This document shows, piece after piece, positions 1-64,000 of a stretch of 64,000 bases of DNA. This DNA is from a bacterium (GTDB lineage Bacteria > Planctomycetota > Planctomycetia > Kolteriales > Kolteriaceae), in NCBI GenBank assembly GCA_019753235.1, contig JAIELF010000001.1, forward strand, positions 1-64,000, written 5' to 3'. Within the stretch, counting starts at the first letter, position 1. Each line of letters starts with the position of its first letter. The position numbers and the translations under genes were made by a program. The notes below the pieces were generated by a model, which saw only the letters and a program-made list of their open reading frames with translations, searched no databases and was not told where the DNA came from.

Positions 1-2
1 AG

Positions 3-2114
3 GTAACCGCGGAGTTGTTCGCGAGTGGATTCGGCCGTGAAGTCCTCGGCCTCGGGAGCGTTCCAATGGAAGGTCACGCCCTTGTCCTGGACGAACTTGA
101 AAGCGTCGTCCACGCGGGAGTCCGCGATCGACTTCGAACGCTCGACGAGGCAAGCAGCAAACTCGATCGTGAAGGGAGTCGCCTGGCCGTTGAGATTCCC
201 CTCCCGAGCCTGGTCGACTTGCAGCGACAAAGGCGGCAGCGAGACGAGTATGGACAACAGATTCGCCACTCGATCGCAAGCAACACTCTTCCCGATCAAT
301 CCCTACTTGATGCTTTCTTCTCGCTCGTCATGCAGACTGATTCCACGGCCGATTTACTGAGAGAGCATGCCGATCACGTCGCTCGAATGGCCAGAATCAT
401 GTTTGACAAAGAGAACCTTCAAGCCGAGCAAAGGCACCTCGATCAAAACCGCTCGAAGCAAGAGGCGATCCTCTCCTCGATCAACGCACGCTGGGTGTCG
501 CTATGGGAACCGACCGGTCTACCAGCCGGTTCCGCCAGCGAGATGCTCGACAAGCGCCGAGTCGGTGAAGAGATCAACAAGTGGATCGACGCCCGGCAAG
601 ATTCATGTCACACGCTCGAGACGCTTCGTCAACGTCGACAAACCTTCTTAGCGCAGGTCGACACCATCGTGGGCTTGCCCGGCAGCAAAGTGACGCGATT
701 TCAGGATGCCGTTCGCATCGCCCGGCAGCGAGTTGATAAGGAGACTCGCCGAACGACGGCTGAAGCACAGCTGACGCGTCAGGCGCAGGAACTTCGCGAG
801 GAAGAGTCTGTCCTTCAAGCCGACATTGCCTCCATCGATAGGCTCGCGAAGAATTGGGAGTCGTCTTGGAGAGATCTGCTCGACCGTGTCGGGCTGGATC
901 GCGCGACCTTGCCGGCCGAGGCGATGGAAGCGGTTCGTCTTCAACGCCAGCAAGCGGAGATCGAACGGGATCTGATCGATCGGCAACGCCGAATCGATGG
1001 CATTGATCATGATGCAACACTCTTTGCTGATCGACTGGCGTCTTGGGATTCGTCGGTGCCCGCACTCACCCAACGACTCGCCTCCTCGCGCGAGCAACAG
1101 GTTCGTCGGCAAGAACTACATCAGCAACTCGATCAATGTCATCGCGAGCAAGAGGCACTTTCGCAAGATCGGCTTCGTGTTGACGCGCGATGGAAGGGCT
1201 TACTCGAAGAGGCAGTCGCCTCGGCGGAAGAAGAACTCCCTATCCGAATGAACCAAGCCGACGAATACCGAGAATATCGACAGGAATACGAGCAGATCGA
1301 GCGACAGCTCGCGCCGATGTTGGCAGCGTTGCCCGATCGCCGAGCGATCGAACAGATTGAAAGCATCTCGATCGATGATCTCGAGGAGAGATCGGCAGAA
1401 GTATCGTCGGCAGTCGATGCCGCTCAGGCTGAACTGTCCCTCCTTGATCAAACGCTTGGTTCGCTCCGCGCGGACCAAAAGCGAATCGATGGCCAAGCCG
1501 AGGGAGCCGAGCGTGCCGAACAAATGCAGGGACAACTGGCGGCATTGCAAGTCTACGTCCATCAGTACCTGCAAAAGACCATTGCAGGGCACGTGTTGGA
1601 TCAGACGATGGAACGGTATCGCCGAGAGAACGAGGGAACACTTCTGGCTCGGGCGGGCGTGATCTTTCGGCAACTGACATGCGGTTCTTTCGAGAGGCTT
1701 GACGTTGAGTTCGATGACCACGCTCGGCCCTACCTCGTTGGAATCCGCCCTGGCTCGACGGTCCCCTTTGATGTGAAGTTCATGAGTGAAGGGACAGCGG
1801 ATCAGCTCTATCTTTCTGTTAGGCTGGCGGCGATCGAGAAACACGCGATGGAGAACGAGCCGATCCCATTGCTCGTCGACGACATCTTGGTGAACTTCGA
1901 TGACGATCGGTCCGCCGCCACGTTTCGCGTCCTGGCCGAGTTGGCCCGACGGACACAGATCATCTTCTTCACTCACCACGCTCATCTGGTCGACATCGCG
2001 CGATCGGTGTTGCCCGAGGACGTTCTCTTCGTGCACGATCTGGAGCCGAGGATGGCTTCGGACGATCTGCCTCCCAGCGTCAGCCTCCCGTCGAGTCGGC
2101 GGAGCAAGCGATGA
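3..2114 (+). CDS. YhaN/SbcC-like SMC-type ATPase, C-terminal part (5' end outside window)
   Basis: The reading frame is open to the left edge, so only the last ~703 residues are seen; the N-terminal Walker A half lies outside. Most of the visible part (about residues 60-520) is Glu/Gln/Arg-rich heptad-like sequence, expected for a long coiled coil. The C-terminal ~150 residues hold the second half of an ABC/SMC ATPase: a signature-like FMSEGTADQLYLSVRL, a Walker B strand PLLVDDILVNFDDD and an H-loop-like FFTHHAHL. This arrangement matches the YhaN family, which is usually encoded beside a YhaO/SbcD-like phosphoesterase that would sit upstream here. A DNA-processing or repair role is inferred from the family only. 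The next gene starts 47 bp downstream on the same strand. Confidence 0.8.
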   Translation, partial: VTAELFASGFGREVLGLGSVPMEGHALVLDELESVVHAGVRDRLRTLDEASSKLDREGSRLAVEIPLPSLVDLQRQRRQRDEYGQQIRHSIASNTLPDQSLLDAFFSLVMQTDSTADLLREHADHVARMARIMFDKENLQAEQRHLDQNRSKQEAILSSINARWVSLWEPTGLPAGSASEMLDKRRVGEEINKWIDARQDSCHTLETLRQRRQTFLAQVDTIVGLPGSKVTRFQDAVRIARQRVDKETRRTTAEAQLTRQAQELREEESVLQADIASIDRLAKNWESSWRDLLDRVGLDRATLPAEAMEAVRLQRQQAEIERDLIDRQRRIDGIDHDATLFADRLASWDSSVPALTQRLASSREQQVRRQELHQQLDQCHREQEALSQDRLRVDARWKGLLEEAVASAEEELPIRMNQADEYREYRQEYEQIERQLAPMLAALPDRRAIEQIESISIDDLEERSAEVSSAVDAAQAELSLLDQTLGSLRADQKRIDGQAEGAERAEQMQGQLAALQVYVHQYLQKTIAGHVLDQTMERYRRENEGTLLARAGVIFRQLTCGSFERLDVEFDDHARPYLVGIRPGSTVPFDVKFMSEGTADQLYLSVRLAAIEKHAMENEPIPLLVDDILVNFDDDRSAATFRVLAELARRTQIIFFTHHAHLVDIARSVLPEDVLFVHDLEPRMASDDLPPSVSLPSSRRSKR

Positions 2115-2161
2115 ATCCCGCTGTGCCGCGAAACACTCTTTTTGATCAGGGAGATTGATCG

Positions 2162-2986
2162 ATGCCGACGCGTCGACCGCTTGACCCGCCGGCCGATGGT
2201 TCGCTTCTCGCTTCCTTTGTCGAGAGGTTCACTGTTCCGCTCACGGGAGAGACCCGGGGGGATGTCGCCGCGATCGCCCGGGCGTTTTCCCTGATTCCCT
2301 ACGAGAATCTCACGAAGGTGCTTTCTCACGCCCATCATGAGAGTGATCCGATTCGAACGCCGGCGATGGTGCTGGCCGACCATGCCCAGTGGCGAGCGGG
2401 AGGGACATGCTTCTCGCTGACGGCAACGCTTTTGGCGCTGGTCCGTTCGCTTGGGCTTCGGGCGGAGCCGATCTTGGCCGATCGCCCCTACGGCAAACGA
2501 ACGCATTCGGCCCTGCTCGTATGGATCGAGGATCAACCCCATCTGGTCGATCCGGGGTTTCTTCTCACGAAGCCGATCCCCTTAGGACAGACCGAACCAA
2601 CCCACACGTCGACGCCTTTCAATGCGGTGATCCTGACGCCGCAGTCGGGCGACAAACTCGCGCTCGCCACCGATCAACAGGGGAAGATCGTCCATCGATT
2701 GATCTTTCGAACTTCTCCAGCCGATGCAGGCGAATTCCTCTCCGCATGGCGAGACTCGTTCTCGTTCGACATGATGCACTATCCTCTTCTGACGAAGATC
2801 GAGCATGATCGGCAACTCTATCTGCAGGGCAAGCGATTTCAGGTCCGCTCGAAAACCGATCTACAAACGCGACGACTGGCCAATGAAGAACTGGAGTCGG
2901 TCATCTGTGGGATGTTCGGCTTAGCCCCGATCCTGGCGAAGGAAGCCCTTCGGCAATGGCAACAACAGGGAGATCTCGATGGCTGA
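2162..2986 (+). CDS. Arylamine N-acetyltransferase-like protein
   Basis: 274 residues. NAT enzymes transfer acetyl from acetyl-CoA to arylamines or hydrazines through a Cys-His-Asp triad. The family landmarks are visible: IPYENL near residue 45, a Cys in AGGTCFSLT (Cys83), a His followed by a beta strand (His115 in HSALLV) and Asp130 in LVDPGF. Spacing fits a NAT/transglutaminase-like fold. The sequence is divergent and the C-terminal third is not typical of well-studied NATs, so the substrate is unknown. It starts at an ATG soon after the ATPase gene, and its end overlaps the DUF4416 gene by 8 bp, pointing to one transcript. Confidence 0.7.
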   Translation: MPTRRPLDPPADGSLLASFVERFTVPLTGETRGDVAAIARAFSLIPYENLTKVLSHAHHESDPIRTPAMVLADHAQWRAGGTCFSLTATLLALVRSLGLRAEPILADRPYGKRTHSALLVWIEDQPHLVDPGFLLTKPIPLGQTEPTHTSTPFNAVILTPQSGDKLALATDQQGKIVHRLIFRTSPADAGEFLSAWRDSFSFDMMHYPLLTKIEHDRQLYLQGKRFQVRSKTDLQTRRLANEELESVICGMFGLAPILAKEALRQWQQQGDLDG

Positions 2987-3518
2987 ACCGGTCGCTGTTC
3001 TGCCGGTCAAGCGGATCGTCGCCATTCTATGGTCGGACGAATCGATCCTATCCCTCGCGCACGAGCGATTGACCCACTTGTTTGGCCCGATCGATTTCGT
3101 CGGCACCGATCATCTTTTCGATGCGACCACTTTCTACGATGCCGAGATGGGTGCACCGATTCATCGTCGGCTCATTTCGCATCAAACGCTTTCACATCCC
3201 GAATCGATCGTCGCCGACAAAGAAGCGACCAACCAGATCGAAACGTCGCTTCGGCAACAGGGAGACCGAAAGGTCAATCTCGATATAGGCTACCTTGATC
3301 TGCATAAGGTCGTGCTTGCTTCCATGAAGCCCGCGGGTCAGAAGATTCACCTTGCTCGCGGGGTCTATGCCGACTTGACGTTTCGCTTTGCTCGCAGGGG
3401 CTATCAACCGCTCGAGTGGACTTTCCTGGATCTGCGCGATGGGCGGTATCAAGAGGATTTTCTCGCGATCCGGGCGATTTATCGCGAACAGATTCGCCAG
3501 GGAGGAATACTTCCTTGA
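2979..3518 (+). CDS. DUF4416 family protein
   Basis: 179 residues matching the DUF4416 pattern: an N-terminal strand PVKRIVAILWSDE, the central RKVNLDIGYLDLHKVVLAS and a C-terminal EWTFLDLRDGRYQEDF. The function of this family is unknown; members are soluble, with no signal peptide or membrane segment here either. The start ATG lies inside the preceding NAT-like gene (8-bp overlap), and its stop TGA overlaps the proposed TTG start of the glycosylase gene, so the three genes are probably translationally coupled. I infer no specific activity. Confidence 0.75.
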   Translation: MAEPVAVLPVKRIVAILWSDESILSLAHERLTHLFGPIDFVGTDHLFDATTFYDAEMGAPIHRRLISHQTLSHPESIVADKEATNQIETSLRQQGDRKVNLDIGYLDLHKVVLASMKPAGQKIHLARGVYADLTFRFARRGYQPLEWTFLDLRDGRYQEDFLAIRAIYREQIRQGGILP

Positions 3519-4102
3519 ACGGGGCGACGCGTCGATTCTTTCTTCGATCACCCGCGGAAGTGGCACGCGATCTGATCGGCTGCGAATTGATTCGTCATGA
3601 TTCGGAGGGCCCCACCGGGGGAATCATTGTCGAGACCGAGGCGTATCTTGCCCAGGGGGATCCGGCAAGTCATTCACATCGCGGCCTCACACCCCGTAAT
3701 CGTTCGATGTTCGGCAAGCCTGGACTCGTGTATGTCTACACCATCCATTCTCGTTACTGCTTCAACATGGTCACCGAGGGAGCAGAAATCGGAAGTGCCG
3801 TTCTCGTTCGAGCCCTCGAGCCTACCGTTGGCATCGACCTCATGAGGCGTCGCCGAGGAAAGGAGAAACTCCTCGATCTGGCTCGAGGGCCGGCTCGCCT
3901 TTGTGAAGCGCTTGCCATTGATCGATCCCTAGATGGGCACGATCTGGTCGCGAGCGAGGTATTCTCGCTGCGACGCAGACTTCGTCCTTTGGACAACGTT
4001 GTTTCGTCGCCTCGGATCGGAATCAGCTCTGCAAAAGAGTTGCTGCTTCGTTTCTCGATCGAAGGGAGCAGATACGTCAGTCGCCGACCTTCTCGACGAT
4101 GA
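3515..4102 (+). CDS. 3-methyladenine DNA glycosylase (AAG/Mpg family)
   Basis: About 195 residues, the usual length of the bacterial Mpg family that excises alkylated purines in base excision repair. Signature blocks: IVETEAYL (catalytic Glu42 and intercalating-type Tyr44), DPASHSHRGLTPRN, a glycine-rich turn KPGLVYVYTIHSRYCFN, and LARGPARLCEAL near the C-terminus. I chose TTG at 3515 because GGGAGGA lies just upstream at 3500-3506, because the alternative ATG at 3416 adds about 33 residues unlike the family, and because TTG overlaps the upstream TGA in a TTGA coupling. It ends 14 bp from the convergent thrS stop. Confidence 0.85.
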   Translation: MNGATRRFFLRSPAEVARDLIGCELIRHDSEGPTGGIIVETEAYLAQGDPASHSHRGLTPRNRSMFGKPGLVYVYTIHSRYCFNMVTEGAEIGSAVLVRALEPTVGIDLMRRRRGKEKLLDLARGPARLCEALAIDRSLDGHDLVASEVFSLRRRLRPLDNVVSSPRIGISSAKELLLRFSIEGSRYVSRRPSRR

Positions 4103-4116
4103 CGGACGATTCGAGC

Positions 4117-6087
4117 TTACTTTCGCCATTCCGGCAGTTGAGCCACGAACGCCTCGAGCGTCATCGCCCCGAGCTCTACCCCTTCACGCGTTCGGACATT
4201 GATCGTCGACGATTCAACCTCTTTCTCGCCGACGACGATGGCATAGGGGACCTTCTGCAGTGACGCCTCGCGGATCTTGTAGCCGAGCCGATCGTCTTTG
4301 CGATTGATCTCCATCCGCAAGCCCGCGGCGCTCAGCTTCGAATAAACATCGTCGGCATACGTGAGAAACTTATCACTGACAGGGATGACAATGGCTTGGA
4401 TAGGCGACATCCAGAGCGGAAACGCGCCGGCATAGTGCTCGATCAGGATGCCGAGAAATCGTTCAACACTGCCGAAGCAAGCTCGGTGAATCATGACGGG
4501 TGTATGCTTAGCACCGTCGGTACCGACGTAATGACAGCCAAACCGCTCGGGCATCGAGAAATCGAGCTGGATCGTGCCGCACTGCCAGCTTCGCTTCAGG
4601 CAGTCTCGAATATGGAAATCGATCTTGGGGCCGTAGAACGCTCCATCGCCTGGATTCAGTTGATAAGGCAAATTCCTGGCCTCGAGAGCACGCTGAAGCG
4701 ATGTCTCAGCCAGATGCCAAACTTGATCGCTGCCGATGCTTTTCGCGGGCCGAGTCGAGAGTTCCACCCGAACATCATCGAGCCCAAACGCGGTGTAGAC
4801 CTCTTTGAAGAAGTCCATCAATCGCATGATTTCTTCTTCGATTTGATCAGGTGTGCAGAAGAGATGGGCGTCGTCCTGGGTAAAGGCCTGCACGCGAAAA
4901 AGGCCGTGCCGAACGCCGGACAGCTCTCGACGATGAACCAAGCCCAGCTCGGCAATACGGAGCGGGAGTTCGCGATGGCTTCGCAGACGATGCTTGAAGA
5001 TGAGAGCGTGTCCGGGGCAATTCATCGGCTTGACGGCCATGGGGCGTTCTTCGACGACATTGTCAAAGATCTTGCTGGCATCCTTGGGGTCGCGTAGTTT
5101 CAGCTTGGTGAAGAACATGTTCTCGAGGTAGTTGTCGTAGTGGCCCGACGTGTGCCAAAGCTGTTCGGAGAGCACGAGCGGTGTTTTGACCTCAACGTAT
5201 CCGGTTCGACGGACCAGCCCCTTCATGTAATCCGCCAAGGTGTTCCACAAAATCGCCCCTTTCGGGAGGAAGAACGGAAAACCAGGGGCGACATCTTCCA
5301 TCATGAAGAGCTCGAGCTGCTCACCGAGCACGCGGTGATCGCGTTTCTTCGCTTCTTCTAGGAACTTGATGTAGTCGTCGAGATCTTCCTTCGAAAAGAA
5401 GGCGGTTCCATAAACCCGAATAAGCTGTTCTCGGGCAGCGTCGGCTCGCCAATACGACCCGGCAATCTTGGTGAGCTTGTGATTCTTAAGCCAACCGGTG
5501 CTCGGCACATGCGGCCCGCGACAAAGATCGATAAACTCGCCGTGCTTGTAGAAGGTGAGACCCTCTCCTCTCTTGGTGATCTCACTGATGAGTTCCATCT
5601 TAAACTTGTTGTGGCCGCCGTCAATCGCTCGGTATCGCGCGAAATGTTCGTTCGCTTCGTCGACCGTGGCCGCACATCGGCGGAAGGGATGATTCTCTTT
5701 GACGATCTTGGCCATTTCGGCCTCGATCTTGGGAAAGTCCTCGGGGGTGATTTTACCCTCGGGAAGATAGATGTCGTAGTAGAAGCCATCATCGACCACC
5801 GGCCCGATGGTGAGCTGCGCCTGTGGAAAGATTCGAAGAATCGCATCCGCCATGAGGTGGGCGCAGCTATGCCGAAGGACTTCGAGGGCTTCGCGATCCT
5901 TCTTCGTGAGGATGCGAACAGAATCGCCCGCGGTGAGGGGAAGGGCAAGATCGACCACCTTGCCGTTGACCTCGGCCGCGACAGCCTCTTTAAGCAGACG
6001 AGAGCTTATCTTCGCCGCGAGATCCGCCGAGCTAGACCCATCAGGTAGCTCTTGAGCCGAACCATCTGGAAGTTGGATGGAGATCAT
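4117..6087 (-). CDS. thrS: Threonyl-tRNA synthetase
   Basis: 656 residues from the chosen start, full length for bacterial ThrRS, which charges tRNA-Thr. Domains in order: N-terminal TGS domain (SIQLPDGSAQELPDGSS, residues ~3-65), an editing domain with HSCAHLMADAI and the downstream Cys in DLCRGPHV, a class II catalytic core with MNCPGHALIFKHRLRSHREL and QDDAHLFCT, and the C-terminal anticodon-binding domain beginning near PIQAIVIPVSDKF. Two adjacent ATGs are possible (6090 and 6087) behind GAGGA; 6087 has better spacing. An open extension up to 6237 has no TGS resemblance and was not used. Converges with the DNA glycosylase gene. Confidence 0.97.
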   Translation of the reverse strand: MISIQLPDGSAQELPDGSSSADLAAKISSRLLKEAVAAEVNGKVVDLALPLTAGDSVRILTKKDREALEVLRHSCAHLMADAILRIFPQAQLTIGPVVDDGFYYDIYLPEGKITPEDFPKIEAEMAKIVKENHPFRRCAATVDEANEHFARYRAIDGGHNKFKMELISEITKRGEGLTFYKHGEFIDLCRGPHVPSTGWLKNHKLTKIAGSYWRADAAREQLIRVYGTAFFSKEDLDDYIKFLEEAKKRDHRVLGEQLELFMMEDVAPGFPFFLPKGAILWNTLADYMKGLVRRTGYVEVKTPLVLSEQLWHTSGHYDNYLENMFFTKLKLRDPKDASKIFDNVVEERPMAVKPMNCPGHALIFKHRLRSHRELPLRIAELGLVHRRELSGVRHGLFRVQAFTQDDAHLFCTPDQIEEEIMRLMDFFKEVYTAFGLDDVRVELSTRPAKSIGSDQVWHLAETSLQRALEARNLPYQLNPGDGAFYGPKIDFHIRDCLKRSWQCGTIQLDFSMPERFGCHYVGTDGAKHTPVMIHRACFGSVERFLGILIEHYAGAFPLWMSPIQAIVIPVSDKFLTYADDVYSKLSAAGLRMEINRKDDRLGYKIREASLQKVPYAIVVGEKEVESSTINVRTREGVELGAMTLEAFVAQLPEWRK

Positions 6088-6306
6088 CATCAGATCCTCA
6101 ACACGGATTCCCTTCGCGCGACGGATACCGCCCGTCGTCGCGGGGCCCGGTCCTTGTTGCCGAGCCCTCTTGCTCTCGAGAGATACCAGCCCTCGAGAGA
6201 CCAAATCGATCGACCGCCACGCATCGACCCTCGGCAAGCTACCGCTCTTACGGCATAGGTCAAGGGAAGCTTGCCTGACGAAAGAAACCGGCGGACGCGA
6301 AGAGGT

Positions 6307-7815
6307 TCATTTTACGCCGCTAAAAAGCATCCCCCCGACGAACAAGCCCATGACGAAGATGACAACGATGAATGCCGACCAAAGCCAAAGAGGCCAGCCC
6401 GAGCGGGTCGGCAATGCTTGATCATCAGCCTCCTCTTGTTGGCCCGGGGAACGATCGAATCGTTGCCGACGAAGCGGGACAAAGTTCGGCGACGATGTTT
6501 CCTCCTCTTCGGTCGATGCCGGCCGATACTCCGGAGCCGATATCGGCGACTTTGTCGCCGGAAGACTTCGAATATGCTTCGAACCGAGGCTTGAAAGAAT
6601 CGCTCGCACGAAATCGCTTGAGGTTCGATAGCGGTCGGTCGGCTCCTTCGCGAGTGCTTTGTTCAGCACTCGTTGCTCGGCGGGCGAAAGAATGGTTTCT
6701 TCCAGTGAGGGCTTCGCGTGAACGTGTTGATCGCGAATCTCTTTGATCGTGCCGCGAAAGAGAGGCCGACCGGTCCGAAGCATGCAGTACGAGACGGCGA
6801 GCGAATACTGATCGCTTTGCATCGACTGAAAGCCTTGAACCACTTCGGGGGCGATAAAGACCGGCGTGCCTGCACCAAGAGTTTCGCCGCTGACGGCGGA
6901 AAGCGTAGGCATCATCCGGGCCAGTCCAAAGTCGGCCAGTTTCAGCCGCTCTCCCATGAGAAGCATGTTGGCGGGCTTGACATCACGATGAAGAATGTGG
7001 CACTTAAAGTTGAGAAAGTCGAGAGCTTCCCCCGCATCGCGAATGATCTGCTCGAGGGAGTCATCCATCTCCAGGCCCGGCAAGCCGTTTGCCTTGGCTT
7101 GTTTCAAACGATCATCGAGACTTTCGTCGGCCAGCTCCATGACGATGTGGACTTGATTGTTTTGCAGCCACCAACCAAAGACCTGCAGCAAAAAGGGATG
7201 GCGAAACTTCCCGGAACAAATCATGTCCAACGACTGCTTTTCTCGCTCCACAAACTTCGGCGAAACAGTGGCAAAGAGCCGCTTCACCGCGACAGGGACC
7301 CCGCCCGGGGCTCGGCATTCCCATACTTCTCCAAACCCACCTTCGCCGATTCGACGAACCTTCGTGAGGTTGCCGGCCGACGCAAGCGGAATCTCGACGG
7401 TCGAGTTCATGGTGTCAAACTCGTTAGAGCCGTGCGGCCGAAGTCGCTCCCCCAGCAGACCCTTGTATTCAGGAAATCGGCTGACGAATTCTTCTGCCTC
7501 AGGCCGATCGCCGAAATGCCCACGCACACGGTACTCTTCTTCGATGAGTTCGATCAATCTCCCTTCGCGTCGGGCGAGTTCGGGGAATCGTTCGAGGTAA
7601 ACCTCGATTCTCTTCCCCTTCCCTTTTCGCCAGTGGAGTTCAAGATCGATTCGCAGAATTTCATCTAAGAGGAGTTCGCGAAGCGGATCCCCCAACTCGG
7701 GGAGATACGCTGCCGGGTCGCGAGGAAAGGCGTCGGCGCAGTCCCGCTCGAATCGCTCGATGAGGTCTTGCAGACGATTCCATTCCTCGTCGCTCAGTTT
7801 GCTGGCGTTGACCAT
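6307..7815 (-). CDS. Membrane-anchored Ser/Thr protein kinase
   Basis: 502 residues. The first ~130 residues form the helical Asp/Glu/Arg-rich domain often found before the kinase domain in planctomycetes. The kinase follows: glycine loop RIGEGGFGEVW (~155-165), VAVKRL with Lys178, HRDVKPANML catalytic loop, DFGLA metal-binding motif and a GTPVFIAPE activation-segment end. After a Pro/Ser/Glu-rich linker there is one transmembrane helix near residues 475-497, so the kinase probably faces the cytoplasm with a very short outer tail. No outer sensor domain is present. Only 3 bp separate it from the upstream DUF1080 gene, so the two are probably cotranscribed. Confidence 0.92.
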   Translation of the reverse strand: MVNASKLSDEEWNRLQDLIERFERDCADAFPRDPAAYLPELGDPLRELLLDEILRIDLELHWRKGKGKRIEVYLERFPELARREGRLIELIEEEYRVRGHFGDRPEAEEFVSRFPEYKGLLGERLRPHGSNEFDTMNSTVEIPLASAGNLTKVRRIGEGGFGEVWECRAPGGVPVAVKRLFATVSPKFVEREKQSLDMICSGKFRHPFLLQVFGWWLQNNQVHIVMELADESLDDRLKQAKANGLPGLEMDDSLEQIIRDAGEALDFLNFKCHILHRDVKPANMLLMGERLKLADFGLARMMPTLSAVSGETLGAGTPVFIAPEVVQGFQSMQSDQYSLAVSYCMLRTGRPLFRGTIKEIRDQHVHAKPSLEETILSPAEQRVLNKALAKEPTDRYRTSSDFVRAILSSLGSKHIRSLPATKSPISAPEYRPASTEEEETSSPNFVPLRRQRFDRSPGQQEEADDQALPTRSGWPLWLWSAFIVVIFVMGLFVGGMLFSGVK

Positions 7816-7818
7816 CCG

Positions 7819-8457
7819 TCAATCCGAAAGGTGGTGTAGGACGATGTTGCGGAAATGAATCTCGGCCCCTTCCGATTGAAGGCAGATGGCCCCCTTCGGC
7901 TGACTGGCGTTCCAACCATAATTCACAACATCGCCGTTGACGACACACGTGACGGTATTGCCCGAGCAAACGATCACGTACTTGTTCCACTGACCGATCG
8001 ACTTCTCGGAGTCGTTTGTCAGGTTCAGCGTTCGCCGATCCAAGCTTCTTTTCTTTGGATTCAGGACGGACAAGGTCGTGCCGATCACCCAGAAGTCCCC
8101 GGCATTGCCCGAGCCGAGCTGACACTCAAGGGATTTCGGCCAAACGCCGAGCGCGTTTTCGGTCGTGGTATGGACCAGGACGCCGCTGTTGCCGGGCTTC
8201 TTTCCTTCGGGCCAACGCCATTCCAATTGGAGGACGTAATTCTCATACTCTTTCTCCGTGCGGATGTACCCGACAGGATTGCCTTTGCAGATGATCATTT
8301 CATCTTGAACGCTCCAGACGTCCTCCATCTTTTTCGATTTATCCTCAAGGAAGTACGTCCAGCCGGTCATGTCCTTGCCGTTGAAAAGTTTTTCGTCGCC
8401 CGCCTGCACCCACGCAGCCGTGGTTGCAAGCAACATAGCCAAAAGGCGTCTGTGCAT
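7819..8457 (-). CDS. Secreted DUF1080 (3-keto-disaccharide hydrolase-like) protein
   Basis: 212 residues. A short signal peptide (MHRRLLAMLLATTAAWVQA) precedes a jelly-roll DUF1080 domain, recognisable by LFNGKDMTGW, the EYENYVLQLEWRW strand, NSGVLVHTT, and the C-terminal GAICLQSEGAEIHFRNI. The domain is very abundant in planctomycetes and was named for 3-keto-disaccharide hydrolase activity; the substrate here is unknown. The start at 8457 is chosen because TAGGGGGAG sits just upstream and because a longer start at 8487 would bury the signal peptide. It heads a probable two-gene transcript with the kinase. Confidence 0.9.
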   Translation of the reverse strand: MHRRLLAMLLATTAAWVQAGDEKLFNGKDMTGWTYFLEDKSKKMEDVWSVQDEMIICKGNPVGYIRTEKEYENYVLQLEWRWPEGKKPGNSGVLVHTTTENALGVWPKSLECQLGSGNAGDFWVIGTTLSVLNPKKRSLDRRTLNLTNDSEKSIGQWNKYVIVCSGNTVTCVVNGDVVNYGWNASQPKGAICLQSEGAEIHFRNIVLHHLSD

Positions 8458-8656
8458 GATTCTCCCCCTACTGATGAACCTATCCACGAGGATGATAGCG
8501 ATCGCTCGGCCGATCCTCGGTTCTCGCCGACCGCGAGAACAGAGTCATGGTATTCGAGCGCGGGGCTCGCCCGCAACCACCCTGTTGCTGCGCCCTGTGG
8601 AAGCGGATTGCCTGTGGTAGGATGGAACGCCACCCAGACGAAGGGAGAGCCAACGG

Positions 8657-9292
8657 ATGAAGGCTTCGGAGAAGACGTGGGGAATCGTTCTCGCGGGGGG
8701 GGAAAGTCGTCGCATGGGTCAGGCGAAGGAACGCCTTCTTCTGGGTCAGGAAACGCTGTTGCAACTGACCTCGCGGATTCTGATCCCCTTGGTGCAAGAG
8801 ATCGTTGTGGTGGCTGCCCCTGATCGAAGCGATGTCGATCTCCCGCAACGGTGTCGTCTTGTCCACGACCCGTTCCCCTTCCGGGGGCCGTTGGCGGGTC
8901 TGGTTGCCGGCCTGAGCGGAGTGAAGCGTCAGGCGGGCGATCCCGCATGGGTCATCGTCGTACCATGCGATCATCCCGGCATGACAACGCCTATGCTCAA
9001 GCGTTTATGGGAAGCTCGTTCGGATGATGTTGATGCGGTCGCCATCCAGAAGGACGACATGTGTCTGCCACTGCCGGGCATCTATCACACTCGTCTTTTG
9101 GACAAGGCTATCGAGCTTGCCGAGGTATCTTCGCACGGGCTCAAGCATTTGCTCGAACAATCTCGAACCAGGTTGCTGTCGGCGGAGGATCTACGCAAGG
9201 TCGATCCAGATCTGCTCGGCTTGCAGAGTGTCGATTCGCCTCGCCAATGGGAGGAGTTTCTCCGCCAGCATCCCCGCACAAGCGCGACCTAG
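8657..9292 (+). CDS. mobA: Molybdenum cofactor guanylyltransferase (MobA-like)
   Basis: 211 residues. MobA attaches GMP from GTP to molybdopterin to give the MGD cofactor. The N-terminal nucleotide-binding signature is GIVLAGGESRRMGQAKE; LVHDPFPFRGPLAGLVAG and the metal-binding region WVIVVPCDHPGM follow in the expected order. GGGAG precedes the ATG. It stands alone, divergent from the DUF1080 gene (199 bp apart) and convergent with the STAS gene. No other Mo-cofactor gene is nearby, so the identity rests on the protein itself; a related NTP-transferase is possible but less likely. Confidence 0.85.
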   Translation: MKASEKTWGIVLAGGESRRMGQAKERLLLGQETLLQLTSRILIPLVQEIVVVAAPDRSDVDLPQRCRLVHDPFPFRGPLAGLVAGLSGVKRQAGDPAWVIVVPCDHPGMTTPMLKRLWEARSDDVDAVAIQKDDMCLPLPGIYHTRLLDKAIELAEVSSHGLKHLLEQSRTRLLSAEDLRKVDPDLLGLQSVDSPRQWEEFLRQHPRTSAT

Positions 9293-9321
9293 ACAATAGG
9301 CGTCGAAGACATTTCGAACGT

Positions 9322-9696
9322 TCAAGATGTCGCTCGAATGTGCAGGGATTCGTTGGCCTGCATTTGCGATAAACAGGAAGCAACGTCGGGCAAGATATCC
9401 CACAGCGTAGTCAATCGAGCAGTCTCCAGAATCTCTCGGCAATCAGGATGCAGGGAGCAGAGAAAGAATTGTCCGCCGGCCGCATGCGTTCTCTTCCAGA
9501 GGCGAAAGAGAACCTCGAAGAAAACCGAGCCAAAATACGCGGTCCGTTGAAAATCGAGAATGAGATTAGCGGTGTTGGCGTCGTCAAGAACTCGGATGAT
9601 CTCTTCTTCGGTCTCGTTCAGCATCGACTCTTGAAACGCGCTGTATTCGGCACCGAGTCGAACGATCGTCGCGATGGGCAACAGCTCGATTTCCAT
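9322..9696 (-). CDS. STAS-domain protein (anti-sigma factor antagonist-like)
   Basis: 124 residues covering a single STAS domain: a strand/helix start with IATIVRLGAEYS, the central NLILDFQRTAYFGSVFFEVL and AGGQFFLCSLHPDCREIL. In SpoIIAA-type proteins the central loop reads DSSG with the second Ser phosphorylated. Here the loop reads GSV, so the first Ser is kept but the usual phosphorylated position is Val. It may therefore bind partners without the classical phosphorylation switch (inference). AAGGA precedes the ATG. It lies 62 bp downstream of nqrF and may be read from the same transcript. Confidence 0.75.
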   Translation of the reverse strand: MEIELLPIATIVRLGAEYSAFQESMLNETEEEIIRVLDDANTANLILDFQRTAYFGSVFFEVLFRLWKRTHAAGGQFFLCSLHPDCREILETARLTTLWDILPDVASCLSQMQANESLHIRATS

Positions 9697-9758
9697 ACCC
9701 TGTCCTTCTTTCGTGGGATGCTGGCTTTCACCATCCCCCCATGAACGAAGGAGAGGCT

Positions 9759-10970
9759 TTAGCCGAAAGAGTCGTAAGCAATCATCTCTTTTTCCACCCC
9801 GAGATCAAACAACATCTTGTTGACAGCGCTGATCATGGGTGGAGGCCCACATAGATAATACTCACACTCTTCGGGGCTGTCGTGCTTCGAGAGATAAAGG
9901 TCGTTACAAACTTGATGAATGAACCCCGTCGGGCCCTTCCAGTTATCCTCGGGCATGGGCTCGGAAAGGGCCAGATTGAACTTAAAGTTCGGAAACTCTG
10001 CTTCAATCTTCTTGAAATCTTCCCAGTAGAACATCTCGCGAAGCGATCGAGCCCCGTACCAATAGCTGACCTTTCGGCCTGTCTTAAGCGTGTGAAACAG
10101 GTGCATGATGTGGGCCCGCAACGGCGCCATCCCCGCACCGCCACCGATGTAGACCATCTCGCGATTTGTATCTTTGATAAAGAACTCGCCGTAGGGGCCA
10201 CTGATCGTCACCTTGTCGCCCGGCTTCAAGTTGAAGATATACGACGAGGCGATACCTGGGGGAGCGTCCGGCAACCGAGGCGGAGGAGTCGCTACGCGAA
10301 CGTTCAGCATCACCCGGTTCCCCTCGGCAGGGTGATTGGCCATTGAATAAGCGCGAAAGACTTCTTCCTTATTCGACGCGTGATAGCGCCAAAGGTTGTA
10401 CTTGTCCCAGTCGCCGTGATACTCCTTCGCGATTTCAAAGTTCTTGTAATCGATCTCGTAAGGAGGGATGTAAATCTGAATGTATCCCCCCGACTTAAAG
10501 TGAAGAACATCAGGCAGATCAAGAACCAGTTCTTTGATAAAGGTCGCTACGTTATGGTTTGATCGAACCGTCGCAACGAACTTCTTAATACTGAAGATTT
10601 CTTCTGGGACGGCAATCTTCATGGGTTGACGAACTTTGACCTGACAACCGAGCCGCCAATTCTCCTTGGCGGCAACACGGTTGATGTGGCCGGTCTCGGT
10701 GGGAAGAATGTTCCCCCCTCCTTCGAAGACCTGACATTTGCACATGGCGCACGTACCACCACCGCCGCACGCGGAGGGAAGGAATAGTTTCTCGCCCGCC
10801 AAGGCCGACAGCAGGGTTTGCCCCGTTTCGACCTCGATCGTCTTCTCGTCATTGACGAGGATTTTGACTTTTCCTTTTTTCACCAGGGCCGACTCGACCA
10901 GGGTCAACACCCCCACGAGCGCGACAATGACCACCGTGAAGACTGCGACGCCTGCTATCACCGTCAACAT
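9759..10970 (-). CDS. nqrF: Na+-translocating NADH:quinone oxidoreductase subunit F
   Basis: 403 residues. NqrF takes electrons from NADH and passes them through FAD and a [2Fe-2S] centre into the Na+-pumping complex. One N-terminal transmembrane helix (~residues 3-27) is followed by a plant-type ferredoxin domain with Cys68, Cys74, Cys77 and Cys109, then a ferredoxin-reductase domain with RAYSMANHP (FAD), [12 protein letters not shown] (NADH) and a C-terminal CGPPPMISA motif. I use ATG at 10970 because the product then aligns in length with known NqrF; a TTG at 11003 would add 11 residues without a good ribosome site. Last nqr gene of the operon. Confidence 0.96.
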
Positions 10971-11028
10971 GATCTTGGCCCATCCCCGAGAAGAAAGGAG
11001 CAACCCCGTTGGTCCACTTCAAACTCGC

Positions 11029-11658
11029 TTAAAGCTGAATCCCAGCAAAGCACATGAACGCCATCGACATCAACCCGGTCAGCAGAAAGGTGATTCCCAA
11101 TCCGCGAAGACCCTTCGGCACGTTCGAGTATCGAATCTTTTGGCGAATGGCGGCCAGCGAGATAATCGCGAGCGCCCAACCCACGCCCGAACCGAACCCG
11201 AAGACACACGATTCGGCAAAGTTGTAATCGCGCTGCTGCATAAAGAGAGCCGCCCCCAAGATGCAGCAGTTAACAGCAATCAACGGGAGGAAGATCCCCA
11301 GTGCCGCGTAAAGGGTGGGGCTGAAGCGATCCAGAGCCATCTCGACGATTTGCGTGAGAGCCGCAATCACTGCGATAAAGCTGATGAAACTTAGAAACTC
11401 CAGATTCACGGTGGCGTACTGCGTCCCGAGGAAGTTGGCGAGCTTACCCTCTTTGAGAAGAAGATTCAGAATCGCCCAATTGAGCGGAACGCTGATCGTC
11501 AGAACGAACGTCACCGCCATCCCCAGACCCACGGCCGTGTCAACCTTCTTCGAACAGGCAAGGAACGAACACATCCCAAGGAAGAATGCCAACAGGATGT
11601 TTTCGACGAAGACGCTCTTCACGAGCAAGCTAACCAGATGGATGATTTGATCGTTCAC
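11029..11658 (-). CDS. nqrE: Na+-translocating NADH:quinone oxidoreductase subunit E
   Basis: 209 residues, almost entirely hydrophobic, with about six transmembrane helices. NqrE and NqrD form the inverted-repeat membrane core that holds a metal or iron-sulfur centre between conserved cysteines. These are present as the Cys in LGMCSFLAC and in [11 protein letters not shown]. The start is GTG, preceded by AAGGAA. The gene lies between nqrD and nqrF on the same strand with short gaps. Confidence 0.96.
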
Positions 11659-11717
11659 GGTCGCGATTCCTTATTGGAAGATCTCTCTGCCAAAACAGCG
11701 GTACAAAACGGACAAGA

Positions 11718-12338
11718 TCAATCGATCACCTTGTTCGAGATCGCCCGTTGCAACCAAACAAGCAGGCCGAGAATGATGAACGCGCCCGGCGGCAAAAGCA
11801 TCAGTCCGAAATTCTGATAGCCGGCATCGTAGAACGCTTGCGGCACCACCTTGAAACCCAAGATCGCTCCGTTGCCCAGTATCTCTCGCACGGTAGCGAC
11901 CACCACCAAAACGCCGCTGTAGCCCAGCGAATTTCCCAGGCCATCTAAAAAGCTGGGCCAGGGGGGATTGCTCATCGCAAAGGCTTCCAGTCGCCCCATC
12001 ACGATGCAATTGGTGATGATGAGACCGACAAAAACACTCAGATCTTTGCTCTGCTCGTAGAGGTACGCCCGGAGCAACTGATCAATCATGATGACCAGGG
12101 CCGACACCACCGATAGCTGAACGATGATGCGGACTTTGTTCGGGATATAGTTGCGCATCAACGAGATGGTGACGTTCGACAGACATACAACAAACGTCAC
12201 GCCCGCGGCCATGATCAATGAGGGGACGAGCTGCGTCGTGACGGCCAAGCTCGAACAAATCCCCAGCACTTGAAACATGACCGGGTTCGAATCCCAAAGG
12301 GGATCGGTCAAGACCGACAAGTTTCCTTTTTTGGCCAT
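11718..12338 (-). CDS. nqrD: Na+-translocating NADH:quinone oxidoreductase subunit D
   Basis: 206 residues with about six transmembrane helices; paralogue and partner of NqrE. Family landmarks: DPLWDSNPVMFQVLGICSSL near the N-terminus with the core-centre Cys, IITNCIVMGRLEAFA with the second Cys, and PPGAFIILGL near the C-terminus. ATG start with GGGAG about 11 bp upstream. The order nqrC-nqrD-nqrE is that of the standard operon. Confidence 0.96.
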   Translation of the reverse strand: MAKKGNLSVLTDPLWDSNPVMFQVLGICSSLAVTTQLVPSLIMAAGVTFVVCLSNVTISLMRNYIPNKVRIIVQLSVVSALVIMIDQLLRAYLYEQSKDLSVFVGLIITNCIVMGRLEAFAMSNPPWPSFLDGLGNSLGYSGVLVVVATVREILGNGAILGFKVVPQAFYDAGYQNFGLMLLPPGAFIILGLLVWLQRAISNKVID

Positions 12339-12444
12339 GAGCCCATTCTCCCAGTCTTTGATCCATCACCAATCAACAGTCGGTTCGGCAACCATGCTTC
12401 CGAATGATCGCGTTCTCGTTCGAGCCGCGATCAAAACGCTGCCG

Positions 12445-13191
12445 TCAACCTTTACTCCAGACCGACTTCTCGAAGTACGGCCGATACAGATTCATCATGT
12501 CGACAATCATCTTCTGCACGCCGCGACCCGTGATTGTCGCCCCGCTGATGCCACCGACTTCGGTCGCATTGGGATAAGGGGTTGACGAGGGCCTGCCGAC
12601 GGTGAAGGTGATATCGTTGGCTTCGTTCAAGTACGATTTCTTCACGAATTGGTCTTGGAACCAAGGCTTGGTGATCTCTTTGCCCAAGCCTGGCGTTTCA
12701 CCTTCCTTGTAGAAGACCAGGTTCCGAATCGTTTTGCCATCGGCTTCAAGCGAAAGGTACCCGAAGAGGTCTGACCAAAGACCTTTGCCGTAGACCGGCA
12801 CGATGAAAGCGTCGATTTTGCCCTCCTTGCTGACAGTGTAGAGGGGATACTCTCGCTTCTCCTTTTCAATGTAGCCGGGGGTTCCCTTGAGGACCTTGTC
12901 TTGCTTGAGAACCGCTTCGGGGGTCAGGTTGGTCTCTTTCGACGTCACTTCCCCCTGCACGTTCACAAGGATTCCCGCGATCCCCTCTTGATAGAGCTTC
13001 TCGACCTCTTGGGGCGAAATGGAGGCTCCTCGTTCGATCAGCCCCCCCGCGAGAAGAACGTTCTTATACGTGTCGATCCTCTCAGCGAACTCCTGCTGCG
13101 ACTTTAATGCTGACGCGGCCCCGGCCACGATCAAGGCGCAGCCGATACAGACGAGCGTGATGAAAAAGAAGGTGTAGGTGTTACCTCGCAT
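12445..13191 (-). CDS. nqrC: Na+-translocating NADH:quinone oxidoreductase subunit C
   Basis: 248 residues: one N-terminal transmembrane helix (YTFFFITLVCIGCALIVAG) and a periplasmic flavin domain. The covalent FMN motif is seen as GGISGATITGRG, with Thr in the SGAT context. ATG at 13191 is chosen over an upstream start at 13230: a GGAGGA ribosome site lies just upstream, and the gene then overlaps the end of nqrB by 11 bp, a normal coupling arrangement. The sequence GETPGLGKEI is also typical of NqrC. Confidence 0.96.
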   Translation of the reverse strand: MRGNTYTFFFITLVCIGCALIVAGAASALKSQQEFAERIDTYKNVLLAGGLIERGASISPQEVEKLYQEGIAGILVNVQGEVTSKETNLTPEAVLKQDKVLKGTPGYIEKEKREYPLYTVSKEGKIDAFIVPVYGKGLWSDLFGYLSLEADGKTIRNLVFYKEGETPGLGKEITKPWFQDQFVKKSYLNEANDITFTVGRPSSTPYPNATEVGGISGATITGRGVQKMIVDMMNLYRPYFEKSVWSKG

Positions 13192-14416
13192 AGGCCAGCT
13201 TCCTCCTCTTAATGTTGGCCTGCACGACATAGTGGTCGATCAGCGGCGCAAATAGGTTCAGGAACAAAATCGCCAGCATGAATCCTTCGGGATAGGCAGG
13301 ATTCACCGTTCGAATCAAGACCGCCAAAGCGCCGATCAGCGTCCCGTAGATCCATTTACCCGTGCTTGTCCAAGCGCTCGACACTGGGTCGGTCGCCATA
13401 TACACGGCGGCAAAAGCCATGCTTCCAACCACGAAGTGCCAATAGAATGGTAGGCCCATGGTCGGACGGGCGTTCGCTCCACCCGCAAAGTAGTTCATGA
13501 TGAACGCCATCAAGGTGGTCCCCAACGCGACCCCCAGCATCGTTCGGTAGCTACCGACGCCAGTCGCAATCAAGATGACCGCTCCGATCAAGCATGCCAA
13601 TGCCGATGTTTCGCCGATACTCCCCGCGTCGAATCCGAGAAAGCAATTCCACCATGAGAAATCGATGTGCTTAAATGTCTGGTTGATCTGCATCAAGGAC
13701 TCGGCCGCGGAGAGATCGCCGTGATGCTGCGAGGCGTGAAGCAAAGGGGTCGCGCCGGTGTAGCCATCCACGAATTCGGGTCGAGCGCCACCCTTGGTGA
13801 AGAACTCCGTCCATGTTTGTCGTTCGGTCCAAACCAGATCGCCGGACATCTTGTCGGGAAAGGTGAAGAAGCAGAACGCCCGCGCGGTGAGAGCCGGGTT
13901 AAAGACGTTCATCCCTGTCCCACCGAAAACTTCCTTGCCGATCACGACACCGAAGCTGACACCGACGGCGACCTGCCAAAGTGGAATCGTCGGCGGGCAC
14001 GTCATGGGGAAAAGCAAACCAGTGACTAAGAACCCTTCATTGATTTCGTGACGACGAACGACCGCAAAGAGTGCTTCCCATGCGCCGCCGACCGCGTAGG
14101 AGACGATGATGATCGGCATGCAGATTTCAAGGCCCGCCCAGAAGCTTGGCGCAAAGCCGGGATCGGCACCCGTCGTCCCAAGATAATGCTGGTAGCCCGC
14201 GTTCCAAATCCCCATGAAAAGCGGGGGGAGAAGCGCGACGATCACGGTCATCATGAATCGTTTCGAATCGAGCCAATCGCGAATGTGAGCCCCCGCATGG
14301 GTCACCGTCGCGGGCGTCCGAAGAAACGTATCGGGCGCATCCAGCAAGGGCCAAAGCATCCCTAGCCGGCCCCCTTCGTCGTGCGATTTTTTGACCTGTT
14401 CGAAGAAACTGGCCAC
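13181..14416 (-). CDS. nqrB: Na+-translocating NADH:quinone oxidoreductase subunit B
   Basis: 411 residues from a GTG start preceded by AAGGAAGG. NqrB is a polytopic membrane subunit carrying a covalent FMN on a Thr; the site appears as DGYTGATPL. About ten hydrophobic helices, including MNVFNPALTARAF and YMATDPVSSAWTSTGKWIYG, match the family. An open frame continues upstream to 14677 but overlaps nqrA and is Arg/Ser-rich, unlike NqrB. The GTG lies 6 bp after the nqrA stop. Confidence 0.96.
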   Translation of the reverse strand: MASFFEQVKKSHDEGGRLGMLWPLLDAPDTFLRTPATVTHAGAHIRDWLDSKRFMMTVIVALLPPLFMGIWNAGYQHYLGTTGADPGFAPSFWAGLEICMPIIIVSYAVGGAWEALFAVVRRHEINEGFLVTGLLFPMTCPPTIPLWQVAVGVSFGVVIGKEVFGGTGMNVFNPALTARAFCFFTFPDKMSGDLVWTERQTWTEFFTKGGARPEFVDGYTGATPLLHASQHHGDLSAAESLMQINQTFKHIDFSWWNCFLGFDAGSIGETSALACLIGAVILIATGVGSYRTMLGVALGTTLMAFIMNYFAGGANARPTMGLPFYWHFVVGSMAFAAVYMATDPVSSAWTSTGKWIYGTLIGALAVLIRTVNPAYPEGFMLAILFLNLFAPLIDHYVVQANIKRRKLAYAR

Positions 14417-14421
14417 GGTCG

Positions 14422-15771
14422 TTAACCTTCCTTCTGAATCTTGGCGAGACCTGCTTCCAAAATACTGTCGATCTCGATCTTCGATGGACAAACATAGGTG
14501 CACAGACCGCATCCGATGCAGTCGGTGATCCCCAATTGCTCTGCCTCTTCCAGATCGCCGTAACTGACTGCCTTCCACGTCGGCAGCGCGAGAACCTCCG
14601 TCGGGCAGACATCGTTGCAGAAGCCACACTGAATGCACGCGCGGTGTCCGCCGTGCAGGTTCGTATCGACTTGCCACTCCGTCGAAGGAGGCTTGAGTGC
14701 GGAAAGGAACGTCCGCGAATAACTGTGTTTATCCAGGCCGGGCAGCAACCATCCGAGAATCTCGCGTTGACGACCCTCTGGAACCACCGTGATCTGTGAA
14801 TCGAAAAATCCGATCGGCTCGCTATCGGCGATCTTGCTGCCAGTGAGGATGTCCCCACTGATGATTCGCTGTTCGCCCGCCACTAGCTTGCCAGAAAGCA
14901 ATATCCCCACCATGACGCCGGCACGAGTGCGGTAGTGCTTGCGATGAGCGGGCGCGATGCCAGGGCCGGCCAGCGAGACGATCCGCTCGCTGCTGATTTT
15001 GCCCGTCTGCATCAACTTGCCGATGGCGATGACATCTTGAATGTCGACGTACCAGATCACTTCGCCGGCACGAACACGGTCGATGTAATACGCCTGCAGC
15101 GGAGCGCTTCCCGCCGGGTGCTTGCCACTTACCGAATGAGATTCCACCGACGTGGCCGAGGTGATCTCCGGGGCGACCGTGCCACGGGCGGGCTTCGAAA
15201 GATGAACCCGGCCCGAAGTAAGCTTGGCCAGTGCCGCCAAGCCTGCATTGAGGGCCTCCCCCTTCCCTGCCACGGCCAGATTCAGATCAATCCCCATCGG
15301 CGCGCTACTGAAGCCCGAAACGAAAATCCCTTTCGGGGTATCCGTGGGGCTGGCCATCCGAGCGAACGGATGCTGGCGGATCTTCGCGAATAATCCACTC
15401 GCCAAAAGCTTGCCCAGAACTTGCTCTCGGCTTGCGGTCGGGAGCGATGTCGTCCCGAAGTCGACCGACTGCTCGTTCGGCTCGACATTGATGATGATTT
15501 GGAGGAGTTTGCGACGATCGCCGCGACGAACCTCGGCAACTTTGCCGCCGGCGGGCGAGGTAAATTTGATGTCGGGGTTCGACTTAAGCTCCATCAAGGG
15601 AGACCCGACCTGAACCGGATCCCCATCCTTGACCAGCACCCTCAGCTTGAGTTCCCCCAGGTCCGAGGGTCGAATCGCGACCTGCTTCGGAAAGGGGGCG
15701 TCGACCACCTGGGCGTCGGACTTCCCCGCTAGGTGAAGGTTGTAACCCCGTTTCACTTTGATCTCGGCCAT
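14422..15771 (-). CDS. nqrA: Na+-translocating NADH:quinone oxidoreductase subunit A with two 4Fe-4S motifs
   Basis: 449 residues, first gene of nqrABCDEF. NqrA is the large peripheral subunit implicated in quinone binding, homologous to RnfC. The body is typical (KVKRGYNLHLAG at the N-terminus, KFTSPAGGKVAEVRRG, HPAGSAPLQAYYIDRV, IISGDILTGSKIA). The C-terminus, unlike the NqrA of Vibrio as I recall it, holds two complete ferredoxin motifs: Cys379-382-385-389 and Cys418-421-424-428, both CxxCxxCxxxCP. They resemble the RnfC ferredoxin region, so this subunit probably binds two 4Fe-4S clusters (inference). ATG at 15771 follows GAGGA; the open frame extends to 15888 without family resemblance. 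Confidence 0.93.
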   Translation of the reverse strand: MAEIKVKRGYNLHLAGKSDAQVVDAPFPKQVAIRPSDLGELKLRVLVKDGDPVQVGSPLMELKSNPDIKFTSPAGGKVAEVRRGDRRKLLQIIINVEPNEQSVDFGTTSLPTASREQVLGKLLASGLFAKIRQHPFARMASPTDTPKGIFVSGFSSAPMGIDLNLAVAGKGEALNAGLAALAKLTSGRVHLSKPARGTVAPEITSATSVESHSVSGKHPAGSAPLQAYYIDRVRAGEVIWYVDIQDVIAIGKLMQTGKISSERIVSLAGPGIAPAHRKHYRTRAGVMVGILLSGKLVAGEQRIISGDILTGSKIADSEPIGFFDSQITVVPEGRQREILGWLLPGLDKHSYSRTFLSALKPPSTEWQVDTNLHGGHRACIQCGFCNDVCPTEVLALPTWKAVSYGDLEEAEQLGITDCIGCGLCTYVCPSKIEIDSILEAGLAKIQKEG

Positions 15772-15832
15772 GCGATCCTCGCACCCCACCCAGGAGCAAT
15801 TTGACGCACCAAACGTACGCCAAGTTATCACC

Positions 15833-15850
15833 TTGTGAAAAGATTCACAA
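15833..15850. promoter_or_regulatory. Perfect inverted repeat upstream of nqrA (possible operator)
   Basis: TTGTGAA-4 nt-TTCACAA, a perfect 7-bp inverted repeat, sits 62 bp upstream of the nqrA start in the 343-bp region (15772-16114) between nqrA (-) and the membrane-protein gene (+). The form suits a dimeric repressor or a Crp/Fnr-like site (the half-site TTGTGA resembles Crp). I cannot point to a convincing -35/-10 pair. The rest of the region shows no gene. Confidence 0.4.
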
Positions 15851-16114
15851 ATGAATGCAACGGGCATTTTGATCGAAATGGTCGGCAAGAGCGGGAGATT
15901 CGTTCTAAGTAGAATCTGAACAAGGAATTACGCATCATAATGATGCTGACCATTCCTTGGAGACCTGTTAGGGTCAGCTGCGGACCTTTCCACGGGTTTC
16001 CTCGGGGGTCTCTCGCCTTTCCTGTCGATTCGGAATGTGCCAAGAGGGAACCGTCGGAATACCATCGTTGCAATCAGGATCCGCACGGAAACGACTTCCC
16101 CGAAAGGAAACATC

Positions 16115-16672
16115 ATGAATCTCGATGGCGGAACAGCCCTCGAATTGATCTCTCGCTGGTTGCATATCCTGGGGGCGATCACCCTGGCGGGGAGTGCGAT
16201 CTTTATGCGGTTCGCCCTGCACCCGACGCTGGAACAATCGCCCGCCGAGGTACAGTCGACCATCAAAGATGGCGTTCGCCGACGTTGGTTGAAGTTCGTT
16301 CATGGATCGATCGCGATCGTGCTGTTGACGGGTCTTTTCAACTTCTATGCTCGATTCGCAGAAGTTAAACCGATGCCCTACCATGCGATCTTCGGACTGA
16401 AGTTCTTGCTCGCCATGGTGGTCTTTTTCATCGCCAGTGCGCTCGTCGGTCGATCGAAGGGTTTACAACCGATGCGCGATCGGGCCGGCTTCTATCTCAA
16501 CATCAATGTCGTGTTGGCGGTCATCTTAGTGGCACTCGGCGGATTGATGCGATACGCGCCACTGAAGCCGACGGAAGGGGCGGTTCAGTCACCCTCGGCA
16601 TTGGTTCGGCCAGTCGCGACATCGAACTCGGCGAGCATCGGGACCAGCAGCGATGCGATCGCAAACGAGTAG
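16115..16672 (+). CDS. Small integral membrane protein (CopD/DUF2269-like)
   Basis: 185 residues with four predicted membrane helices (around residues 12-32, 60-80, 87-110, 125-150). A conserved-looking RWLHILGAITLAGSAIFMRF and KFVHGSIAIVLLTGLFNFY, each with a His in or near a helix, resemble CopD/DUF2269-type four-helix proteins that may bind haem or copper. The specific role is unknown. ATG at 16115 is preceded by GAAAGGA. The last 88 bp overlap the convergent ABC-permease gene, so the C-terminal Ser/Ala-rich tail is encoded opposite the permease end. Confidence 0.65.
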   Translation: MNLDGGTALELISRWLHILGAITLAGSAIFMRFALHPTLEQSPAEVQSTIKDGVRRRWLKFVHGSIAIVLLTGLFNFYARFAEVKPMPYHAIFGLKFLLAMVVFFIASALVGRSKGLQPMRDRAGFYLNINVVLAVILVALGGLMRYAPLKPTEGAVQSPSALVRPVATSNSASIGTSSDAIANE

Positions 16673-18324
16673 ACCGACGTAGCGACGGCAAAGGGAGCGA
16701 AGCGATCTCCGACCACGATCGCGAGGATACAGTAAAATGTCGCCACCGGGGCGAGGGACGCTGTCAGCGTGATGGCCGACGAGGGGGCATTGGCGGAAAG
16801 CGAAATCCAGAGCCCCATGCTCCCCAGGATGATGAAGAGAACGAAGCTTGCCCACTGGGCTTCGAATCGACCACTGATGACGATCAAGTAGAGACAGACG
16901 AAGATCCCAACGAAAAGAAGAAAGACCGTCCCTAAACTATGAACGATCCCCGCTCGGCTTGTTTCATGCCGAAGTCCCGAGTGCAACCCGAGCACGGAAA
17001 CGAAAACTGCCAACACCAAAAAAACAATGACCGTGAAAACCGTCTGCGGTAACGGTGACCATCCCATGATCATCGACAACACCAACATGACGATCGGACC
17101 GGCGAACATCTCTTTGGCGTTGTATGCCACGCCCATCAATTTACCGACGATGAACTCGACGGCGGTCACATCAGTGACCAGCAAGAGGTCGATGCTCTTC
17201 AGATCTCGCTCGCTGGTGACGCTGGCCAGTGCTTGGGCGTTGATCAGAATCAGGCTGATGACCATGACCGGGACCATGCTCTGAGCAAGCATAAAAAGGG
17301 GCGATTGATTCCGTGCCGCGGGGTCGATCGAGAATAGCCGGGCCAGCAAAATGCCCACGATGACGAGGTATGCCAGCTTGATTAACACCGGACGAGCGCC
17401 ATACGCCCGCGTCTGAATCTCTCGCCAAAGGACGGGATTGCTCCATACCGCTCGGGTCGCGGTCCGCGTCCGCGCAAGCGACGCCCCCGTTGATGACGCT
17501 TCGCTTTCGCGCGGTTCGATGGTCTCGCCACGCGGGTTCCAAACGCGCAGACCAACAATCGCCATGGCGAGATAAATCATGGCCGTCACGATCCCCAATA
17601 CTGCGTAGAGGGGGCCTGGCACGATCGCGTGAATCTGCGAAGGATCGTACAGCATGGCAGCGGCAATCGATCGGATCGGCGAGACTGCCGCGAGCCATGA
17701 TTCCACGGATTCTCCTCGCCAAGTCTTCGCTCCGAAGAGAGTAACCAGAACCTCGACGGCCAACAGCGAAAGAGTGATTCCAAGAATGGTCAGAGCGACG
17801 GCCTGAAAAGTCTTGTCGCGCCAAACAGCCATCAAGCAACCAAGCCCGACGCTGACCACGCCCGCGCCGGCAATCGTCACGAGAACTTGTCCGACCTGGC
17901 TATAACTCACCCCACCGAACAGGCTCAACAAAAAATAGACGGGCACACTCGCGAGAAAGACCGACCCGATCTGCAGGAGAGCACTAGCGAATTTCCCAAG
18001 CACGATCTCGGCATCGCTCAGCCGAGTCACTAACAGAAGAATAAACGTTCGACGATCTTTTTCGATGGCAATCGACGAGGCACCGATCAAAGCGCCGCCA
18101 AACAAAACAACCGCCAATTGGGTGTAGCTGAAAAGCTCAAAGGCGATGCGATTCAGCCGGGCCGTTTCCCCCAGTGTGGGATCACGATCGAATCCGATCA
18201 CCGCTTGCCAAGTGGTCCAGAGCAGGACGAAAAATGATGCCGCATAACCCGCGCGAAGAACAAAGAAGCGCGGCCGACGAGGCGAAGTGAGAGCATCGCG
18301 TGTAAACAAAGGTCCCGCGAGCAA
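16585..18324 (-). CDS. ABC-2 type exporter permease
   Basis: 579 residues with about twelve hydrophobic segments in two blocks: residues ~20-260, then a hydrophilic, Arg/Ser/Glu-rich linker around 265-300, then a second block. This two-half pattern is like double-length ABC-2 permeases. Motifs IEKDRRTFILLLVTRLSDAE and SERDLKSIDLLLVTDVTAVE are the repeated cytoplasmic loop just before a helix, one per half, typical of the family and supporting an internal duplication. TTG start at 18324 with AGGAG upstream. No ATPase is adjacent; the GldA-like ATPase at 21161-22087 on the same strand is a candidate partner. The end overlaps the convergent gene by 88 bp. Confidence 0.82.
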   Translation of the reverse strand: MLAGPLFTRDALTSPRRPRFFVLRAGYAASFFVLLWTTWQAVIGFDRDPTLGETARLNRIAFELFSYTQLAVVLFGGALIGASSIAIEKDRRTFILLLVTRLSDAEIVLGKFASALLQIGSVFLASVPVYFLLSLFGGVSYSQVGQVLVTIAGAGVVSVGLGCLMAVWRDKTFQAVALTILGITLSLLAVEVLVTLFGAKTWRGESVESWLAAVSPIRSIAAAMLYDPSQIHAIVPGPLYAVLGIVTAMIYLAMAIVGLRVWNPRGETIEPRESEASSTGASLARTRTATRAVWSNPVLWREIQTRAYGARPVLIKLAYLVIVGILLARLFSIDPAARNQSPLFMLAQSMVPVMVISLILINAQALASVTSERDLKSIDLLLVTDVTAVEFIVGKLMGVAYNAKEMFAGPIVMLVLSMIMGWSPLPQTVFTVIVFLVLAVFVSVLGLHSGLRHETSRAGIVHSLGTVFLLFVGIFVCLYLIVISGRFEAQWASFVLFIILGSMGLWISLSANAPSSAITLTASLAPVATFYCILAIVVGDRFAPFAVATSVYSFAIASLLVPMLAEFDVATGRTNAEGD

Positions 18325-18532
18325 AACGCTCTCCTACGCCGATTGCAATCCATTCGAGGAATCGTTGAACAACAGATCTATTGTACGAATCGGCACGTCT
18401 CTTGGTTCACCACATCACATCCGAAGACACGCGACGCTAGGCGTCCTTGCCGGGCTCGCCGAATCGGAAGAGAAGTGGGCAATTACCGGAATGCCCTCCT
18501 GTGGAAAGAGGATCGCTTTGCGAGGAAATGGG

Positions 18533-20917
18533 CTAACGACCGAGTTCCAGGCGAGGGCTCTCCGCCAGACGGGCGGGACGAACTTCGACAAGGTGAACTT
18601 CTCTCGGCCGAAGCCCCTGAATATCCCACTTCGACAGAGTCTCTCGGACGCGAACGGATAACTCCGGATCACTTTGCATCGCCGCCAATTGGGCTGGTAG
18701 TACCGGACAGACAAACATGCCCTCCTGGCGAGCCAGCGCGCGGGCGTCGATCAGCGGAGGCTTGTCGCGGAGAGGATCGATCACCTTCACTTTGTTCTTC
18801 ATGTTGTAGATCAAACTCGGATCGCGATAGAACCAAAGCGCAATCTCTTCGCGCTGTTGAATCTCTCGCAAACGGTCGGCAACGTCGAGGATCACCTGCG
18901 ATGAATGGATTCTGGGGAGCACCTGCGCCCCGGCAAGTATCACCATCACGACGCCGGCGGCCATCTGTAGCGTGATCGCCTCGCGAAAGCTTCCCAGCGA
19001 CACCAACCCACCGGCCAGGGACAACCCCACACCACCAATTGCCAAGGTGACCGATAGCATGATCGCGATCGACGAGGGCAACAGCCAGAAGCTGATCACC
19101 GTCCCCACGAGAACGAAGGCGACGCCAAGCCCCGCCATGGTGTAGCCAAGCGTGACTCGTGTCCGCCACTTCAGTCCGATCGACTCTGATGCGAAGGCAT
19201 GACAAAGAGATGCGGAGATGAGGATCGCCCAGGCGGGGTAAGCGGGAAGATAGTAGTGCACAAGCTTGGTCCGGACGAGTTCGAACGCGAAGAGTGTTGT
19301 GATTCCCCAAACAAGGAGAAACTTTAGGCGTCGATCCGCCAGCAGATGATCTCGTTGGGAAATCAGCGACCAAGGCAACAGCAACGACCAGGGTGCCATC
19401 AATGCCAAAAGACTCACCACGTAGTATCCCGGGAAACCTTGATGATTCTCGAGTGGCTGGATCGCTCGCGTCACGACGTGGTGCCCGATCGCTTCTTGCA
19501 GAAATCTTCCTTGAGTCGCCCATTGCACGAGCCCGCACCAAGGCAAGACAACGGCAGAAACAATTCCGAGCCCCAAGATCGGTCTGAATCGCTGTAGCCA
19601 ACGAACGTCACGATCGATCACCGACATCACGATGATCGTTAGCGTCGGCACCATCACCGCCACAGGACCTTTGGTCAAGATTCCCAGGCTGACGGCCATC
19701 CAAAAGTAGATCGGCCAGCGACCGGCATCCGCCCGCTCGTAGATCGACCAGAGAGATAACATCGCCGCCACGATGCAGGCCAAAAGGAGCGCATCAACCG
19801 TGCCTAGCTTCGCTTCGACCATCAACATCGGCGAGAGGGCCAGCATCCAGCCCGCAAGTTGACCGACGGATCGAGAGAACATGCGCTTGCCCAGTTCCCA
19901 GGTGATCAAACAGGCAATCATGCCGCCGATGCCTGACCAGAGCCTAGCCGCGAATGGACCGTCGCCGAGCACCGCGTACGCAGAACGCTGGAGCCAATAG
20001 ATCAAGATCGGTTTATCCGGTCGCAGGTCACCGTTGAACGTTGGAACAACCCAGTCGCCGCGCTCGGCCATTTCTCGGCTCGCGGTCGCAAAGCGAGGTT
20101 CGTCTCGATCCCACAAGCTGTAGCTGCCATTTCCTGCCCAGAACATCATCAAACAAGTCATTGCCAGAACAGGACGCGAGGCCAACACTCGCTGCACAGC
20201 GGGCCAAACATCAGGCGATGTCGGCATGGCCAGGACCATCGGCTTTTGCCAAAGCTGGCTGGCCTGGTCGGCCCACCGAGCGAGAACTCTCCATCGCATC
20301 ACCAGCGTACCGACGAGTAGCCCCAACCACATTCCCGCGATCACATCGCTAGGGAAGTGCCGAACCGTTAAGACGCGGTTGACCGCGACACCCAACGCGA
20401 GGGGCCAAACAAGTTGCCTGGCCGCAGGGTACATCGCCGCCAGGACATAACTCTGAGAGAAAGCGGTCGCCGTGTGACCCGATGGGAACGACGCCGTCTT
20501 CGAATCGGGCAAGCTATGGACCAAACCATGAAAGACGTATGTCCCGTCGCTGTCGCGCGGACGTTCTCTTCCGGACAACGCTTTGCCGACACTCGATCCG
20601 AGACCCGAGAGAAGAATCGATGCCGATAGGATCAGCACTCGGCCACGGTGGCTTCGGTCGAAGATCCAGATGAGGACGCCTGCCAAGATGAAACCGATCG
20701 GCTGCGCGTATTGAGCAAGGGAAATGATCAGTTGGCGGACTTCGCCTGAGAGTTCGACCGGGCCGTTGTACCAAGCGTCGGCCGCGGCCGAGATTGGTTC
20801 ATCGAGTAACCAAGCGACACCGAACAAACAAAGAAACATGCCGTGCGACATTAGAGATCGCACCGGGCTCGGAAGCGGCGGAGCGGGCGTCGTTGTCACC
20901 TCGGTATTGGCTGTCAT
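18533..20917 (-). CDS. PAP2 phosphatase fused to GT39/ArnT-type glycosyltransferase
   Basis: 794 residues, two enzymes in one chain. Residues ~25-215: a PAP2 lipid phosphatase with all three motifs, K112-x6-R119P120, PSGH (145-148) and N180-R181-x5-H187-x3-D191 (Asn replaces the usual Ser in the SR pair). Residues ~245-700: a multi-span GT-C enzyme with the N-terminal loop WDRDEPRFA (~269-277) and DKPILIYWLQ, typical of ArnT/PMT-like dolichyl- or undecaprenyl-phosphate-sugar transferases. A soluble C-terminal segment (~690-794) follows. A plausible job is modifying lipid A or another envelope glycan while handling the released lipid phosphate; the acceptor is unknown. ATG start; flanked by the permease and a GldA-like ATPase gene. 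Confidence 0.88.
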   Translation of the reverse strand: MTANTEVTTTPAPPLPSPVRSLMSHGMFLCLFGVAWLLDEPISAAADAWYNGPVELSGEVRQLIISLAQYAQPIGFILAGVLIWIFDRSHRGRVLILSASILLSGLGSSVGKALSGRERPRDSDGTYVFHGLVHSLPDSKTASFPSGHTATAFSQSYVLAAMYPAARQLVWPLALGVAVNRVLTVRHFPSDVIAGMWLGLLVGTLVMRWRVLARWADQASQLWQKPMVLAMPTSPDVWPAVQRVLASRPVLAMTCLMMFWAGNGSYSLWDRDEPRFATASREMAERGDWVVPTFNGDLRPDKPILIYWLQRSAYAVLGDGPFAARLWSGIGGMIACLITWELGKRMFSRSVGQLAGWMLALSPMLMVEAKLGTVDALLLACIVAAMLSLWSIYERADAGRWPIYFWMAVSLGILTKGPVAVMVPTLTIIVMSVIDRDVRWLQRFRPILGLGIVSAVVLPWCGLVQWATQGRFLQEAIGHHVVTRAIQPLENHQGFPGYYVVSLLALMAPWSLLLPWSLISQRDHLLADRRLKFLLVWGITTLFAFELVRTKLVHYYLPAYPAWAILISASLCHAFASESIGLKWRTRVTLGYTMAGLGVAFVLVGTVISFWLLPSSIAIMLSVTLAIGGVGLSLAGGLVSLGSFREAITLQMAAGVVMVILAGAQVLPRIHSSQVILDVADRLREIQQREEIALWFYRDPSLIYNMKNKVKVIDPLRDKPPLIDARALARQEGMFVCPVLPAQLAAMQSDPELSVRVRETLSKWDIQGLRPREVHLVEVRPARLAESPRLELGR

Positions 20918-21051
20918 GCGGGGAGTCTGGTTCCGAACGACCGACTTATCGAGAGGGCGCGCACCCTCTTCCGAACAAAAGCCTTACCATTCCCCCTGAT
21001 TTCTCGGAACCCGAGTTTTTCGAGGATCTTTTCGAAAAAGGACCCATCATC

Positions 21052-21147
21052 ATGACGGATGATCCGAAATCAAAAGGTGTCTACCGCGAAGATGAGGATC
21101 AGGATTTGCGGGCCGATCAGCTTCGGCTTATCACGTCGCGACCCTGA
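21052..21147 (+). CDS. Possible 31-residue charged small protein
   Basis: A short frame with ATG at 21052 behind AAAGGA, encoding a very charged peptide beginning MTDDPKSKGVYREDEDQD. It lies in the 243-bp gap between the glycosyltransferase start (20917, -) and the ABC ATPase end (21161, -), on the opposite strand. A TTTTTCGA/TCGAAAAA inverted repeat lies just upstream. No family is recognised; it may be non-coding. Confidence 0.25.
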   Translation: MTDDPKSKGVYREDEDQDLRADQLRLITSRP

Positions 21148-21160
21148 GCCAACGTATCGT

Positions 21161-22083
<923 letters not shown>

Positions 22084-22087
<4 letters not shown>

Positions 22088-24360
22088 GGGGCTGCCGCTC
22101 CCGCTGGCTTTGTTTCAAGGATGATGCGAATCAAAGTCGTTTGCCGAACGTCGGCGGAAATCGGCGATGGTTCTTCGCCTGGAGTGGGCTTCTCGTTGAT
22201 CCAGAGTTTGCTGGCGGGTCCCGGCGTTTGGCCAATCAGAATGGCGCGCCCCAATCGTGCGTGGGAACGCAGACTCCAGTGATCGAGAAACACATTCGCC
22301 AATTTGTCCTGATCACCGGTCTTCTTGCGAGGCGAGAGAGAAAGCTTGAGCAGAAATGCGGTCGCCGCTTCGGGTGAGTTCGGCGACGGGGGAACACCGT
22401 TGATGGATATGTTGTTGCCGGTCGCGCCGTTGGTCAGGATGCTGTCAGAGAACGTCCCCTGCAACGTCGCGAGGGTTTTCTGCATCGTGGAATCGAGCAC
22501 CACGGTTTGCCCCGGAGCAAGGTTGCCGAGCTCGAAGGCGTAGTCCGACCAAAGTAGAAACGCATGCTCGATCGGCACCTCCAAGAGATTGGTGAGACTT
22601 CCGACGAGGAGGGTTGGCTCGTTGATGTTGCCTGATTGCAGCTTCGCGTCGAGGGCAGGCGCCGCCTTGGCGAGCCATTGGCTCGTGAAGGATTTCGCAC
22701 TCCATACTGGAATAGGCGCGCCCAGAACGGTCGTGGGATCGGGGGAACTATACGCGTAGCTTTGCCCGCCGAAAATGCCCGTGGCGGCTGTCGAACCATA
22801 ATTATTGCCGGCGGCCATTCGGCCGACACTCGAAGAAATTCGATCGAGGGAAGCTCTCGAGCCGATCACCTCCGACCAGAGGCCCGCTGCCGCCAAACGG
22901 GGCTCGCTGGTGATGGAGTATCGATTGATGTTGGGGCTGAAGATAGAAACGAACGATTCGCCGCGAAGACTTTGGCTTGTCTGATCGATATCGAGCAACT
23001 CGACACGATTGACCAGCAGCTTATCCCCCTTCAGGCGATGGGCCGCATAATACGCGCCGGCGCTGACCAATAGCACCAAAAGCGGGAAGGTAATCCACGT
23101 CCACTCAAGCTTGCCGATCACCCGCTTTAGGAAGAAGTAATCGATGGGACCGATGAGAAGAATGTAGCAGATGATCAACATCGCGACCCACGAGAATGGG
23201 ACGACCGTGACCGTCGGAAAATACTGCAGGAGATTGTCGATCCAAAGCGAAATGTCAGGCTCGCTCGGCTGATTTCCCATCCAGATCTGGCTATTGGCGT
23301 CTTCCTTCGGAGGCGCGATCTCGAGCATGGCATTCCAGAATCGCTTTTGGTCATTCCAATCTCGAAACGGGGGCGCGTTGACGTTGAAGGCGAGCAGCGT
23401 CACCGTTCCGAAACCGTAGACCCCGCGAACGACCACCGAACCCTCTGGGTTACCGCTGGCCGTCGATGGGAGAGTCCAACCACGCACGTTGGTAAGGGTG
23501 GCGATGCCCATACCCTCTGCATCGACTTCGAGCGACGCCTTGTCGCCGGCGAGGCTCTCCAGCGAACGAACTTCGGGACTAAGGCGACCGACGTTCGAGA
23601 CACCCGTGATCGTCGCGGGCAAGAGCGGGCCCAGCGGACTCTGCGATACCGTCTGCCACTGGTTGGCGACGCTGATGACTAGGTGCCCCCCTTGTGCGAC
23701 CCAAGTGACGATCGCCGCGAGGCGGGCGGGACCCAATGAATCGAGAATCGTGGGCTCGTCGGCCGAGATCACCAAAACGTCGGCAGCAGCGTACGCGAAC
23801 CACTCCGTGGGAAGATCTTCGTTTCGTTCAATCAGTTCGCAAAAGGTGTTGGGAAGGGCGATCGGCTCATCGGAACTGCTGTCGGCCTTCTCATCAATCT
23901 TGCCGATCAAATTCAGACCGGCCGGCGAGCCGATCCCAAGAACCAGCAGGCTATCGGTTGTCAACGGCGTGAAATTGATCGATTCAAGAGAATCAGCCCG
24001 CACATTGAGAACGCCTTTGCCGGCGACATCGCGAGCTTGAATGAGCAAGTCGTTGTTGAAGGATTCGCACCGAAAGAAACCTTGGAACGTGTGCTGCGCA
24101 TTGGGCGGGATCGATGCTTGTGGAAGGGAGGTCGACACCGGTACGCCGTCGCTGTCGCCGGCCGTCAGACTGATCTCCCCTTGGAAACCAACTCCCTGCG
24201 TTGCCAGATCGATCGAGACCGGAGTCCAGCAACCGGTCTTCACGTAGCCCCCCAGCCCGATGCGAAGACCCTGCACCTCCAGGCGAGGGGCCGCGTCGAT
24301 GGCGGAAACGCTCGTGAGGACGAGTCCCAGCATAAAGAGCCGGGCAGCGGGCGAAAGCAT
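22084..24360 (-). CDS. Large exported membrane protein, partner of the ABC ATPase
   Basis: 758 residues. A signal peptide (ARLFMLGLVLTSVSAIDAAP) leads to a long outer region (~25-430) of beta-rich sequence with a Rossmann-like stretch (ADVLVISADEPTILDSL, IVTWVAQGGHLVISVA) resembling the glutamine-amidotransferase-like fold seen in membrane proteins of ABC operons. Two or more transmembrane helices lie around residues 435-500 (SWVAMLIICYILLIGPIDYFF and the following TFPLLVLLVSAGAYYAA), then another outer part. No catalytic triad is evident. ATG at 24360 is chosen for AAAGGAGA upstream and the signal peptide. Translationally coupled to the ATPase. Function unknown; a periplasmic arm of the exporter is likely. 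Confidence 0.75.
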
Positions 24361-24525
24361 GCATCTCCTTTTCTCAACGAGGATTCGAAAGTTGGACCCA
24401 AGCTTTGCGAGACCAGAAGATCCGATCGATGGTCGAGCCCCGCTTGTCGGCAAACGACAACAGTAATCTAGCACATCTCGCGAGCCCGTCTGTTCATCGG
24501 CGGGCCGCTCTTGAAAACGACTCTC

Positions 24526-24840
24526 TTACGGCTTGATTTCGGGCCCGCATTGGCAAACGAGTCGGCCGCACCCTGGGCATCCTTCTCCGTATTTACGTTG
24601 AATCGCCCGCCCGAGATCGACCCCTTTGATATTGGCCAGCGTCGCGAGCCAAGCCAGGACGTCGGCAAACTCCTTTTCCAGTTCCGGCAAATTCTCTTCC
24701 CGAAGGGCGGCGGCCAATTCTCCTACCTCTTCGCTGAACCAAAGGAAGGTCCCCTCGGCGCCTCTTTTTTCATCCTTCCAACCATACATCGTCCGGATGA
24801 GCTGCTGAACGTCGGCCAGCGTCGGAGAATCAAGCTTCAT
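24526..24840 (-). CDS. MazG-like nucleotide pyrophosphohydrolase with Cys tail
   Basis: 104 residues: a single all-alpha MazG-type domain with the metal-binding pattern E37 E38 xx E41 ... E57 xx D60 (EEVGEL and EFADVLAWL). Such enzymes hydrolyse NTPs or dNTPs to NMP and pyrophosphate. A short C-terminal tail holds four cysteines (Cys88, 91, 96, 98), a possible small zinc knuckle not needed for catalysis in the family. The ATG overlaps the stop of the upstream TPR gene (ATGA), so both belong to one transcript. Confidence 0.82.
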   Translation of the reverse strand: MKLDSPTLADVQQLIRTMYGWKDEKRGAEGTFLWFSEEVGELAAALREENLPELEKEFADVLAWLATLANIKGVDLGRAIQRKYGEGCPGCGRLVCQCGPEIKP

Positions 24841-27599
24841 GGGCCGACAAGCTCCGCTTCCAGTTTTGCGATGTCTGGATCATTGGGGTGCTTGGTCTTT
24901 AGGTCGGTCAGTTTCCCTTTTGCTTTCTCTTTCTCTCCCGCTTCGATGTACACCTTCACCAGTTGCATCCCTTCGGCCAGGGAATCGGGGGCAAGCTTCG
25001 TGAGAACCTCATACTCGCGGATCGCGGTGGGCCAATCTTTCAAAGCTCGGCTTGCTTGCCCGAGAATTTGATGCAGCTCGGCCGGTTTAATGGTGATGTG
25101 CATCGCCTCGCGCGACCAACGGACGGCGGCGGGCCAATCTTTCTTTTCAAAGGCCAGCTCGGCTAGTTTTTGCCGAGCCGTCGCGTTGTCGGCATCCATT
25201 TGCGAAAGCTTCTGCAGATAGCCGGCAAGCTTCTCCTTGTCGCTTCCTTTCAAGTAAACCTTCACGAGCCCTTCGACCCATTTTTGCCGAAGCGGGTCTT
25301 TCTCGTGGGCGGTCTCGTAAAGCTTCGCCGCTGCGTCCCAATCCTTCTGGTCGATCTTGATCGCCGCCAGCAAGTCCAAAAGAAGCTCGTCGGAGGGATT
25401 CTTCGCCAGGGCCGGCTCCAGAAGCACCATCGCTTCGGCAGGCTTGCCGATCGACCACTCCATCTTGGCGAGAACGTAACAAGCGACCGGATGATCCGGC
25501 ACAAGCTGAATCGCCTCGTCGGCAAGCTCTCGGGCACGCTTGGGTTTGTTTCTCTTCAAGTAGTGGAGTGCCAAATCCGCCACCAGTTCCGCGTTCTTTG
25601 GCTCTGCCTGATACGCCCGTTCCGCCTCGGCAAAGCTCCGCTCGACTCGCGCGGGCCCAACGCGGAGCCCGGCCACCAGGCGGTCAAGATAGTCGATGTA
25701 ACCCTTCTCGAAATCCTCTTTGGTAACCTGAAAGATCGCGCGGATCGCCACATCGGTTGGCATGCCGTCTCGATACGCCGTCAGCAGTTTACTCAGCGAA
25801 TCGGGCCCGAAGCGCTCTTGCATGTACTCGGCGTACTGCTGCGCCTGGCAATAAGCCATCTGCCAATCCAAAGGGGTCTTCGGCCGGACAAAGGCATGGT
25901 TGATCGTGTCAAGATTCAGCAGATCTCGCTTCGGAACCCGCTTGGCCAAAAGCTCATTCCAAACCTGGGGCCGAGGATAACCTTCGGATTGGACCGCCAG
26001 CGCCTCCGTGTACCAATGCGGAATCGCATACTTCGTCTGCTGTAGATTGATCACATGCGTCACTTCATGCGCGAGCACCCGAGCCCAGTTGTAGCTCTGG
26101 GGCAGCCCCTGCGGCGAAGCAAGCGCCACGACATCACCCGTGCATGCTCCCACGGTCCCAATGCTCGGCAACCCCACCACTCGCGCGCTGAACCAAGCAT
26201 GGGATTTCATGATCTCGATCTTCGTCTGTCCTGCCGGCTCGTAGCCGAACCGCTGGCAGAGACTCGGATGAATCGACTCGAGAAACTCGAGCATGTACGG
26301 CCCTAGTAATTCATCTTGATCGCCGCTCACCTTTAGTTCGTAATGCGCGCTCTTGAGGATCTGATAGTTCTGCAAATGCGTGAGAACTTTCCGCATGTTC
26401 GAAACTCGAACATGAAACGGATCGATTTCGAATGCTTCGGCAAAGACCTGCCGAGCTTCGTCTTCGCGCCCAATTCGCATGAGAAGCATGCCAAGCTGAT
26501 TCCGCGGGTCGGCCAAATGCGGAGCGGCCTCGACCGCTTTGCGAAGAATCCCCTCGGCAGGCCCGAAACGACGGCGCTGTTCGAGCAAGCTTCCCGCCGA
26601 CGCGTAAAAGATCCCTGGCTTGGCACGACGGACAAGAACGCTCGCTTCCAGATCGGCAGCCTCTTTATCCTGATTGGAAAGAACCCAACAGGCGAGCTGT
26701 CGACCGAGGGCTTCCTGCGAATGGGGATTGACCGCCAGCGCCAGGTCGACCTCTTTCTTCGCCTCTTCGATTCGCTCATCAAGGATCAAGAGATCCGCGC
26801 GAAGGGTGTGGGCGGGAACGGAATGAGGATTGATGTCGAGCGCTTGCTGCGCGAAATTGAAGCCGTTGGGAAAATCGAAGTCTCGCATGGCCGAGACCCC
26901 GAGTGCCACAAGTAGCTCGGCCGCGTTGGGGTTCGTGGCAAGACCTTTTTGCAGCAGCGGAATCGCTTCGGCCTTGTTGTATTTTTCGAGAAGGATCTCC
27001 CCCGCGAGTGCATCGGTCGGCCAATAGACCGGGTCGGCCGCCCGCGCGTCCGTCAGCAATGTATTCAGGATGAATTCAAACTCGTCGGCGGCCCGTGTTC
27101 GGCGAGCGTACTCAGCAGCGCCGCGAGCCACCAGCACTAGATCCTCGGCGTTGGTCGGTTGGTGATCGTTGTAGAAGTCGACAAACCACTCGAGCAGCGG
27201 CAGCACCGAATCGTCCTGTCCCATCTCCATCAGCGTTTCGACATGTTCCCAACGAACGCCCAGATGGTCGGGATGATCCTCCTTCGCTTTCTCGAGTGCG
27301 GCGAGCGACTCTTCCCCCCGACCCTGAAGCCGAGCAATCCGAGCCTGGGCCGCGATCAAGTTCGGCTCGCCGGGTGTTTGGCTCAGACCGCCCGAGAGAA
27401 TCTCCTGCGCCTCGGAATACTTACCCCGGGCTTCGAAACAGGCGGATCGGATCGACACAACGGCGGAGTCTTTCGAATCGAGCTTATCAAGCTCTTCCAC
27501 CGCCTCGTCGTAGCTCCCCTTTAGCCACAACTCCCGGGCACGCGGCAGCCCCTCTCCTTCGGTACCCAAACAAATGGTCAGGAGCAGAAGCCAACCCAT
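24837..27599 (-). CDS. Secreted TPR protein with central HEVTH metallopeptidase-like domain
   Basis: 920 residues. A signal peptide (MGWLLLLTICLGTEGEG) is followed by a long array of TPR-like helical repeats (~20-410), a central domain around residues 420-620, then more TPRs to the end. The central domain holds HEVTH (~511-515) and, 17 residues later, WYTEALAV, giving the gluzincin-like HExxH...E zinc ligand set of the peptidase MA/M61-like group. So the protein may be a periplasmic zinc peptidase held in a TPR scaffold, although activity is inferred only from ligands. AAGGAGGA precedes the ATG. The downstream MazG-like gene overlaps by 4 bp. Confidence 0.82.
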   Translation of the reverse strand: MGWLLLLTICLGTEGEGLPRARELWLKGSYDEAVEELDKLDSKDSAVVSIRSACFEARGKYSEAQEILSGGLSQTPGEPNLIAAQARIARLQGRGEESLAALEKAKEDHPDHLGVRWEHVETLMEMGQDDSVLPLLEWFVDFYNDHQPTNAEDLVLVARGAAEYARRTRAADEFEFILNTLLTDARAADPVYWPTDALAGEILLEKYNKAEAIPLLQKGLATNPNAAELLVALGVSAMRDFDFPNGFNFAQQALDINPHSVPAHTLRADLLILDERIEEAKKEVDLALAVNPHSQEALGRQLACWVLSNQDKEAADLEASVLVRRAKPGIFYASAGSLLEQRRRFGPAEGILRKAVEAAPHLADPRNQLGMLLMRIGREDEARQVFAEAFEIDPFHVRVSNMRKVLTHLQNYQILKSAHYELKVSGDQDELLGPYMLEFLESIHPSLCQRFGYEPAGQTKIEIMKSHAWFSARVVGLPSIGTVGACTGDVVALASPQGLPQSYNWARVLAHEVTHVINLQQTKYAIPHWYTEALAVQSEGYPRPQVWNELLAKRVPKRDLLNLDTINHAFVRPKTPLDWQMAYCQAQQYAEYMQERFGPDSLSKLLTAYRDGMPTDVAIRAIFQVTKEDFEKGYIDYLDRLVAGLRVGPARVERSFAEAERAYQAEPKNAELVADLALHYLKRNKPKRARELADEAIQLVPDHPVACYVLAKMEWSIGKPAEAMVLLEPALAKNPSDELLLDLLAAIKIDQKDWDAAAKLYETAHEKDPLRQKWVEGLVKVYLKGSDKEKLAGYLQKLSQMDADNATARQKLAELAFEKKDWPAAVRWSREAMHITIKPAELHQILGQASRALKDWPTAIREYEVLTKLAPDSLAEGMQLVKVYIEAGEKEKAKGKLTDLKTKHPNDPDIAKLEAELVGP

Positions 27600-27942
27600 G
27601 GAGTTCCTCCTTGCTCGCCATCAAGTTCGACACGCGAGCCGGAAATCGACCTTCGGATGAATCGTCACCCTGTTCCGATTGTACGGGTCACGCTGAACGG
27701 GAAAGATGACTTACTCAACTACCCAAAGAACCGTCCGGATTGATCGGCGTATTCGCGCGACCCCCTCTTTTGTGCCTTTTGCCATTCTTCGTCCACTCCG
27801 GAACACCCCGTTTCTTCAATATACCCGAGCCCCGTCTTTTCACCTTCCATCCTATTCCTCCTCGTTCCCGAGGTGGTGGAAGTCCGATCCCAAGCCTCGA
27901 TGGGATCATCGCAGCGATTCAAGCTGCCGAGTGGGACGACCT
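27600..27942. other. 343-bp divergent intergenic region
   Basis: Lies between the TPR gene start (-) and the methyltransferase-like gene (+). Open frames cross it on both strands, but none has a ribosome site with family-like sequence. No clear promoter hexamers, terminator or repeat were recognised. Confidence 0.5.
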
Positions 27943-28563
27943 ATGCGCACCTCGGGAAGTAGTCTTCGACAGCTCGACCGGGTGCTAGAGCGAATGCTCC
28001 CCCCGCTGGCTTGGCCTGCGCCCATGCTCAAAAGACCGCCCGAAACTCGACCGACCGTTCCGGAAACGGGGTCGGTTGTCGTGGACGGGGCCAACATCTT
28101 GACGGAGTGTGCGGCAGAATTCGGTTTCGATTGGGGTCAGGTGCGTGCCATCGAGATTGCTCAGCGGGTCCCGCGTCTCACACAGGCATTCGTCGATGCT
28201 CGGGCGAAAGAGTTCCTCACGCTGACCCTCGAAGAAGATCCGGCCGTCACGCGATTGGCGGCCCGTTACCCGCACGCCCGGTTCTTTGTCGGTTCTCTTT
28301 CCACGTTTGCTCCTTTGACCGCTGGTCGATTTGACTGGGTGAGCATGATCGATGGAGCTTCGGGGAACGAGGCTCTTTGCCGAGCTCTGCCCGACTTGGC
28401 CCGGCTATTGCGCAAGAAAGGCTGTCTGTGCGTTCGCTCGACCGAATTGGGCCCGGTTCGGTGGAACCAGGCGGCGGCATGTCACGAACGTTGGCAGCTT
28501 CGCGTGTTGAGCACCCGCACGCTGAAAGATGGAACTCAGCTTATCCTAAGTCGGCGCAAGTAA
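27943..28563 (+). CDS. Putative class I methyltransferase-like protein
   Basis: About 206 residues from the chosen ATG; the frame is open further upstream but that part is Arg/Ser/Pro-rich and unlikely to be coding. The middle and end resemble a degenerate SAM methyltransferase: a VVVDGANILTECAAEFGFDW strand-loop near residue 45, then FDWVSMIDGASGN and LPDLARLLRKKGCLCVRST, similar to motif IV/post-IV strand-helix-strand. A clear glycine-rich SAM loop is not visible, so this is a weak call. It converges with the Hsp70-like gene, 10 bp between stops. Confidence 0.45.
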   Translation: MRTSGSSLRQLDRVLERMLPPLAWPAPMLKRPPETRPTVPETGSVVVDGANILTECAAEFGFDWGQVRAIEIAQRVPRLTQAFVDARAKEFLTLTLEEDPAVTRLAARYPHARFFVGSLSTFAPLTAGRFDWVSMIDGASGNEALCRALPDLARLLRKKGCLCVRSTELGPVRWNQAAACHERWQLRVLSTRTLKDGTQLILSRRK

Positions 28564-28573
28564 CCCGTAGGTC

Positions 28574-31339
28574 TTAACCCGTCACCCAAAGTCCCTTCGG
28601 CAATCGATCGCCGAGAAGTTTGATCTGCTCGGCTCGGTCGGACTCAACCACCGACGTGAGGGCCTGGATCATCGAATCCGCGACATGATCGTTGCGAAGA
28701 ATGGGCAAAATCCGATCGAGCATCGCGGGATCGACATCGCGCCCGCGATCGCCCGTTCGGCGGGCCAACTGCACCATCGCAAAATCGCGTTCGATTCGAT
28801 GGGAACGCTCGGCAACCGAACTCGTCAGCAGAGCATCGACCCACCGCTCGGCCTCGGCGGCGGGAATGGTCATGTTCGCTGGCCCGTAGATCGGCATTCT
28901 CGCCCCCAGCCGTGCCAGCGACCAGAAGAGATAGATCGGCGACCCTCCGTCGCGAAGTTCCGTTAAGAGATGTTGGCCGAGCTCGACTTTTGTCCCGATG
29001 GGAAGATGTTCGAGACTCGCGATAGCGCGCCAGACCTCGGCATGTTCGTGACTTCCGACACGGCGAGGCGATTTCTTTCCCGAGCCAATCGGAAGATACG
29101 CAAGGAGTCGTTTGCTGAGTTCGACCTGTCGAACCGCATCGAGCCCACCCGCCACGCGCCGACACATGGTCCAATACTCGACCCACGCCGTGTCACTCTT
29201 TGTTTGCACGACGCCCGCATGAATCGTCTTCCATAAGAGCTCGACTCGAAACGGATCGAGCGGATCTCCCCAACCGGGCCGAAGAACATAACCCGCCAGG
29301 TTGTACCAGCGCGACTCATGCTCGGCCGATAGTGATCGTTGCGGGGCGTGCTCGAGAAGCGTATCCCACAAAGCCCGCAATACCGCAAGCGGCCAATCCT
29401 CTCTCTTCAACGAAAGGGCCGACTCGATCTCTTTGGGAAGCATTGCCAACGATGCACCCTTGCTGCCGGGCGCATAGGCCGACATGATCGCTTGCCGCGC
29501 GCCGGCCAATTGTTCTTCGCCCCAAGTCTCGACAATCGCAATCTCCCGCGCGAGGTTCTCGGTCGGCTCGCTTGCCAAGCGAGGTGCGGACCTAGTTTGA
29601 AAGGGAAGCTTCCAACGATTGTTTCCATCGCGCGAGACGCAGAATAATTCCAGCGTACCGATCTCCGTCAGCTTAGACTCTAGACGAACGCCGACCCTTG
29701 CTCGGCCTGCACGTTTTCCTCCCCGCAACAGGGTCGTTATCGCGGGAAGCTCCGCCAACTGTTCGGGAGATGCAACGATCACCGAGCCCCCCCGATCTTT
29801 CGGCCTGACTGTCGAAGAATAGAGAGGAAAAGCGACAGGCTCGCCTATTTGAAGTTCCAGCGGAGGTTCATCGATGGTGATCGTTTCCCCCTCGGCCAAT
29901 CCCTGCGGAACGACGCAGAGCATGGCACCATCATTCTGGGTACCCAGGCCGACATAATAAGACCGGGCCGCCCCACTCTGAATTCGATCAAGCCCCTTGG
30001 CACGACGATACGCAAACTGCGCCGCTCCCTCGGCAACTGCTAAATCAAGCGATCCGGTCACGAGAAGACGCGGGGACCAGTCGGCCCCGTACCAAGCTTG
30101 CATCACCTCGAAGATCCGCTCGCGACACGACCGCGCATGAAACAGTCCGCCGTTGAAAAGAATCGCCGTCGGACGAGGATCTGCCGTCGGGGAAGCACTT
30201 TGGATCGCGTCTTCATGCTGTGAGAGAAATAGGGCCAGATGCCGAGTGATCGCCGGGTCGCTGACATAGGGGAGACCAAACTCTTGCAGGCCCGATCTGC
30301 TTTGCTTTTGAGGGAACGCGTCGCGCGGTACGATCGGGAAGAAACCATCGAGCGCCATCGAGAGAACTTGATCTCGATCCACCTCGCACTTGAGCGAAGA
30401 GCCGATCACCTTGCCGCCGCGTCCCAGGACAGCGATTGGCATCGACACCGGCGCGTTCTCGCCCAGCATGGTCTCTTTCAGACGACGGGCATCCAGAACC
30501 AAGCTCCACCACTGCGTCAAATCGAGTCGACGTGCCGGCGAAATCTTCTCTTCGATCCTGCGAGCCAGCGCGATGTCGACATTGTCTCCTCCTAAGAGGA
30601 GATGCTCGCCGACCGCAATGCGACGATACGCGGGCCGACCTTTCTCTTCGACGACAGCGAGCAGGCTGAAATCGGTCGTGCCGCCACCACAATCGATGAC
30701 AACGGCCGTCGTTCCCAAAGGAAGCGGATCGCCCGCTTCCTCTTCAATCCACTGGTAGAACGCTGCCTGTGGCTCTTCGAGCAGAACGATTTTTTCCAGA
30801 CCCGCTCGCTTGGCAGCATCGACCGTCAACTCTCGCGCGACCTCATCGAAAGAGGCGGGGATGGTCAACACAACCTTTTGTTCCGCGAGCGGATCGTTGG
30901 GATGCTCGGCATCCCAAGCTTGGCGAAGATGCGCGAGATAACACGCGGACGCCTCGAGCGGGCTAAGCCGATCTGCCTCATCGCTTTGCCAAGGAAGGAT
31001 TTTCGCCCGCCTATCGACGCCAGGATGACAGAGCCAACTCTTTGCCGATGAGACCAGCCGACCAGGAATTCGACTTCCCAGCTTGCGGGCGGCTTCACCG
31101 ACGATCGAGGCGGGTTCGTCTCCCCAGGGAAGCTTTCGAGCGCGGGGAGGAAACTCTTCAGGTGATGAGAGATAGATAAACGACGGCAACAGCCGACGCG
31201 ATGCGATTTCGCCTACATCCATCAGTTGCGGGATGGGCATCGCGGTTGCCGATCGGCGCGATGGATCGGTGGCAAGATCGATCCACGCGAGCGCGGAGTT
31301 GGTGGTCCCTAAATCAATCCCGACCGCATATCGCGACAT
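28574..31339 (-). CDS. Hsp70-family protein with long C-terminal extension
   Basis: 921 residues. The N-terminal ~400 residues are an actin-like Hsp70 ATPase: phosphate-1 loop VGIDLGTTNSALAWID, the AKSWLCHPGVDR region, RAGLEKIVLLEEPQAAFYQW and phosphate-2 VVIDCGGGTTDFSLLAV. A beta-rich section follows, then a long helical C-terminal region that is not the DnaK lid and resembles the DUF3731-type extension of large bacterial Hsp70-like proteins. It is not the housekeeping DnaK, and no DnaJ or GrpE gene is nearby. ATG at 31339 begins the family sequence; the open frame continues to 31468 without similarity, and the ribosome site (AGGG) is weak. Confidence 0.88.
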   Translation of the reverse strand: MSRYAVGIDLGTTNSALAWIDLATDPSRRSATAMPIPQLMDVGEIASRRLLPSFIYLSSPEEFPPRARKLPWGDEPASIVGEAARKLGSRIPGRLVSSAKSWLCHPGVDRRAKILPWQSDEADRLSPLEASACYLAHLRQAWDAEHPNDPLAEQKVVLTIPASFDEVARELTVDAAKRAGLEKIVLLEEPQAAFYQWIEEEAGDPLPLGTTAVVIDCGGGTTDFSLLAVVEEKGRPAYRRIAVGEHLLLGGDNVDIALARRIEEKISPARRLDLTQWWSLVLDARRLKETMLGENAPVSMPIAVLGRGGKVIGSSLKCEVDRDQVLSMALDGFFPIVPRDAFPQKQSRSGLQEFGLPYVSDPAITRHLALFLSQHEDAIQSASPTADPRPTAILFNGGLFHARSCRERIFEVMQAWYGADWSPRLLVTGSLDLAVAEGAAQFAYRRAKGLDRIQSGAARSYYVGLGTQNDGAMLCVVPQGLAEGETITIDEPPLELQIGEPVAFPLYSSTVRPKDRGGSVIVASPEQLAELPAITTLLRGGKRAGRARVGVRLESKLTEIGTLELFCVSRDGNNRWKLPFQTRSAPRLASEPTENLAREIAIVETWGEEQLAGARQAIMSAYAPGSKGASLAMLPKEIESALSLKREDWPLAVLRALWDTLLEHAPQRSLSAEHESRWYNLAGYVLRPGWGDPLDPFRVELLWKTIHAGVVQTKSDTAWVEYWTMCRRVAGGLDAVRQVELSKRLLAYLPIGSGKKSPRRVGSHEHAEVWRAIASLEHLPIGTKVELGQHLLTELRDGGSPIYLFWSLARLGARMPIYGPANMTIPAAEAERWVDALLTSSVAERSHRIERDFAMVQLARRTGDRGRDVDPAMLDRILPILRNDHVADSMIQALTSVVESDRAEQIKLLGDRLPKGLWVTG

Positions 31340-31622
31340 CACGCCCTGCTCGAAGAATCGAAACTTACCTTTGCCTGCGACGTTGGCAGGCGTCCTCCCA
31401 TGATTATTCGCGGGCGGGGGCCAGTGCCGGCGTTTCGGGCGGATCGTTGAGCCGGATCGGCCTGGCAAGACCTAACAGGGTCTTTTTTGCCCTTTATCAG
31501 CGGAAGAACCGGCACAGGCCGACCGAGAACACTGGGGGGCGACTTTGTCGGAATAGCGCGAACCACTACCGGCAAAACCATGATCCTTGGAAGGTGCGAG
31601 GGCCCCGTTGCGGAATCGCCCA

Positions 31623-31650
31623 TTGTCCCAGGACCCCGACCGCTTAAAAT
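31623..31650 (+). promoter_or_regulatory. Likely sigma-70 promoter of tRNA-Arg
   Basis: TTGTCC (31623-31628), a 16-bp spacer and TAAAAT (31645-31650) form a good housekeeping promoter whose start site would fall about 5 bp before the tRNA. The rest of the 322-bp gap (31340-31661) between the Hsp70-like gene and the tRNA shows no gene. Confidence 0.5.
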
Positions 31651-31661
31651 GCCCCCTTCAC

Positions 31662-31735
<74 letters not shown>

Positions 31736-32006
31736 TCGTTACGCCGGTCCCAAATTTGGACCGAACACCTGTTTCTGCCTGCCGATGATCCCACGAAATC
31801 CCTGCTTTGTTGTTCGCGGATGGCGGCGAGTCCTACCGAACAGAGCGTCTGCCGAGATAATTCCTCGGAGATAGCTTGGCGAGAGTTACTTTCTGTTCCT
31901 TGAACGCTTTTCGAATGACTACCGTATCTTGGACAGGGAGACTGCTGGCGGCGAGGGATAACTGTCAGCCAACCTTTTGCCCCCCAGGAATACTGCCGAG
32001 GGCTTC

Positions 32007-32867
32007 ATGCCAAGCCGAACGACCTGCGGACTCATCTTTCTCTTTTGGCTCGTCTCGACGGCGTGGTTGGTCAGCCGAGATGTTCTCCCGTCGCTAGGTC
32101 TAGGAGAGGTTACCTACGAACGGGCTCTTTCCTCTCGCGCGGTTGAGGAACCCGTCGAATGGAAAATCTTCCGCGACAACGAAGAGGTCGGCAACGTCTT
32201 CTTCACGATCCACCCTCAACCAGACAGCACTTTCGAACTCGAAAGCCGAGCCCATTTGCGAGTCCGAATTGTCGGCGATCAGCCCACCCCCATCGACGTT
32301 CTCAGCAAGATCTACATTGATCCTCTTAAGCAGCTTGACCATTTCGGCATCATCATGGATCTATCGAGCTCTCGCACCGAACTTCATGTCAACGGCGTCC
32401 CGAAGGACTCCGCCTTGCGTCTGACGTTCACTTTACGCACCCACGATCAGGAGCAGTTCAAGCGAACGGTCGATCTCCCCTTCGATCGGCAAGCAATGGT
32501 CCTTGATGTTTTCGGGCAACTCGATCGATTTCCCGACCTGCGCGAGGGAAAAGTTTGGCACACCCAGTTCATCAATCCCCTGGCGTCTTTGGTCGGCGGC
32601 GGGGATCTCCTGCCCGTCCGAAGCGTCGACCGAATTCAACACCGCGTGGTCGCCACCGAAGAAATTGTTTGGGAAAAAGAACGCGTTCGCTGTTTCAAGA
32701 TCGAGCATCGCTATCAACAGGCAGTCACCTCCTCGTGGGCACGGGTGAGTGACGGCAAGGTACTGGTGCAAGAGGTATTGTTCGGCGGCGAGTCTTATCG
32801 ACTTGTCGCCGAGCGATCGATCCACGACGGACGACCACCCGCCGCCGAGGAGGAGGTTCCGCGATGA
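32007..32867 (+). CDS. Membrane-anchored outer protein, DUF3108-like
   Basis: 286 residues: an N-terminal hydrophobic anchor or uncleaved signal (LIFLFWLVSTAWLV) followed by a beta-rich outer region. WKIFRDNEEVGNVFF, the LYID-like KIYIDPLKQLDHF, and the late RCFKIEHRYQQAVTSSWARVSDGKVLVQEV fit the DUF3108/lipoprotein-beta-barrel style in which long strands line a groove. Function unknown. I chose ATG at 32007 over 31977 because GAGGG lies just before it and the hydrophobic segment is then N-terminal. It overlaps the ABC ATPase gene by 4 bp (ATGA), suggesting it works with that exporter. Confidence 0.6.
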   Translation: MPSRTTCGLIFLFWLVSTAWLVSRDVLPSLGLGEVTYERALSSRAVEEPVEWKIFRDNEEVGNVFFTIHPQPDSTFELESRAHLRVRIVGDQPTPIDVLSKIYIDPLKQLDHFGIIMDLSSSRTELHVNGVPKDSALRLTFTLRTHDQEQFKRTVDLPFDRQAMVLDVFGQLDRFPDLREGKVWHTQFINPLASLVGGGDLLPVRSVDRIQHRVVATEEIVWEKERVRCFKIEHRYQQAVTSSWARVSDGKVLVQEVLFGGESYRLVAERSIHDGRPPAAEEEVPR

Positions 32868-33616
32868 CGTTGGCCTCGACAGAGACGCTGATCCACCTCG
32901 ACAGTGTCTCCAAAGTTTACGGTTCGAAACTGGCCGTCGACCAGCTTACGCTGCAAGTGCAAGCGGGAGAAGTTTTCGCTTTCCTCGGGCCCAACGGCGC
33001 GGGGAAGACGACTTCCATCAAGCTGATCACAGGGCTGCTTCGCCCCACGAAAGGGTATGTTTGGGTGGCTGGCCATAGCATGGCAGGCAACTCCGTCGAA
33101 GCACGTCGCCAAGTCAGCTTCGTTCCTGATCAACCTCACCTCTACGAAAAGCTCACTGCTCGCGATTTTCTGGAGTTCACTCGCAAGATTTACGGCATCG
33201 ACGGCCCGGAAAGCCGAGCTTATCAAGAGGAACTCATCGACACTTTCGAGATCGGCGACTTTGCCGACGACCTGATCGAAAGCTACTCGCACGGCATGAG
33301 GCAGCGAGTGGTATTCGCGTCGGCGCTGTTGCATCGGCCCCGTGTCCTGGTTCTCGACGAACCGATGGTCGGCCTCGATCCTAAGAGTATGCGGATCGCC
33401 AAAGATCAAATGAAAGCAACCGCTCTGCGCGGCTCGGCTGTCTTCATGTCGACCCACACACTCTCGATTGCTGAGGAAATTGCCGACCGCATCGCGATCA
33501 TTCGGCGAGGCAAACTCGTCAAGTGCGGCACGCTGGAAGAGCTTCAACGCGATCGGCCCGGCGGTATGACGCTCGAAGATTATTTCCTTCAAGTGACGGC
33601 CGAGGACGAAATATGA
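32864..33616 (+). CDS. ABC transporter ATP-binding protein
   Basis: 250 residues. Walker A GPNGAGKTTSIKLI (~43-56), signature YSHGMRQRVVFASALLHRP, Walker B VLVLDEPMVGLDPKSM and H-loop STHTLSIAE are all intact. The short C-terminus is typical of ABC-2 exporter ATPases. It is coupled by 4-bp ATGA overlaps to the gene before it and to the permease after it, so the three form one exporter unit. The cargo is unknown. Confidence 0.94.
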   Translation: MTLASTETLIHLDSVSKVYGSKLAVDQLTLQVQAGEVFAFLGPNGAGKTTSIKLITGLLRPTKGYVWVAGHSMAGNSVEARRQVSFVPDQPHLYEKLTARDFLEFTRKIYGIDGPESRAYQEELIDTFEIGDFADDLIESYSHGMRQRVVFASALLHRPRVLVLDEPMVGLDPKSMRIAKDQMKATALRGSAVFMSTHTLSIAEEIADRIAIIRRGKLVKCGTLEELQRDRPGGMTLEDYFLQVTAEDEI

Positions 33617-35409
33617 CCCTCGCCCCCGTCGCAATCGACCGAGTCTCGCCGCCGACCGAGTCACAACTCGCGAGCCAATGCCGAGCGGGAATGCGACACA
33701 TCCGCGGGCGAATGCTTTACCATTCCCTGCGGATGAAATTGGTTGGTTCGGGTTGGCGAGCGATGATCGCGGTCTTGTGCAGTCTCTTCTTCTGGGTGGC
33801 ACTCTTTGTCGTCTTCCTCGAAGGATTTCGATTCCTGGACAAACACCGCCTGGTGACCGGCCCGCTGATCGAGCTTCTCTTCGGCATGTTTTTCGGCTCG
33901 CTTTTGGTGATGCTGATTTTCTCGACCTCCATCATTCTTTATGGCGGCCTGTTTCGTTCGCAGGAGGCGGACTTCCTTTTGCTTCGCCCGATCCCACCCG
34001 ACGGGGTGTTCGCTTTCAAATTTCAAGAGGCGATCGCCTTTAGCAGTTGGGGCTTCCTCCTGCTGGGGACGCCGATGATGATCGCTTACGGTGTGTCGAC
34101 GGGTTGCTCCTGGTGGTTTTACATGATGGCTGTCCCGTACTTTCTGGCGTTCGCCATCCTCCCAGGATCCGTTGGCGCGCTGCTGACGTTATTGTTGGCT
34201 CGCTTTGCGCCGACTCGACGTCGATCGGTTCTCATCACGCTGGCGGTGTTGATGGTCATACTGCTGCTGACGTTCTTAGCGCGGGCATTGGTCATCAGCG
34301 ATCGATCGACCACTGCCGAGCGATGGGTCACGTCTCTCTTTCAGCAACTTCGCGTCAGCAACTTGCCGTTCCTTCCGAGTCAATGGATTAGCCGAGGACT
34401 TCTGAGCGCGGGATATCCCGGCGGTTTTGGAGACTCCGCCTTTTACTTGACGGTGCTGGTCAGTAATGCGCTGGCCATCTATGTCTTGACCGCGTGGGCC
34501 TATCGTATCCTCTACCGATCCGCTTATGATCGCGTCCGGAGTGCCGGCAGTTCGAAGCGAAAACGGACCTGGACCTTGCTTCCTTGGATGGTCGATCACG
34601 TCTTTTATCCAGTGGCTGGCCCCGTTAAAGTTCTTCTTGTCAAAGATGTGCGGGTCTTTTCTCGTGATCCTATGCAATGGTTGCAAGTCGTGATCTTTAC
34701 GGGATTGCTTTCGATCTATTTCGCGAATCTGCAAGGAGTGACTCTGTTTTCTAACAGCCCTTATTGGCGAAATGTGCTCGGCTTTTTCAATGTCGCGGTG
34801 ACGGGCCTGCTACTCTCAGCCTTTACGAGTCGATTCATTTTTCCACTGATGAGCCTGGAGGGGCAAAAGTTTTGGATCCTGGGGCTCGCGCCGATCAAGA
34901 GATCGTCGATCCTGTGGGGTAAATTCGCGTTCTCATTGGCGGGCTCGCTGGTCGTGACACTTTTACTGACGCTGATCAGTGCCTATATGTTGTCACTGGA
35001 ACCACTTCTCATCATGCTGCAAGTGGTGAGCATGATCATCATTTGTTTCGGCGTCTCGGGAATCGCCGTCGGCATGGGGGCCAGATTCCCCGAGATGGGC
35101 GAAACCGACCCCTCGAAGATCGCGTCCGGCTTTGGCGGCACGATCAATCTTCTGGTCAGCCTGATGTTCATCCTCTTTGTCATCGCGACGATGGCCCTGC
35201 CTTGCCATCTCTATTCGTTAACCTTGGAGATCGAGCAAGGGCTCTCTCAGGGAAGAGATCTCAACATTGCCGCCTCGAGCGGCATCACACTGGAACAGTT
35301 TCGTCTCGGTCTCACCATCAGCATGATCGTGAGTCTTTTGGTTGGAATCATCGCCACGCTTGGCCCCATGCGAATGGGGATCCGCGCCTTCGAACGCCGA
35401 GAGTTCTGA
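33613..35409 (+). CDS. ABC exporter permease
   Basis: 598 residues with about twelve to fourteen hydrophobic helices, starting with a short basic cytoplasmic segment. Sequence such as LYGGLFRSQEADFLLLRPIP and SRDPMQWLQVVIFTGLLSIY matches the large ABC-2-like putative permeases found next to a lone ATPase. The start ATG overlaps the ATPase stop; the frame is open 30 codons further up inside the ATPase gene, but that part is Arg-rich and unlike the family. It is followed after 5 bp by the Dpp/Opp-type ATPase gene. Confidence 0.88.
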   Translation: MTLAPVAIDRVSPPTESQLASQCRAGMRHIRGRMLYHSLRMKLVGSGWRAMIAVLCSLFFWVALFVVFLEGFRFLDKHRLVTGPLIELLFGMFFGSLLVMLIFSTSIILYGGLFRSQEADFLLLRPIPPDGVFAFKFQEAIAFSSWGFLLLGTPMMIAYGVSTGCSWWFYMMAVPYFLAFAILPGSVGALLTLLLARFAPTRRRSVLITLAVLMVILLLTFLARALVISDRSTTAERWVTSLFQQLRVSNLPFLPSQWISRGLLSAGYPGGFGDSAFYLTVLVSNALAIYVLTAWAYRILYRSAYDRVRSAGSSKRKRTWTLLPWMVDHVFYPVAGPVKVLLVKDVRVFSRDPMQWLQVVIFTGLLSIYFANLQGVTLFSNSPYWRNVLGFFNVAVTGLLLSAFTSRFIFPLMSLEGQKFWILGLAPIKRSSILWGKFAFSLAGSLVVTLLLTLISAYMLSLEPLLIMLQVVSMIIICFGVSGIAVGMGARFPEMGETDPSKIASGFGGTINLLVSLMFILFVIATMALPCHLYSLTLEIEQGLSQGRDLNIAASSGITLEQFRLGLTISMIVSLLVGIIATLGPMRMGIRAFERREF

Positions 35410-35414
35410 TCATC

Positions 35415-36434
35415 ATGACGACGCCTCATTTGCAAGTCGAAGATCTCCGGGTGACGTTCGACACCAGAGGGGGGTCGGTATCGGCCGTTGAAGGAATATC
35501 CTTTAGTGTCGCCGCGGGCCGAACGCTTTGTCTGGTGGGTGAGAGCGGCAGCGGGAAAAGCGCGACGGCGCTTGCGATCATGGGATTGCTCGGACCGAAT
35601 GCGCGATGCCGAGGAAGAATTCTCTTCGAAGGAATGGATTTGGCTTCCTTGACCGACGCCCAGCGACGCCCGTTTCGCGGAAAACGCCTGGGGATGATCT
35701 TTCAGGAACCGACGGCGAGTCTGAATCCAGTCCTGACGATCGGTCAGCAAGTCCGCGAGGCGGTGCAACTGTCGCGAAGTCTCTCCCGTCGATCGGCCCA
35801 GCTAGAGACGCAGGAACTTTTGCGAGCCATGCGATTTTCGGAGCCCGCTCGTGTTGCCGAGCAGTATCCGCATGAACTCTCGGGCGGAATGAATCAGCGA
35901 GCGATGATGGCGATCGCCCTGGCGGGTCGGCCCAGTCTCCTCATCGCGGATGAACCGACGACCGCGCTCGATGTCACGGTGCAGGCGGAGATCCTTTCTC
36001 TGCTGCGAAGAATCCAAGCCGAACGGCGTCTGTCGATCCTTCTTATCACGCACGACCTGGGAGTGGTGGCGCACATGGCCGACGACGTGGCCGTGATGTA
36101 TGCGGGGCAACTCGTCGAATCGGGGCCGGCATCGATGATTCTGGATAATCCCCGCCATCCTTACACGCATGGGCTCTGGCGCAGCATGCCGAGGATCGAT
36201 TCGCCCGACCGACCGATACCGATGGCAGGGGGACTTCCGATGAGGCAAGGCTGGCAGACGGGCTGTCGATTCCGTCCTCGGTGCCCCCATGCCTTCGAGG
36301 CATGCGAACGCGATCCGCAAATCCTGATGAAAGAAGTGACCGTTGGGTCGGCATGCTGGCGGAACGTCTCTTCGATAGGTGCGGAGAGTCCCAGTGCATC
36401 AAGTCCCATGAAAGAGAATCCCACGGATCACTAA
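35415..36434 (+). CDS. Oligopeptide/dipeptide-type ABC ATPase (DppD/OppD-like)
   Basis: 339 residues. Walker A VGESGSGKSATALAIMG (~38-54), signature ELSGGMNQRAMMAIALAGRP, Walker B LLIADEPTTALDVTVQAE and the C-terminal Opp/Dpp region with YTHGLWRSMPRID and the Cys-containing CRFRPRCPHAFEAC. In known systems this subunit works with OppF plus OppB/OppC permeases and OppA; none is next to it here. Start ATG at 35415; an open frame back to 35043 lies inside the permease gene and was not used. Location 5 bp after the exporter permease suggests cotranscription. Confidence 0.9.
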   Translation: MTTPHLQVEDLRVTFDTRGGSVSAVEGISFSVAAGRTLCLVGESGSGKSATALAIMGLLGPNARCRGRILFEGMDLASLTDAQRRPFRGKRLGMIFQEPTASLNPVLTIGQQVREAVQLSRSLSRRSAQLETQELLRAMRFSEPARVAEQYPHELSGGMNQRAMMAIALAGRPSLLIADEPTTALDVTVQAEILSLLRRIQAERRLSILLITHDLGVVAHMADDVAVMYAGQLVESGPASMILDNPRHPYTHGLWRSMPRIDSPDRPIPMAGGLPMRQGWQTGCRFRPRCPHAFEACERDPQILMKEVTVGSACWRNVSSIGAESPSASSPMKENPTDH

Positions 36435-36570
36435 ACCGCTGCGGGTCCGCCGACCACCGAGATGGGAAATTTCGTGATGTAGGAATGATCGCACCAGTGA
36501 ACGCCCCCCTGGCGATCGACGCTTTCGGGGGGATCGCCCGAATGGGTTGAAATCGACCCTTGGGGCGTGA

Positions 36571-36705
36571 TTACTTGGCTGTTTTCTTTCGTGGGGTCGC
36601 CTTGACGGGACGTTTGACGGCCTTTTTCTTCGTTTTCGGTCGGCTCTTCCCGAACGAGTGATTGGCGATCTTTCCTCGCCGGGTCCGATTGTCTCCGCGG
36701 CCCAT
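36571..36705 (-). CDS. Small ribosomal subunit protein bTHX
   Basis: 44 residues beginning MGRGDNRTRRGKI, the hallmark of ribosomal protein THX (Thx of Thermus begins MGKGDRRTRRGKI as I recall), followed by FGKSRPKTKKK and a Lys/Arg-rich tail longer than in Thermus. It binds 16S rRNA at the top of the 30S head. ATG at 36705 is chosen because GGGAG lies 9 bp upstream and because the family starts there; the open frame continues up to 36837 with unrelated sequence. It is read opposite the OppD-like gene, downstream of the Cys-rich gene terminator. Confidence 0.82.
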   Translation of the reverse strand: MGRGDNRTRRGKIANHSFGKSRPKTKKKAVKRPVKATPRKKTAK

Positions 36706-36838
36706 CAGTACCATCTCCCATCGAACGAACGAATCTTCCCCTGCGATCACCCTGGACAGATCGAGGTACGAATTCCTGTCCACTAAGACAACCATTGGCT
36801 GCGGGCACCTTGGAGGAATAAGAGGCAAGAAACGCAAA

Positions 36839-36869
36839 CGGGCCGACAGGGGTGAAGCCTGTCGACCCG
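36839..36869 (-). terminator. Hairpin terminator of the Cys-rich protein gene
   Basis: Read on the minus strand, a near-perfect 12-bp stem (CGGGTCGACAGG / CCTGTCGGCCCG, one mismatch) with a 7-nt loop lies 27 bp after the stop of the Cys-rich gene and is followed by TTTGCGTTTC. Confidence 0.6.
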
Positions 36870-36896
36870 AGTGTTTCCATCAGGCGAGTCGGCGAG

Positions 36897-37475
36897 TTAC
36901 TTGCAGGAATCGCAAGCGGGCTCGACCGTTTCGCAGGTGCTGCAAGCCTTGTGCTTGCTGAAGAGGCCAGCCAGCGGGTGGGGCTTCTTCGCGCAGATGT
37001 CACAAGCGGGCTCACAAGCTGGGGCCGGAGCTTCGCAAACCGGCTCACAAGTCGGTTCGCAAGTCTCGCACTTGTGATGCTTGGCGAAAAGACCCTTGAA
37101 AGGGTGCTTCTTCGCACAAGGATCGCAAGCGGGCTCACAAGCAGGTTCACAAGCCGGGGCCGGGGCTTCGCAAACCGGCTCACAAGTCTCGCACTTGTGA
37201 TGCTTGGCGAAAAGACCCGCGAGCGGGTGCTTCTTCACCGAGCAAACGTCACAAGCGGGCTCACAAGCGGGGGCCGGCGCTTCGCAGACCGGCTCGCAAG
37301 TGTTGCACTTGCTGTGCTTGGCGAACAACTTGCTGAGGATGCCAGGATGCGAGTTGCAGGCGTCGACGTGGACGTCGGGGTAGCTACAAGCATCACAGCT
37401 ATTACAGTCGCCAGCCATGACCCGCGAACCGCAGGCAATGACGGCAAGCGCGGCGAACAGAACCATACGCTTCAT
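36897..37475 (-). CDS. Secreted cysteine-rich repeat protein
   Basis: 192 residues. A signal peptide (MKRMVLFAALAVIACGSRVMA) is followed by a mature chain with about 28 cysteines in ~170 residues. Four imperfect units of about 35-45 residues repeat the plan LAGLFAKHHKC-ETCEPVCEAPAPACEPACD-C-KK; unit three carries an extra ACEP and unit four an extra TCEP, so copy-number slippage is visible inside the repeats. Regular CEPxC spacing suggests extensive disulfide cross-links. A structural role in the proteinaceous envelope is possible because planctomycete walls are known to be Cys-rich, but this is inference. AAGGAG precedes the ATG. Confidence 0.85.
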   Translation of the reverse strand: MKRMVLFAALAVIACGSRVMAGDCNSCDACSYPDVHVDACNSHPGILSKLFAKHSKCNTCEPVCEAPAPACEPACDVCSVKKHPLAGLFAKHHKCETCEPVCEAPAPACEPACEPACDPCAKKHPFKGLFAKHHKCETCEPTCEPVCEAPAPACEPACDICAKKPHPLAGLFSKHKACSTCETVEPACDSCK

Positions 37476-37915
37476 GAAACTTCTCCTTAAAGACGGCAGG
37501 TGATTCAACCAGTGGTGGCACTTCGTTAACCGTGCCGGGGTGTGTCTTTGACAGACACTCAGCCAATCCCCTTCACGGACGTTGTGCGTGGAGTCCGACC
37601 GATGCGAACCGCCGCATCTGTCAACCGTGACCGTCAGAACCTTTGCCAAGAGGATCGACCATAGAGCAAAAAACGCTAAAGAGTCATGGCCGATTTCTCC
37701 CCATAAATGACTCGGTTGCCACGGTATCGTCGTGACAATCGGCACGCCAAGACATCGGGCGGCCGGCGAATCGGCATCGTTCCTATTCGCCTCTTTCTCT
37801 GCGAAAACCGCACAGTTTACTTGCCTTAACATTCCAGGCTCGGCAAACTCAAAATGGGGGAACCATCGCGCCTCATTTCTCTTAAGAGCAAACGGACATA
37901 AGGGAGTCAGCATCC
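37476..37915. other. 440-bp divergent intergenic region with a GTGTCT/AGACAC inverted repeat
   Basis: It separates the Cys-rich gene (-) from the sugar-binding lipoprotein gene (+), so it should hold promoters for both. The inverted repeat GTGTCT-5 nt-AGACAC at 37542-37558 may be an operator. AAGGGAG lies 11 bp before the downstream ATG at 37916. No gene is seen. Confidence 0.4.
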
Positions 37916-38968
37916 ATGTCGGATCCCGCGATCGGGTGGTACCGCAAGGGCCTAAGCATCGTTGGCCTTTTTTTCGCCCTATCTTTGGCGGGGTCGCTGA
38001 CCGGATGTGATTCGGTTCCCGATGCGCCCGGGGGATTGGGGAAGCGATTCGTCTTCATCACCAACGGCGACTCCTCTTTCTGGGACGCGGCCGAGAAGGG
38101 TTGGGATGACTCCTGTCAATCGAAGGGGATGATCGGTCAGTTCCTTCGCAACAAAAAGGGAGATGCCAATGGACAGATCGAGCTGTTGGAATCCGTCGCC
38201 AGTAAGAGCGACGTCGGGGGCTTGGCCATCTCGATCGTCGATGCCGGTTCGACCGGCATCATTGATCGCTTGAGAGAAATCAGCGAAAAAATCCCCGTCG
38301 TCACCGTCGACAGTGATTGCAAGCCAGAAGATCGCTCGATTCGTCGAGCGTACGTCGGCACCAACAATAAGGAAGCAGGCAAGGTTGCGGGCCGAATCGC
38401 GCACCTATTGGCTCCCAAGGGGGGTGGTTGGATTGGTTTTGTCGGGCACGAAGATGCCGACAACGCCCGGGCCCGTGTGGAAGGGTTCATCGAAGGGGCC
38501 GGCCCCAGCTTTAAGAAAATGGACGTCCTGCAAGATCTTCACGATCAAACTAAGGCTCGGGAGAATGTCCGCGCCTCGTTAGCAAAGAAGGCGGCAGTCC
38601 TCTTTGGGATCTACTCGTACAACGCCCCGGCATTGGCCGAGGTCGTGAACGACGCAGGCCAGCGGGACAAGTTCAAGATTGTCACCTTCGACGCAGAAGA
38701 AAATACGTTGATCGCTATCGAGAAAGGTCTTCTCGATGCGACGGTCGTGCAGAATACCTACGACATGGGTGCCCAGTGCGCGGTCCTTTTAGCCGCCTAC
38801 GAAAAGCGAGATGAGCCGACCATCTCCTCGCTGCTGGGGGGCGGGACCGAACTCGACACCAAAGTCCGCGTCATCGTTCCGCCGAAGAGCCCCGTCGAAG
38901 ACCCCGCGGTCCAGAAAATCGATGAATTCAAAAGCTTTCTCCGTTCAAAGGGACTCAAGTCGACCTGA
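37916..38968 (+). CDS. Sugar-binding lipoprotein (RbsB-like periplasmic binding protein)
   Basis: 350 residues. A lipoprotein signal with lipobox LTGC (Cys near residue 31) anchors it to a membrane. The mature part is a type I periplasmic binding protein: RFVFITNGDSSFWDAAEKG at the first strand, VGGLAISIVDA, IPVVTVDSDCKPEDRSIRRAYVGTNNKEAG (split to its two ends, ~110-140) and VLFGIYSYNAPALAEVV. This is the RbsB/ABC sugar group that delivers a pentose, hexose or autoinducer-like ligand. The permease gene follows after 68 bp. Confidence 0.9.
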   Translation: MSDPAIGWYRKGLSIVGLFFALSLAGSLTGCDSVPDAPGGLGKRFVFITNGDSSFWDAAEKGWDDSCQSKGMIGQFLRNKKGDANGQIELLESVASKSDVGGLAISIVDAGSTGIIDRLREISEKIPVVTVDSDCKPEDRSIRRAYVGTNNKEAGKVAGRIAHLLAPKGGGWIGFVGHEDADNARARVEGFIEGAGPSFKKMDVLQDLHDQTKARENVRASLAKKAAVLFGIYSYNAPALAEVVNDAGQRDKFKIVTFDAEENTLIAIEKGLLDATVVQNTYDMGAQCAVLLAAYEKRDEPTISSLLGGGTELDTKVRVIVPPKSPVEDPAVQKIDEFKSFLRSKGLKST

Positions 38969-39036
38969 GCCTCAAAAGCCATCCATCAAGGCCGGCCCTG
39001 GGCCGAAGTTGACCATTGCCACGAGAGAGACGAAAC

Positions 39037-40023
39037 GTGTTTTCTAGACTGCCACGCGAAGGATGGTTGATCCTCACGATCATCGCTTTGACCATCGGCG
39101 TTCATGCCCTCGCAACGCGTGGCCGAATCACCAGCCCGTCAGACTTTCTCAGCCCTCGCAACATGCAAGGAATCGCGAAAGATACCGCCATGCTAGGCAT
39201 CTTCGCCCTCGGCGCGGGGATCATCATCATTGCCGGCGGCATCGATCTTTCGAGCGGATCGGTGATCTGCTTTGCCGGTTTCGTGGCCGCCAAAACACCA
39301 GAGTGGATCGGCTACGAGGGAACCGGTCCATTTCCTTCTTGGTTGATCGGACTGATGATGGGCAACGCGATTCTCTTGGGAACATTCATCGGTATCTTTC
39401 ATGGCGTCCTCATTCACCATCTCGGCTTGCCCCCCTTCGTCGCGACGCTGGGAACCATGGCGGGCCTGAGAAGTCTCGCCAGCGTCGTCGGCAGCGCGAC
39501 GATCAGTGTTTCCGATCCCGGCTTTCGCACCTTTGGAAAAACGTGGTACGTCCCGGTCATCATCCTCCTGGTGGAAGCGGTTCTTCTATTCATGGTCATC
39601 CGCTGGATGCGCGTCGGTCGGCATATCGAAGCGATGGGGGGCAACGAAGAGGCCGCCCGGTTGAGCGGCCTGCCGATCGGTCGACTAAAACTCTTCGCGT
39701 ATGTCATCGGTGCCGTCACCGCGTCATTGGCGGGACTGGTTTATCTAGGACACAGCGGCGGGGTCAGCTCGAATACTGCAACCGGATATGAACTATCCGC
39801 GATTGCCGCTTCTGTGGTTGGCGGCTGCAATTTGAAGGGTGGGGCCGGGTCGCTGGTCGGGATCTTGCTCGGCTGCTTCCTTCTGAAGCTTGTGACGAAC
39901 ATTCCTCTCTATGTGATCGAAACCGGCGCCACGGATTGGGAAGGTCTCATCGTGGGAGGAGTCGTGATTCTGGCGGTCATGTTGGGACGACTCGGAAATG
40001 CGGGATCGACCAAGGGAACTTGA
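39037..40023 (+). CDS. Sugar ABC transporter permease (RbsC-like)
   Basis: 328 residues with eight to ten membrane helices. Landmarks of the RbsC family: GIIIIAGGIDLSSGSVICFA near residue 70, LPPFVATLGTMAGLRS, AMGGNEEAARLSGLPIGRLK and the C-terminal AASVVGGCNLKGGAGSLVG. A GTG start at 39037 with GAGAGA upstream fits better than a TTG at 39016. Homologous systems need a double-domain RbsA ATPase, but none lies in this window near it. The downstream GH38-like gene suggests the pathway handles a mannose-type or other glycan sugar. Confidence 0.9.
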   Translation: MFSRLPREGWLILTIIALTIGVHALATRGRITSPSDFLSPRNMQGIAKDTAMLGIFALGAGIIIIAGGIDLSSGSVICFAGFVAAKTPEWIGYEGTGPFPSWLIGLMMGNAILLGTFIGIFHGVLIHHLGLPPFVATLGTMAGLRSLASVVGSATISVSDPGFRTFGKTWYVPVIILLVEAVLLFMVIRWMRVGRHIEAMGGNEEAARLSGLPIGRLKLFAYVIGAVTASLAGLVYLGHSGGVSSNTATGYELSAIAASVVGGCNLKGGAGSLVGILLGCFLLKLVTNIPLYVIETGATDWEGLIVGGVVILAVMLGRLGNAGSTKGT

Positions 40024-40106
40024 GGTTGCCTGAACGGATGCGTCCAAGCGAGCATCCATCCCGTAAAACAACGGCGACAAATTTCCCTCGGCCACGAGAA
40101 TGACCC

Positions 40107-42869
40107 TTGAGACAACTCGCACTGCTCCTATCTGGCAATGACGTTCGCGAACCCGAACTTAACCGCGCGCTGGCCAGCCAAATCATCGCGGGCTACTCGG
40201 TCCTCTTTCATCCGACCTGTTTGGCAGGGGCGAACTTTCTTCCCGAGATCGAAGACATCATCAATCCGCCGACCGGCGACGAGCGACTTCTCATCGTCCC
40301 CGAATCGGTCTATCAGGCGGCCGACCCCATCGCCCGCGTGGAACTCGATCGGGCTGGCACCCAGTTGCTTCGTCTTAAGCCCGAAGAGGTCATCCCGGGG
40401 CCCGCGGCGATCGGACCGCGCATGGGGTTTTCAACGGAACCGACCGAGCTTGAACAGGAGTTTTTGGCGGCAGGCTATCACTATCTCGGCTTGCAGATAC
40501 TCCTTCGTCGACTTGGCCACTCGGAGAAGATTGAAGAGCAGCTCATCTGGGCCGAGCTCAGTCAAGCTGCCGACATTTATCAGACCGGTGACGCCGAGGG
40601 GGCTCGTCATGCGCTGCATGCCGCCTTCGACGTGATGCACGGCAACAGACAATCGGCCTACCCCGCGACGATCAATTGGCTCGACGTCCTTTTGCCCGAC
40701 TCGACAGAGCACGATTCTGCCCTTGCGCGCCGCTGGAGCACAGGCGTGAAAATGAACCTCGTGGCAACGCCGGCCGAGATTCAACGGCTGAGCGACGAGA
40801 CGATTGTCGATTTGAAGAATCGGTTGGCGGCCGACGACATTGAAATCCTCGGGGGAAGAGTTACCGATCGCCCCTTCAGCTTTCTCAGCTTCGAAAGTCG
40901 CGCGTGGGAAATCGGCCAATCCTATCGCCGACTCAAGACGATTCTCGATCGCGATGTCGACACCTTCGCGGGTCAAGCGGGGTCTCTTCTATTCGACTTG
41001 CCGCAACTCTTAATGAAGCACGGCGTCCGGTACGCGCTGCATGCCGCATTCGATGGATCGCAATTTCCCCGTCTTCGTGGTCCCAAGATCCATTGGTCGA
41101 TCGGCGACGGCAGCATCGTGGAAACGGTCACGCGCCCTCCCAAACGGGCCAGTGACGAGGCCGGCGGCCTGCAGATCTTCGTCGACTTGGCCGATGTTCT
41201 TCTCAGCGAGCGTGCCCCGACGACGATCTTGGAACACCGTGCCGGCAGCGCGTCGGTCTGGTACACGCTTCTCATAGAGGGTCAAAAGATTGCCTCGGTG
41301 TTTGGCAAGTTCGAAACAGTCACCGAGTTCTTCCTCAATGTCATGATGCCCGAGGGCCCCACCGTCACGCGCCCGGATGAGTATGCCGCCCCCATCGAAT
41401 CCCTCCAAAGGCCAGACCCGATCAGTCGATGGCGCGATCATTCCCTTCGTCGACAACGTTTTGATGCACTGTCGAGCCTGCTCGCGCTTGCGCGAATCGC
41501 CCAGCCCGATCTCCCCCTTCCCATCGAAGAACAACAGCAGCTTGAAAACGATATCGAGGAAGCGACTTCCGGAGATGACAGCGCTCTTCAAGCCAAGATC
41601 GACGCTTGGGAAATCAGGGTGGCCGAGGAGTTGGGTAAGGGGGTCGGTTTGCTCTCGGGGGAGCAGTCGGGTTACTTGATCGTGAACCCTTCCAGTTTTC
41701 CTCGTCGGCTGGGAATTGAAACCGATCAACGAATTGAGAAGGCGACCATCGATTCCACTCTCCGAGCTTGCGAGGCAACCCCCCATGGATCTCGGCTTCT
41801 CGTCGATCTACAGGGTTGGAGCTACGCTTGGATCCCGATCCACGGAACTTCAAACGTGCCCGCAGAAAAGCTGGAACCGGTCGCCAGTGCTCGACGATTG
41901 AAAAACACGCAGATCGAAATCGAGATCGACAAAAAGACCGGCGGCCTACGTGGCATCTGGACCTTGCGCGATCGCTATAGCCGACTTGGCCAACAACTGG
42001 TTCATTCATCCGCCAGCGAAATGATCGCCCGCGAAATCAAGATCACTCAGGATGGATCCTTGCTCGGAGAGATCGTCGTCAAGGGAATCATTCGCGCCCT
42101 CGATTCCAAACGGGAACTCGCCCGGTTCGAACAAAAGTTTCGCCTCTGGCGCGGCCGACCGGTCGCTCGACTCGATATCACGATCGAGCCCAGCATCCCT
42201 CATTCAGGCGCGGCCATGGAGAACTACTTCGCCTGTCGATGGGCTTGGCCCGACGACAAGACGATTCTCCTCACCTCAAGCGGGCCCACGATGGGGTCTC
42301 ACCTCGACTCGTCCATCGAAGCGACTGACTTCCTTGAGCTTCGCGAGCAACATCTCACGACCAACATCGTGACGGGGGGCTTGGTTCGAACTCATCGCTT
42401 CCATCGCCAGCAAGCCGATACCTTGCTGATCGTGCCGGGCGAGTCCGCACGTCACTTCACTTTTTGGATTGGCCTGGATCTTCCCAATCCCTTTCGCTTC
42501 GCGCAGGCGGAGCTTTGGCCCCCACTCATTCATCGGTTCTCGGCCGGTCCCCCAACGCGAGGAACCACCGGTCGCTTGGCCTCGTTCGATTCGGAATCAG
42601 CCCATGCCTGCTCCATGGCCGCGACCGACTCGCCGCAACCTGCCGTCCGTGTTCGGCTGGCCGAAACGATGGGAAAGGGAGGTCGGTTCCCCTTCGAACT
42701 CTTCCGCCGACCCGAATCCGTTCTTCTCACCAACTTCCTCGGCGAGACGATGTACGACCTCTACCGAGAAGATACCCACGTTTCGGTCGACCTCTCCTCT
42801 CTCGAATTGCAGCAGCTTTTGGTCCTCTTTGAACGGCTGTCAACGACCCCTGCGGAGGGCAATTCCTGA
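40107..42869 (+). CDS. GH38 alpha-mannosidase-like protein, catalytic motif not recognised
   Basis: 920 residues from a TTG start. The C-terminal half looks like the beta-sandwich part of GH38 enzymes: YLIVNPSSFPRRL, IEIDKKTGGLRGIWTLRDR and WRGRPVARLDITIEP. The middle has the characteristic order of a GH38 catalytic/three-helix region (AWEIGQSYRRLKTIL, GSLLFDLPQLLMKHGVRYAL, IHWSIGDGSIVET). However, the usual nucleophile loop (an Asp in a DxFG-like context) reads FAGQAGSLLFD here, and no N-terminal HxHxD metal motif is seen. It may be a divergent hydrolase or a non-catalytic relative. No signal peptide, so cytoplasmic. Likely in one transcript with the sugar transporter genes. Confidence 0.65.
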   Translation: MRQLALLLSGNDVREPELNRALASQIIAGYSVLFHPTCLAGANFLPEIEDIINPPTGDERLLIVPESVYQAADPIARVELDRAGTQLLRLKPEEVIPGPAAIGPRMGFSTEPTELEQEFLAAGYHYLGLQILLRRLGHSEKIEEQLIWAELSQAADIYQTGDAEGARHALHAAFDVMHGNRQSAYPATINWLDVLLPDSTEHDSALARRWSTGVKMNLVATPAEIQRLSDETIVDLKNRLAADDIEILGGRVTDRPFSFLSFESRAWEIGQSYRRLKTILDRDVDTFAGQAGSLLFDLPQLLMKHGVRYALHAAFDGSQFPRLRGPKIHWSIGDGSIVETVTRPPKRASDEAGGLQIFVDLADVLLSERAPTTILEHRAGSASVWYTLLIEGQKIASVFGKFETVTEFFLNVMMPEGPTVTRPDEYAAPIESLQRPDPISRWRDHSLRRQRFDALSSLLALARIAQPDLPLPIEEQQQLENDIEEATSGDDSALQAKIDAWEIRVAEELGKGVGLLSGEQSGYLIVNPSSFPRRLGIETDQRIEKATIDSTLRACEATPHGSRLLVDLQGWSYAWIPIHGTSNVPAEKLEPVASARRLKNTQIEIEIDKKTGGLRGIWTLRDRYSRLGQQLVHSSASEMIAREIKITQDGSLLGEIVVKGIIRALDSKRELARFEQKFRLWRGRPVARLDITIEPSIPHSGAAMENYFACRWAWPDDKTILLTSSGPTMGSHLDSSIEATDFLELREQHLTTNIVTGGLVRTHRFHRQQADTLLIVPGESARHFTFWIGLDLPNPFRFAQAELWPPLIHRFSAGPPTRGTTGRLASFDSESAHACSMAATDSPQPAVRVRLAETMGKGGRFPFELFRRPESVLLTNFLGETMYDLYREDTHVSVDLSSLELQQLLVLFERLSTTPAEGNS

Positions 42870-42999
42870 TCGTTTTGATCAAAATAAACCCCTACAGATT
42901 AAATACTTGCGAGATAGTCTCGACACTTTGATGGAGACCGAAAGAATGACTTGCCGCCGCAATCCTTGAGCTAAGATTGCCCTGTACAGAGGGGAGAAG

Positions 43000-43054
43000 C
43001 CAGGGCGTTCATGGGTGGGCTGGGGAGACTGCCCATGGCGCCCTGGCCCCTTTT
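43000..43054 (+). terminator. Strong hairpin terminator after the GH38-like gene
   Basis: CCAGGGCG pairs perfectly with CGCCCTGG, continued by CATGGG/CCCATG across a small bulge; the hairpin (43000-43046) is followed by CCCCTTTT. It lies 131 bp after the stop at 42869. Confidence 0.75.
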
Positions 43055-43495
43055 GTCGTCACCGCAAAGATACCCTCACGGTAAAATTTCCCGTTACGAC
43101 ATTCCTGTGTCTGGAAATTATTCCTTCCGAGAATCAACGCTCTTTGTTTCAGCCGAAATGAAACAGGCTTAAGCTTCGGCCTTATTTATATTTGAGCAAC
43201 AAAACCGATCGTGATTCGATTTTCGGCACGAACGCTGCATTTCAACTCTTCGCCTACCTTGGCCGACCAGACGGTGCCAGGGTTTTGTCCGACTGGGGAG
43301 GAAGACAAAACCCGCGCGCCCAACGGTCGAACGAGGTAGCTCGCGTTTCAGACAGAGTTCGGGACACGAAGGCGAAGGAAGGGGGAGTCCCTAGTCGGCG
43401 TGTCCCGAGCTCTTTTCTTGCCGGGCGTTCGGTAGGCTCCCACTAAAACATCCTCTTCTAAGCCATTTCGTTCTCGGTAGCGGGGGTGCTCGTCG
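43055..43495. other. 441-bp gene-poor region with a 10-bp perfect hairpin
   Basis: Between the terminator and the MBL-fold gene. It is AT-richer than its surroundings around 43080-43200. It contains GTTTCAGCCGAAATGAAAC near 43146 and the perfect stem TCGGGACACG/CGTGTCCCGA (43359-43368 with 43399-43408) enclosing a 30-nt loop and followed by CTCTTTTCTT. This could be a structured leader or terminator of a small RNA. A TTG-started 84-codon frame at 43192 is not convincing. Confidence 0.4.
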
Positions 43496-44347
43496 ATGCA
43501 GTTGGGGCCGCTCAAGGTTTCAGTGATCAGCGGTGGAACGCTTCGACTCGACGGCGGGAACATGTTCGGCCCCGTCCCGCGAGTTCTATGGGAGCGGAAG
43601 GCAACCCCCGATGATCGCCATCGCATCGCGATGGATACTAACTGTCTGCTTGTCGAAACGGGCCCGCATCGCGTGCTGATCGACACGGGGTACGGCTCGA
43701 AAGCGGACGCGAGGCAGCGTGATTTTCAGGGGCTTGAAGCGGGTAATCCGATCGTCGCGACGCTTTCTCAATTAGGACTTCAGCCCGTCGACATCACGCA
43801 CGTCATCCTGACGCATTTGCATTTTGATCATGCCGGCGGCTGCACCGCGCGGGGACCGGCGGGTCAGTTAGATGTGGTCTTTCCCAACGCGAAGCACATC
43901 GTTCAAAAAGTGGAATGGGAGGATGCCGTCGGTCGATCGCCGGAATTGGCCGGCTCGTATTTCCCGGACGACTTTGAACCGATTGCCCAGGCCGGTTTAC
44001 TCCAACTCGTCGACGGGTCGGCCGACATCTTGCCGGGGATTCGACTTCGAAAAGTCGGCGGACACACCCGCGGATTACAGATCGTCGAACTCGGGGCCTC
44101 GGCATCGTCCCCCCCGCTCGGCTACGTTCTTTCCGATCTGGTGCCGACGACTTGGCATCTGAAAACCTTTTGGCACGTCTCGTACGACCAATATCCCGTC
44201 GAGCTGCGTCGAACAAAGCCTGTTGTTCTCAACGAAGTCGTTCGCCACGGGGCTCAAGCCTTCTTCTGTCATGACACCGTCACTCGATGGGCCTATCTTA
44301 GACGAGATGGCAAGCAAGAGTTCGAGATCGACCCGAGCAGGCGATGA
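43496..44347 (+). CDS. MBL-fold metallo-hydrolase
   Basis: 283 residues. The metallo-beta-lactamase signature is ILTHLHFDHAGGC (~103-115), with the preceding DTNCLLVETGPHRVLIDTG, a later KVGGHTRGLQIV His and the Asp in YVLSDLVPT completing a two-zinc site. The nearest look is the AHL-lactonase/quinolone-type subgroup of MBL hydrolases, but the substrate cannot be told. ATG start, 53 bp before the SDR gene on the same strand, so the two may be cotranscribed. Confidence 0.85.
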   Translation: MQLGPLKVSVISGGTLRLDGGNMFGPVPRVLWERKATPDDRHRIAMDTNCLLVETGPHRVLIDTGYGSKADARQRDFQGLEAGNPIVATLSQLGLQPVDITHVILTHLHFDHAGGCTARGPAGQLDVVFPNAKHIVQKVEWEDAVGRSPELAGSYFPDDFEPIAQAGLLQLVDGSADILPGIRLRKVGGHTRGLQIVELGASASSPPLGYVLSDLVPTTWHLKTFWHVSYDQYPVELRRTKPVVLNEVVRHGAQAFFCHDTVTRWAYLRRDGKQEFEIDPSRR

Positions 44348-44399
44348 AATCGGCAGGGTCAGACGAAGCGAGTAAATCGCAGAAGGGTGGGGAACCAAC

Positions 44400-45167
44400 A
44401 TGTTGATCAAAGATCGCGTTTTTCTGGTGACGGGCGGAGCATCGGGTCTCGGCGAGGCGACCGTTCGCATGCTCGTCGAACAGGGGGCTCGCGTCGTCGT
44501 CGCGGACTTCAATCCGGAGAAAGGCGCCAAGCTCTCCGCCGATCTTGGCTCTTCGATCGCGTTCGCATTGACCGACGTTTCCGACGAGTCGGCCGTGAAG
44601 GGAGCGATCGCCCTTGCGAGCGAAAAGTTCGGCGGGCTTCATGGGTTGATCAACTGTGCCGGGATCGGCACGGCCATGCGAGTCGTCGGTAAATACGGCC
44701 CGCATTCGCTTGGCGATTTTGAGATGGTCATCAAGGTCAATCTGATCGGGACTTTCAACTGCATTCGTCTGGCAGGCGAAGCGATGAGCAAGTCGGCACC
44801 GCAAGAGAATGGCGAGCGAGGCGTGATCGTCAACACCGCGTCGGTCGCCGCGTTCGATGGACAGATCGGTCAAGCAGCGTATTCCGCTTCGAAAGGTGGT
44901 GTCGTCGCGATGACACTTCCCATCGCACGGGAATTCGCTCAGTTCGGCATCCGCGTTTGTACGATCGCTCCGGGACTTTTTGATACGCCCCTGTTTGCGG
45001 CGTTGCCGGACCCTGCTCGACAAGCGCTCGGCGCGTCGATTCCGTTCCCCAGCAGGCTCGGCTACCCGTCGGAGTATGCGTTGTTGGTTCGGCAAATCAT
45101 CGAGAACCCCATGCTCAATGGCGAGACGATTCGGATCGATGGCGCGCTTCGCATGGCCCCCAAGTAA
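44400..45167 (+). CDS. Short-chain dehydrogenase (3-hydroxyacyl-CoA dehydrogenase type 2-like)
   Basis: 255 residues. NAD-binding [15 protein letters not shown] (~11-25), the acidic VVVADFN after beta-2, NCAGIG, catalytic Ser in VNTASVAAF and YSASK (Tyr/Lys) are all in place for a classical [23 protein letters not shown] and [15 protein letters not shown] match the mammalian HADH2/HSD17B10-like subgroup, suggesting a short-chain 3-hydroxyacyl-CoA or related alcohol substrate. It ends 38 bp before a strong terminator. Confidence 0.88.
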
Positions 45168-45204
45168 GGCATCCCGGTTCGTGTAACGCCGTCAAGAAAC
45201 GCAA

Positions 45205-45235
45205 ACGAGGGAGGTTAATCCTCCCTCGTCTTTTT
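45205..45235 (+). terminator. Intrinsic terminator after the SDR gene
   Basis: Perfect 10-bp stem ACGAGGGAGG/CCTCCCTCGT with a 5-nt loop, followed by CTTTTT. It also lies just beyond the secretin stop on the other strand and may act in both directions. Confidence 0.92.
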
Positions 45236-45256
45236 CTCGATCATGGGCTTGGCGTT

Positions 45257-47227
45257 TTACCGCCAGCCGGTCGTTGTTCCTCGTCGCCAGGCCGATCGCG
45301 ATGGCCGAGTCGGGCGCGGAGCCGGTTCCGCAACCGGAGCGAACTCCGTTTCTGGAACGGCGGCCGTGCGAAGCGAAGGCAGATCCGTTGGACCAACCTT
45401 GTTGGAAGTCTGCTCCACCGGTTCGAGAGCAGGCTTCGGCGGTTCCGGCGTCGGAAGCTCGGTTCCCGGCGGAGGGGTGATTTCTGAACCAGTCGGAACC
45501 GGCTCCATCGGAATCATGCCATTGATCTGCTGATCCGATGCCGGCAGTTGTTGATCCATTCCCGTCGAGTTCGGCACGCCCGTTCCCGCACCGTAGCGAT
45601 CGTACATCGGTACAGCGGTAGGCTGCGGTTCCGGTCCGTTGTGAGCCCAATTCTTAATGTGCCCCTTGTAAGGATCACCGAAGCACGGGGGCTCGAACTT
45701 GCTGCCGAGATAGTATTCGATGTCGTTGGGGACTCGGCTTTCTCGACCGGGCAGGTTGCAGGGAGCTTGATCCAGAGCATCAACCAGGTGAGGCGTCACC
45801 ATGATCATGATCTCTGTTTCAATCTGTCGATACGATTTGTTCTGAAACAGCGCCCCTGCCAGCGGAATCTCGGAAACGAGAGGGAACTTATTGGCATTGG
45901 CAATGACTCGCTTCTGCAACAAGCCCGCGACCACGAAGCTCTGACCCGCTTCCATCTCAACAGTCGTCTCCGCGACGCGAACATCGAAACCGGGGACGAT
46001 GATGTTGCCAAGCTGAACACCGTTACCGAAGTTCAAGTCGCTGACTTCCGGGCGAACCTCCAAACGTACTCGTCCATCACCGAGCACGGTGGGAACGAAC
46101 CGCAAGTTGGTTCCGAAGTCGCGGTATTGAATCGAGATTGTGCCGTTCCCTTGCGGCGTCAGAACGGGAACCTGCCCGCCGACGTTGAAGTATGCCGGCT
46201 GACCACTGGTCGTCACGAGGTTTGGCTCGGCCAGAATCTTTGCCAGGTTATTGGTGACAAGTGCCCGCATAAATCCTTGGAAGGCGACCTGCCCGTTACG
46301 ATTAATCACATAGTTCAAGTTCGCGCCGCCGGAAGCCGTGCTCGAGAGCGACGTCGCCAAGCCTGTCGTCGAATTGACACCGATGATTCGATTGCTGAAA
46401 GAGCCGGCGGCACCAGAGGCGGCGGCCAACCAAGGCGAACCCGTCGTGCCAAAATAGTTCCAATCAAAGCCGAGATCTCGAGTCTTCGATCGCTGAACCT
46501 CGGCAATCATGACTTTCAGTTGGACCTGCATCGATCCCACGACGCGGAGCGCGTTCACAACGGTGACCGCATCGGGAGACTGCGCGACGCGAGCAGCTAA
46601 GAACCCGCGAACCAAGTCAACGATCGGCTGCACATGTTCAGATCGTTCGACGAAACCATTGACGACGGCCGTCTGGCTGTTTGCAACCAGCACGTTGACC
46701 GAAGAGGTCGGAAACATCTTCTTGATATTAGCCGCCAGATAAGTCCGGTAAGCTTGCGAGACTTGATCCACCACCAGGATCTCAATCCGCTTTTCATCAC
46801 GTGAACCGTCGGCATTGAGGACCGGCATGACAATCTCGGCCGTTCCTAGGAGATCCTTGGTCTCGACGATCATCGTATTGGCAAGGCCCTGCCCTTTCGC
46901 CGGCGGGACTAGCCGAACGTCGGCAACTTCGGCTCGAGTCGAGTAAGGCGTTTCGTAGAAGCCGGTAAAACCTTCCGGGAGCGCGTAGCGCTCGATCGAA
47001 TTTTGATTGACGATCCATTCTTCGCCGAAGGGAATCGCTCGTCCGCGCATCGTGGACGGCTTCTTCGCGGTTGGTTCGGATGTATTAGTAGGCGCGAGCG
47101 CCTCTCCTTCTCCTGGCATCGGAGTCGCCAAGGGATCAGGAGGAGTAAGAGGAACATCCTGCGCCAGACTCGGTAGGACACAGAGCCCTAGAGTTAGGAG
47201 GATCGCTCCACGACATCGTGCGTGCAT
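45257..47227 (-). CDS. cpaC: Flp/Tad pilus secretin (CpaC/RcpA-like)
   Basis: 656 residues. A signal peptide (AILLTLGLCVLPSLAQ) precedes an N-terminal pilus-secretin domain (~65-145), a BON-type domain (~155-205) and the C-terminal secretin barrel (~250-490) with NNLAKILAEPNLVTTSGQPA and the VPVLTPQGNGTISIQYRDFG region, ending around EIMIMVTPHLV. It forms the outer-membrane ring through which the Flp pilus exits. About 150 residues follow the barrel and are Pro/Gly/Gln-rich, an unusual extension. The only pilus genes downstream of it have stopped: after a terminator the opposite strand begins. Confidence 0.93.
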   Translation of the reverse strand: MHARCRGAILLTLGLCVLPSLAQDVPLTPPDPLATPMPGEGEALAPTNTSEPTAKKPSTMRGRAIPFGEEWIVNQNSIERYALPEGFTGFYETPYSTRAEVADVRLVPPAKGQGLANTMIVETKDLLGTAEIVMPVLNADGSRDEKRIEILVVDQVSQAYRTYLAANIKKMFPTSSVNVLVANSQTAVVNGFVERSEHVQPIVDLVRGFLAARVAQSPDAVTVVNALRVVGSMQVQLKVMIAEVQRSKTRDLGFDWNYFGTTGSPWLAAASGAAGSFSNRIIGVNSTTGLATSLSSTASGGANLNYVINRNGQVAFQGFMRALVTNNLAKILAEPNLVTTSGQPAYFNVGGQVPVLTPQGNGTISIQYRDFGTNLRFVPTVLGDGRVRLEVRPEVSDLNFGNGVQLGNIIVPGFDVRVAETTVEMEAGQSFVVAGLLQKRVIANANKFPLVSEIPLAGALFQNKSYRQIETEIMIMVTPHLVDALDQAPCNLPGRESRVPNDIEYYLGSKFEPPCFGDPYKGHIKNWAHNGPEPQPTAVPMYDRYGAGTGVPNSTGMDQQLPASDQQINGMIPMEPVPTGSEITPPPGTELPTPEPPKPALEPVEQTSNKVGPTDLPSLRTAAVPETEFAPVAEPAPRPTRPSRSAWRRGTTTGWR

Positions 47228-47615
47228 CCCTGCACCTCATCACCGGATGATGTTCGTTGGATCGAACCGACCATCCCCGCCGGGATAGTCAAGATTCAAT
47301 CACTCGTCCACTTCGGGCTCGCGCGGTCTAGCACGAAGCTTGACCGCGATGGTTTTCTAACGACGACGCAACGCCGATTGTTTCTTCGAGCCGCGTCGTT
47401 CGTCATGAAGTCAGCCGATCCAAAGGTGCGATTGGAGCAAACCAAGTTGCGGAGGAATCGTGCCGTGACAGGCCGCGAGTCCCAAAGACGGGTGTTCCAC
47501 CTGGTGTGAACGGGCTCTGCGAGGAGTTGGCTCGCGATCCGCTCGAGTCGGAGTCGAACAAGGCCGCCGGCCAGCCCAAACGGGCTTGCCGATCGACCCA
47601 CGGTTGTTTCGCCAA

Positions 47616-47649
47616 GGATCTCTTTCTCGGATTGGCCGAGAAAGAATCC
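47616..47649 (-). terminator. Hairpin just after cpaB
   Basis: GGATTCTTTCTCGG pairs with CCGAGAAAGA(G)ATCC across a 5-nt loop, starting 3 bp after the cpaB stop on the minus strand. No long T-run follows, so termination may be partial. The rest of the 424-bp gap to cpaC (47228-47651) shows no gene. Confidence 0.5.
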
Positions 47650-47651
47650 CT

Positions 47652-48773
47652 TTACAGCCCGTCTACCTCGACGGCAGGTTCGGACTGCTCGGTCGGTGGT
47701 GCCGACGACGGAAGATTAGTCGGTGGCGCCGATGCCCCTGGACTGTTCGGCGAGGGGTTGAAGCTGGATACCAACTCATCCTCCTCGACGTCCTCTAACA
47801 GACCTTCGAGGTCTTCCGCAATCTTATCGTCGGCATCGAGGACAACCTCCATTAAGACATTCCCCTGCAGATCCCGGTAAATCAGGCGCTTCTTCTTCTC
47901 CGGAGGAGATGGCGTAAACTGGATAACCGGAACCGCGGCGGACAGCGCCTGCCCCTCGTTCTTTTTCCCCTTATCCCCCATCAATTTCGTGAGGAATTCC
48001 TGAAGAGCGCCAGGACCCTGATTCACCTTTTCGCCATCCTTAGGCTTGTCGGTGGCCTCTTGATACTTCGAACTGCCCCGGAGCAGGTCGTCCTGATTGA
48101 CCCCCTTGGTCTTCACAAAAGTATCTTCCAGCGGGTTTCGAAGAACGAGCTGAATCGCGCCGGTATTCTGTGCCAGCGCCAAGCTCTCGGCCTCTTCGGG
48201 AGAAAGCAGGAAGGTGATCATCTCGACCACCGTCCCCTTTTCGCCTTCATCGGCTTTCTCAGAAATCGAGTGATTGACCGCGATGACTCGGACGTTCTGC
48301 AAAATCGTCTTCGACTTCCCATTCGCCCCATTTCCTCGGGCGATCATGACAATGTCGACGCGCGAACTCGGCTTAATGAAGCCGGCCGCCGACTCATGCG
48401 TCTTGATCGGGACGCTCATCGCTCGCATCCCCTCTTCGATGATGGGTTCAAGCCCTGGCCCGATTCCCTCGGCCGCCAGCTTTGCAATGGTGACGACTTC
48501 GTTGGCCCCCATCGGAAAGCGAGCACTTCGACCGACAGCATCTTCGAGCTTGTTCAGAGCGTTGGCCGGAACGACATCCTTGGGCCACTCCACGAGCTTG
48601 ACGATCTGATCGTTGATCTTCTCGCCTGGCTTGATGTCGATGCTGGCGACCAGCACCATCGTCCCAGGAACTTTTTCCTCAACGGGGACCGTGAGGAACC
48701 GTTGTGTCATGACCATCGCCGCCAAGCCGCAACCCAACGCGACGACGAGCATGATGAGGGTCTGAGGTTTCAT
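47652..48773 (-). CDS. cpaB: Flp pilus assembly protein CpaB (RcpC)
   Basis: 373 residues. One N-terminal transmembrane helix (TLIMLVVALGCGLAAMVM) is followed by an SAF domain starting VLVASIDIKPGEKINDQIV and the CpaB/RcpC domain (MRAMSVPIKTHESAAGFIKP, VRVIAVN, FLLSPEEAESLALAQNTG). These proteins brace the Tad secretin in the periplasm. The C-terminal third is long, Lys/Glu/Pro/Ser-rich and probably disordered. AAGGG precedes the ATG. It follows tadE by 107 bp. Confidence 0.92.
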   Translation of the reverse strand: MKPQTLIMLVVALGCGLAAMVMTQRFLTVPVEEKVPGTMVLVASIDIKPGEKINDQIVKLVEWPKDVVPANALNKLEDAVGRSARFPMGANEVVTIAKLAAEGIGPGLEPIIEEGMRAMSVPIKTHESAAGFIKPSSRVDIVMIARGNGANGKSKTILQNVRVIAVNHSISEKADEGEKGTVVEMITFLLSPEEAESLALAQNTGAIQLVLRNPLEDTFVKTKGVNQDDLLRGSSKYQEATDKPKDGEKVNQGPGALQEFLTKLMGDKGKKNEGQALSAAVPVIQFTPSPPEKKKRLIYRDLQGNVLMEVVLDADDKIAEDLEGLLEDVEEDELVSSFNPSPNSPGASAPPTNLPSSAPPTEQSEPAVEVDGL

Positions 48774-48880
48774 CTTCTCGATCCCTTTCCAAAGCCGCCC
48801 TTTTCGGGGGGCGATAATTTTCTGAAAAACTCATCCGATCAATCAAAGCATCCCGCCACTGCCCGTGAGGTCAGCATTTG

Positions 48881-49381
48881 TTAGGTCGACTCTTTACGCA
48901 TCACCGTGGTGCCGCCGATCGTTCCAGGAAGGATCGTTCGAAGCGGACCACCGGGAAGCCAAGTCACTTGGGAGAAATCGACATCGACTCGAACGCGAAT
49001 CGCGCTGCCAACCGCGACGGTCGACAGGTCGGTCACGCCGGCGAACGTCCCGTTGCCAGCCGCCGTTTCCGCTTCGACCGTGATCGTGGCGGCCGACCCC
49101 TTCACGGAAGCATCGTTCAAGTATTGTCGAGTTCTGGCGACGACATCGACCACGGTCGCGCTCGCGACACTGGCTTGTCGAGCGCCGAATCGTGACGCGT
49201 GCGTGGCAATCTCGCCGACATTGACGAAGCGCCCGACTTCAAACATCCCCAGAATCAAAAGGAAAAGAAGCGGCGCGCAGACGGCGAATTCCACCACCGC
49301 GGCACCGCGTCGATTGTTGACCACGAAGGCCGAGCGAGCATTCTTTCGGCATCGACCGACTGAACTTGGAATCAGTTTCAT
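48881..49381 (-). CDS. TadE-like minor pilin
   Basis: 166 residues. The N-terminal basic stretch ends in RRGAAVVEFAVCAPLLFLLILGMFEVGRF, given here only in outline: a TadE-type prepilin-like motif with the conserved Glu five residues into the hydrophobic helix, at residues ~25-50. The rest is a small outer beta-rich domain ending VTWLPGGPLRTILPG. Minor pilins of this type are processed by CpaA. ATG overlaps the cpaA stop (ATGA). Confidence 0.87.
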   Translation of the reverse strand: MKLIPSSVGRCRKNARSAFVVNNRRGAAVVEFAVCAPLLFLLILGMFEVGRFVNVGEIATHASRFGARQASVASATVVDVVARTRQYLNDASVKGSAATITVEAETAAGNGTFAGVTDLSTVAVGSAIRVRVDVDFSQVTWLPGGPLRTILPGTIGGTTVMRKEST

Positions 49382-49944
49382 GAGTTCACCCCCGCCATGG
49401 GAAACAGATAGGCCACATACAACAGCGACCCGATGGTGAGAGGGATTCCATAGGGAAGAAGCATTAACGACGGTTTTCGAACTTTCGCCCGCGCGAAGAT
49501 TTCTGCCAGCGAGCCGGCCATCATCCAGTCACCGACAATAGCATGGACATTAATCAAGTTGATCTTTGTGCTCGATTGCCACCAGATCATCACCAGAGCA
49601 ATTAATCCACCGACCAACACCGAGAGAGCAAACGCCCACAGTAGATGCTGAAAACCAAACCAAGGGATAGGAACCATCCACGCACCAAAGCCCGCGTACA
49701 TCTTGACGTCGCCAGCCCCCATGCCGCCGATGGCATAAGGAACAAGCAGTAAAGCGCCCGCGACAAACGTTGCTAGAACGCTGGTTCCGAGCTCGTTCCA
49801 GCCTTGGGTACTCCAGACCAACCAACCGCTGAGAATCATGAAGAAGGTCAGGCGATTGGGGACTTTCAGCATCCAGCCATCAATGATCGCCCCAACGATC
49901 ATCAAGCCCGCGATCGCCAGAACTACAAATAGATCCCAAGTCAT
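49378..49944 (-). CDS. cpaA: Prepilin peptidase CpaA (A24 family)
   Basis: 188 residues, six membrane helices. The two catalytic aspartates of the A24 aspartic peptidases are visible: Asp in DGWMLKVPNRLT (residue ~23) and GMGAGDVKMYAGFG (the GxGD motif). It cuts the Flp and TadE leaders and lacks the N-methyltransferase domain of PilD, as CpaA does. ATG at 49944 with CAAGGAG upstream; a longer frame to 50037 is not family-like. Confidence 0.93.
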   Translation of the reverse strand: MTWDLFVVLAIAGLMIVGAIIDGWMLKVPNRLTFFMILSGWLVWSTQGWNELGTSVLATFVAGALLLVPYAIGGMGAGDVKMYAGFGAWMVPIPWFGFQHLLWAFALSVLVGGLIALVMIWWQSSTKINLINVHAIVGDWMMAGSLAEIFARAKVRKPSLMLLPYGIPLTIGSLLYVAYLFPMAGVNS

Positions 49945-50180
49945 GGATGAGACTCCTTGAATCGCTCTCCAGTTAAGAACGATTGCCTGCGAACCCGAGC
50001 GTATCCAGACGCGCTCGTTGCGATTCACAAGAGACAATCCCGAAGAGCGGGACGAAATGAAGCGCCAACAAAAGCTAGGTCAGTGACAAGAGACTGTCAA
50101 ATCGCTCGGAGTGGTGGATTGATAAGAATCCCTGAAATCGTTATGAGTGACATCATGGTGACACACCGAGTGAGGAGATC

Positions 50181-50229
50181 AAAAACACCCGAAGGCCGCT
50201 CGCAGAAGATGGGCGTTTCTGCGGCGGCC
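50181..50229 (-). terminator. Terminator of flp pilin copy 1
   Basis: On the minus strand GGCCGCCGCAGAA pairs with TTCTGCGAGCGGCC (small mismatch) and is followed by TTCGGGTGTTTTT. It lies about 55 bp after the pilin stop and probably separates abundant pilin mRNA from cpaA; a second small GAGGGG/CCCCTC hairpin precedes it. The remaining part of the 338-bp gap to cpaA shows no gene. Confidence 0.7.
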
Positions 50230-50255
50230 TATTTCCGGTTGATCAGATAGCTCCG

Positions 50256-50768
50256 CGAGGGGACGCTTGCCCCTCAAAGGAGTTAGCTCGCTCCGCCGAT
50301 CGAGTTGGCGACCGTCTGGAAGGTAGCGCGGGCGTTGGTGCCGAGCTGACCAATCACGACGATACAGACAACGATGATCAAGGCGAGCATGACCGCGTAC
50401 TCAACAGCCGTCGGGCCGTCTTCAGCGACCATGAAATCCTTCACTGCAGAAATGAACTGACGCATCGATTCGGTCTCCCTGAATGAAAAGATAATGACTC
50501 CACCCAACTCGGGCGGATGATCGAAACCGAACCTCTCTAACCCCGCTGGCGTTTCACACCTGCGAACAGAGGACATCCCGTCCTTCCATCCCTTCGGTAG
50601 CTCGGCTGCCGTGCCCTCCAAGGCGACGGCCCGTGGCTTTGCGCACTCGACTTTCGGCGAGTTTGCCTTTCTCGGAGATGAAGAGGTCACCATTGCCCAC
50701 GCAGACGACGTGCCGGCTACTGACTGCGAGAGCACCAAAACGTAGGTTGCACGTTGCGGCCTGTCAAA
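50256..50768. repeat. 513-bp near-perfect direct repeat, copy 1
   Basis: Matches 51126-51638 at an offset of 870 bp with one difference seen (50737 A / 51607 G). It covers the pilin gene, its leader and the start of its downstream region. Flanks on both sides are related but diverged. Confidence 0.95.
50283..50465 (-). CDS. flp: Flp-type major pilin, copy 1
   Basis: 60 residues. The prepilin leader MRQFISAVKDFMVAEDG ends in Gly17, after which the mature chain starts PTAVEYAVMLALI with the conserved Glu22-Tyr23 pair of Flp pilins, then one hydrophobic helix and a short tail TFQTVANSIGGAS. GGGAG precedes the ATG at 50465. Its protein is identical to copy 2 at 51153. A long, conserved 5' leader of more than 200 bp is shared with copy 2. 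Confidence 0.95.
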   Translation of the reverse strand: MRQFISAVKDFMVAEDGPTAVEYAVMLALIIVVCIVVIGQLGTNARATFQTVANSIGGAS

Positions 50769-50984
50769 TCGTTAATGAAGACAGAACCGAACCAAGTCGC
50801 TTTATGGGATTATGTTGACCATGCGACACAATCGTCGAGATAGGAACTTGTTTCTGAGGGCGTGGGTGGGCGATGGAAAGCATCACGTGCACGGCGACGG
50901 CAAGGTGTCACCTTCTCGACCAGGAGATGGCCGGATTGAAACCATGATAAGTGACACCATAGTGACACACTCAGTGAGGAGATC

Positions 50985-51033
50985 AAAAACGCCCGAAGGC
51001 CGCTCGCAGAAGATAGGCATCTCTGCGGCGGCC
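50985..51033 (-). terminator. Terminator of flp pilin copy 2
   Basis: Same stem as copy 1 (GGCCGCCGCAGAG / TTCTGCGAGCGGCC, slightly altered) followed by a GTTTTTG run on the minus strand. About 65 bp extra lie between this hairpin and the pilin compared with copy 1. Confidence 0.7.
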
Positions 51034-51125
51034 GTTACGAGTTTGGTATCTTCCGTGCCCGCCAACGGCGCCGGCGTGATGCCCCCTGCGCTGTCGGCCT
51101 ATTTCCTGTTGATTCGATAGCTCCA

Positions 51126-51638
51126 CGAGGGGACGCTTGCCCCTCAAAGGAGTTAGCTCGCTCCGCCGATCGAGTTGGCGACCGTCTGGAAGGTAGCGCG
51201 GGCGTTGGTGCCGAGCTGACCAATCACGACGATACAGACAACGATGATCAAGGCGAGCATGACCGCGTACTCAACAGCCGTCGGGCCGTCTTCAGCGACC
51301 ATGAAATCCTTCACTGCAGAAATGAACTGACGCATCGATTCGGTCTCCCTGAATGAAAAGATAATGACTCCACCCAACTCGGGCGGATGATCGAAACCGA
51401 ACCTCTCTAACCCCGCTGGCGTTTCACACCTGCGAACAGAGGACATCCCGTCCTTCCATCCCTTCGGTAGCTCGGCTGCCGTGCCCTCCAAGGCGACGGC
51501 CCGTGGCTTTGCGCACTCGACTTTCGGCGAGTTTGCCTTTCTCGGAGATGAAGAGGTCACCATTGCCCACGCAGACGACGTGCCGGCTACTGACTGCGAG
51601 AGCACCGAAACGTAGGTTGCACGTTGCGGCCTGTCAAA
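51126..51638. repeat. 513-bp near-perfect direct repeat, copy 2
   Basis: Second copy of the pilin-containing repeat (see 50256-50768). The 422 bp between pilin copy 2 (51335) and the large surface-protein gene (stop at 51758) are mostly this leader; no other gene is seen there. Confidence 0.95.
51153..51335 (-). CDS. flp: Flp-type major pilin, copy 2
   Basis: 60 residues, identical in sequence to copy 1 (leader to Gly17, then the Thr-Ala-Val-Glu-Tyr helix). It is the first pilin of the locus in transcription order and lies 818 bp upstream of copy 1. Start ATG at 51335 with GGGAG upstream. The reading frame is open about 90 codons further upstream in both copies, but a Flp leader is short, so the downstream ATG is used. 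Confidence 0.95.
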   Translation of the reverse strand: MRQFISAVKDFMVAEDGPTAVEYAVMLALIIVVCIVVIGQLGTNARATFQTVANSIGGAS

Positions 51639-51757
51639 CCGTTAAAGAAGAAGAATTCAATCCAGATCGCAAATCGCGACTATCGAGACGATGCGCCACA
51701 ATCGTCCCCGCGAAACGACGTCGCACGCGATGACCCAAAGGTCGAGCAAGATTCTGG

Positions 51758-54700
51758 TTACAGATCGACGGCGACTTCGTTGCCTGTCAGATCCGGAGCG
51801 AGATCCGCTTGTAGATCGATGAAGAAGAGGTCTTGATCATCTTCGCCGTACACTGTGTCGACCGATGCATCGTTCAGAATGTTCTGACCAGCAAGCATCA
51901 ATCCAGTGTTGAGCCCGCCCGCTTCGGTCCCCAGCAGATGGTTGACTCGGCTGGTGTAGCTGCCGGCAGACCACCATTCATCTAGGACGGTCTCGGATAA
52001 TTCATCGTCGGGATTCAGCGAGCCGGCGATGATGATGTCGCCCCCGAGACCGCCGAAAATAGTGTCGGCCCCCTCGCCGCCAACGAGAAGATCGCGCCCG
52101 ATCCCCCCGACAATCGAGTCGTCGCCTTTCCCGGCAACGATAGCGTCATCGCCCGTGCCGCCATCGATGGTGTCGTTCCCATCATCGGCGATGATGATGT
52201 CGTTTCCTTCGCCGCCATAGATTACATCGGGCGAATCAGAACCATCAGCAGAGCCCAAAATCACGTCGTCTCCCGAACCGCCGTCGAGAGTATCCGATCC
52301 GATAGAGCCAAAGAGGGTATCATTCCCTTCACCACCAAATACGGAGACCGGAACGGTCAATTCAAAAGTATTGAAGATGTCGTTCCCGTTGCGAAGATCA
52401 ACAACGAGGCGACCCGTAACTCCGTCGAAGATCTCGATCGGATCGGGAGCATTCAAGTCGATGACGAAGATCGAATTAGCGCTATAGGTTGGATTCAAAA
52501 CAGTCCCTGGACCCGCAATAATGAACTCGTCGCCTGCCGAGCCGACAATGAGCAGGTCCGTCAGACTAGGATTGAACGGATTAGGAGCGGTGCGCGACCG
52601 GGCGACGTTGACCGAGCGTGTGCTCCAGCTCGACACGCCTCCATCTTTGTCGATGGCCCGCACCTGAACGATCGCATTGCCCAGGTTGCTAAACGAGTAG
52701 CTGGCGTTGACGCTTGATCCGCCGACGATGGTCTGGTCGACGGTCCCGTCGTTGTTCCAATCGATCTGGTAGGTGAAGCCGGCCGACTGATCGATGGGCG
52801 AAGGATCGACGGCAGAGAACGTAAATGGAATCGCTTCGCCACGAAGTGCCGTGGTCGGCGAATCAATAGATGCCGTCGGCGGGGCATTGACGACCGTGAT
52901 GCGGAAGGTATCGCGATAGATGATGACCGGCGATCCATTGTCCTGCACGATCACTGTCACCGGAGGAAGCAAGCCAAGCTGATCGTTGAAAAAGCCCGTC
53001 AGCACCCCGGTGGTCGGATTGATGCTCAACCCCGCCGGCGCTCCTGTATCGAGTGAATACGTCAACGTTTGGCCCGGATCTAGTTCAGTCGCGATAAAGG
53101 GTAACGAAAAGGCCCCTTCGCTCACGCTCATGTCGGGCGGCGATGTGATCACCGGGACTCGATTGGTCGGCGGCCCCTTGATGTATACTCCCGACGACAC
53201 CTTCGCCAAACCACCCGTGGGAATCTGGAATGAAAGCTCGACCATGTATGCCGTCCAACCTTGCGCGGGTGTCGGGACATTGCCGCGATAAACTCCTCCC
53301 CCTTGATCGGTCAGCAGGGTCGACGTGAAGATGTTTCCAACGACAGCATTGCGGAACTCGCGTGCGTTGGGGTTGGTCGCCTGCCAAAGTCGCGCCTCGG
53401 TCACCGGCGACGATGTCCGCATCTCAATCGTCCCATCGGGCAGCTGCGAGAATGTGTAACTAGGGATCTGGTAGCCGACGGAGACACCGATCAGAATCGA
53501 GAAGGCATCAAGCAAGAGGTTCGGGTCGGAGATACCGTGCCCCGTGTTGGCGATGTACCGAATCCACTTAGGGCCAGGCAAATCGTCGTAGTAAAACTGC
53601 CAGGAATCAGGAACAAAGAACTCGTCGCCACTGGCGTAAATCATGAACTTCGGCAATGTCAGCCGATTCTTATACGTGTAGGGATCGACGATCGACAAAA
53701 GACTATTGATGCCGTCGGTTCCGAACTTATTGACGTCCAGAATTCCTTCGTTGACGTAATCTTTCACTGCCGCCGAGAACGTCCCGTTGTAGTACGCGTA
53801 GTGATGGGCAAAACTTTGTTCCATGTTGAGCAAGTCCGCGACCACCGGGATCGCGAACGATACCCGTGGGTCTGTCGCTGAGGCCAGCCAAGTCGTCCAA
53901 CCTCGCTTTGATGCCCCCGAGACAATGAACGAATCGACATCAGCGTTCCCCGCGACCGGTGAGCCCATGAAGTCCATTACCGCATCCATCGCGCGCATCG
54001 CCGCTCGGGTCATTGCCAGGTTTACCGGCCAAGTCGGATCGCCCGTCTCCAGGTACTTCCGCCATGAATAGGCAATAATCGAATCTTCTGACCGCGAAGT
54101 TGTCTCCCCCGCGAATGTCAACGGCTGATTCGGAACCGTCAACAGGTCCGCCATCACCAGACCGGCTGTCGCCGCGATTGGCCCCGCATACGGATCGATC
54201 TGCGTCGTCGGCGGCGTTGCCGACGTGTTGCCGGCATCGATGAAGAGGAATGCTCGGTTATCTCGAATGACGTCCGGCACGTACAACACCAGCCAATGTT
54301 GCCAAAGCGGATTGTTCACTTCCGCCGCCGATCGCCAGGTGCCGCTGGTCAGGCGAATGTTGTACTTGGTGAAGCCATCTCCATCGACTCGGCTTCGGAT
54401 ATCCCAGCCGTAAGCTGGATCAACGGCATTCACATAGTCATCAAGCGCCGTTCGCTCCCCAGGAGCAAACAGCGTAATCGCCACCTTCTTCGTGTCGAAC
54501 GCCCCCGCTGCATCCGTCGCCTGAACAGTCGCAAAGTATCGACCCGCCGCCACCCCCGTGCTTGTGTCCCAAGTCACCTGACCTGTCGTCGGGTTGATCG
54601 TCATCCCCACCGGCGCTCCTGCCAGCAGCGAATAAGTCAGCGTGTCGAGCGAGCCGTCCGCGTCGCGAGCCGTGGCCGAGAAACTAACGGTGCCTCCGAC

Positions 54701-56017
54701 ATCAATAGCTTGATTGGGAACCTGCCGCATCACCGGTGCATCATTGGCCACGTTGTATCGGCGAACAAAGGCGCCCAGTGAGGTTCCCCCACCCGTCTCT
54801 TGGCCTGGACTTTGCCACACGACGGTGAAATCCCCCTGTGAATCAATCGCCACTGCCGGATTGTTCTGCGCACCGGTGGTGAAACTATTGACGACGAATT
54901 CCGGCCCAAGGTCTATCCCCGCCGTCGAATAATTCCGCACGATGACCGCATCGCTGTTGCCGTCCTGCAATGCACTCTGCCAGGTGATGACAAAGCCACC
55001 GACCGCGCCCGTGGCGATCGACGGATTCGACTGATTTCCGGTGGTGAACTGATTGGCGATGAATTCATTGGCAATCGCGGTACCGGACGTGTCGTATCGA
55101 CGGGCAATGATCGCATCACCACTCCCGTCTTGACCCGCGCTTTGCCACGCGACCACAAAAGACCCGTCGGCATTCGAAGCAAGACTCGGGGCACTCTGAT
55201 TTCCGGTGGTGAACTGATTGACGATGAATTCATTGGCCAGAGCAGCACCATCACGGTTGTACCGCCGCGCCACAATAGCGTCACCGTTGCTGTCTTGGCC
55301 CGCACTCTGCCAAGCCACCACGAAGGCTCCGGTGTTATCCATTCCCAGCGAAGGAGCTTGCTGATTACCGGTAGTAAACTGGTTTACTTGAAAATCGCTC
55401 CCAGCCGCCGCGTTGGTGGAACGATAAACACGGGCGGCGACGGCGTTGCCGCTGCCGTCGCGACTGGCTGTTTGCCAAGCGATCGCGTACTCGCCGACAT
55501 CGTTCATCGCAATCGCAGGAGCCTGCTGGTTTCCGGTGACCGTCGAATTGACACGGAACTCCGCCGTCAACGGCGTCCCGTCGTAGCCGAAACTTCGCGC
55601 ATAAATTCCATCGCCGCTTCCATCCTGACCAGCGCTCTGCCACGCAACGACGAAACTCCCGAGCGAATCCATCGCGATCGCGGGCGAGGTTTGATTCCCA
55701 GAGGTGAACGTGTTGACCCGGAACGAATTACCGACTTTGCCGCCAAAAAGGTCGTAGCGCTGGGCGTAAACGCCGTCGCCGCTGCCATCCTCATTGGCAC
55801 TGGCCCAAACCACGACACTCTGACCGGCCTTGGCATTCGCGCCAATGATCGCGAACCGCTGATCGCCTGCCACCGTCGTATTGACGAGCTGCTCCACGCC
55901 GATCGGCGTGCCCGACAGAACCGTCCTGTCCTCTAGATGCTCGAAAAAGCAAAGCTGCTTGCGTCGAGGCCGGCGACTCTTCTTCTGCTCGATATCCGCT
56001 CGCGAAAAACCGAACAT
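51758..56017 (-). CDS. Giant surface protein: LEPR motif, repeats, PhoPQ-related domain, RTX repeats
   Basis: 1419 residues. The start carries basic residues and FFEHLEDRTVLSG (LEPR-type planctomycete export motif, ~24-36). Next are eight imperfect ~50-residue repeats (~45-440) with FVVAWQSAGQDGSGDGIYAR-type blocks and QFTTGNQ links. A He_PIG/cadherin-like domain follows (~440-520), then a PhoPQ-activated pathogenicity-related alpha/beta-hydrolase-like domain (~522-872; DDYVNAVDPAYGWD, SGASKRGWTTWL with candidate nucleophile Ser ~697, and YIANTGHGIS His). Two more Ig-like or PKD domains precede RTX-type GGxGxDxxx repeats (~1225-1330) that bind calcium. Possibly a cell-surface hydrolase. ATG at 56017 follows GAGGG; longer frame to 56050 not used. 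Confidence 0.85.
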   Translation of the reverse strand: MFGFSRADIEQKKSRRPRRKQLCFFEHLEDRTVLSGTPIGVEQLVNTTVAGDQRFAIIGANAKAGQSVVVWASANEDGSGDGVYAQRYDLFGGKVGNSFRVNTFTSGNQTSPAIAMDSLGSFVVAWQSAGQDGSGDGIYARSFGYDGTPLTAEFRVNSTVTGNQQAPAIAMNDVGEYAIAWQTASRDGSGNAVAARVYRSTNAAAGSDFQVNQFTTGNQQAPSLGMDNTGAFVVAWQSAGQDSNGDAIVARRYNRDGAALANEFIVNQFTTGNQSAPSLASNADGSFVVAWQSAGQDGSGDAIIARRYDTSGTAIANEFIANQFTTGNQSNPSIATGAVGGFVITWQSALQDGNSDAVIVRNYSTAGIDLGPEFVVNSFTTGAQNNPAVAIDSQGDFTVVWQSPGQETGGGTSLGAFVRRYNVANDAPVMRQVPNQAIDVGGTVSFSATARDADGSLDTLTYSLLAGAPVGMTINPTTGQVTWDTSTGVAAGRYFATVQATDAAGAFDTKKVAITLFAPGERTALDDYVNAVDPAYGWDIRSRVDGDGFTKYNIRLTSGTWRSAAEVNNPLWQHWLVLYVPDVIRDNRAFLFIDAGNTSATPPTTQIDPYAGPIAATAGLVMADLLTVPNQPLTFAGETTSRSEDSIIAYSWRKYLETGDPTWPVNLAMTRAAMRAMDAVMDFMGSPVAGNADVDSFIVSGASKRGWTTWLASATDPRVSFAIPVVADLLNMEQSFAHHYAYYNGTFSAAVKDYVNEGILDVNKFGTDGINSLLSIVDPYTYKNRLTLPKFMIYASGDEFFVPDSWQFYYDDLPGPKWIRYIANTGHGISDPNLLLDAFSILIGVSVGYQIPSYTFSQLPDGTIEMRTSSPVTEARLWQATNPNAREFRNAVVGNIFTSTLLTDQGGGVYRGNVPTPAQGWTAYMVELSFQIPTGGLAKVSSGVYIKGPPTNRVPVITSPPDMSVSEGAFSLPFIATELDPGQTLTYSLDTGAPAGLSINPTTGVLTGFFNDQLGLLPPVTVIVQDNGSPVIIYRDTFRITVVNAPPTASIDSPTTALRGEAIPFTFSAVDPSPIDQSAGFTYQIDWNNDGTVDQTIVGGSSVNASYSFSNLGNAIVQVRAIDKDGGVSSWSTRSVNVARSRTAPNPFNPSLTDLLIVGSAGDEFIIAGPGTVLNPTYSANSIFVIDLNAPDPIEIFDGVTGRLVVDLRNGNDIFNTFELTVPVSVFGGEGNDTLFGSIGSDTLDGGSGDDVILGSADGSDSPDVIYGGEGNDIIIADDGNDTIDGGTGDDAIVAGKGDDSIVGGIGRDLLVGGEGADTIFGGLGGDIIIAGSLNPDDELSETVLDEWWSAGSYTSRVNHLLGTEAGGLNTGLMLAGQNILNDASVDTVYGEDDQDLFFIDLQADLAPDLTGNEVAVDL

Positions 56018-56475
56018 GTTAACCCTCACCCTTCGGCAGACCCATTCCACATTTCGCAGTCGCTTCGCAGCGCAAAGCGATTCCCCCCGCGGCCGACGAT
56101 TCGCCTGGCCATCAGTCTTGATTGCAAAGGGGAAAACCTATGACACGAGAACGAATGTTCATACTGGCAGCCGAGCCAGCGTGTCGAGTATATCAGAGGG
56201 TATACATGGGGTAACCTTGAATTTTGAATGAAGAATCATCTGGTCGTAATGTCAGGGGACTTGCGAATAACGCCGGTTCGTTCGTAGAACGTTGTGAGGG
56301 GGGGGTGAGAAGCTGTGGGGACCCTCCGCGAAATGACGGAACTGTCTCCCTTCCCTCACCGGGAACGGAAGAAACAGATGTTGCGGGGGCTGGCGTACGA
56401 AGGCCCCTGGGTCCTGCTGTCATACAGGATGATGTTGTCCATAAGAACGTTGGGTCTGGGAGGAGAATAAACACC
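56018..56475. other. 458-bp divergent intergenic region
   Basis: Between the giant surface-protein gene (-) and the GldA-like operon (+). It must hold promoters for both; the only weak structure noted is GTATA-8 nt-TATAC near 56188. A frame on the + strand from 56224 is open into the ATPase gene, but the part before 56476 is not family-like. GGGAGGAG lies before the GTG start. Confidence 0.45.
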
Positions 56476-57195
56476 GTGAGCTCGGCGGCGATCAAAGCAG
56501 AGGGTTTGAGTAAGTTTTACGGACCGTTCGCAGCCATTCGCGACGTTTCTTTTGAGATTCCTCAGGGGCAGATCGTGGCGTTCTTGGGCCCCAATGGCGC
56601 GGGCAAATCGACGACCATGAAGATTCTGACCGGTTACATGGCCCCATCGGCCGGCCGGGCGTTCATCATGGGTCACGATGTCGCTCACGAACGAAGCGCC
56701 ATCGCGAATCGGCTGGGGTATCTTCCTGAGAACGGTCCTCTTTACACTGACATGACTCCTCGACAGCTCCTCCGATTTATGGGAACGGCCCGAGGGATGT
56801 CAGGGGGACGACTTGAAGATCGGATGGCGGCGGTCATCCAACAATGCTCGCTTGGTTCGGTTATTGGTAAGCCCATTGGGAAGTTGTCGAAAGGGTTTCG
56901 GCAGCGGGTCGGGATGGCTCAGGTCCTATTGCATGAACCTGATGTTCTGATCATGGACGAGCCGACCAGCGGTCTGGATCCCAACCAGATCCGCGATGTT
57001 CGCGAGGCGATTCGCAGTATCGGGAAATCGAAAACCATTTTGCTTTCCACCCACATTCTTCAAGAGGTCGAGGCCGTCGCCGACCGAGCCATCTTCATTC
57101 ATGAAGGTCGCGTGGTCTTTGATGGTTCGATCAACCAGCTCCACGCCGGTCGAGAACTCGACCAGCGTTTTGCCGAGCTGACCAAGGCGAGCTAG
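56476..57195 (+). CDS. ABC transporter ATP-binding protein (GldA-like)
   Basis: 239 residues from a GTG start with GGAGGAG upstream. Walker A GPNGAGKSTTMKILTG (~38-53), signature LSKGFRQRVGMAQVLLHEP, Walker B VLIMDEPTSGLDPNQI and H-loop STHILQEVE are intact. Closest in look to GldA, the ATPase of the GldAFG system first described in gliding Bacteroidota and widespread elsewhere without gliding. The permease fusion gene follows 135 bp later and the DUF4340 gene after it. Confidence 0.93.
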   Translation: MSSAAIKAEGLSKFYGPFAAIRDVSFEIPQGQIVAFLGPNGAGKSTTMKILTGYMAPSAGRAFIMGHDVAHERSAIANRLGYLPENGPLYTDMTPRQLLRFMGTARGMSGGRLEDRMAAVIQQCSLGSVIGKPIGKLSKGFRQRVGMAQVLLHEPDVLIMDEPTSGLDPNQIRDVREAIRSIGKSKTILLSTHILQEVEAVADRAIFIHEGRVVFDGSINQLHAGRELDQRFAELTKAS

Positions 57196-57330
57196 TTCGA
57201 ACATCGATCGGGGGGACGCCGTTAGCGGACCTTCTCGATCAGCGTTGTCAAACATTCAACATTACGCCGGCCTCGCCATGATGAAGAGAGGGCCGGCAAG
57301 AGAAGATCGAATAAGGGAGAATTGGCAATC

Positions 57331-60201
57331 ATGCTGCTTGGATCGATCACCGGATACGGGCCGGCGGACTTCCTGATTGTCTACGTCCTGGTGGGACTGG
57401 TAGGGCTCGGGATTTGGTATCTCGTGGGCCTGGTTTCGCCGCCGTTGACATTCGCTGTCTTCAAACGGAATATCGTCAGCTATTTTACCAACCCGATTGG
57501 CTACCTCTTTATCACGGCATTCACCGCGATCGGAGCTTACTTTGCCTTTTGGCACGAAGACCGATTCTTTGCCGCGAACCTGTGCGATCTATCACAACTC
57601 AATTCATTCTTCCCCTATGTCTTGTTGTTCTTTGTGCCGGCCATCACCATGTCGATCTGGGCCGAGGAACGACGAAGCGGGACCGAAGAACTGCTCCTCA
57701 CGCTCCCAGGGACGGACTTGCAAGTCGTTCTCGGCAAGTTCCTGGCAGCACTGGCCATCTACACCGTGGGACTAGTCTTTCTAAGTTTACAATACTTTGT
57801 CTTGGCCTCACTGGGATCTCCCGACGGAGGCCTAGTTCTTTCCACGTTTGTGGGCTACTGGTTGATCGGAATGGCGTTGATCTCGGCAGGCATGATCGCT
57901 TCGCAACTGACATCGAATGTCACGATCGCGTTCATTCTCGGCACCGCGTTCTGTCTGTTGCTGCTGGGTATCTATAGCGTCGGGACGACCTTCACCACGG
58001 CCCGGCCGGTGCGCTACATCCTCGAAAACGCGGGCATGGTCAAGCAATTCGAACCATTTGGCCGAGGAATCATTCCTTTGGACGGGATGATTTACTTCCT
58101 GGGGCTGACGGCAACATTCCTTTACGTGAATGTGGTTTTGCTCAGCAGACGACACTGGGAGGGGGGCGCGCAGACGACTGCTCGCTGGTCCAACTATGTG
58201 ACACGGATCGTCTCACTCGCCGTGATCGTTGTGGCCGGGACCATGCTAGCTCGGCTCGGAAGCCGATACTTCTTTGTCGATGCAACGGAAGAGAGACTCC
58301 ACTCACTCTCCGCGGACACCCTCAAAATCATTGACGGCATCGATCCCAAGCGGCCGGTCCTCATCGAAGCCTATCTGAGCCCCAACCCTCCTCGTGAGTT
58401 TGAGCGAATTCGCCGAGATCTGGTCGATATCTTGCAACGATTCGATGCGCTTGGTGGCGACAAAGTGACCGTCGATATCTTCGACACTGAAGTTTTCAGC
58501 AACGAAGCTCGCGATGCGGAGTCTGTCTACAGCATCAAGCCCCAAGAAGTGCCGATCCGCGAAGATAGTCGCCAGACCATCGAAAAGCTTTACATGGGTG
58601 TCGCGATTAAGAGCGGCTCCAGCGAGAAGGTGATTCCCTTCTTCTACCCTGCCCTTCCCGTCGAATACGAAATCGCGCGGACGATTCGGTCCGTCGCACA
58701 GGCGAGCCGTCCAAAGGTCGGCATCATGACGACCGACGCGAATCTCTTCGGCGAATTCAACTTTCAGATGATGACGCCCGCTCAGGACTGGCAGATCGTC
58801 AATGAACTCAAGCAGCAATACGAAGTGGTTCGAGTTGCTCCTGATGTCGATGTGCCGGCCGATGTGAAGGTGCTTCTGGTGCCGATGGCCTCGTCCCTGT
58901 CGGATCCGCAGATCGATCGGCTCGTGTCCTATGTGGCGGCCGGCCGACCCGCGCTGATTCTGGATGACCCCATGCCACTGGTGAACGTTCGGCTTGCCGC
59001 TCGTCGAGAGAAAGAGCCTCCGCGTCAGAACATGATGATGGGGATGCCGCCCCAGCCGCCCGAGCCGAAGGGTAATCTCGGCAAGCTGACCCGTCTGCTC
59101 AACATGAATTTCGACACCGGCAACGTTGTTTGGCAAGCTTGGAATCCGGTCCCCGAACTGCCTGATCTTCCTCCCGAGTATGTCTTCATTGGACCGGGAA
59201 GTGGCAACAGCGAAGCGTTCAACCCGGCAAGCTCGGCGACGTCGGGTTTACAACAGTTGGTGACGCTTTTCCCTGGTTCATTGCAACCGCTCGGCGGGGA
59301 CGGCCCGACTTTTAAGCCCCTTTTGACGACGGGCAGAGTCAGCGGAACAACTCCTTGGGACAAGATTATTAAGGAAGAGATGTTCGGCATGCGGCTGAAC
59401 GATCGTCCTCCGCGACTCCGGTCGCCACGCGAGTATGTGCTCGCGGCGCAAATCAAGGGGAAGCTGGCATCAGGAGCGCCCGCCACGACCACCAGCAAGC
59501 CTGCTGCTTCGGGTGGAGGCGACGATGCTCCCGCCGCACCTGCGGCGAAGCCTTCGGAAGGGTCTGCCCCGCCCGCACCGACGGAGCCGAAAGAGATCAA
59601 CGTCATCTTTGTTGCTGATCTCGACATCGTCTCTGATCAGATGTTCGCGCTTCGTCAACAAGCTCAGCAGGAGACGCTTAAGTTCGACAATGTCCCGTTC
59701 ATCTTGAACTGCGTCGATCTCCTGGCGGGCGACGAAGGCTTCCTGGCTTTGCGGAAAAAGCGGCCGAAACGGCGAACGCTGGATACGCTCGAGCTGCTCG
59801 CCAACCAAAGCGTTCGCGAGGAACAAGCAGGCATCGAGGAAGCCCAGGCTGCCGCGGAAAAGGCGATTGGCGAGGCTCAAAAGAAGTTGAACGACGAAGT
59901 CGACAAGATCGACAAAGATACTTCCATCGCGAAGAACCTGCGCGATCAGAAGAAGGCTTTTGCTCAGTCCTACTGGCAAAACTATTTTGATCGCGAGAAG
60001 GATCGCATCGAACGCGAGACCGAACAGAAGGTCCGCGACGTCCGAGAAGAAACCACGCGAAGCCGACGGGCCGAAGAGAACCGTGTGAAGTGGTTGGCCG
60101 TATTGTTGCCGCCGATCCCCGCGCTACTCATTGGACTGGCGGTCTTCTTCGTTCGCCAGACAGGTGAGCGCGAAGGAGTGGATCCGAAACGGCTGGTTTA
60201 A
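57331..60201 (+). CDS. GldF permease fused to GldG-like auxiliary protein
   Basis: 956 residues. Residues ~30-290 are a six-helix ABC-2 permease (GldF-like) with SIWAEERRSGTEELLLTLPG. Residues ~290-890 are a GldG-type region: one helix, then an outer domain with RYFFVDATEERLHSLSADT, VLIEAYLSP, VKVLLVPMASSLSDPQID and ALILDDPMP. Late in the chain are a Pro/Ala-rich linker and a highly charged coiled coil (~825-920, many Glu/Lys/Arg), then a final membrane helix (VLLPPIPALLIGLAVFFV). In Bacteroidota these are separate genes. ATG at 57331 fits GGGAGA better than the nearby TTG at 57322. Confidence 0.88.
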   Translation: MLLGSITGYGPADFLIVYVLVGLVGLGIWYLVGLVSPPLTFAVFKRNIVSYFTNPIGYLFITAFTAIGAYFAFWHEDRFFAANLCDLSQLNSFFPYVLLFFVPAITMSIWAEERRSGTEELLLTLPGTDLQVVLGKFLAALAIYTVGLVFLSLQYFVLASLGSPDGGLVLSTFVGYWLIGMALISAGMIASQLTSNVTIAFILGTAFCLLLLGIYSVGTTFTTARPVRYILENAGMVKQFEPFGRGIIPLDGMIYFLGLTATFLYVNVVLLSRRHWEGGAQTTARWSNYVTRIVSLAVIVVAGTMLARLGSRYFFVDATEERLHSLSADTLKIIDGIDPKRPVLIEAYLSPNPPREFERIRRDLVDILQRFDALGGDKVTVDIFDTEVFSNEARDAESVYSIKPQEVPIREDSRQTIEKLYMGVAIKSGSSEKVIPFFYPALPVEYEIARTIRSVAQASRPKVGIMTTDANLFGEFNFQMMTPAQDWQIVNELKQQYEVVRVAPDVDVPADVKVLLVPMASSLSDPQIDRLVSYVAAGRPALILDDPMPLVNVRLAARREKEPPRQNMMMGMPPQPPEPKGNLGKLTRLLNMNFDTGNVVWQAWNPVPELPDLPPEYVFIGPGSGNSEAFNPASSATSGLQQLVTLFPGSLQPLGGDGPTFKPLLTTGRVSGTTPWDKIIKEEMFGMRLNDRPPRLRSPREYVLAAQIKGKLASGAPATTTSKPAASGGGDDAPAAPAAKPSEGSAPPAPTEPKEINVIFVADLDIVSDQMFALRQQAQQETLKFDNVPFILNCVDLLAGDEGFLALRKKRPKRRTLDTLELLANQSVREEQAGIEEAQAAAEKAIGEAQKKLNDEVDKIDKDTSIAKNLRDQKKAFAQSYWQNYFDREKDRIERETEQKVRDVREETTRSRRAEENRVKWLAVLLPPIPALLIGLAVFFVRQTGEREGVDPKRLV

Positions 60202-60325
60202 AATAGGACGACTTGGCCTTCGGGCCGAGACGTCGCTTTCCCTTTGAGGATTTACAACGGGCCAGACAGCAGAGACATCACCTTCTTCCAGAAGAGTGGG
60301 CTGCGAAAGAATAGGGTTGCGATCC

Positions 60326-62176
60326 ATGAACGAGATGACCAAGACGATCGTTTTCCTGGGTGTGGCGGTGATGCTCGCGGGGGCAGCGTACCTTACGCGC
60401 CCGCAGGTCAATCGGACCACGAGTAGTTTCGTCGAAGAACGTGCTCCCTTTTACCCCGACGTGAATCCCGACGGGGTCAAAGGCCTGGAAGTGACCGCGT
60501 ACAACAAAGACAAGGGAGAGCTCGACTCGTTCAGCGTGAAACTGCAGAACGGGATCTGGGTCATCCCCTCGCACAACAACTACCCAGCAGATGCGGCCGA
60601 CCGACTGAAGAAGACGGCCGGCGCGGTTCTGGGGCTGCAGAAAGACACTGTCGCGTCCGACGGCAAAGACTTACACAAAGAGTACGGGCTGATCGATCCG
60701 ACCGATGCGGCCGGGGATGCGGACTCTTGGGCCACGCGCGTCAAGCTGCTCGATGTCAACGGAAACATCGTCAGTGACATGCTCATCGGCAAGGATGTTC
60801 CCGATAAGCCCGACTTTAAGTTCGTGCGGATTCCTGACAAGGATCGTGTCTATCAGGTGAAGTGCGCCGGGCTCGATCTCACCACTCGGTTTGCAGACTG
60901 GATCGATACCGACTTGATCACCGATTCGGCCATGGAGTTCGACAAGATCGTCATCAACGACTACAAGCTCGAACAGAAGGGGAATCGCGTCCGGATCAAT
61001 GACAAGGGAGTCGTCACGCTCACCAAAGATGACAAGAGCAAGTGGAACCTTGAGGGTGTTGCCGAGGGCGAAGAGACCGACGAGACCAAGGCGGGTGACC
61101 TGGCAACCTCGATCTCCGATCTCAAGATTCTGGGGGTTCGTCCGAAGCCCGCGGGCTTGACGCCGGAATTGAATATCCTCGAACAACAGTTCGTCGCGGA
61201 GTCCATGATCAGCAGAGGCTTCTTCCCCACCGAAGATGGCCGAGTAGTCTCCAATGAAGGAGAGGTCTCTTTCGAGACAAAGGATGGGATCCGCTACACG
61301 CTACGCATGGGGGGCGTTTTCCTTGGCCGAGGAGGCGAAGTCGAAGCGGGCAAGGAAGGAGAAAAGGTCGTCGATGCCGATGCTCCGAAGGACGGAGCCG
61401 ACGCCAAGCCGGCCGATGATGCTGGTTCGAAGACCCAGGAGAATCGTTTTCTTCTCATCAGTGTCGGCTTTAACGAAGACCGCTTCCCCGAACCTGAATT
61501 GCCCGAGAGCCTAAAGGAAACGGTAGCGCCCGCGTCCCCGCCGGCCGATGCGGGGCCAGCAACGCCTGTGACCCCCGCGCCCCCCGCCGAGGCAGCCCCG
61601 GCGAAGCCTGCCGAGCCTGCCCCAGAAGCGCCGGCTGCTCCGCCCGCCGAGGGAGCCAACCCTGTTAAGAATGTGGCGTATCAAGAGCCCGCGCCAGCCA
61701 CGACTCCACCCGCGCAGGCCGCTCCACCCGCGGAAGGAGTTCCACCGGCGCAAGCAACTCCCCCGGCGGAGAATGTTCCCGCGGCAGAGCCGGCCATCGA
61801 TCCAGAAGTTCAAAAGAAACAAGAGGAAGAACTCAAGGCTCGCATTGAAGCTCAGAAGAAGATGGATGCGGAGCAAGACAAGACCGAGTACGAGCAGAAG
61901 AAGAAAGAGCGAGACCGAAAGATCGAAGAGGGACGCAAGAAGGCCAAGGAGCTGGAAGCTCGTTACGGGCAGTGGTTCTATGTCGTCTCGAATGAGTCCG
62001 CGAGCAAAGTCCGCTTGACGCGGGCCGACCTCGTGAAGAAGCCCGAACCGAAGAAGGAAGGGGAACCCGCCCCAGGATCAACGCCGGCCCCCGGCAACGA
62101 AGGACCGGTTGGCAATCCCGTTCCCGCGCCCCCCGCAACGCCCGCGCCGGCGAACCCGGCCGAAGCTCCTAAGTAG
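60326..62176 (+). CDS. DUF4340 membrane protein with Pro/Ala-rich and coiled-coil tail
   Basis: 616 residues: an N-terminal signal-anchor (TIVFLGVAVMLAGAAYL), then DUF4340-type repeats of about 150 residues (~40-300; GIWVIPSHNNYPADAADRL, KDLHKEYGLIDPT, and a partial second copy). The C-terminal ~250 residues are Pro/Ala-rich, then Glu/Lys-rich coil (~490-560), then Pro/Ala again. DUF4340 proteins usually accompany GldG-type ABC modules and are thought to be outer parts of that complex. ATG at 60326; the ribosome site (AGGG) is only fair. Confidence 0.83.
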   Translation: MNEMTKTIVFLGVAVMLAGAAYLTRPQVNRTTSSFVEERAPFYPDVNPDGVKGLEVTAYNKDKGELDSFSVKLQNGIWVIPSHNNYPADAADRLKKTAGAVLGLQKDTVASDGKDLHKEYGLIDPTDAAGDADSWATRVKLLDVNGNIVSDMLIGKDVPDKPDFKFVRIPDKDRVYQVKCAGLDLTTRFADWIDTDLITDSAMEFDKIVINDYKLEQKGNRVRINDKGVVTLTKDDKSKWNLEGVAEGEETDETKAGDLATSISDLKILGVRPKPAGLTPELNILEQQFVAESMISRGFFPTEDGRVVSNEGEVSFETKDGIRYTLRMGGVFLGRGGEVEAGKEGEKVVDADAPKDGADAKPADDAGSKTQENRFLLISVGFNEDRFPEPELPESLKETVAPASPPADAGPATPVTPAPPAEAAPAKPAEPAPEAPAAPPAEGANPVKNVAYQEPAPATTPPAQAAPPAEGVPPAQATPPAENVPAAEPAIDPEVQKKQEEELKARIEAQKKMDAEQDKTEYEQKKKERDRKIEEGRKKAKELEARYGQWFYVVSNESASKVRLTRADLVKKPEPKKEGEPAPGSTPAPGNEGPVGNPVPAPPATPAPANPAEAPK

Positions 62177-62195
62177 ACATGGGCGGGACGAAGAT

Positions 62196-62885
62196 TTACG
62201 CTGTTGCGACTTCGTCCACGAAGACCAACGTAAAGCGGGGGTCAAACCGCCCTCGCGAGAACTTCTTGCAACAGTGCGCGCAAGCGCGTGGCTGACGAAA
62301 CTTGATTCGAGATAAGACCATTTGTCCGCAGACACAGCGGTAGCGATAGCGCTTCGACTTTGCCAGACGGCCGGGCAGAGGGAGCTCATGATAGATTCTC
62401 GGCAATCCGACCGAGAGGCTTCGCCGCTTGAACTCACCCGTGTGCCCGAACGGCAACCGATCGGTGAAGAGCGCTAGGTGAATCATCTCGTGCACGAGAA
62501 CGATTCCCATTGCCGCTGCCCCGCACTGTTCGAAGTGGGCGCTGGACAGTTCGATCACGTTCTCACGACATTGAATTCGTCCCGCTAACCCTCGAAATCG
62601 TCGATTCCAGACTCGTCGACACGGGGGCAAATGGTTGCCGAAGAATTGGTGATTGGCTCGGTCAAAAAGGGTTTGAAAGAAATCATCGACCCGATTCCAC
62701 GAGACCCGAACAATCGGGACCGTCAAACCATTGGCCGTGACATGGGGCAACAGATCGTTCCCCAATGAATCTGTCCAGCGTTGAAAAGCGGTCGACTCGA
62801 CGTCGGCCAAAACCTCCCCCACAAGGATCGCCGTCGGATTCTGTCTCAACCGCTCGGCAAGGGTGGTTTGCCCGTGGCGATCCAT
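62196..62885 (-). CDS. SprT-like metallopeptidase-family protein
   Basis: About 229 residues from the ATG at 62885, which has GGAG 7 bp upstream. The zinc site IVLVHEMIHLALF (HEMIH) with the following GHTGEFKRRS is typical of SprT/SprT-like proteins; the C-terminus has a zinc-ribbon-like pair CVCG and CAHC in YRCVCGQMVLSRIKF and ACAHCCKKF. SprT-like proteins include DNA-protein-crosslink proteases, but bacterial members are poorly characterised. The start lies 40 bp inside the end of the upstream transporter gene, same strand, so the two are coupled. Confidence 0.82.
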   Translation of the reverse strand: MDRHGQTTLAERLRQNPTAILVGEVLADVESTAFQRWTDSLGNDLLPHVTANGLTVPIVRVSWNRVDDFFQTLFDRANHQFFGNHLPPCRRVWNRRFRGLAGRIQCRENVIELSSAHFEQCGAAAMGIVLVHEMIHLALFTDRLPFGHTGEFKRRSLSVGLPRIYHELPLPGRLAKSKRYRYRCVCGQMVLSRIKFRQPRACAHCCKKFSRGRFDPRFTLVFVDEVATA

Positions 62886-64000
62886 TCCCACACTCCGCTG
62901 ATCAAGGCCCATCCGAAAACCCCCAGCGCGATGATAAGAACGATATTCGATCCCCAACGATTCCGCAATTTGCCGACCCACTCGACACGGTTATTCAGCA
63001 CAAGCAGCGTCGCGGCCAGAAACGGAATGAATAGCGAACCCCAAATGGCGTAAACCATCAAGATGAACGTCGGCGTTTTGAGCAGCACCATCGGGATCGG
63101 TAACAGCGTCAGTAGAATCAGAAATGATCGATACACCCTCCCGCGGGGATCGGCCGCGTCGGGGCGATCCTCGTCCGACCACTTCGCCAAAATCCCCAAC
63201 AGATCGCTGTAAAGATACGGAATGCTTTGCATCATCCCCAGGAGAGAACTGAGAACCGTCGCTGTCAGTGCTCCCTTGAACAGATTCGACAAGACCGTTC
63301 CCAAGGCGGGATCGATCGGAAGCTCGGTTTGCAATCTATGGGCGACGACTTCGAAGACTTGGGGAATCCTAGGCTGGACCTTTATCGCTCCTTCGGGGAT
63401 GCCCGCTAGGCGATTGAATTCTTCGGTCGATACGCCCCCGGCCAAGAGCATGATCGAAACACCAAAGAGGCCACTCAAGAGATAGCAAAGACCGAGATCC
63501 ATCCGCGTGATGACAAGCCAGCTTGGCCCTTGGCGTCCTCGCTCGCGCATCCAATAGCTGTATGCCATCACCCCGACGGTCGAGCCGGTTCCCCCCATGA
63601 TCGCAAGCAGAATTCCATCGGCATCAGCAGGCCACCAGGGGCCGGTCGACCATTGCATCTGCCATCGATCCATCGGGAACAACGCTAGTCCACTGACCAG
63701 CACGACGCCGAACATCACAACGGTCATCGTTGCCATCACTCGCTCGAAGAGAGCGTATCTGCCCCACCAGATCAGCATAAAACATGCCGCGACCAACATC
63801 ATCGACCAAGCGACATCGGCCCGATCGGGTCCCCCTGCAAATAGGGTTCCCGACAATGCCGGATGCAGCCCGCCGATAGGCACGAGCAAATCCATGGCAA
63901 CGCCCGACGTGCTTGCCAGTGCTGCGAAAACGGGGATGGTCCAGATCACAAGATAGATCAGAAAGCCGATGCTCGCGATCGGTCCAAGCCGTCGGCCCCA
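62846..64000 (-). CDS. Nramp-like divalent metal transporter (5' end outside window)
   Basis: 384 residues visible; the frame is open to the right edge (codons beyond 63949 continue through 64000 without a stop), so the start is outside. About ten hydrophobic helices. GGTGSTVGVMAYSYWMRERG resembles Nramp-related transporters in the region after the first bundle, and GALTATVLSSLLGMMQSIPYL fits a later helix. The hallmark DPGN of the first helix lies outside, so the Nramp assignment is provisional. The 3' end overlaps the SprT-like gene by 40 bp. Confidence 0.65.
   Translation of the reverse strand, partial: WGRRLGPIASIGFLIYLVIWTIPVFAALASTSGVAMDLLVPIGGLHPALSGTLFAGGPDRADVAWSMMLVAACFMLIWWGRYALFERVMATMTVVMFGVVLVSGLALFPMDRWQMQWSTGPWWPADADGILLAIMGGTGSTVGVMAYSYWMRERGRQGPSWLVITRMDLGLCYLLSGLFGVSIMLLAGGVSTEEFNRLAGIPEGAIKVQPRIPQVFEVVAHRLQTELPIDPALGTVLSNLFKGALTATVLSSLLGMMQSIPYLYSDLLGILAKWSDEDRPDAADPRGRVYRSFLILLTLLPIPMVLLKTPTFILMVYAIWGSLFIPFLAATLLVLNNRVEWVGKLRNRWGSNIVLIIALGVFGWALISGVWEWIATGKPPLPSG

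Follow-up and report, generated by a model that had tools for sequence, protein, structure and literature searches.

The window analysed here, a 64,000-nucleotide stretch of contig JAIELF010000001.1 from a planctomycete of the family Kolteriaceae, carries a complete nqrABCDEF operon of six contiguous genes on the minus strand (9759-15771), and all six encoded subunits exceed at least one curated NQR cut-off. Downstream of nqrA lie nqrB (13181-14416, GTG start), nqrC (12445-13230), whose product has an SGAT flavinylation motif, nqrD (11718-12338), nqrE (11029-11658), and nqrF (9759-11003). Membrane cysteines are found in GICSS and TNCIV segments of NqrD, which we take to be the counterparts of the V. 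cholerae [2Fe-2S] ligands, and in GMCSF and VNCCI segments of NqrE. NqrF scores 609.6 bits against TIGR01941 and comprises 2Fe-2S ferredoxin and FAD/NADH reductase domains (Fer2, FAD_binding_6, and NAD_binding_1), making it the sole input module of the operon, in which no RnfB-like gene was found. In NqrB, the FMN threonine T236 and the riboflavin aspartate D346 (V. cholerae numbering, as below) are conserved. Its N-terminal quinone arm, which E. coli RnfD lacks, is present; among the quinone-contact residues described for V. cholerae (PMC10643135), L26, A29, G141, N156, and F159 are kept, while L33 is replaced by F and F160 by L, as in several ordinary NQRs. The six-gene order, the NqrF input module, the flavin and quinone sites of NqrB and NqrC, and the homology and fold of NqrA are thus shared with the Na+-NQR of Vibrio cholerae (PDB 8A1U, 7XK3). 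The presence of NqrF, the absence of RnfB, and the subunit profile scores rule out a misannotated RNF, and by these features the complex is a variant of Na+-NQR, as originally predicted. Beyond the operon, a gene for a STAS-domain protein lies directly downstream of nqrF (9322-9696, minus strand), followed by one for a MobA-like nucleotidyltransferase (8657-9292, plus strand). The draft host genome (92.6% complete) contains three ApbE genes, the complex I 49-kDa subunit, three COX1 genes, and one POR_N protein of the 2-oxoacid:ferredoxin-oxidoreductase type; no RNF was detected in it, nor any RnfC beyond the Fe-S domain of NqrA itself. The host is therefore an organism with genes for oxygen respiration, an NQR, and no detected RNF at this level of completeness.

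The nqrA gene (14422-15771, minus strand; ATG at 15771, TAA at 14422-14424) encodes a protein of 449 residues that contains eight cysteines in total, all of which occupy ligand positions of two CxxCxxCxxxCP motifs. Motif 1 comprises Cys379, Cys382, Cys385, and Cys389 (CIQCGFCNDVCP; 14605-14637, minus strand) and motif 2 comprises Cys418, Cys421, Cys424, and Cys428 (CIGCGLCTYVCP; 14488-14520, minus strand), each cysteine being encoded by TGC or TGT. Pfam dicluster Fer4 domains score above their cut-offs at residues ~378-432, and both motifs sit in the domain that holds two [4Fe-4S] clusters in RnfC. The protein is nonetheless a genuine NqrA, as had been proposed: it scores 394.6 bits against NCBIfam TIGR01936 (cut-off 321) and 465.9 bits against NF003761 (cut-off 450), its alignment with V. 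cholerae NqrA spans the entire protein (E 4e-73), and the presence of NQRA_N, NQRA_2nd, and NQRA_SLBB marks it as full-length. Its match to RnfC (E 1e-7) aligns the Fe-S domain alone, as does that to the RnfC model TIGR01945, where 69.7 bits fall below the cut-off of 245.95. Searches of its sequence and domains did not find the FMN and NAD features of RnfC (GGAGFPT, ECEP, and PF01512), and sequence comparison showed the FMN motifs GGAGFPT and ECEP to be missing from other Fe-S NqrAs as well. An AlphaFold2 model built from an alignment of 84 rows has a pLDDT of 93.9, with blocks of the Fe-S domain at 85-97, and superposes on V. cholerae NqrA with a TM score of 0.94-0.95 and on RnfC (C. tetanomorphum 7ZC6, A. 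woodii 9ERI, A. vinelandii 8AHX) with 0.70-0.74 (query-normalised). The window complex thus shares with RNF this fold and, at matching positions of the C-terminal domain, a pair of CxxCxxCxxxCP motifs, but differs from it in having NqrF instead of RnfB and in lacking the FMN/NAD motifs of RnfC. V. cholerae NqrA, in contrast, completes neither four-cysteine motif and carries no cofactor. The absence of redox cofactors from NqrA, a descriptive rather than a defining trait in the review literature, would not extend to the window, where both motifs are complete. With its ligands intact and constrained and its fold predicted, the window NqrA would very probably bind two [4Fe-4S] clusters.

The cysteines are not common to all NqrAs. 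We surveyed 392 genomes of Planctomycetota; a complete motif was found in none of the 34 aligned ordinary planctomycete NqrAs and in none of 30 further planctomycete loci, and ordinary NqrA keeps only remnants (e.g. LCTFVCPGK), in line with the original prediction. A scan of viral contigs for ordinary NqrA gave no match. When 84,980 genomes were scanned for the motif-2 pattern CGLC[ST][YF]VCP, at least 542 relatives were returned, and 76 of the best 80 have both motifs, which rules out a unique oddity. Because motif 2 is present in these matches by construction, its frequency is uninformative, while motif 1, lying outside the pattern, is informative: across 79 relatives, conservation is 96% at three of its cysteine columns and 100% at the fourth. 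As these relatives are divergent (all eight cysteines are present in 76 of the 79, which are 27-39% identical to the window NqrA, median 33%), chance does not account for the motifs. Among the best 80 of at least 542, the loci belong mainly to Desulfobacterota, also to Cloacimonadota and to a few MAGs labelled otherwise, and they include the cultured Desulfoluna spongiiphila (L127) and Desulfocicer vacuolatum (L132), each with all eight cysteines. On contigs of sufficient length, the relatives always show an nqrA-F operon with NqrF, and no RnfB match was found in their loci. By these comparisons, the window NqrA is one member of a broad group of Fe-S NQRs that is best represented in Desulfobacterota. 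The complexes of D. spongiiphila and D. vacuolatum are of the same kind, with eight cysteines and nqrA-F, but their NqrAs are just ~31-32% identical to that of the window, which lies nearer to cluster-free NQR in trees. The Rnf of the Desulfobacula toluolica Tol2 type, with a large RnfB and an RnfC without flavin/NAD domain (PMC5109826), shares by description an Fe-S C/A subunit without an NADH site, but has an RnfB with a NAD site where the window has NqrF.

Closer to the window, Kolteria novifilia Pan216, an isolate of the same family that has a complete genome and is facultatively anaerobic (PMC12288469), encodes an NqrA that is 52% identical and retains seven of the eight cysteines, Cys382 being replaced by Ser. 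Five subunits of its orthologous operon are 52-74% identical to those of the window, and NqrC is 41% identical. In three other NqrAs (L056, L057, and L082), motif 2 is kept and motif 1 is reduced to its last cysteine, making them possible one-cluster NqrAs. Judged from Ser382 in Pan216 and the losses in these three proteins, some close relatives can do without motif 1, and the clusters were probably lost more than once, motif 1 alone being gone in L056, L057, and L082. A short, very divergent, plasmid-borne NqrA accompanied by a shortened NqrB (L170, Shinella pShin-01) forms the longest branch in the tree.

Planctomycetes also carry hybrid operons (L042 and L044-L047) in which B, C, D, E, and NqrF come after an A subunit that is about equally similar to RnfC and NqrA and has all eight cysteines. 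The A subunits of two of these, each RnfC-like and combined with NqrF (L042:1863-8064 and L046:5676-12072), score above the cut-offs for RnfC_N and the Nuo51 FMN-binding domain (PF01512), and at least the L042 genome encodes a separate, true RNF besides the hybrid complex. A further NQR-like operon occurs in many genomes of the planctomycete families f49 and f98 (L052:5531-11454, L053:1587-7563); it encodes a short Fe-S A subunit (337-352 aa) without the N-terminal NqrA domain, NqrB/RnfD, NqrC, one protein with two Rnf-Nqr domains (fused D and E, ~485 aa), and a long NqrF-like protein (~550 aa).

Two trees were rooted on RNF, one of the A subunit without its Fe-S domain and one of four subunits (A core, B, D, and E) from 47 taxa. 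Both revealed, in outline, a ladder that leads from RNF through Fe-S hybrids and Fe-S NQRs to the vicinity of the window and cluster-free NQR, which agrees with the original description of the complex as transitional; no grouping with RnfC was seen. The hybrids L046, L042/L047, and L044/L045 form the earliest branches in both trees and are followed by the Desulfobacterota-type and Cloacimonadota Fe-S NQRs, whose mutual order differs between the two. A terminal clade (97/94 in the four-subunit tree) unites the window and Pan216, which pair with a support of 100/100, with the motif-2-only L057 and L082 and the cluster-free NQRs. A single clade of all eight-cysteine NQRs was rejected (AU p 5e-5) in a test that splits the window from Pan216, while placing the two together within the Desulfobacterota-type Fe-S clade gave an AU p of 0.051, which is no clear rejection. 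A position of the window adjoining ordinary NQR, and not inside the Desulfobacterota-type clade, is therefore only just preferred. As RNF and the hybrids have clusters, these would be ancestral and their absence derived under either placement, and the Fe-S clusters of NqrA very probably represent a retention from RNF. The ladder also indicates that the recruitment of NqrF preceded the loss of the clusters. The published scenario has it the other way round: NqrA lost its cofactors directly after RnfB disappeared and before NqrF arrived (PMC4014512, PMC12174285, PMC11889175). Since L042 and L046 combine an FMN-binding domain with clusters, the window and Desulfobacterota proteins have clusters only, and ordinary NqrA has neither, the FMN site is, by this series of sequences, the first of the two to have been lost.

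Two other origins for the motifs were weighed. Fer4 domains of the RnfC type are abundant in the phylum, and an ordinary NqrA could have gained one by recombination, but with the cysteines removed the Fe-S domain of the window scores 0.38 against Fe-S NqrA, 0.36 against ordinary NqrA, and 0.26 against RnfC, and is 71% identical to that of Pan216. Because this domain is more NqrA-like than RnfC-like, a recent swap from RnfC is ruled out. In the tree of the core alone, moreover, the protein lies next to other NqrAs that are Fe-S-bearing or partly eroded, and the stepwise loss of ligands, from CSCCCCCC through motif 2 only to remnants, resembles erosion; a secondary regain is thus very improbable. 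The genome is a draft of 88 contigs with an estimated contamination of 1.8%, but the chance of a chimeric assembly or contaminant is negligible, as the operon has a GC content of 0.557 versus 0.573 for the window, the orthologous operon with seven of eight cysteines occurs in the complete genome of Pan216 from the same family, and 76 independent loci elsewhere (among the best 80 of at least 542 relatives) have both motifs.

We propose, with a probability of roughly 0.6, that the window encodes an early type of Na+-NQR in which the clusters have been retained, with riboflavin as a fork and the clusters serving a soluble partner or electron storage. NADH would enter through NqrF and its electrons would cross the membrane twice to reach the riboflavin of NqrB, as in Vibrio, judging from the conserved sites. 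The C-terminal ferredoxin domain of NqrA, presumably derived from RnfC, would fold around two [4Fe-4S] clusters, and the proximal cluster, placed as in RNF, would lie within electron-transfer distance of the riboflavin; electronic contact between the two is probable on this analogy. Riboflavin passes electrons to an RnfC cluster over 11.7 Å in RNF (PMC9588780) and to quinone over 11.6 Å in Vibrio NQR (PMC10643135). Because the window complex has sequence features of both exits, we infer a side branch at which riboflavin could serve either quinone or a two-cluster wire leading to the cytoplasmic face of NqrA. As the sequence shows the FMN/NAD site of RnfC to be gone, the far end of this wire would no longer meet FMN. 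The wire would most likely store electrons or trade them, in either direction, with a soluble partner. According to the trees, the Fe-S domain would have been kept after NqrF replaced RnfB and lost later in ordinary NQR. Between the window and Pan216, the Fe-S domain is 73% identical and the core 47%; this stronger constraint on the domain argues for its use. Exchange of electrons with an external partner is itself a tentative suggestion, with the odds somewhat against it. When the flank genes of 43 loci were clustered, none was strictly conserved beside the Fe-S nqr operons, and a dedicated partner gene was rejected, as the commonest families occur in only 11-15 of the 43 and are mostly divergent or convergent. 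By eye, a divergent citrate-synthase-like gene lies upstream in Desulfobacterota (e.g. L124, L130, and L078; 15 of 43 loci), and FTR-like and glutaredoxin-like genes lie downstream in opposite orientation in 11 of 43.

The clusters could instead be bound for structural reasons, stabilising the C-terminal domain and the contact of NqrA with NqrB and carrying no physiological current. This would accord with the lack of a conserved partner gene, with the survival of operons in close relatives that have lost motif 1, and with the fold of cluster-free NqrA, which is the same and belongs to a subunit thought to be structural (PMC4014512, PMC12174285). The stability of the ordinary fold without clusters, however, leaves no obvious structural need for them; all eight ligands are retained across very divergent sequences, and current flows through the homologous clusters of RnfC, so that we consider a purely structural role unlikely. 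The original prediction had envisaged a ferredoxin-like donor as a possible further source of electrons; in such a side entrance, the reduced donor would feed the NqrA clusters and, through them, riboflavin and quinone. With a POR_N gene and no detected RNF, reduced ferredoxin may need an outlet, and, as the FMN next in line after the distal cluster of RnfC is absent here, this cluster would be accessible to a partner. Yet no ferredoxin or other partner is linked to the operon, and in RNF electrons run outward through these clusters (PMC9588780, PMC11889175). By analogy with the RNF output side, an electron entering at the NqrA clusters would probably reach quinone without pumping; entry at riboflavin would bypass the Na+-coupled steps, which would be of little benefit in a pump, and we regard such an entrance as quite improbable. 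A side exit, through which NADH electrons would leave by the NqrA clusters for a low-potential soluble acceptor, driven by reverse sodium flow, or for a higher-potential one in parallel to quinone, would preserve the direction of the RNF output module and fit the finding that the Fe-S NQR loci found come most often from anaerobic sulfate reducers. It too appears improbable, as no protein that could act as acceptor was identified, the NAD and FMN sites present in RnfC are missing, and electrons moving from NADH to a low-potential acceptor would have to go uphill.

NqrA has been stated in general terms to have no cofactor (PMC4014512, PMC12174285, PMC9588780, PMC11889175). In reviews and structural studies published until 2025, its cofactors are regarded as lost and no function is assigned to it (PMC4014512, PMC12174285, PMC11889175), and genome papers on sulfate reducers treat their own NQR as ordinary (PMC2702500, PMC4046663). 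No mention of an Fe-S NqrA was found in the open-access literature, subscription papers lying outside the search. It is possible, but doubtful, that Fe-S NQRs make up a class of ion pumps set apart by function, with a branched electron path, in which riboflavin serves both quinone and, via the NqrA clusters, a soluble partner, and which, widespread in Desulfobacterota and scattered over other phyla, gave rise to cluster-free NQR by repeated erosion. Complexes that combine NqrF with an Fe-S A subunit, some with an FMN-binding domain, exist today, so that the order of events can be traced from extant forms, and there is no need to place the root of NQR in Chlorobi/Bacteroidetes. The cultured Desulfoluna spongiiphila AA1 and Desulfocicer vacuolatum DSM 3385 offer hosts for studying the function of NqrA, and Kolteria novifilia Pan216 is a natural variant lacking one cysteine in which its role may be addressed. 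The origin and the purpose of the NqrA subunit are thereby now testable.
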